DNA of 23,532 bases from a virus: positions 1 to 23,532 of the IMG/VR virus record IMGVR_UViG_3300024985_000010; one strand, given 5' to 3'. Position 1 is the stretch's first letter; every line of letters starts with the position of its first letter. The notes under the pieces were generated by a model, which saw only the letters and a program-made list of their open reading frames with translations, searched no databases and was not told the origin of the DNA. Positions 1 to 23,532 of the stretch are shown piece by piece. The position numbers were made by a program, and so were the translations under genes.

Positions 1-1
1 T

Positions 2-163
2 GGGGCAGATTTGTCAGGTGCGGACCTATCGGGCTGCAATCTTGAAAGCACTGACTTTAGCAATAGCGACTTACAAGGCACCCGCTTTGCCGGGGTTAAA
101 AACAAATCCCAACTCAAAGGCCTGGATTCCAGCAAGCATGTTGACTCGGCGATTTTCGAATAA
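2..163 (+). CDS. Pentapeptide-repeat protein, C-terminal end (partial, host)
   Basis: Reading from base 2 gives an open frame with tandem A(D/N)LxG-type pentapeptides (GADLSGADLSGCNLES, then TDFSNSDLQGTRFAGV) ending in TAA at 161-163. Such repeats form a right-handed quadrilateral beta helix; the family is mostly of unknown function, with some members protecting gyrase. Only about 53 residues are visible because the gene begins outside the window. It lies left of the inferred attachment site and is followed by a terminator, so it is read as host chromosome. The repeat pattern is seen directly; the specific role cannot be told. Confidence 0.8.
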   Translation, partial: GADLSGADLSGCNLESTDFSNSDLQGTRFAGVKNKSQLKGLDSSKHVDSAIFE

Positions 164-185
164 ATCGAAAAACTCAGGGCACAAA

Positions 186-218
186 AAAAGGGGCATGATA
201 AAAAATCATGCCCCTTTT
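186..218 (+). terminator. Rho-independent terminator after the pentapeptide-repeat gene
   Basis: A perfect 14-bp stem, AAAAGGGGCATGAT against ATCATGCCCCTTTT, has a 5-base A loop and is followed by further T-rich sequence. It lies 23 bases after the stop at 163. The A-tract on the left and T-tract on the right would let it also work for leftward transcripts arriving from the integrase side. Confidence 0.85.
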
Positions 219-224
219 ATTTTA

Positions 225-247
225 TGGCGATGGGCTAGGGATTCGAA
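225..247 (-). other. Putative attL core: detached tRNA 3' end
   Basis: Read on the minus strand this segment is TTCGAAT (T-loop), CCCTA (3' T-stem), GCCCATC (3' acceptor strand), G (discriminator) and CCA. That is exactly the layout of the last 23 bases of a tRNA gene. Beyond 248 the partner T-stem and the rest of a tRNA are absent: the next bases on the minus strand, TGGTT, do not pair with CCCTA. The segment sits between the host gene and the 3' end of the integrase, where P2-type attachment sites lie. The simplest reading is a phage integrated into a tRNA gene, with the intact tRNA at the right junction outside the window. The tRNA species is not determined. Confidence 0.55.
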
Positions 248-327
248 AACCAAAGACATTTTTTACAATTAATATTTTTATATAAATTTCAACACCTTAC
301 ATTTTTTTATTTTTTTAAAACTGGCGG

Positions 328-1362
328 TTATTGGCGTTTTTTGGCGTTTTCTACCGCCAAATCACCGCCACTTGATAGAGGATTAAACCGCACAGCGTCT
401 TGAAGATGATCCGGAGCAAGATGTGCATACCGCATCGTCATTTTTATGTCGCTATGGCCAAGAATCTTCTGCAATGTCAGGATATTCCCGCCGTTCATAA
501 TGAAATAACTGGCAAAACTATGCCTAAGCACATGCGTTGACTGCCCTGCCGGTAAATTAATAGCTGATCTGGTAACGATCCTGCCAAACTGCTTGCGTGC
601 ATCACCAAACACCCGGTCTTCTGGGTCCTTATACTTCGCGAACTCCAACAACTCTGCATAAAAATCAGCATCCAACGGCACAGACCGTACCTTCTTTGAC
701 TTAGTAAACTCAAACGTTACCCGCGTATTGTGCAATTGCTTACGCGTCAACAGCTCAGCCTCACCCCACCTGGCACCGGTACGAATGCACAACTGTGCAA
801 TCCACCACAAACTGGCATTCCTGCACGCCTTCAGCAGCGCAAACAGATCATCAATCTGCCCGATCGACAAATACCCCAACTGCCTTTCGTGGATCTTGAT
901 CATATCCGTGTCAGAAATCGGGCATTCATAATCAATAATTTTTAACTTCCGAAGCTTGTTATAAACAGCCTGCAGATAACCGTGCCGATTGTTGAAAGTC
1001 TTCGCTGTAAGCGGCTGATCTTGGCGGTTAATACAGTGAAACCGGTACTCCATAAACTGCTCAGGCGTTAAAGACACTGCCGGCACGTTATCAAGATCAA
1101 TGGCCATACGCTCAAGTACCGCATTCCTGGCCACACCATCGCTCAAATTGCTGCCGTGATACCGATACCACAGCCCAACCAACTCTAAAAGCGTGCGTGG
1201 GTCAGACAACGTCGTATCAACCCGCTGATGTGCCACCAGGTACTCACGCTCAAACCTTTCAGCGTCAGAACGACTCGTAAAACCGCCCTTTCTTACCCTG
1301 GGGATGCCTTTTCTATCGACCTGAACCGTCCATTTGCCTGTTTTGTCTTGTTTAACAGCCAC
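328..1362 (-). CDS. int: Tyrosine-recombinase phage integrase (P2/HP1 type)
   Basis: This 344-residue site-specific recombinase would catalyse attP/attB integration and, with a directionality factor, excision. The N-terminal 40 residues (GKWTVQV, then RKGGFTSRSDAERFEREY) look like the arm-binding domain, followed by a helical core-binding domain. The catalytic domain shows R194 (IRTGARWGE), a basic beta-hairpin near 216-222, H277 and R280 (HVLRHSFAS), H303 (ILGHSD) and the nucleophile Y312 (MRYAHL), which is a complete set. The start is GTG at 1360-1362 with only a weak ribosome site, and the N-terminus aligns well with P2 integrases from there. The 3' end points to the putative attL about 80 bp away, the normal P2 arrangement. 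The gene is intact. Confidence 0.95.
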   Translation of the reverse strand: MAVKQDKTGKWTVQVDRKGIPRVRKGGFTSRSDAERFEREYLVAHQRVDTTLSDPRTLLELVGLWYRYHGSNLSDGVARNAVLERMAIDLDNVPAVSLTPEQFMEYRFHCINRQDQPLTAKTFNNRHGYLQAVYNKLRKLKIIDYECPISDTDMIKIHERQLGYLSIGQIDDLFALLKACRNASLWWIAQLCIRTGARWGEAELLTRKQLHNTRVTFEFTKSKKVRSVPLDADFYAELLEFAKYKDPEDRVFGDARKQFGRIVTRSAINLPAGQSTHVLRHSFASYFIMNGGNILTLQKILGHSDIKMTMRYAHLAPDHLQDAVRFNPLSSGGDLAVENAKKRQ

Positions 1363-1787
1363 TTAATACACTCTATACGTGCGCGTGCATATGACGCGCG
1401 CGGAACTTTTAAATTTTTTTAGAGGCCACCGGAAAAGTGTAACATCCGTAACAAAACTAAAAAAACACCTTAAACACTATATAAAACATATGCTTATAAA
1501 AATATAAAAATGTAACAAATGCGTAACATCACTGTAACTTTGTTACGCTTTGTCGTTACTCTTTTGTTACACTTTTAAACCACCCAAAAAAAACGCTACA
1601 GCTCACGAATACCAACACCTACGCTGATTTTGTTTAAAAAATCATGTTACGCGATGTTACGCAAATGTTACATTTTTTAAGATCAAAAAAATAAACATAA
1701 GTATTTGATATTTAAATACAAAACCAACTTAACTTAAAAAATGTTACGGTTGTTACACTTTCCCCGCGTGGTCTACAAAAAAATAAA
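1363..1787. repeat. AT-rich gene-free region with thirteen phased GTAACA/TGTTAC hexamers
   Basis: No convincing gene lies in these 425 bases between int and the repressor. GTAACA starts at 1439, 1448, 1512 and 1523, with the variant GTAACT at 1534. The inverse, TGTTAC, starts at 1541, 1565, 1645, 1655, 1666, 1742 and 1751, with the variant CGTTAC at 1554. Neighbours within clusters are 9-13 bp apart, close to one helical turn, and the orientation flips once near 1540. Between clusters the DNA is A/T tracts. Such an array fits iterons of a replication origin, integrase or excisionase arm sites, or a regulator binding cooperatively. Its position between int and the repressor is unusual, since these genes are nearly adjacent in P2. 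The function is inferred; the repeats are seen. Confidence 0.8.
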
Positions 1788-2321
1788 TTAATCATTATCT
1801 GACTGAGTTTGTACCCAGACTGCTAACTGCGTTTTTTTAGCCTCTTCCAACACATGCGCCTGGGCCAGCCGGTACAAATCCAAATAGCTGTAATCCTTAT
1901 CAGGCTCCGCCCCAACATCAATCAACGATTGCTCAATCACTGCAGCAAACAACCCATAAACATCGCTTAAATTTCCATTATCAATAACTGACTTGCGATT
2001 TATTAGCCTATGTTCACCTTGCACTGATACTTGGTAGTCAGAAGGATGCTCATAAACAATATTAGTTTCCATATACATCCCGCCCATACCCGATAACAGC
2101 CAATCAATCGATACACCGTAAATAGTGTTCAGCTTTCGCAAGATAGCCCCACTTAATGGTGTGTCATTCCAAATAAATTTAGTAATAGTGCGTTCTGGTA
2201 TCTCAATAGAAGCCGCCAAATCAGCGGCCTTGAGGGACTTCGACTTTAAAAAATTAACAAAACGCTCTATTTCGTGTGATTTCTTTCTTGTTTTTCTTTT
2301 TTGGTGTGTTATATTTTCCAC
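1788..2321 (-). CDS. CI-like phage repressor with N-terminal HTH
   Basis: This 177-residue protein has an N-terminal Xre/CI-type helix-turn-helix at about residues 18-70 (VNFLKSKSLKAADLAASI, then PERTITKFI and YGVSIDWLLSG). The pattern SIDWLLSGMGG after the HTH is typical of phage CI-family repressors of this size. The remaining 100 residues carry no LexA-like Ser-Lys protease signature that I can see, so it is probably not a RecA-cleaved type. The start is GTG at 2319-2321 with a good AAGGAG ribosome site at 2329-2334. It faces the early operon as P2 C faces cox, so its expected job is to keep early genes off and hold lysogeny. A 16-bp palindrome at 2326-2341 overlaps its own ribosome site, suggesting autoregulation. 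Confidence 0.85.
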   Translation of the reverse strand: MENITHQKRKTRKKSHEIERFVNFLKSKSLKAADLAASIEIPERTITKFIWNDTPLSGAILRKLNTIYGVSIDWLLSGMGGMYMETNIVYEHPSDYQVSVQGEHRLINRKSVIDNGNLSDVYGLFAAVIEQSLIDVGAEPDKDYSYLDLYRLAQAHVLEEAKKTQLAVWVQTQSDND

Positions 2322-2325
2322 AACG

Positions 2326-2341
2326 CACTCCTTTTAGTGTG
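2326..2341. promoter_or_regulatory. Putative operator D (16-bp palindrome) in the repressor/early promoter region
   Basis: The sequence is CACTCCTTTTAGTGTG, a CAC-N10-GTG dyad extended outward to AACGCACT/AGTGTGTT with one mismatch. It overlaps the repressor's ribosome site and lies between plausible -35 and -10 positions (TAAAAT at 2350-2355) of the rightward early promoter. The same dyad length and T-rich core recur at 2594, 8939, 14693 and 14837. The role as repressor operator is inferred. Confidence 0.5.
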
Positions 2342-2387
2342 TTTTAATTTAAAATCACTTCAAATAACGATTATAACGGAGAACAAC

Positions 2388-2576
2388 ATGGGCAGAAAAA
2401 AAACAATGGAATCAAAGACAACACTGTCTTTACATCCAAGCGTTAAACAGGCGATTGATGACATTGCCAGCCGCGAAAACCTCTTAACATCAGCACTGTT
2501 AAGGAAGCTCGTTATTACCGGGCTAAAAACCGAATACAACATTGAAGTACGCGCTAATCAGGTTGTTACCAACTGA
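2388..2576 (+). CDS. Small ribbon-helix-helix-like protein in the Cox position
   Basis: This 62-residue protein starts at ATG 2388 with GGAG seven bases upstream. The sequence has a short beta-like strand (SKTTLSLHPSVKQAIDDIA) followed by two helices (NLLTSALLRKLVITGLKTEY), the general outline of CopG/Arc/Omega DNA-binding proteins. It is the first rightward gene opposite the repressor, where P2 encodes Cox, which blocks the repressor promoter and directs excision. A role as Cox analogue or early regulator is inferred from position; the fold assignment is moderate. An upstream in-frame start at 2301 would run into the operator and repressor coding region and is unlikely. Confidence 0.6.
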   Translation: MGRKKTMESKTTLSLHPSVKQAIDDIASRENLLTSALLRKLVITGLKTEYNIEVRANQVVTN

Positions 2577-2593
2577 TTATCCTCGCTTAAAAA

Positions 2594-2609
2594 CACTAAT
2601 AAATGGGTG
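2594..2609. promoter_or_regulatory. Putative operator E upstream of the LuxR-like gene
   Basis: CACTAATAAATGGGTG fits CACY-N8-RGTG with an AT-rich centre. It lies 27 bp before the next start codon and after the stop of the RHH-like gene. It is the least similar of the five copies in its core, lacking the TTTT tract, so it is the one most likely to be chance. Confidence 0.35.
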
Positions 2610-2635
2610 CAATAACTACTTATTTAGGAAATGAC

Positions 2636-2995
2636 ATGAAACTGCAATCCACCCTGCTCAAACAAGGCCCGCTAACAAAACAGGAAAGCACCATCCTTTG
2701 CCTGTTGTGCATGGGCATGATGCGCAAAGAGATTAGCCGCACCGTTTACCGCTCATATGGTTGCGTCAGCAAGCAAGTGGAAAGCATCGCCAAAAAACTC
2801 GACGCCCACAGCACCGCAGAGATAGTCGCCAAAGCCGTTGCCGCCAGCTTGGTAGAAATCACCTTCAAAGCCTTGCTTATGGGATTAATTCTTAACTGCA
2901 CCATCATTGATGGCGATGTCAATTCAAGAAGACCGCCAAAAACCCCAAGACCCAACATATCACGCAACCACATGCGCTTTCAAAGAGAAGCCTAG
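2636..2995 (+). CDS. LuxR/GerE-type HTH protein
   Basis: This 119-residue protein starts at ATG 2636, with AGGAA five bases upstream. Residues about 14-65 (LTKQESTILCLLCMGMMRKE, then SRTVYRSYGCVSKQVESIAK) match the GerE helix-turn-helix, where L-T-x-x-E starts the domain and a K-x-V-x-x-x-x-x-K-L recognition helix closes it. The C-terminus has a hydrophobic stretch (LVEITFKALLMGLIL) and then a basic tail. No receiver or ligand domain is attached, so it would be a stand-alone DNA-binding protein, perhaps controlling early transcription. It precedes a run of small early genes. The HTH call is fairly safe; the biological role is unknown. Confidence 0.65.
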   Translation: MKLQSTLLKQGPLTKQESTILCLLCMGMMRKEISRTVYRSYGCVSKQVESIAKKLDAHSTAEIVAKAVAASLVEITFKALLMGLILNCTIIDGDVNSRRPPKTPRPNISRNHMRFQREA

Positions 2996-3004
2996 GAGAT
3001 CGTC

Positions 3005-3229
3005 ATGACACAAATCAGCCAACACCACCACTACAACAGCTATCAAGAATTTGTAAAAGAACGCATTGAGGCAAAAAACGCCCATATCGAATTGTTAAAT
3101 AAACAACTCGAAGAAAAACGGCTCGACGTTATCGAAAGCTACACAGCCGCTGTCGGTGTGCTGGTGTTATTCGGTTTAGTGCTTTGGCAGCTTTACAAGG
3201 TGATAGAGCGTGTCGGCATCACCCTCTAG
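3005..3229 (+). CDS. Small protein with coiled coil and C-terminal membrane helix
   Basis: This 74-residue product starts at ATG 3005 after a TAGGAG ribosome site. Residues 15-45 are charged and helical (VKERIEAKNAHIELLNKQLE), likely a coiled coil. Residues about 48-66 (AAVGVLVLFGLVLWQLY) are one membrane span, leaving a short tail. There is no signal peptide or lipobox, so it is a tail-anchored inner-membrane protein with the N-terminus probably cytoplasmic. Its place in the early operon argues against a lysis role. No family is recognised. Confidence 0.6.
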   Translation: MTQISQHHHYNSYQEFVKERIEAKNAHIELLNKQLEEKRLDVIESYTAAVGVLVLFGLVLWQLYKVIERVGITL

Positions 3230-3455
3230 GCTGATCAACCCATCCGACCTAACCGAACAAACCCGGCAGGTCATGTGGGCAGGCATAAAACGACTAGATC
3301 CAGCCTTGGCAGACATGCTCGTTAACGATGAAAACATCAGCGAATTAAAAGCCAGCATGGGCGCCACACTGCGATTTACCCAAGACGCCATCGACCGCTA
3401 TATCGCCGACGGCATCAAACAATTTGAGGAGAGACACAATGTTAAAAAAATATAA
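3210..3455 (+). CDS. Hypothetical early phage protein
   Basis: An 81-residue frame opens with GTG at 3210, overlapping the previous gene by 20 bases, with AAGG at 3197-3200 upstream. An alternative internal ATG at 3273 would give about 60 residues. The product is helical and acidic (DPALADMLVNDENISELKAS) with no cysteine cluster or membrane segment. I do not recognise the family. Coding is supported by tight packing in the operon and by the absence of a competing frame. Confidence 0.5.
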   Translation: MSASPSRLINPSDLTEQTRQVMWAGIKRLDPALADMLVNDENISELKASMGATLRFTQDAIDRYIADGIKQFEERHNVKKI

Positions 3456-3471
3456 ATGCGAGGCTGCGTAA
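3439..3471 (+). CDS. Ten-codon micro-ORF MLKKYKCEAA, coupled to the next gene
   Basis: ATG at 3439 lies seven bases after a strong GAGGAGAG ribosome site, stronger than that of either neighbour. Ten codons follow and the TAA at 3469-3471 overlaps the ATG of the next gene as TAATG. The arrangement suggests translational coupling or a leader peptide. No family can be assigned to so short a product, and the evidence is purely the ribosome site plus the stop-start overlap. Confidence 0.35.
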   Translation: MLKKYKCEAA

Positions 3472-3731
3472 TGGTCATCTCAAAACAAAACCTTACCGAC
3501 ACCTGCACGTTCATCGTTAGCCAGTACAGCCGTCACGCTAACGAAGACATCAAATTCAAATCGCAACACCATTACAAAATAGCCCATGCCAAGTTGTCTG
3601 GACTGTCATTGCTTCTTGTCAGCTACAAAGAAAAAAAGATCGTTGATGATGCCCTGGCCAAACTAGTTAGAGCGCAAAAACAGGCAACCGCAAAAACACA
3701 GGCAGAACTGCCAATGGCGGTGCAAGCATGA
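3471..3731 (+). CDS. Hypothetical early phage protein
   Basis: This 86-residue product starts at ATG 3471, chosen over ATG 3456 because GAGG lies seven bases before 3471 and the start overlaps the micro-ORF stop. It is basic and helical (KFKSQHHYKIAHAKLSGLSL) with an Ala/Gln-rich C-terminus. No motif is recognised. It overlaps the next gene by four bases (ATGA), which supports the reading and places it in the early operon. Confidence 0.55.
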   Translation: MVISKQNLTDTCTFIVSQYSRHANEDIKFKSQHHYKIAHAKLSGLSLLLVSYKEKKIVDDALAKLVRAQKQATAKTQAELPMAVQA

Positions 3732-4093
3732 AAAATCTAACCAACATTAGACCAGGTAACGGCATGGTGGTACGCCTGCAAGACCTTCTTGATAAACAAG
3801 AACATGACCGCGGCCTTACCCCATTACCGCTGGAGAAAGATGCCCTGCTGAGAAGAGTCAGCGCCCTAGACTGGTCCGGCCGGTTTTTGGGGCAGGCATT
3901 TTTAAGCACTTATTCAGTCGGTAAAAAATTCGAATGGTCGCTAGGGGAAATAATCAACTTGGATGCAGAAGGCTTCCGTCTGTTTCACACCGTCTTGCAC
4001 ATGCGGCACACCCACTGCTGGCGGGATGATGCCTTATACGACATCGCCCAAGAAATAAAATCTATCTTAAAAAAAGGCGGTTTCAATGTGTAG
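3728..4093 (+). CDS. Hypothetical early phage protein
   Basis: This 121-residue protein starts at the ATGA overlap with the preceding gene. It looks like a compact helical soluble protein (LEKDALLRRVSALDWSGRFL, later FRLFHTVLHMRHTHCWRDDA). The His/Cys-rich stretch near 91-98 could bind metal, but there is no recognisable motif. It overlaps the following ORF by eight bases. The family is unknown. Confidence 0.55.
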   Translation: MKNLTNIRPGNGMVVRLQDLLDKQEHDRGLTPLPLEKDALLRRVSALDWSGRFLGQAFLSTYSVGKKFEWSLGEIINLDAEGFRLFHTVLHMRHTHCWRDDALYDIAQEIKSILKKGGFNV

Positions 4094-4280
4094 CCAACCA
4101 CTAAACGACAAAGGCTACCTGCGGCAATACATGCCCGATGCCACCCATGACCAGATTGTTGATTTTGTAGAAAGCACCGGCAAACGCTTAGACCACCTGC
4201 CGCGCCCAACACCACAACAAACCGACGCCGCCAGATATGCCGCTTACCGCGAGTTAATTGGGTTTTATTATGCTAGTTGA
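4086..4280 (+). CDS. Hypothetical small early phage protein
   Basis: This 64-residue frame starts at ATG 4086 and overlaps both neighbours (eight bases upstream, eleven downstream). It has a short helical N-terminus (GYLRQYMPDATHDQIVDFVE) and a Pro-rich middle. No family is recognised. The overlaps with the primase-helicase gene suggest coupled translation. Confidence 0.5.
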   Translation: MCSQPLNDKGYLRQYMPDATHDQIVDFVESTGKRLDHLPRPTPQQTDAARYAAYRELIGFYYAS

Positions 4281-6930
4281 AATTAACCGCAAAATAATCA
4301 GCAACCTGCAAGCGCCGCCCTACAACGCCAAACAGCGTGGCGAACACTTGCGCGAAGGCGTGTGCCCGAGTTGCGGTAAAAAAACCCTGTGGACCTGGAC
4401 TGCCACGCCCGGCATGATCCAGTGCAACCGCACCAACAGCTGCAACTTTGCTGCCAGCAGCAAAGAGTTGTTTCCGGAGCTGTTCGAAAACCTCAACAAA
4501 AAATACCCGGCCACGCAAGACAACCCTAACCAAACCGCAGATGCCTACCTGTCCATGCTGCGCGGCTTTGACATCAGCAAACTAAAAGGCTGGTACGAGC
4601 AAGGCAAATACTGGCACCCCACCGGCGACAAAGGCACCGCCACCGTGCGTTTTTATCTTGATGTTGACCGTCAAATCATGTGGGAGCGCTTTATTGACGA
4701 TGTCACCATCACCCTAGATGACGGCGACAAAGAAACGCGCAACAAAAACTTCAGAGGCTCCTTTAAAGGCTTGTGGTGGAAACCGCCCGGCTTGCTGATA
4801 ACTGAGGGATGCACTATTTATCTGGTCGAAGGCATCCTCGACGCTATCGCCCTTTATTTAAACGGCTTTAATGCTGTTGCTATTATGTCCAGCGGCACAT
4901 TCCCCAGCGAATCTATCAAGCCCTATCTTGGTAAAAATATTAACTGGATATTCGGTCTTGATAACGATTCTACCGGCCGCCGGTGTCTGCAAAAACATGC
5001 CCAACGCCTGCTCGACATGGGCGAAAACGTTGGCGCCATAATCTCATCCGAACTGGAAGAAAAAGAAGACTGGAACGACCTGCACAAACTGAAAAAACTG
5101 TCTGCAGATGACATGGCGCATTACCGCTACCTGGGCAAGTTGGAACTGGCAAAAAACTACGTCGATAAAGCAGAAATCATGTGGATGCATGACACCAAAA
5201 AAAGCTTTTTTATCTACACATCCGGCAACAGCACTTACTCGTTCAAAATCGACACCACCGAGTACGAAAAAGCCAACGCCCAAGCGCATGACCATGACCC
5301 ATTAACCGCTGATCATGTTGCCTTTTCGCATGCCTCAAAAATTAAAGAAATCGCTACCTTTAAAATGGACTTTCTTTATTTCCAACAACCGGAAAACGGC
5401 GAAGATGGCCAGTACTTCTTTCGGTTTAACTTCAGCAACCACGCGCCCGAAGTACAGCTGCCCTTCCCCGGCAAAACCTTTGGTGCCAGCGGCGACTTTA
5501 AAAAAGCCGCCATGCAAAAAGCCCCCGGTGCGCAATTTACTGGCAGTGGCAACGATCTTGATTACTTGTACAAACATTGGATGGGCCGCATTCCAAAGAT
5601 CGTCACCACCTTGGATTATGTCGGTTACGACCGCGCTACCGGTGCCTATGTGTTCCCGGATTACGCCGTGCAAGGCGGCAAGATACTGCCCGTCAACAAA
5701 GAAAACTTCTTCCAACTTAAACAAGGCGGCATAAAAACCACCGTCGACATCAAGCAAAAGCTCAGCACCAAAGCGCCGGTTGATTTTATCAACGACTACC
5801 AAACCGCCTTTGGTATCGGCGGCCTGGTGACCTTGTCATGGTGGTTCGGCTGCTTATTTGTTGAGCAAGTCCGCCATAACCACCGCTCTTATCCATTTAT
5901 GGAAGTGGTGGGTGAAGCCGGTTCCGGTAAATCAGACATGGTTGATTTTTTGTGGAAACTATTAGGCCGTGAAGGCGAATCCTTCAACCCAAACAGCTCA
6001 ACCCTCGCAGGCCGCACCCGCAAAATGGCAGAAGTCTCCAACCTGCCGGTTGTCTTTAACGAAACCGACAACGAACAGCTGGCCGATAACAACCATCAAA
6101 AAAAGTTCAATTGGGACGAACAAAAAGACTTATTTGACGGCGAATTCGGCCGGGTAACCGGTGTTAAATCGCAAGACAACAGCACCAAAAAACCCACCTT
6201 TAAAAGCGGCTTGATGATCGTGCAAAACGTGCCGGTAGTCGCCAGCGAGGCCATCATGACCCGGATAGTGCATTTAACCTTTGACCGCTCACATCACAGT
6301 ATGGAAGGCAAGCGCTCATCCGATAACCTTAACGTGCTGGATGTCGAGCAAGTCAGCGGCTTTTTACTGCATAGCATCAGCAAAGCAGAAACGGTAATGA
6401 AGCAATTTAATAAATCATTCAAAGCGCACCGCCACACTCTGCAACAAATCCCCGCCATCAAACTGCAACGGATCGTCGAAAACCACGCCAAAATAATGGC
6501 CTTTGCCGACTGCCTAAAAATAGTGGTACCGGTATCAGATGCCGCCATTGCCAAAGTCCACGCCACGCTGATCGACATGGCCGTCACCCGCCAAGCCTCG
6601 CTGAATGAAGACCACCCCATCGTGCAGCAATTTTGGGCGCAATACGACTACCTAAACAGCAAAGCCCGTCCGTCATCAACACCCGATGACATCCCCGGCA
6701 TGGACAGCGGCCAACACCTACTCAACCACAGCGTCAGGCCAGACGAGGAAATTTGCGTCAACCTTGAGCACTACCGCTCAGCCTGTGCCGAATTAAAACT
6801 GGAAACCATCGACAGCAAAGACCTACGCCGCTGGCTGGTCACCAGCCGTAAACGCCAATACCTTGGCAACGAAGTCATTCGATCGAGAATTGAAGCGCGT
6901 TCGGTGCGGGTGTGGCGGTTTAAAAACTGA
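4270..6930 (+). CDS. TOPRIM primase-helicase, replication protein
   Basis: This 886-residue protein starts at ATG 4270. A zinc ribbon occupies C32, C35, C52 and C58, followed by a TOPRIM domain with E187 (YLVEGILDA) and the DxD pair D231/D233 (GLDNDSTG). The C-terminal half has a Walker A loop GEAGSGKS at 548-555 and a likely Walker B VVFNETD around E598-D600. This order (zinc, TOPRIM, P-loop ATPase) is that of fused DNA primase-helicases such as P4 alpha or T7 gp4, though the ATPase is not obviously RecA-type. It would prime and unwind at the phage origin. It replaces the gpA-type HUH nickase expected in P2-like phages; no HUH protein is seen in the window. Origin recognition by its extra domains is an inference. 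Confidence 0.85.
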   Translation: MLVEINRKIISNLQAPPYNAKQRGEHLREGVCPSCGKKTLWTWTATPGMIQCNRTNSCNFAASSKELFPELFENLNKKYPATQDNPNQTADAYLSMLRGFDISKLKGWYEQGKYWHPTGDKGTATVRFYLDVDRQIMWERFIDDVTITLDDGDKETRNKNFRGSFKGLWWKPPGLLITEGCTIYLVEGILDAIALYLNGFNAVAIMSSGTFPSESIKPYLGKNINWIFGLDNDSTGRRCLQKHAQRLLDMGENVGAIISSELEEKEDWNDLHKLKKLSADDMAHYRYLGKLELAKNYVDKAEIMWMHDTKKSFFIYTSGNSTYSFKIDTTEYEKANAQAHDHDPLTADHVAFSHASKIKEIATFKMDFLYFQQPENGEDGQYFFRFNFSNHAPEVQLPFPGKTFGASGDFKKAAMQKAPGAQFTGSGNDLDYLYKHWMGRIPKIVTTLDYVGYDRATGAYVFPDYAVQGGKILPVNKENFFQLKQGGIKTTVDIKQKLSTKAPVDFINDYQTAFGIGGLVTLSWWFGCLFVEQVRHNHRSYPFMEVVGEAGSGKSDMVDFLWKLLGREGESFNPNSSTLAGRTRKMAEVSNLPVVFNETDNEQLADNNHQKKFNWDEQKDLFDGEFGRVTGVKSQDNSTKKPTFKSGLMIVQNVPVVASEAIMTRIVHLTFDRSHHSMEGKRSSDNLNVLDVEQVSGFLLHSISKAETVMKQFNKSFKAHRHTLQQIPAIKLQRIVENHAKIMAFADCLKIVVPVSDAAIAKVHATLIDMAVTRQASLNEDHPIVQQFWAQYDYLNSKARPSSTPDDIPGMDSGQHLLNHSVRPDEEICVNLEHYRSACAELKLETIDSKDLRRWLVTSRKRQYLGNEVIRSRIEARSVRVWRFKN

Positions 6931-6952
6931 TTTTTAACTTGAGGAGAGCGAT

Positions 6953-7477
6953 ATGAAAAACGTGATGATAGATTTGGAGACTATGGGAAAAAACGCAGAT
7001 GCAGCAATTATTGCAATTGGTGCGGTTGAGTTTGACATTCAATCAGCAGCAGTCGGCGAGCGTTTTTATACCATCGTTGATCTTGAGTCTTCAGTCAATA
7101 TGGGCGGAGTTATTGACCCTTCGACGGTGCTATGGTGGATGCAGCAGAGTGATGCGGCGCGTGCAGAATTTACAAGAGGTGGCGAACACATAACCGTTGC
7201 ATTGTATCAGTTCTCAAAATGGATGATGGACAGGGCGGAAAAGTCAGATGTCAAAGTGTGGGGGAACGGAGCAGATTTCGATAATGTGATTTTAAGTTCA
7301 GCATTCATGCGTAATAAAACGACTAGACCTTGGGAATTTTGGAACAATCGTTGTTATCGCACGGTGAAAGCTATGTATCCACAAGTGAAGATATTAATAA
7401 ATGGCACTCATCATAATGCTGTTGATGATGCTGAGAACCAAGCATGGCACTTAATTAATATGCTTAAAACGGCGTAG
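6953..7477 (+). CDS. DEDDh 3'-5' exonuclease (DnaQ-like/ExoVIII-like)
   Basis: This 174-residue protein starts at ATG 6953 after TTGAGGAG. Exo I motif is D7 and E9 (MIDLETMG), the Exo II aspartate is in GNGADFDN, and Exo III is HHNAVDDAENQ with the DEDDh histidine and last aspartate. The size and the WWMQQSDAAR segment match the single-domain exonucleases in phage early regions related to the RecE nuclease or Rv2179c. It probably trims DNA or RNA 3' ends during replication or recombination. Its codon choice looks more AT-rich than the primase gene upstream, hinting at separate acquisition. It is followed by a 27-bp hairpin repeat. Confidence 0.85.
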   Translation: MKNVMIDLETMGKNADAAIIAIGAVEFDIQSAAVGERFYTIVDLESSVNMGGVIDPSTVLWWMQQSDAARAEFTRGGEHITVALYQFSKWMMDRAEKSDVKVWGNGADFDNVILSSAFMRNKTTRPWEFWNNRCYRTVKAMYPQVKILINGTHHNAVDDAENQAWHLINMLKTA

Positions 7478-7481
7478 CACA

Positions 7482-7508
7482 TAGGGTGGGCACCGCTGTT
7501 GTGCCCAC
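7482..7508. repeat. REP-like hairpin repeat, copy 1
   Basis: This is a 27-bp segment whose arms GTGGGCAC and GTGCCCAC pair around CGCTGTT. It begins five bases after the exonuclease stop. An identical 27-bp copy lies at 10972-10998, also just after a stop codon. Here no T-run follows, so it is less terminator-like than copy 2. Confidence 0.8.
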
Positions 7509-7536
7509 GCGGATTAAACAACTTGAGGAGAGAAAC

Positions 7537-8040
7537 ATGAACCAAGATGATAAACAAAAATTAACAGTAGAATTTAACAGCTACTTAAACCGCATCAATG
7601 ACCAACTCATTCCGCTGCAAGATGAAGCCTACCAAACAGGTCTTCAACGTGGAAAAACTGAACGTCGTGAACGTCAATACGACATTCTGGCATGGGCCAT
7701 AAAAACCTTTGGCGTTAAAACAGCAGATCATGCTGACGAGCGCATCCGCAGATTTGCTGAAGAGGCTATTGAACTATGCCAAGCCGCCGAACTTGATAAA
7801 GAAGCCATGCTTAACCTGGTTGAATATGTCTATGCAAGACCTTCAGGAAACATTAACCAAGAAGTCGGCCAAGTGGGCGTAGCGTTGCTGGCCTTTGCAC
7901 AACACAAATTTATCTCAGCAAACTTTGAGGAAGAAGAAGAATTCAAACGCCTGCAATCATTACCCGCTGATTACTGGCAAGCCAGACAAAACGCCAAAGC
8001 AGAAAAAGGCGTTGGCTTGGCGTCAACAGCGGATAAATAA
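7537..8040 (+). CDS. MazG-like nucleotide pyrophosphohydrolase-type protein
   Basis: This 167-residue protein starts at ATG 7537, preceded by CTTGAGGAGAG; an upstream in-frame start at 7486 lies within the hairpin repeat and is unlikely. The all-alpha core carries RRFAEEAIELCQAA and INQEVGQVGVALLAFA, matching phage MazG-like proteins (EExxE in the first helix, E-V-G-x-V in the second). Classical MazG has ExxD in the second helix; here it is E-V-G-Q, so metal binding may be reduced, although this phage subfamily often looks so. It would hydrolyse NTP-like compounds or act on nucleotide signalling. It sits in the early operon next to a conserved hypothetical. Confidence 0.65.
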   Translation: MNQDDKQKLTVEFNSYLNRINDQLIPLQDEAYQTGLQRGKTERRERQYDILAWAIKTFGVKTADHADERIRRFAEEAIELCQAAELDKEAMLNLVEYVYARPSGNINQEVGQVGVALLAFAQHKFISANFEEEEEFKRLQSLPADYWQARQNAKAEKGVGLASTADK

Positions 8041-8044
8041 CCCT

Positions 8045-8512
8045 ATGACCTACGCAGAAACCACCACAGTCACCAGTGACAAAAGCCGAGCAGAAATTGA
8101 ACGCACCCTATCACGCTATGGTGCTTCATCCTTTATGTACGGCTGGAGCCAAACCCACGCGCAAATAGCGTTTGAAATGCTCGGCCGGCGCATTCACTTC
8201 AAACTGCCGTTGCCTGATAAAACAGCCGCTGAATTCACCCGCACGCCCACGGGCAAACCGCGCGCTGCCAACCAAATTGAACAAGCCTACGAGCAAGCCA
8301 TAAGACAGCGCTGGCGAGCCTTAGCGTTAGTGATAAAAGCCAAACTGGAAGCTGTTGAAGCGGGCATTACCGTATTTGATGAAGAGTTCCTTGCCCATAT
8401 CGTCCTGCCTGGCGGCGGGACCGTCGGACAGTTTATGCTGCCGCAAGTCGATGAATCATACCGAACTGGAAAAATGCCGCCGTTATTACCAGCACCTGGA
8501 GACATTAAATAA
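8045..8512 (+). CDS. Conserved phage hypothetical protein
   Basis: This 155-residue product starts at ATG 8045, four bases after the previous stop. I recognise the pattern (SRAEIERTLSRYGASSFMYG, later RQRWRALALVIKAKLEAVEA and EEFLAHIVLPGGGTVG) as one recurring in many proteobacterial prophages, but without a known function. It is soluble with a long central helix. Its regular occurrence in early regions suggests a role in DNA metabolism; that is inference. Its stop overlaps the next start as TAATG. Confidence 0.7.
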   Translation: MTYAETTTVTSDKSRAEIERTLSRYGASSFMYGWSQTHAQIAFEMLGRRIHFKLPLPDKTAAEFTRTPTGKPRAANQIEQAYEQAIRQRWRALALVIKAKLEAVEAGITVFDEEFLAHIVLPGGGTVGQFMLPQVDESYRTGKMPPLLPAPGDIK

Positions 8513-8703
8513 TGATGAATGCCCACGTTATCCTGCTGTACCAATGGCTGTGCTTTGTCGCCCAACAAAACCACCGGCACATGGCCCAACTGCACTATTA
8601 CACCAAATTGCAGCTAGAAGAAAACCCACACTGGCAACCCGAGCATATTATAAAAACAAATCCACCTGCAGTTTCTTACGCTGATCAGCAGGCAGGTTAT
8701 TGA
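8512..8703 (+). CDS. Hypothetical small protein, last gene of the early operon
   Basis: This 63-residue frame starts at ATG 8512, overlapping the previous stop by one base, with a second ATG directly following. It has many aromatic and His residues (YQWLCFVAQQNHRHMAQLHY) and no clear motif. Its last 56 bases overlap the 3' end of ogr on the other strand, so the two transcripts would be antisense to each other there. Family unknown. Confidence 0.45.
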   Translation: MMNAHVILLYQWLCFVAQQNHRHMAQLHYYTKLQLEENPHWQPEHIIKTNPPAVSYADQQAGY

Positions 8704-8899
8704 TTAAAGTCGCGGCAATTTGTAACGTGGTGGTTTGCGGTGGATTAAGGTAGTTTTTAAACGACAGCGAAAAAACAAAACTGGCGCCGCAATCTTTGGT
8801 ATTCATGCACTGACAGTACAGGTCGGCCACCCGTTCTGTCAGTTCGTTTCTTGATGTAATCCGGGCTTTAGAATAGCAATTAGGGCAGTTAACGCGCAT
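8648..8899 (-). CDS. ogr: Ogr/Delta-type zinc-finger late activator
   Basis: This 83-residue protein has CPNC at residues 5-8 and a second pair in CQCMNTKDCGASF, with the Ogr-family block SRxxTERVxxxYxQCxNxxCxxxF clearly visible, followed by SFKNYLNPP. In P2, Ogr binds upstream of late promoters and contacts RNA polymerase alpha to switch on P, O, V and F operons. The start at ATG 8897-8899 has GAGGAGG upstream on the minus strand. It lies here alone, antisense to the rightward early and accessory genes, rather than next to attP. A 16-bp palindrome at 8939-8954 lies in its promoter region, suggesting it is held off in the lysogen. Confidence 0.9.
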   Translation of the reverse strand: MRVNCPNCYSKARITSRNELTERVADLYCQCMNTKDCGASFVFSLSFKNYLNPPQTTTLQIAATLINNLPADQRKKLQVDLFL

Positions 8900-8938
8900 A
8901 GTAAAACCTCCTCAAGTTTTTGTTATATTGTATCAAAA

Positions 8939-8954
8939 CACCTTATTTTAGGTG
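8939..8954. promoter_or_regulatory. Putative operator A in the ogr promoter
   Basis: CACCTTATTTTAGGTG is the most symmetric copy of the five; flanking bases extend it to AACACC/GGTGTT. A TATAAC box for leftward transcription lies at 8927-8922, so the dyad would cover its -35 region. It could also form a short RNA hairpin. Operator function is inferred from recurrence. Confidence 0.55.
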
Positions 8955-9061
8955 TTAAAAACGTCCAGATAACTATTCGGTAAACAATTAATAAACGTAA
9001 CGATTATCATAATTATGTGTTTCATGATGCGTTACCCATCCTACAAACTTAGGAAATAGAT

Positions 9062-9316
9062 ATGAGCGAACTTTATAAAACCAGATACTGCAACGGTGAT
9101 AACCATCCGCACAACTCTTTCGCGCGGGGAGCTATTAGCGGCTATGTTGTCTATCGAGATCACGGCAAAAAATGCCCTGATAAAGATCTAATCGCCCAGA
9201 TACATAAAGTCGCCGTTTTTGTTGATGAAGAAGAAGCGCTGGACTACTGCAGGTACCGAAACAAATGGATTGATCTAACGGGGACAGATGCACTGGAGGA
9301 TATAAAAGACGATTAA
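9062..9316 (+). CDS. Hypothetical accessory protein (possible moron)
   Basis: This 84-residue protein starts at ATG 9062 with TTAGGAAATAGAT upstream. It is acidic with aromatic residues (GYVVYRDHGKKCPDKDLIAQ, later VDEEEALDYCRYRNKWIDL) and has no membrane segment. It sits alone with its own upstream gap of about 160 bp, opposite ogr, so it may be expressed in the lysogen. No family is recognised. Confidence 0.6.
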   Translation: MSELYKTRYCNGDNHPHNSFARGAISGYVVYRDHGKKCPDKDLIAQIHKVAVFVDEEEALDYCRYRNKWIDLTGTDALEDIKDD

Positions 9317-9376
9317 TGTATTTCCCACCGTTTTATTCTATCTTTACTCCTTAAGTTAACAGCTTGAGGAGGCTGC

Positions 9377-9913
9377 ATGGAAAGTGTTTTAACTCGTTTA
9401 CAAGAATCTATCGGGACCGGTGAATTGATAAATATTATTTACCATGGTGGGCATGAACCCGGAAAATCAAGGCAGATTTTACCGATAAAAATAACGGCCG
9501 ATAAAGTCCGTGCAAAGTGTTTAACAACTGGACAAATTAAAACGTTTTCAATTGCAAAAATTGAGTTGTCTAAAAATGATGACGTTACTTATACCGGGCA
9601 ACAGCAAGCAACTGAGCCATTAACTGTCGATGAATTTAATGACTTAATAAGCAACTGCTTATCAGACCTATCGGCAATGGGTTGGCATGTACTATTGAAT
9701 GAACAAGGCATAGGGTTATTTGAAACACTTAAAAGCGGCAAACCAAAGAAAAACCCAAAGGTGTATTTTATATTTTTAATAAATGACACTGATCAAGCAG
9801 ACAACCCGTTATTCAAGCCCTATAGAGTGCCCGGTAAATCGTTTAAGTTTTTTGATAAGGCGATAGAAGAGTTCATGGCACAAGCCAAGTACTTCGCACC
9901 AAACAAAGTTTGA
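9377..9913 (+). CDS. WYL-like domain protein, possible moron
   Basis: This 178-residue product starts at ATG 9377 after CTTGAGGAGGCTGC. Residues about 15-65 (LINIIYHGGHEPGKSRQILP, then KVRAKCLTTGQIKTFSIAKI) resemble the core of WYL/SH3-like ligand-sensing domains: Y-x-G, then P-x-R-x-I-x-P, then V-x-A-x-C and the R/KTF-x-x-x-K/R-I ending. The second half is helical and unrecognised. WYL domains often bind nucleic acid or nucleotides in defence and regulatory proteins. No HTH is attached. Placed in an accessory slot before the antirepressor RNA region, it could be lysogenic cargo. The domain call is moderate. Confidence 0.5.
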   Translation: MESVLTRLQESIGTGELINIIYHGGHEPGKSRQILPIKITADKVRAKCLTTGQIKTFSIAKIELSKNDDVTYTGQQQATEPLTVDEFNDLISNCLSDLSAMGWHVLLNEQGIGLFETLKSGKPKKNPKVYFIFLINDTDQADNPLFKPYRVPGKSFKFFDKAIEEFMAQAKYFAPNKV

Positions 9914-9938
9914 CAAGCTGTTTTTCAGGGTCTAAGCT
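9910..9938 (+). promoter_or_regulatory. Candidate promoter for the structured RNA
   Basis: A perfect TTGACA at 9910-9915 overlaps the stop codon of the preceding gene. The best -10 at 17-base spacing is TAAGCT at 9933-9938, only a three-of-six match. If used, transcripts would begin near 9945 and end at the terminator at 9997-10017, giving an RNA of about 70 bases. Confidence 0.45.
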
Positions 9939-10017
9939 AATCCCGTGCTGACATATTCAGCGCCGGGGTTAGCGTCCTGAATTACAAGCGGCACCGCCGC
10001 ATTCATGCGGTTTTTTT
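9925..10017 (+). ncRNA. Structured RNA, C4-antisense-like candidate
   Basis: The DNA folds as nested stems: TCAGG 9925-9929 with CCTGA 9976-9980, GCTAATCCCG 9936-9945 with CGGGGTTAGC 9964-9973 (one G-U), and GCTGA 9947-9951 with TCAGC 9957-9961. A terminator hairpin follows. With a start near 9945, an alternative fold pairs GCCG with CGGC and leaves GGGGTTAGCG partly in a loop. This segment can pair over ten positions (two G-U) with CGCTAACTTC at 10093-10102 in the leader of the downstream antirepressor. In phages P1 and P7 the C4 antisense RNA silences the antirepressor gene in just this layout. Identity as C4 (Rfam RF01695) is a hypothesis from structure and context. Confidence 0.5.
9997..10017 (+). 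terminator. Rho-independent terminator of the structured RNA
   Basis: CCGCAT/ATGCGG (or ACCGC/GCGGT in an alternative register) is followed by seven T residues. It closes the C4-like element and separates it from the antirepressor leader, so reading through it would be needed if both share a promoter. Confidence 0.8.
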
Positions 10018-10041
10018 GTGCCAAGCGTTCAGCTTCCTATT

Positions 10042-10120
10042 ATGGTGGGCTGGGCGGAGCAGCCGCAAGGCTGGCCGGTGCTTGTACCGGTACGCTAACT
10101 TCGTTCAGTCCGCCACCCAA
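10042..10120 (+). ncRNA. Folded leader of the antirepressor gene, with an 18-codon ORF
   Basis: The leader shows a GNRA-capped hairpin CAGCC-GCAA-GGCTG, a second hairpin CCGGT-GCTTGT-ACCGG, and a closing stem GGCGGA with TCCGCC, which together form a multi-branch fold. An 18-codon frame, MVGWAEQPQGWPVLVPVR, starts at 10042 without a clear ribosome site and stops at 10096-10098. Its stop lies inside the segment CGCTAACTTC that can pair with the upstream RNA. In P1 the small icd frame before ant plays a coupling role; whether this frame is translated is unknown. Confidence 0.45.
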
Positions 10121-10169
10121 TGCATAGCGTCTTTGGGTAGTGGTTTATAACCTGTTAGGAGATACAAGC

Positions 10170-10730
10170 ATGAACAACTTAAAAACCCTCGCCAATCCTT
10201 TCCAATTTGAAACACTCGATGTGCGCACCGCTGTCGATGACAATGAAAACGTTTGGTTCTGCGCTAAAGATGTATGTGCTGTTTTAGACATTACATGGGC
10301 TGGACCAACACTAGAAAACATGCCTGAAGAGTGGAAAGGGATGTTAAAACTCCACACCCCTGGCGGCGAACAAAACGCCAATTTCATCAACGAATCCGGT
10401 CTTTATTCGCTGATCTTTCGTTCCAACAAACCTAAAGCCAAAGAATTTGCCAATTGGGTATTGGGTGAAGTTCTGCCCCAAATCCGCAAGCATGGCTTTT
10501 TTGGCAGTTTGCCCACTAAAGACTATATCGCCGTGGTTAAGCAAATCGACATTCTTACCGATCGCTTAACCGATAGCAAAAACGCCTTTACCCACCAGCT
10601 GCTGGTTAACCCGCTGCGTAACCTATGCAACATGGCCGGTCACCCGATGCCTGACATTGCGCTAATCAGTAAACAGATTGATCAAATAGACTTATTTGAT
10701 AATGACGTTAAACAATTGGGCGGTGTGTGA
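10170..10730 (+). CDS. Bro-N domain antirepressor
   Basis: This 186-residue protein starts at ATG 10170, with TTAGGAG about nine bases upstream. Residues about 10-115 form a Bro-N domain: FQFETLDVRTAVDDNENVWF, CAKDVCAVLDI, then NFINESGLYSLIFRSNKPKA and FANWVLGEVLPQIRKHG are hallmark blocks. The C-terminal 70 residues are a shorter unknown domain (DYIAVVKQIDILTDRL). Such proteins in phages antagonise the immunity repressor and trigger lytic growth. The preceding structured RNAs would hold it silent in the lysogen. Its stop overlaps the start of the next gene (TGATG). Confidence 0.9.
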   Translation: MNNLKTLANPFQFETLDVRTAVDDNENVWFCAKDVCAVLDITWAGPTLENMPEEWKGMLKLHTPGGEQNANFINESGLYSLIFRSNKPKAKEFANWVLGEVLPQIRKHGFFGSLPTKDYIAVVKQIDILTDRLTDSKNAFTHQLLVNPLRNLCNMAGHPMPDIALISKQIDQIDLFDNDVKQLGGV

Positions 10731-10963
10731 TGAGCACTTTTCAGAAGATGCAAGCCCAAGTGCTTGACCACCTTGACGACCTTAATAACGAAGTCAATGC
10801 CTTGCATTGTTTAACCGGTCTGTTAATGGGCCAAGAGCCTGGCAATAATGCCGTTAATTTGAATGAGCTGTGTTGCCTACTCGATCCTATTATCGAGCGC
10901 CAAAAAACCATTGTTGATGAGGTGCGCGGCATGTTTAAAGAGGTCGGCTTTACCGCTAAATAA
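10730..10963 (+). CDS. Small helical partner of the antirepressor gene
   Basis: This 77-residue product starts at ATG 10730, overlapping the antirepressor stop as TGATG. It appears fully helical (FQKMQAQVLDHLDDLNNEVN, later CCLLDPIIERQKTIVDEVRG) and could be a coiled-coil. No family is recognised. Coupled translation suggests it works with, or is produced alongside, the antirepressor. A terminator hairpin follows nine bases after the stop. Confidence 0.6.
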   Translation: MSTFQKMQAQVLDHLDDLNNEVNALHCLTGLLMGQEPGNNAVNLNELCCLLDPIIERQKTIVDEVRGMFKEVGFTAK

Positions 10964-10971
10964 GCAATACG

Positions 10972-11003
10972 TAGGGTGGGCACCGCTGTTGTGCCCACCT
11001 TTT
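10972..11003 (+). terminator. REP-like hairpin repeat, copy 2, acting as terminator
   Basis: GGTGGGCAC pairs with GTGCCCACC around CGCTGTT and is followed by TTTT, a good intrinsic terminator for the antirepressor operon. Its first 27 bases (10972-10998) are identical to the copy at 7482-7508. It also faces the converging endolysin gene whose stop is at 11033. Confidence 0.75.
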
Positions 11004-11032
11004 AAACCATCCTGCGCACATCCTCACAATGG

Positions 11033-11449
11033 TCACGCCAGCTTCTTGCCATCCTGCAAATCGGTAATCGTTAACCCATCGGTAAACTGGCAATGGACCA
11101 GTTCTTTAAACTTTACCCAGCGCCCGGCCCACTCCAACCCGCACTGCTCGGCAATTGCCCCACACCGCTCAAAAGTCTTTAAATTTTTGTAATCGGCTTT
11201 GCCATTGACGATAGGTACAAAATCAAAGGCCAGTTGGTAATTATGAAATGACTGGCCCGGCCTGGCATTGGTAACGACCTTGCCTGGTGCGGTTCGGCCT
11301 TGGGCGTATAAGGTGGCTTGGTAGGCGTTGTCTCGATAGGTGCTGGTAATAATTACCTCAATCCCCTGCCGTTTGCATTCGGCAATAAAGCCTTGGCAGC
11401 GGGATTTAACCAAGGGGTGCAAATCGTTTATATCGCGGCTGTTGATCAT
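11033..11449 (-). CDS. M15-family L-alanyl-D-glutamate peptidase endolysin
   Basis: This 138-residue protein shows the M15 metallopeptidase zinc ligands H69 and D76 in SFHNYQLAFDF and H119 in KELVHCQF, as in phage T5-type endolysins. VIITSTYRDNAYQATLYAQG is the conserved beta-strand/loop before the active site. It would cleave peptidoglycan cross-bridges during lysis. No signal peptide is present, so export depends on a holin, likely the one at 20793. It is the last gene of the leftward late operon and overlaps the portal stop by ATGA, so it is coupled to Q. Splitting lysis genes over two operons is less usual for P2-like phages. Confidence 0.9.
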   Translation of the reverse strand: MINSRDINDLHPLVKSRCQGFIAECKRQGIEVIITSTYRDNAYQATLYAQGRTAPGKVVTNARPGQSFHNYQLAFDFVPIVNGKADYKNLKTFERCGAIAEQCGLEWAGRWVKFKELVHCQFTDGLTITDLQDGKKLA

Positions 11450-12495
11450 GCGCTTACCTGCCAGTCTGGGGTTTTAAAAGTTACCGGGTTGCCGGGGATT
11501 TGTTCATTAATTTCCAAAAACACTTGCTGCATGGCGGTCACTTCCAGCTCGTGATAGACCTTCATACTGTCGGTTAAGTTGCCAAAGCCGCCGACATTGC
11601 TGGGCATGATCGCTGATAGCCCAGGGTAAACCCGGTGCATAGCAAGCATTTCCATTTCTGTGACTTCTTTAATCGCTTGAAATTCATCTTTGGTGCCGAT
11701 GTTACCCACAGGAATAATCTGCACCGGCTCTTTGCTGCTGGAGCGTGGAATATTGAGGTACAAGCTTCTAAAGTTGCCCGGCCCTTTTGAGTCCTTCACT
11801 TTATCCTCGATTGCCTTGGCGGTTTCATCGTCCAGGTTGGCATCCGTAGTGACCAATATGTAACCCATATGCGCGCCGTTGATAAAATACTTACGCCGAA
11901 ACAAACTGGCATCTTCACTCAGCAGCACAGCTTGTATGCCGCCCAGATATTGCGGTACGCCATAGATGTCTTGCTTTACGTCCGGCTCTTTAATGTGCAG
12001 CACTTCGCCAGGTTTAAAGACGGTCATTTTTTCAATACTGCCGGTGCTTGAATTGCTGTTTAGCTTGACGTAGACATCCTTGGCTTTGGCTTTGCGCATG
12101 CTGATCGCCGGTAAGCGCTGCAGCCGCACCACGCGCCCAAAGCGGTCGGTAAACTTTTGAAAGTAACAGTTAGCGAACACGCCATAATCTAACGCCGCCG
12201 ACCGCAGTTCTTTGGTTGATAACACGCTGGACGGTGTAAACCACTTAACCACCATGTTCCTTTTAAAATGGATAATTGGCCCGTGATAAGCATTGGCATT
12301 AATCAGCTTGGCCAACCCTTCTAAGTCCACCGGAGGCCGGTAATACTCGCCGCCCACATCTAAAAAAGTGCCTAAATAATCAGCGAGATTATTGCTCATG
12401 ACCGTTTCCGGATCGCCAAAGCTAAAGGCCATGGCTTTTCCCTGTGGCGGCGGGTTTAAAGTTTTTTTCAGCTGGCTTAATACGCTGGTTATCAT
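11446..12495 (-). CDS. Q: Portal protein (P2 gpQ/PBSX family)
   Basis: This 349-residue protein is close to the 344 of P2 gpQ. Recognisable segments include FSFGDPETVM, YYRPPVDLEGLAKL, YHGPIIHFKRNMVV, VLHIKEPDVKQDIYGVPQYL and the C-terminal EITEMEMLAMHRVYPGLSAI-like region (here KEVTEMEMLAMHRVYPGLSA), all typical of the family. Twelve copies form the portal vertex through which DNA enters. It follows the 55-aa gene with an ATGA overlap and precedes the endolysin, in the classic P-Q order of the leftward late operon. Confidence 0.95.
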   Translation of the reverse strand: MITSVLSQLKKTLNPPPQGKAMAFSFGDPETVMSNNLADYLGTFLDVGGEYYRPPVDLEGLAKLINANAYHGPIIHFKRNMVVKWFTPSSVLSTKELRSAALDYGVFANCYFQKFTDRFGRVVRLQRLPAISMRKAKAKDVYVKLNSNSSTGSIEKMTVFKPGEVLHIKEPDVKQDIYGVPQYLGGIQAVLLSEDASLFRRKYFINGAHMGYILVTTDANLDDETAKAIEDKVKDSKGPGNFRSLYLNIPRSSSKEPVQIIPVGNIGTKDEFQAIKEVTEMEMLAMHRVYPGLSAIMPSNVGGFGNLTDSMKVYHELEVTAMQQVFLEINEQIPGNPVTFKTPDWQVSA

Positions 12496-12659
12496 GGTTG
12501 TTTTTCCTGTTGTTTTAGTTCGTCACGCAAGCGTTTTGCGGCGGTTTGCCGGTACATCTGCTTAGTTATCATGTCGCAAACACGAATTAATAAACCCTCC
12601 AGGTGTTTTATTCGGGTGGTGCATTCAACAAATTCTTTTTGTGCTTCGTCACTGGTCAT
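12492..12659 (-). CDS. Small helical protein between terminase and portal genes
   Basis: A 55-residue frame starts at ATG 12659 after a strong AGGAGG and ends in TGA overlapping the portal ATG. The product (MTSDEAQKEFVECTTRIKHL, then RQTAAKRLRDELKQQEKQP) looks like a basic coiled coil. P2 itself has no gene here. It is supported by ribosome site and overlaps at both ends. Function unknown. Confidence 0.65.
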   Translation of the reverse strand: MTSDEAQKEFVECTTRIKHLEGLLIRVCDMITKQMYRQTAAKRLRDELKQQEKQP

Positions 12660-12667
12660 AAATCCTC

Positions 12668-14467
12668 CTAATTGCTAAATGACACGGTTGTTTTTCGGCG
12701 GGGTGCCAGCGGTTCATAATTAAGCGCGTGCATAATCGACCAGGCCTTGTCGGCATGGCCGGATTCGGCACTGCGACTGCTTGAAAAGGTAATGTGCCCG
12801 CTGCCGGTGGTGGTTTGGGTAATCATTAAAAAGGCGCGGGTAATCTCGTTGTCACCGGCCAGATATTTAAAGCGGCCGTTGTTGATCACGTCCAAGGCCT
12901 TAAGCACTAGCTGTGTTTTCATTTCCATACTGTAGTTGATGGGTGTCGCCAGCGGAAACCATTGCAATACCAGCTCAAACACACCGTAACCGATGCCGGT
13001 GGTATCAATGCCGATGTGCTTAACGTTGTGGCAGTCGCGCACCTCTTTGATGCGGTTTGATTGGTACTGGAAGTTTTTTCCGTGATAGCTGTGCGTCTTT
13101 AGAACCCGCCATTCCTCGCCTTCAATGAGTGGGATAGCCAGCGTGGCAAGATCGGCATTGTCTCGGGTGCGGCTGGGGTCATAGCCTAATGACACCGGTT
13201 TATTACCAAACGGCCGCTGGCTGTCCGGTTTGTAGTCTGACCAGGCGTCAACGTCCACGGTGCATTCCAACAGCTTGGCCAGGCTAAACGCTGACTGGCT
13301 ATCATCAATAAATTTGCACATAAACAAGTTGTCATAATCGTCTTTGCTGTATTCAAGCTTTAATTCCTCAATGTCGAATAAATCACAGCCTTGTTCCTGG
13401 GCGTCTTCAACAGTGACCATGTGCCGCCATTTTTTATCCGGCCCCAATACACCCGATTTAAGCGCCGCATGGGAGGTATCGAATTCAACCCGCAGGTGTT
13501 CTGGTTTGCTTTTGTTGTACAGCTCGCCACTCCACTCTTCATACGCGCCGTGGCTCATGGCTGACGGTGTACTAAAATAAGTTTTGCACCACTTCTTATG
13601 TGCAGCCATACCGCTGGCGACTTTGTTGAGCTTTTTGTAATTGGCTATCCAAAACACCTCATCAATGTACAAATGGCCGTGATAGCTTTGCGCGGTGTTG
13701 CTGTTTGTGCTTAAAAAGCGCAGCTCAGCGCCGTTTGATAGCAATATGGCGCCCTGCCCTTTTAACTCGACGTCAAAGTGTTCATGCGCAAAAGCGATGA
13801 TGTAGGCTTTAAACACTTCGGCCTGATCTCGACTGGCTGACAAGAACAGTTGGTTGTCACCGGTGCGGATGGCGTTATCCAGTGCTTCAAACGCAAAATA
13901 AAACGTGGCGCCGATTTGGCGGCTTTTTAAGATGAATCTAACGCGCTTGGTTAGTGGGTCATAGCGGCGCTCATACCATTCCAGCTGGTAGCCAAAAAAC
14001 AGTTTGTTGCGTACTTCGTCCAGCTTTTCAGCGGTGATTTTTGATATATCGTTTTTGGCGGTTTTTTCTTTGCGTTTGGCGGGTTTTTTTGGCTGTTCGG
14101 TAAAATTCGCCTCACCAGGAACGCCACCATCAAACGAAACGCCAGTGGCCAATGCAGTTGCTTGGGCTTTAATCTTCAGCGCGTTAGCAAGATCTAACTG
14201 CAGCTTGCCGAATACGCCCACTAGCTGGATAAACTCGTTGAGTTCTTCCGGGGTTTTATCACGCTCAGATAGGACGTTGATGCGCCTGGCCAATGCGATT
14301 TCAATCGTATCGGGTGGGCAGTAGTTTTCCCAGTCACCGGCATCACGCCAATTGTAAATAGTGCGGTCGACAATACCGATCTCGCGGCTGATGTCCTGCA
14401 CCGTATAGCCACGAATAAAAAGCCGTTTGGCGGCGTCGATTACCTCTGGTGGGTATTTCTTAGCCAT
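12668..14467 (-). CDS. P: Terminase large subunit ATPase (P2 gpP)
   Basis: This 599-residue protein is near the 590 of P2 gpP. Residues 11-42 are an HTH-like DNA-binding segment (YTVQDISREIGIVDRTIYNW). The ATPase has the P2-type Walker A variant FILKSRQIGAT at 178-188 and Walker B GHLYIDE at 264-270. The nuclease/RNase H-like half contains LGYDPSRTRDNAD and IGIDTTGIG. It would cut and package phage DNA with gpM. It is the second gene of the leftward late operon, five bases after the small membrane-protein gene. The stop TAG overlaps the ribosome site of the next gene. Confidence 0.95.
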   Translation of the reverse strand: MAKKYPPEVIDAAKRLFIRGYTVQDISREIGIVDRTIYNWRDAGDWENYCPPDTIEIALARRINVLSERDKTPEELNEFIQLVGVFGKLQLDLANALKIKAQATALATGVSFDGGVPGEANFTEQPKKPAKRKEKTAKNDISKITAEKLDEVRNKLFFGYQLEWYERRYDPLTKRVRFILKSRQIGATFYFAFEALDNAIRTGDNQLFLSASRDQAEVFKAYIIAFAHEHFDVELKGQGAILLSNGAELRFLSTNSNTAQSYHGHLYIDEVFWIANYKKLNKVASGMAAHKKWCKTYFSTPSAMSHGAYEEWSGELYNKSKPEHLRVEFDTSHAALKSGVLGPDKKWRHMVTVEDAQEQGCDLFDIEELKLEYSKDDYDNLFMCKFIDDSQSAFSLAKLLECTVDVDAWSDYKPDSQRPFGNKPVSLGYDPSRTRDNADLATLAIPLIEGEEWRVLKTHSYHGKNFQYQSNRIKEVRDCHNVKHIGIDTTGIGYGVFELVLQWFPLATPINYSMEMKTQLVLKALDVINNGRFKYLAGDNEITRAFLMITQTTTGSGHITFSSSRSAESGHADKAWSIMHALNYEPLAPRRKTTVSFSN

Positions 14468-14472
14468 GTCGA

Positions 14473-14670
14473 TTAATCAACATGCGTTGACTGCAGCATG
14501 GTGTACATGTGGTCTTTGCCCCACATTAATAAAATAATCACCGCAAATAGGTATCTGACACAGATAAACACAGGGTACAGGGCCAGCCGCATAGCAATGA
14601 TGTGGATCGGCTCAAGCTCTCTGTTTTTTTTAGCGTCCTGCCATTCTTTAATAAAACTACTCAGCGACAT
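14473..14670 (-). CDS. Small single-span membrane protein, first gene of the leftward late operon
   Basis: This 65-residue protein starts at ATG 14670 with AGGAGG eight bases upstream. Residues about 26-50 (AMRLALYPVFICVRYLFAVI ILLMW) form one or two hydrophobic helices, preceded by a charged N-terminus. Size and topology could fit a holin or antiholin, and the operon does encode the endolysin, but the second candidate at 20793 is better. It sits five bases before the terminase gene. No family is recognised. Confidence 0.6.
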   Translation of the reverse strand: MSLSSFIKEWQDAKKNRELEPIHIIAMRLALYPVFICVRYLFAVIILLMWGKDHMYTMLQSTHVD

Positions 14671-14692
14671 AACACCTCCTAAAATTTTCTTG

Positions 14693-14708
14693 CACTCATT
14701 TTAGGGTG
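14693..14708. promoter_or_regulatory. Putative operator C, leftward late operon
   Basis: CACTCATTTTAGGGTG lies 23-38 bases before the start of the first leftward late gene. On the minus strand its core reads TAAAAT, which could serve as a -10 box, so binding would block that promoter. It matches the other four copies in length and arm sequence. Confidence 0.5.
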
Positions 14709-14836
14709 TTTTTAAACCGATAAACCAGCCTAATGTTTTGTAAAATTCCTATATAAAACAATAAGGTATAAATAAAAACCAAACAAATTGAGAAACACAC
14801 AAAAAAGGGTAATCTTGCCGCAAGTTTTGTTTTTAT

Positions 14837-14852
14837 CACCTTATTTTGAGTG
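14837..14852. promoter_or_regulatory. Putative operator B, rightward late operon
   Basis: CACCTTATTTTGAGTG shares 14 of 16 bases with the copy at 8939. It ends six bases before the scaffold start codon and covers the likely ribosome site TTGAG, so a bound protein would block transcript elongation or initiation there. Confidence 0.5.
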
Positions 14853-14858
14853 CTACAG

Positions 14859-15719
14859 ATGGCAGATAGAGTGTTACGCACCGACTTTAAACGCATTGGC
14901 AGAAGCGGGCCTACCGTTGATGGCCGCGTGATCAGTCCGGATATGATCGACGAAATGGCAGCCAGCTATAAAAAGGAGCTGTTTACCGCGATGATCTGGC
15001 CAGACCACAGCAGGTATTCAAATTATGGGACTGTTGAAGAGTTGCGCTCAGAAGCCAATGACGAAGGCGGTCGTGATTTGTTTGCGGTGTTATCACCGAA
15101 TGCGTTTTATCTATCTGATAACCGCTATGGTCAAAAGCTGTTTACCAGCATGGAAATAACTACTGACTTCCGCAAAACAGGCAAAGCCTATTTAACCGGC
15201 TTGGGTGCTACAGATGACCCCGCCAGCGCAGCCACCAGCGAAATTCGTTTTTCTAAAGCCGCAGATACCGCAGGCATTTTGTTAACAAAAACGGTTGAAG
15301 CCATCACACAAACATTTGAAGACCAAGCGCCTGCCGGGCTGATTGATCAAATCAAAGCACTTTTTAAACACCAACCACAAGAGGATGACCTAATGGCCGT
15401 AGATAAAGCCGCGCTGGATGCACTAAAACTAGAATTTACCGCGTTGAAAGATACATTGGCGGCATTAAAACCTGCTGAGCCTGATGCGCCTAAACCTGAT
15501 GATAAATTTGCGGCATTGATTGCCCGTATTGATGCAATGGAAAACAAGTTCAGCGAACAAAAGCCAGCTGACAGCACCGTACCTGCAGACAAGTTCACTG
15601 AACTGCAAACCCAGCTAACAGCATTGACTGAAAAGTTAAGTGCAGCACTGACCGAGCAATCCGGCACCGATGTTGGTGAGCATTTTGGCGCTGGCACTGA
15701 CGCTAACGAAATTTACTAA
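14859..15719 (+). CDS. O: Capsid scaffold/protease (P2 gpO)
   Basis: This 286-residue protein matches P2 gpO (284). The serine protease triad aligns as D21 (VDGRVIS), H50 (WPDHSRY) and S97 (KLFTSMEI), equivalent to P2 D19, H48 and S107. The conserved GLxxTDDPAS block follows at about 110-118. The C-terminal 120 residues are helical and Ala/Lys/Asp-rich, the scaffold part that drives capsid assembly before self-cleavage. ATG 14859 is chosen over GTG 14850 because the N-terminus then aligns with P2, and 14850 lies within a palindrome. The ribosome site is weak (TTGAG). Confidence 0.93.
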   Translation: MADRVLRTDFKRIGRSGPTVDGRVISPDMIDEMAASYKKELFTAMIWPDHSRYSNYGTVEELRSEANDEGGRDLFAVLSPNAFYLSDNRYGQKLFTSMEITTDFRKTGKAYLTGLGATDDPASAATSEIRFSKAADTAGILLTKTVEAITQTFEDQAPAGLIDQIKALFKHQPQEDDLMAVDKAALDALKLEFTALKDTLAALKPAEPDAPKPDDKFAALIARIDAMENKFSEQKPADSTVPADKFTELQTQLTALTEKLSAALTEQSGTDVGEHFGAGTDANEIY

Positions 15720-15757
15720 CCGGCGCTGTTACTGACTACATTAAAAAGGAATTCATC

Positions 15758-16768
15758 ATGGCATTATCAAGACAAGCAGCTGCACGTATTAAACAGCACA
15801 TTGCGTTAACCGCATTAGCGTACGGCGCGATTGCTGGTGAAACATATGCAGCAACACCCAGCGCAGCACAGCGCTTAAATGACAAAATCGTTTTAGATGG
15901 TAACTGGTTGTTGCCGCTGATCAACGTCACACCAGTCTCTGAAATTACCGGCGACAAGGTCAATTTGTCGTTGTCTGGTTTAGTCACCAGCCGTACCGAT
16001 ACATCAACCACAGGTGAGCGGACGGCAAAAAGCTTGGCGCAATTAGACGCACAGCCTTACGCCCTTAAAAAGACCGAGTCAGATGTGGCGCTTAAATACG
16101 CCATGATTGATTCCTGGGCTAAGTTTCCAGACTTTGCGGCGCGTTATGCGGCTGCAGTTGCTGCAGCAATCGGCAACGACCGCGTTAGAATCGGCTTTAA
16201 CGGCACCTCTGCTGCTACTGCGTCAAACATCGGCACTAATCCATTATTGCAAGACGTTAACAAAGGCTGGCTGCAGCTGATCAGAGAATATAACGCAGGC
16301 TCTCAGTATGTTATCGGTACCGGTCCACTGCCTATACAACTGGGCGGTGCAACCTTCCCTAACCTTGATACCTTGGTTTACAGCGCAGTTAACAAACTGG
16401 CTGAGCAATTCCGAGAAGATCCTGATTTGGTTGTTATGCTAGGTCGTGGCGTTGTTCAGTATTCCAAAAACAAAGGCTACATGGCCAACGGCAACACACC
16501 AACGGAAAAGGGCAAGCTTAATGAAGCCTTGGTTGTTGATACTTACGGCGGCTTGCCTGCTGTAGTACCGCCATTTTTCCCAGCGAATGCCTTGGTGGTG
16601 ACGTCGCTGAAAAACTTGTCTATCTACTGGCAAGATACTTCTTGGAGACGTCAACAAATCGACAACCCCAAGAAAGACCAGTACGAAGATTTCAATAGTC
16701 GCCAAGAAGGCTACGTGGTTGAGATTGAAGAAAAAGCCGCGTTAATTGAAAACATCACTTACGCATAA
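15758..16768 (+). CDS. N: Major capsid protein (P2 gpN)
   Basis: This 336-residue protein is slightly shorter than P2 gpN (357) and starts at ATG 15758 after AAAAAGGA. Family blocks include the Ala-rich helical N-terminus removed by gpO, NWLLPLINVTPVSEITGDKV, and the C-terminal ENLSIYWQD-like segment (KNLSIYWQDTSWRRQQIDNP). HK97-fold capsid. It is followed two bases later by the terminase small subunit gene. The sequence looks intact, and the last residues VVEIEEKAALIENITYA are typical of the family. Confidence 0.95.
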   Translation: MALSRQAAARIKQHIALTALAYGAIAGETYAATPSAAQRLNDKIVLDGNWLLPLINVTPVSEITGDKVNLSLSGLVTSRTDTSTTGERTAKSLAQLDAQPYALKKTESDVALKYAMIDSWAKFPDFAARYAAAVAAAIGNDRVRIGFNGTSAATASNIGTNPLLQDVNKGWLQLIREYNAGSQYVIGTGPLPIQLGGATFPNLDTLVYSAVNKLAEQFREDPDLVVMLGRGVVQYSKNKGYMANGNTPTEKGKLNEALVVDTYGGLPAVVPPFFPANALVVTSLKNLSIYWQDTSWRRQQIDNPKKDQYEDFNSRQEGYVVEIEEKAALIENITYA

Positions 16769-16770
16769 CC

Positions 16771-17589
16771 ATGAGCATTAACCCATTAGACCAGATCAAG
16801 GCGGCACAAATAGCCGCCGCCGCTGACGCCGGTGAACTAAACCCCTATCAAAAAGGATTTGTTGCCGTGGTTGATGAGGTGCAGGCACTGGACCCGTTTA
16901 ATGCCCTCGACCAAATAAAGGCGGCTCAATTAGTTGATGCCGAAAGTAGCGGTGAAAACCCCTACCACAAGCAGGCGGTAGCGCAATCAAGCGCTACCGT
17001 GGCACCTAAAGACCGGGAGCATTATCAAGCGGCAATGGACGCCGACCTAAATAGTCTAAAAGTGCTTAAAACACTGGACGAAAAACAGGCCGCGAAAAAA
17101 ACCATGCTGGCCACCTACTGGGATTTTGTCAGCCAGTACGTTGAGCAGCTGCACAATTACCCAAACAGCATTGCTGTGCAAGTAATGGTGTGGCTATTTG
17201 ACACCCTGGACATTGAACGCGGCTTATACCTGGCGTTGTATTTGATCAAACAAGGCGGGCAACAAATGCCAATACGCTTTGAACGACGCGACCTGGAAAC
17301 GTTTGTTTGTGATGCCATGTACGACTGGGCGAATGGCTTGCTTAAAAAAGACCAGTCGGCTAGCCCGTATTTGGATGCGTTAGTGGCAGAAATCGGCACC
17401 AGCAACTGGCAATTATCACCGCCGGTTAAGTCCAAAATGTATGCCATCTTAGCTAAGCACAAAAACCGTGAAGGCAGTTACCGAGAATGCGAAGCGCTCT
17501 GCGAGCTGGCCGAACAAGCTAACCCGGAAGGCGCCGGCGTTAAAACCTTAAAAGCACAAGCGCATGCCAAGTTACCAGTGACTGAATAA
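16771..17589 (+). CDS. M: Terminase small/endonuclease subunit (P2 gpM) with duplicated N-terminal motif
   Basis: This 272-residue protein carries the gpM core from about residue 85 (KDREHYQAAMDADLNSLKVL, then YWDFVSQYVE, VMVWLFDTLDIERGLYLALY and RFERRDLETFVCDAMYDW). P2 gpM is about 247 residues; the extra length comes from the N-terminus, where LDQIKAAQ at 6-13 recurs at 46-53, each followed by an x-G-E-x-NPY-x-K box (24-28 and 63-67). This is a 40-residue tandem duplication. gpM recognises cos or pac DNA and pairs with gpP. Start at ATG 16771, two bases after the capsid stop. Confidence 0.92.
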   Translation: MSINPLDQIKAAQIAAAADAGELNPYQKGFVAVVDEVQALDPFNALDQIKAAQLVDAESSGENPYHKQAVAQSSATVAPKDREHYQAAMDADLNSLKVLKTLDEKQAAKKTMLATYWDFVSQYVEQLHNYPNSIAVQVMVWLFDTLDIERGLYLALYLIKQGGQQMPIRFERRDLETFVCDAMYDWANGLLKKDQSASPYLDALVAEIGTSNWQLSPPVKSKMYAILAKHKNREGSYRECEALCELAEQANPEGAGVKTLKAQAHAKLPVTE

Positions 17590-17701
17590 GCCACTAAACC
17601 AGCTCCTCAAGCCCTGGCTGGCAATCACCGCACACGACTTGCATTAGACAATGTTCGCAGCCCGGTTGACTGTCCAGGCACTAAATTTTAGCGAGGTAAA
17701 T

Positions 17702-18031
17702 ATGAAGTTTTTAATTTTGATTATCACCTGCTTATTGATTGTTTTAACCGGATGCACCGAAGCCGAATTTACCAACGGCTACCAAGTCGGTGATGTCACC
17801 CATTTGGCAGGCAGACGACTTAATCAGTTAGAACTTGCCCGCGCTAATTACTGCAGCGACTATGTAGATTCATACACTCGACACGCTGCCTTGGCAATCA
17901 TCCGGATATATGCACCGGCAGTACCTCCCAACGGCGTTTGTACCGGCTTTAACTTACTAACCCCACGCTTTCATAATGATATTGAACAGCAGCCGCGCGA
18001 CTCTCCAACCGTGGCGGACACAGACCAATGA
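17702..18031 (+). CDS. Small predicted lipoprotein between M and L
   Basis: This 109-residue product starts at ATG 17702 with GAGGT upstream. The N-terminus is a lipoprotein signal: hydrophobic LILIITCLLIVLTG followed by lipobox cysteine C18 (LTGC), then TEAEF. The mature part holds two further cysteines (NYCSDYV and GVCTGF), which might form a disulfide. P2 has nothing between M and L. Candidates are superinfection exclusion, outer spanin or host surface change; it is not proline-rich like most Rz1 proteins. It overlaps L by ATGA, so it is expressed late with capsid genes. Family unknown. Confidence 0.7.
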   Translation: MKFLILIITCLLIVLTGCTEAEFTNGYQVGDVTHLAGRRLNQLELARANYCSDYVDSYTRHAALAIIRIYAPAVPPNGVCTGFNLLTPRFHNDIEQQPRDSPTVADTDQ

Positions 18032-18528
18032 GTTTAACGGGGAAACCAGCACTCACCACCGCCGCACCGTTTGTTAACGGCGGCTTTTGGCCTGACTTGG
18101 CAGTGGCTGAGTTGCTGTCTAAATACCGAATCCCGCCAGAATACGCAGATGACACCATTACCTGGGGCCTGACACTGGCCGCTGTTAACGTAGATTTGGA
18201 ACTGGCACCGGTTGAAGCCGCTATTAAATTGCTAGGTTACACCACGCTGTCCGCCTACAACCTGGCACACCCAGACCTGATTAACGGTCTGCAAAAAACG
18301 GTAATTTATTACCAACATGCTGTGTATTGCCGCGCCAAAGCGTTTTTATTACAGCAGTTTAATTCGCTAAACCGCCGCGCCATTGCTGAAGATGCAGCGA
18401 AAGAAGCGCCGGGGGCAGAACAATACTGGCTGGATGAATCAGCTGCTTTTAGACACAAACTGTTCAAGCAATTTTTGCCTGACACCGTAACAACCGCCAA
18501 CGCCAACACACACGTCGCGTTGCTTTAA
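18028..18528 (+). CDS. L: Head completion protein (P2 gpL)
   Basis: This 166-residue protein resembles P2 gpL (169). NGGFWPDLAVAELLSKYRIP and the alternating VNVDLELAPVEAAIKLLGY match the family; near the end YWLDESAAFRHKLFKQFL is typical. It would cap the filled head at the neck. Start at ATG 18028 overlaps the lipoprotein stop. Operon order N-M-(lipoprotein)-L matches P2 apart from the insertion. Confidence 0.9.
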   Translation: MSLTGKPALTTAAPFVNGGFWPDLAVAELLSKYRIPPEYADDTITWGLTLAAVNVDLELAPVEAAIKLLGYTTLSAYNLAHPDLINGLQKTVIYYQHAVYCRAKAFLLQQFNSLNRRAIAEDAAKEAPGAEQYWLDESAAFRHKLFKQFLPDTVTTANANTHVALL

Positions 18529-18544
18529 TTGATAGGACATTGAG

Positions 18545-20791
18545 ATGAGTGACGTAAAACAAAGACCGATTAAAAGCAGCGTCAATGCCGATGATTGGGT
18601 AGTTTTGCAGGAAAATTGCGCGGGTTTGGGGGATGAGAAGCGCGTTCCTATTAGTCTTTTTGGTGGTGGTTTGCCCTGGAAAGGTCGCCGCCCAAAACTT
18701 GCATCTATGGGATGCTCAATATCAGCCCAATCACTTTATGAGTATTGGGCTCCAAGGGCATGGGCAGCCGATGGTTATATAAATCAACTATTTGCGCTAA
18801 CCCAAGGGGGTTTTGAAAGATGCCGCACAATAGGAAACTTTTGCAATCATACAGACTCAGCCTCGCCTCTTTCTGGTAGCGGTAACTCAGACGACTTCTG
18901 CGGCGATTGGACACCTAGAAAAGTTGTACCACAAGAGTCTTTCAGCATTGGTACTACGTATAAGATAAAGACGCTAGGCTCAACTAATTGGACGGCTATC
19001 GGGGCATCCGCATCACCTGCTGTTGGCGAGATATTTGTAAAGAATGCTACGCCAGCCACTGGTACTGGCGGAGATGCATATCAGGTGATGACATACGGGT
19101 ATGGTGACACCGTTAAGGACGTTGTATCTACAGCAAATTTAGTCCCTGGAAAGACTTACCGAGTATTGACTTTAGGTAGTGGTGTAAATTGGACATCTAT
19201 AGGTGCTAATCCTGCTAATGTGGGGCAATTCTTCACTAAAAATGACACCGCAGTGTCTGCTACAACACATGGGACAGTTAGCGAGTATTACCGTTGCATA
19301 GCTACTAGCTCTACCAATGATGTTCCAGCAAACACACCGAGCAAGTGGAGGTCTTTAACACCCTGGTTTTGTTATGATGACCAAACGGCAGGAAGTACGT
19401 CTATTGAGACACTCGATGACTATGGATGTTACGGCACTAATGGTGGATTTACAGACCAGTTCCTATACAGATTGAGACACGGCCTTCTTGATCGATTCGT
19501 TGATACGCCTGACGTCTTCTATCTTACAGACATCTTTGAAAATGATATTGTGCATACGTATGACACACCGATCACACTGGATGGGTTTGTATATGGCAAC
19601 TTGAACGGCTATAAGAGCATCGATAATGCTAAGGAGATTATCAGGCTTATAAAAGAAAGATGGCCGGATATTGTAATCATATTGTCTAATATCGGACCCA
19701 CCGATAACGCCTCTAAGACACTGTTTGCATCACAGAATCCATTAGTGCAGGCCAATATTATCAGCGATTGGTGCTTGTCATACAGCGAGGCTAACGTCAT
19801 TGTAGAAGACGGAGCGGCAGAGCTCTTCTACGGTGATCGACGGAACTTCAGGGCCAACCCCTTGTACTATCGAGATGCTTTCAATGCCTCTGGAATACCT
19901 GGTGATCCAAATACCCTTTCGAATATACATCCGAACGTAACTGGTAACATAAAGCTGGTGAAAGACACGTTACCTACTATTGGTTCATTGTTCGGAGTAA
20001 AAGCCACCATTCCTCTGAACTCATATCCAGACCCTCATGGCAAGGCCTTTGGGCCGAACGCATTGTTGTCTAGGGGTTACCCAGTTGGAACAACCGGTAT
20101 GAAGGCGGTCAACTACCTGAAGGAGAGTGGTGCTGCCAACACAATTACTACTGGCGCAATTACGAAGACAACTGGCGGGGCTACATTTGCGTTATCTGCA
20201 GGATCTGCTGGAAACGTAGCCACAAACCAAGTGGGTGTCTTGACAGATAAAACTACACTCGTTTATCCAATCTATTACCCTCCTGGCACGTACAACTCCG
20301 GGTACACTGTTTACGAGTATACGTCTTTAACAACGGCTATCCCCTACACTTCTTCACAAGCTGTGCCCGCTTATACAAAACCATCGCTCAATCCATCTTA
20401 TTGGACGGCAGGTGCTTCTGTAACGCTGCCTTGTATGTCCATCCCATTGCCGAGTGACGGACTATATAAAATCTATATCAAAGTTAGAGTTGTAGACACT
20501 AATAATGCACATGGTATTTGCAATGGCAACTCCGCGAGGCTCTGTAAAGTCGACAGGCTGCAAAGCAAGTCTTACGGAGTAAATCAACTGCACTCATCGT
20601 TTGACATCGAAACGTTGCAGCCTGTGCTATCTGTAGGCGATATATTTCTGTATGAATCTGGAGTATTTAGCATGGGGGATAACGAGCTACTGCGCGAGAT
20701 AAGAGCTGGCTTAAGCATGCCAACAATGGCAAGCGCAGCACCAGGGCCGTCTTTTGAGATATTGTTGATGCAGTGCGTAAGGGTTGGTTAA
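18545..20791 (+). CDS. SGNH-hydrolase-like spike/decoration protein with two inserted repeat modules
   Basis: This 748-residue protein starts at ATG 18545. The N-terminus (DDWVVLQENCAGLGDEKRVP) looks like the attachment part common at the head of phage fibre proteins. SGNH-like motifs follow: S58 in ASMGCSIS, FEND (N333/D334), and H462 in SNIHPN. The usual Asp three residues before the His is Ser, so catalysis is uncertain. Between motif I and the rest are two copies of a module, about 133-176 and 200-243, with TYxIxTLGxxNWTxIGA, then VGxxF. The last 250 residues are beta-rich. Codon use (ATA, AGA, TCT) looks more AT-rich than adjacent genes, suggesting import. It may deacetylate host polysaccharide or decorate the virion. 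Confidence 0.65.
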   Translation: MSDVKQRPIKSSVNADDWVVLQENCAGLGDEKRVPISLFGGGLPWKGRRPKLASMGCSISAQSLYEYWAPRAWAADGYINQLFALTQGGFERCRTIGNFCNHTDSASPLSGSGNSDDFCGDWTPRKVVPQESFSIGTTYKIKTLGSTNWTAIGASASPAVGEIFVKNATPATGTGGDAYQVMTYGYGDTVKDVVSTANLVPGKTYRVLTLGSGVNWTSIGANPANVGQFFTKNDTAVSATTHGTVSEYYRCIATSSTNDVPANTPSKWRSLTPWFCYDDQTAGSTSIETLDDYGCYGTNGGFTDQFLYRLRHGLLDRFVDTPDVFYLTDIFENDIVHTYDTPITLDGFVYGNLNGYKSIDNAKEIIRLIKERWPDIVIILSNIGPTDNASKTLFASQNPLVQANIISDWCLSYSEANVIVEDGAAELFYGDRRNFRANPLYYRDAFNASGIPGDPNTLSNIHPNVTGNIKLVKDTLPTIGSLFGVKATIPLNSYPDPHGKAFGPNALLSRGYPVGTTGMKAVNYLKESGAANTITTGAITKTTGGATFALSAGSAGNVATNQVGVLTDKTTLVYPIYYPPGTYNSGYTVYEYTSLTTAIPYTSSQAVPAYTKPSLNPSYWTAGASVTLPCMSIPLPSDGLYKIYIKVRVVDTNNAHGICNGNSARLCKVDRLQSKSYGVNQLHSSFDIETLQPVLSVGDIFLYESGVFSMGDNELLREIRAGLSMPTMASAAPGPSFEILLMQCVRVG

Positions 20792-20792
20792 C

Positions 20793-21122
20793 ATGCCAGA
20801 AAAAGATTTTTTATCATCCGCAATAGTCACCTACTCATGGGTGCTGTTTATCTCGATTTGGGGCGGTGTTGCCAGTTATGTCGGCAAGATGCGCCAAGGG
20901 CTGATTAAGCGCTTTTCTTTCGGTGAAATCATCGGCGACATCGCTATCAGCGGCTTTGTCGGCTTTATCACGTACTCGATTTGTGAATACGGAAATATAC
21001 CGATGAGCATACGACCTGCATTGGTGGGGATTTGTGCGCACATGGGCAGCAAGGCTATTTTTATGTTCGAGGGTGGCATTGATAATTTGTTTAAACGCTG
21101 GCTGACTAAGCGCGCGCAATGA
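20793..21122 (+). CDS. Phage holin-like membrane protein
   Basis: This 109-residue protein starts at ATG 20793, in preference to TTG 20784. Three hydrophobic segments, at about 10-32 (AIVTYSWVLFISIWGGVASY), 47-62 (IIGDIAISGFVGFITYSI) and 75-92, with a basic tail (KRWLTKRAQ) match the LydA/superfamily-III type of three-span holins, which have a GGxxxY motif near the first span. It would form the membrane hole releasing endolysin. The endolysin itself is in the other late operon. It overlaps R by ATGA. Confidence 0.75.
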   Translation: MPEKDFLSSAIVTYSWVLFISIWGGVASYVGKMRQGLIKRFSFGEIIGDIAISGFVGFITYSICEYGNIPMSIRPALVGICAHMGSKAIFMFEGGIDNLFKRWLTKRAQ

Positions 21123-21583
21123 AACAGTTAGCCGCCATCACTGCCTTTTTAATCAGCCTGGATTTAGTCGCCGCTGAACAGATCGATGCCTGGGTAGAAA
21201 ACCCCAAGATCGTGCCGATGGGATCGATACGCGGCGCGAAGAGCATTGTGCTGTACCGGCAAACCTACGATGCCCAAATTGTTATTGAACGCTACCCGCA
21301 CAAGGTGCATTCAGCAGAGCTACTGTTCGGACAGATTAGCGCCTGGTTGATGGATAACGATGCCGACCGCATTGACGGCAGCCAAGCTACGATCACCACC
21401 GAAATTGATATTTTAGACGACAGCACTGCCGACATCATTATCACCATTGATTTTGTAGAAGACGTGACGGCCGTTGAAGACCTTTCCGGGCCGATACTGC
21501 TAAACGGCATTACCTACAGCCTGGCACCTGCTGACATTTACTATGCAGAAACCGGCGATTTAACCGCCAGTCTGGATGTATGA
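21119..21583 (+). CDS. R: Tail completion protein (P2 gpR)
   Basis: This 154-residue protein matches P2 gpR (155) in size and pattern: LAAITAFLISLD at the start, VLYRQTYDAQIVIERYPHKV in the centre, then FGQISAWLMDND and the acidic strand-rich second half (EIDILDDSTADIIITIDFVE). It completes the tail tip for head joining. Start ATG 21119 overlaps the holin stop and its own stop overlaps S by ATGA. Confidence 0.85.
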   Translation: MKQLAAITAFLISLDLVAAEQIDAWVENPKIVPMGSIRGAKSIVLYRQTYDAQIVIERYPHKVHSAELLFGQISAWLMDNDADRIDGSQATITTEIDILDDSTADIIITIDFVEDVTAVEDLSGPILLNGITYSLAPADIYYAETGDLTASLDV

Positions 21584-22242
21584 CCGTTACTGTTGAGGTT
21601 ATCGGCAAATTAAGACTATCGCAGCAGCTGGAGCTGTTGAAAATGCCGCTGGCTAAGCGCAAACGGTTGTTGCGGAAAGTCAGCAACAAAGTGTTACGCG
21701 ACAGCCGCAAGCACATTCAAACGCAAACAGATTTACAAGGCCAAAGCTACAAGCAGCGTTGGAAAAAGCGCAGTGACCGCCGCAAGATGCTCAGCCGATT
21801 GATGAAGCAAGCCTTTGTCAGCAGTAACGACGGCACCACAGCCAAGATTGCTTTTAAGGGCTTGGCGGGGATGATTGCAGCCCGGCAACAACAGGGCTTT
21901 AACCAGTCAGTTAGCGCGGCAAGTTTAAAAAAAGGCGGTAATAAAACCGCACCGGCTACCAAAAGGCAATCAGCGGAATTAAGGGCTTTAGGCTACCGAA
22001 CCAGCACTAACAAACGCAGGCGCCCGGCCGCGATGAAGTGGATTCAAGGCAATATGACCATTGCGCAAGCCGGGGCAATTATCAGGGCTATGCGTGCTAA
22101 ACAAGGCATTCGGCCAAACACCACATGGAATACGGTGTTGCCGGCACGCTCTTTCTTAGGGGCCACCGATGCTGAAATCAGTGAATACATTCAGGATATT
22201 TTTACAACCATGACTCAGGAGATTAACCATGTCGCTAGGTAA
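21580..22242 (+). CDS. S: Tail completion/virion morphogenesis protein (P2 gpS)
   Basis: This 220-residue basic protein belongs to the phage virion morphogenesis family: LRKVSNKVLRDSRKHIQTQT, then GQSYKQRWKKRSDRRKM, a variable middle, and the C-terminal PARSFLGATDAEISEYIQDI box. P2 gpS has 150 residues; the extra 70 residues around 90-170 (KGLAGMIAARQQQGFNQSVS, basic and Ala-rich) are an expansion also seen in HP1-like phages. It works with gpR on tail assembly. Confidence 0.88.
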   Translation: MTVTVEVIGKLRLSQQLELLKMPLAKRKRLLRKVSNKVLRDSRKHIQTQTDLQGQSYKQRWKKRSDRRKMLSRLMKQAFVSSNDGTTAKIAFKGLAGMIAARQQQGFNQSVSAASLKKGGNKTAPATKRQSAELRALGYRTSTNKRRRPAAMKWIQGNMTIAQAGAIIRAMRAKQGIRPNTTWNTVLPARSFLGATDAEISEYIQDIFTTMTQEINHVAR

Positions 22243-23359
22243 GATTACCGTTAACGCACTCAATCTGGCGCAGGGAGATTTTCCGACCGTCGAAAAGTAT
22301 TTTCTATTTATCGGCGTTGGGCCGATCAATCGCGACACTGTCTTATTTTTAAACACTGACAGTAATTTAGACACCGAGTTGGGGCCCGCTACATCGGAGC
22401 TTAAAACCCAGATTACCGCCGCGCGTGCCAACGCTGGGCAAAACTGGGCGTGTGCCTGTGTGCCGGTGCTGGACGGTTCGGCCTGGTCAGCAGCTGTGGA
22501 TTTGGCGATGGCGCAAGATGTGCGCGTTGAAGCCGTGGTCGTCTGTACACCAGTGACGACATCGGCGCAATTAACTGCGATGCAAACCAAGGCACTGGAC
22601 ATTAATACCGCCTACGGTCGACGGGTATTTTTTATCGCACAATCGATCGCAATTGACCCAACGCCGGTCACCGGCAAAACCTGGGCGCAATTTGTGACGC
22701 TGTTGACGTCGTTAACTACGGGCTTAAGTGCTTATCGGGTCAGTGTGGTGGCGCAGATTTACACTAACAGCATCGGTATTTATGCTGGGCGTTTGTGTAA
22801 TTACGGCGTCAGCGTCGCAGATACGCCGATGCGGGTTGAAACCGGACCGTTAGTTGGCGTTGATCAAGCTGGGTTGCCGGTCGATAACGCTGGGGTGCGC
22901 TATAACAATGCTCATGCTAAAGCATTAAACGATCAACGCTTTAGTGTGCCGCAACTGTATGCCGATTATCCAGGGGTGTTTTGGTCTGACGGGCAAACGC
23001 TGGACGCGCCGGCGGGTGATTATCAGGTGATTGAAAACCTTCGGGTAGTGGATAAGGCCGCCCGTGCGGTGCGCTTAGTGTTGATCGGCTTGTTAGGTAA
23101 CCGGCGCTTTAATTCCACACCTATGGGCGAAGCCTGGACGCTGACCAAGTTAATGCGGCCACTGTTTGAAATGAGCCGCTCTTATGCGTTTTTTGGTATT
23201 CCCTTCCCCGCTGAGTTAAAAGCGCCGCTTGATGGTGATGTGCAAATCCAGTGGGTAACGCGTACACAGGTAAATATTTTTATGGTGGCCAGGCCGTATG
23301 AGATACCTAAAGACATCACTGCTAATATCGTGCTGGATTTATCAGCACCCACATCGTAA
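22229..23359 (+). CDS. Contractile tail sheath protein (DUF2586 type)
   Basis: This 376-residue protein starts at ATG 22229 after AGGAG, overlapping S by 14 bases. The blocks TPMRVETGPLVGVDQAGLPV, YPGVFWSDGQTLDAPAGDY and VIENLRVVDKAARAVRLVLI are those of the DUF2586 family, which forms the sheath in HP1/K139-like myophages, distinct from P2 FI. This supports a contractile tail of the HP1 type. It is followed by the tube gene. Confidence 0.88.
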   Translation: MSLGKITVNALNLAQGDFPTVEKYFLFIGVGPINRDTVLFLNTDSNLDTELGPATSELKTQITAARANAGQNWACACVPVLDGSAWSAAVDLAMAQDVRVEAVVVCTPVTTSAQLTAMQTKALDINTAYGRRVFFIAQSIAIDPTPVTGKTWAQFVTLLTSLTTGLSAYRVSVVAQIYTNSIGIYAGRLCNYGVSVADTPMRVETGPLVGVDQAGLPVDNAGVRYNNAHAKALNDQRFSVPQLYADYPGVFWSDGQTLDAPAGDYQVIENLRVVDKAARAVRLVLIGLLGNRRFNSTPMGEAWTLTKLMRPLFEMSRSYAFFGIPFPAELKAPLDGDVQIQWVTRTQVNIFMVARPYEIPKDITANIVLDLSAPTS

Positions 23360-23372
23360 AGGAGCCTAAGCA

Positions 23373-23532
23373 ATGAGCGGCAACAAACATTTATCAGCAC
23401 AAAATTTCGACATTATGGTGGGTGATTTGATCGTCCACGTTGAAACTATGAGCGCAGCAATCAGCGATAACAGACAAGCAGTGTTTACCAGAGGCATTCC
23501 AGACGGTTATGTTGATGGTGACGTGTCGTGTA
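23373..23532 (+). CDS. Tail tube protein (DUF2597 type), 5' part
   Basis: A frame starts at ATG 23373 after AAAGGAG and runs past the window end with 53 codons visible (MSGNKHLSAQNFDIMVGDLI, then VHVETMSAAISDNRQAVFTR and GIPDGYVDGDVSC). The pattern DFDVxxGDxxVHVExxSxxIxDNxxVxxxxGxPDGYVDGD-like is that of phage tube proteins in the DUF2597 family. It pairs with the sheath upstream. The gene is cut by the window edge. Confidence 0.85.
   Translation, partial: MSGNKHLSAQNFDIMVGDLIVHVETMSAAISDNRQAVFTRGIPDGYVDGDVSC

Follow-up and report, generated by a model that had tools for sequence, protein, structure and literature searches.

A probable C4-type antisense RNA immunity switch upstream of a Bro-N antirepressor gene in an uncultured P2-like phage

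Genes and RNA elements at the locus

The window, that is, the whole stretch of DNA analysed here, is a 23,532-base virus record (IMGVR_UViG_3300024985_000010) of an uncultured P2-like phage. Its head and tail genes (GPO scaffold, P2 capsid, small terminase and GpR) are P2-type, in agreement with the P2/HP1 backbone assigned in an earlier reading of this DNA (hereafter, the original prediction). The same reading had recognized a Bro-N antirepressor gene, which we confirmed: the product of ant matched the Pfam Bro-N family (6.8e-23) with 81.5 bits, well above the cut-off of 25.6, as well as the PHROG family anti-repressor Ant (1e-38). Used as a probe, the Ant protein retrieved one further copy in viral contigs, from essentially the same phage and identical over the region, so that it offered no variation to use, and no match in genomes. 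A 78-aa ORF at positions 10727-10963, overlapping the end of ant, had no Pfam or PHROG match.

The RNA elements preceding ant are compiled in Table 1. On their upstream side, an ORF assigned to phrog_8498 (9377-9913; function unknown) ends within the promoter region, its stop codon (9911-9913) being overlapped by the TTGACA box. This box and the other elements named in the original prediction are present at the positions given there or within one base of them. The best -10 element at 17-bp spacing, TAAGCT, fits the consensus at three of six positions, which explains why a consensus promoter scan called no promoter at 9910-9938. Taking the start of the isrK model as a guide, we place the predicted transcription start near 9945, where the isrK match begins.

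The element that follows resembles two Rfam families below their thresholds: the isrK match (RF01394) scored 39.5 bits against a cut-off of 50 (E 4.5e-7), so that the element is isrK-like only, and the c4-a1b1 match at 9932-9983 (RF03163) likewise stayed short of membership, with 29.1 bits against 46.7 (E 2.3e-5). The three nested stems previously ascribed to this element are only roughly right, as the predicted fold does not agree in every detail and, with a z-score of -1.89, is less exceptional than the C4 fold described below; the terminator at its end was correctly located. A possible antiterminator hairpin overlaps b1 with its 5' arm, while its 3' arm doubles as the 5' arm of the terminator.

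Table 1. Positions of the promoter, RNA elements, pairing sites and antirepressor gene in the window
Feature	Positions	Strand	Evidence or remark
Probable promoter	9910-9938	+	TTGACA 9910-9915, 17-bp spacer, weak -10 TAAGCT 9933-9938
IsrK-like short RNA (a1b1 target element plus intrinsic terminator, ~73 nt)	9945-10017	+	Sub-threshold isrK and c4-a1b1 matches
Target a1 GGGGTTAGCGT, partner of C4 a'	9965-9975	+	8-bp Watson-Crick core
Target b1 TACAAGCG, partner of C4 loop b'	9983-9990	+	7 Watson-Crick pairs plus one G-U
Possible antiterminator hairpin GCGGC-ACC-GCCGC	9988-10000	+	Shuffle p = 0.006; suggestive only
Intrinsic terminator	9996-10017	+	Stem 9996-10011, T-run from 10012
C4 antisense RNA, predicted mature form (~74 nt)	10044-10117	+	Ends predicted from the P1 c4 annotation
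Specificity loop b' TGCTTGTA, C4 hairpin 2	10079-10086	+	RF01695 structure alignment; complements b1 and b2
Specificity segment a' ACGCTAACTTC, junction and start of 3' stem	10092-10102	+	ACGCTAA predicted unpaired in C4 fold
Target a2 TAGCGT	10125-10130	+	Pairs with a' over 6 bp; stronger in relatives
Shine-Dalgarno AGGAG of ant	10157-10161	+	Sequence
Target b2 TACAAGCA	10163-10170	+	Exact 8-nt complement of C4 loop
Antirepressor gene ant (186 aa, Bro-N domain)	10170-10730	+	Pfam Bro-N and PHROG anti-repressor Ant

The C4 RNA, its targets and their concerted change

C4 RNAs are processed by RNase P at a GG to about 77 nt and repress antirepressor synthesis in trans. The Rfam C4 model (RF01695) covered positions 10038-10120 with 70.6 bits, above its cut-off of 45 (E 3.7e-12 for the whole window). 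For this region, the predicted fold has two hairpins enclosed by a stem of 17 pairs, which includes the GGCGGA/TCCGCC stem noted before, and its stability (-45.9 kcal/mol; z-score -4.66) was equalled by 0 of 200 shuffles. A GG at the predicted 5' end (10044-10045) corresponds to that at the P1 RNase P site, a feature conserved in sequence only. Across 30 sequences, 16 of the 26 pairs of the C4 scaffold showed compensatory changes.

The original prediction had taken the upstream element for the C4-like antisense RNA and the segment now matched by RF01695 for its leader target. Given the C4 match on the latter and the sub-threshold c4-a1b1 and isrK matches on the former, the two roles had been exchanged, and 9945-10017 represents the a1b1 target with its terminator. 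C4-type control of the antirepressor had thus been rightly recognized, together with one correct pairing, but with antisense and target interchanged.

All four P1-type sites were found in the window, in the order a1-b1-C4-a2-b2 that is also seen in P1, such that two C4 segments have partners both up- and downstream (a1 8 bp, b1 7 bp, b2 8 bp, a2 6 bp). One of these segments is the hairpin-2 loop UGCUUGUA (b'), which is complementary to UACAAGC at 9983 in b1 and to b2 downstream. The b2 sequence UACAAGCA lies in the interval separating AGGAG from the start codon and takes in the A of the ATG, thus overlapping the start signals of ant; complements of at least 7 bp at b1 and at least 8 bp at b2 occurred jointly in Markov shuffles at a frequency of 5e-5. 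The other segment, a', finds a better partner in a1 than in a2, and the wider a1-a' region forms a duplex of -21.0 kcal/mol. With only 6 bp at a2, contact with the start site rests mostly on b2. The ten-position pairing of GGGGTTAGCG (9965-9974) with CGCTAACTTC (10093-10102), two positions being G-U, is exactly as originally described and corresponds to the a'-a1 pairing of P1, while both b sites had gone unnoticed.

From that single pairing, the original prediction had derived silencing of ant by the upstream element (9925-10017), acting as an antisense RNA on the leader (10040-10120). The pairing of a1 with a' does exist, the locus likely gives rise to a short terminated RNA, and in Gifsy-1 the equivalent short RNA, IsrK, indeed acts on this region in trans (PMC4825925). 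However, the pairing is located upstream and leaves the ant start site uncovered, Rfam places C4 in the leader, and the Gifsy-1 short RNA activates its antirepressor 139-fold rather than silencing it (PMC4825925, Table 1B), which renders silencing by the upstream element very improbable. We identify the module instead as a C4-type antisense immunity switch 5' of a Bro-N antirepressor gene, a new locus of a known family, and consider it highly likely that ant is under C4-type control through b'-b2 pairing, a judgement that leaves aside the termination and titration steps discussed below.

The closest relative among the matches listed, L262 (Ant 76% identical over 173 residues, capsid 69% identical), carries a C4 stem, terminator and flanks nearly as in the window. 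Its a' and b' differ, and a1, a2, b1 and b2 have changed to match; P1 and P7 differ from each other by the same concerted change of sites. Of the outcomes named as refuting the original prediction, two were examined and neither was borne out: an Rfam match exists, and covariation is seen both within C4 and between C4 and its targets. These coordinated changes on one scaffold also speak against the module being a decayed remnant without function in this phage. Shortening of a2 to 6 bp and the weak -10 element would fit decay, but the C4 scaffold, a1, b1, b2, terminator, Shine-Dalgarno sequence and Bro-N domain of Ant are all intact, and we give this idea hardly any weight.

A C4 sequence pattern scan of viral and bacterial collections yielded at least 238 loci, a sample rather than the full set, with the pattern itself favoring C4 sequences of one form. 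We analysed the 220 loci among the matches listed that had full flanks, comprising 171 distinct b' loops; related loci are not independent, and the mismatched-pair control was built from the same sequences. Over these 220 listed loci, the longest Watson-Crick run of b' averaged 6.94 upstream and 7.63 downstream, compared to 4.64 in mismatched pairs, and partners of at least 6 bp were present on both sides in 162 loci (74%, versus 2.7% of mismatched pairs). Where b2 reached at least 7 bp (169 listed loci), a start codon lay within 22 nt in 168 cases (72 at random positions) and a Shine-Dalgarno-like sequence was near in 149 (50 at random). For a', mean runs among the loci listed were 6.95 upstream and 6.67 downstream, compared to 5.33 and 4.57 in the controls. 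The a1 site preceded b1 by 12-18 nt in 131 of 135 listed loci, and a2 followed C4 at a nearly fixed distance in 186 of 187, within a search limited to 45 nt. The window shows the modal spacings: its a1 core begins 15 nt before b1, the mode of the 135 loci, its a2 lies at the modal distance past C4 for the 187 loci, and its b1 and b2 are positioned as in other loci. As C4 loops and targets co-change over the 220 listed loci, it may be possible to read immunity specificity from sequence.

Many of the listed C4 loci, in genome contigs (L122-L240, mostly Pseudomonas) as well as viral ones, precede short ORFs that are not recognizable as antirepressors, for example in a 40-locus cluster with a DUF6124 representative and a 39-locus cluster with ORFs of ~55 aa. 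At these loci b1 and b2 pairing is kept and the terminator is usually missing. C4-type control thus seems to extend beyond antirepressors. Some records among the matches listed carry two C4 copies (L265 with L268 in G002; L266 with L269 in G007; L036; L135); in L036, the two copies have different loops and each lies 5' of a Bro-N/Rha-cluster gene.

Proposed mechanism and alternatives

We propose that one promoter (about 9910-9938) drives a1-b1, the terminator, C4, a2-b2 and ant. Many transcripts would probably stop at the terminator, giving rise to a short IsrK-like RNA, and transcripts reading through would be cut, probably by RNase P, to release C4 (about 10044-10117). Acting in trans, C4 would bind b2 via b' and the weak a2 via a', covering the start-codon region beside the Shine-Dalgarno sequence, so that ant would remain untranslated and the phage repressor that Ant presumably targets would stay active. 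The b'-b2 block of ant translation is likely and is the best supported step, based on position, conservation and the analogy to P1. In addition, C4 could pair strongly with a1-b1 of the nascent leader, which may reduce read-through; conversely, C4 may be bound and titrated by the short a1b1 RNA, a possible way to switch ant on. C4-promoted upstream termination and C4 titration are plausible.

We tentatively suggest, with rather more doubt than confidence, that C4 and IsrK make up a single switch, widespread among phages, whereby C4 would block antirepressor translation and promote termination of its own leader while the terminated RNA would titrate C4. If so, a prophage would leave lysogeny upon a shift in the balance between two RNAs that share one promoter, and the loops, of which the 220 listed loci contain 171 types, would represent an immunity code that has diversified. 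Constitutive orf45 (C4) RNA worsened IsrK-dependent growth arrest in the Gifsy-1 system (PMC4825925), which does not fit a simple titration of C4.

The terminator points to a further possibility. Phage P4 CI RNA and plasmid antisense RNAs act by transcription attenuation, and C4 might likewise act mainly by binding a1-b1, thus blocking the antiterminator (9988-10000) and favoring the terminator stem (9996-10011), with the block at the ant start being secondary. Consistent with attenuation, a terminator or terminator-like hairpin is present at this place in 26 of the 33 listed Bro-N/Rha antirepressor loci, versus 6.1 expected from the control (deduplicated Fisher p = 1.4e-6 for antirepressor versus other C4 loci among the matches listed). 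A competing hairpin overlaps b1 in the window (p = 0.006), L262 (p = 0.01) and P1 (p = 0.02; combined p = 0.004 for 37 loci among the matches listed). Furthermore, a1 beats a2 as a partner in the window, and the Gifsy-1 short RNA raised the read-through transcript 8-fold (PMC4825925). On the other hand, we did not find the antiterminator hairpin in N15, phiV10 or Gifsy-1, and among the loci listed the start-site target b2 is conserved no less than b1. Attenuation is plausible; as the main mode of control, we deem it unlikely. Two generalizations were rejected: outside the antirepressor cluster, a terminator was found in 33 of 187 listed loci, compared to 26.5 in shuffled sequences, and the antiterminator hairpin occurs in only about half of the terminator-bearing loci among the matches listed.

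The Gifsy-1 locus, published as isrK, orf45 and anrP with IsrK as a dual-function sRNA/mRNA, has been interpreted in terms of a cis structure and translational coupling, and a comparison was drawn with P4 CI/seqA (PMC4825925). Transferred to the window, this would mean that translation of ant requires that of a small ORF starting at the ATGG of C4 (10042), whose ribosome site the short RNA would make accessible in cis. Such coupling is reported for Gifsy-1, where translation of anrP is partly dependent on that of orf45 (PMC4825925), and the overall layout of the two loci is the same. Yet in the window this ORF ends within C4 after only 18 codons, leaving ~70 nt to ant, and ant is preceded by a Shine-Dalgarno sequence of its own. 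Moreover, 52% of the 220 listed loci keep the ATGG frame free of stops as far as b2, versus 56% for the other two frames; hence, it shows no conservation as coding sequence. Coupling is thus most unlikely here. We accordingly discarded orf45-type coding both for the window, where the frame is not open to the ant start, and, on the frame statistics of the 220 listed loci, as a general C4 feature.

Comparison with known C4 and IsrK systems

In itself, the locus is an ordinary family member, and the comparison with other systems is more useful. Unlike the module in the window, the phage P4 system controls replication genes and not an antirepressor. As described in PMC4825925, P4 CI RNA with seqA/seqC is alike in being a processed antisense RNA that pairs up- and downstream of itself. 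According to the part of PMC5320573 drawn on here, Acinetobacter baumannii Group 1 sRNAs share the C4 fold and are processed, at GGW, from longer transcripts; unlike for the window, that part of the source makes no link to an antirepressor leader.

The phiV10 and N15 leaders contain the same series of upstream element, terminator, C4 and antirepressor, but with other specificity loops. In phiV10, the antirepressor is also of the Bro-N type and the isrK match is above the cut-off (75.9 bits), whereas in N15 additional genes separate C4 from ant. N15 gene 32 (NC_001901 28082-28372), annotated as "transcriptional repressor", overlaps the C4 RNA (28301-28388), as does Gifsy-1 orf45, and part of its reading frame may be owed to the C4 RNA.

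In the P1 record, the annotated order is a1, b1, c4, a2 and b2, with b2 just 5' of icd; by sequence, the C4 junction CTGTCAA represents a' and the hairpin-2 loop CACTAAC represents b'. P1 and P7 agree with the window in C4 fold and site order; in all of them a' is placed in the junction, b' sits within the hairpin-2 loop, b2 is found at the ribosome site and an antirepressor lies downstream. Both P1 and P7 also have a terminator-like hairpin between b1 and C4, with a longer loop. They differ in that ant follows directly in the window, with no icd between, and in that the window has a weak a2 and P2-type head and tail genes.

The Gifsy-1 record matched isrK (79.3 bits), c4-a1b1 (48.1 bits) and C4 (69.0 bits), all over the cut-offs, in the order isrK, C4, antirepressor. 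It resembles the window in its isrK element with terminator, its C4, its antirepressor and the same a and b sites, with b2 (+222-228) adjoining the anrP Shine-Dalgarno sequence; unlike Gifsy-1, the window lacks a long ORF through C4, and its isrK score is below the cut-off. Judged from these matches, Gifsy-1 isrK is an a1b1 element and "orf45"/STnc1160, an ~80-nt RNA processed from the read-through transcript downstream of isrK (PMC4825925), is a C4. We found no mention of C4 antisense RNA or phage P1 in the text of PMC4825925, and no link between C4 antisense RNA and Gifsy in the literature searched, which is no proof that the link is unpublished.

This identification bears on the published Gifsy-1 mutants. 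Counting from the isrK model start, the mutated positions that we checked carry the published letters (C18, G28, G31, A107, G114, AUG 119-121, C159, C162, G173 and C175), and G28-C162 and G31-C159 are pairs of Gifsy-1 a1 (26-31) with a' (159-164), a location not noted in the IsrK paper (PMC4825925). The compensatory double mutants G28A/C162U and G31A/C159U restored the native conformation, with basal translation below that of the orf45 single mutants (PMC4825925). As these positions fall exactly on a1-a', the double mutants constitute evidence for a1-a' pairing, and we infer that this pairing belongs to C4. A simple reading is thereby offered for a puzzling set of mutants, linking Salmonella IsrK to the C4 immunity system; this link and the co-changing loops across the 220 listed loci are worth following.
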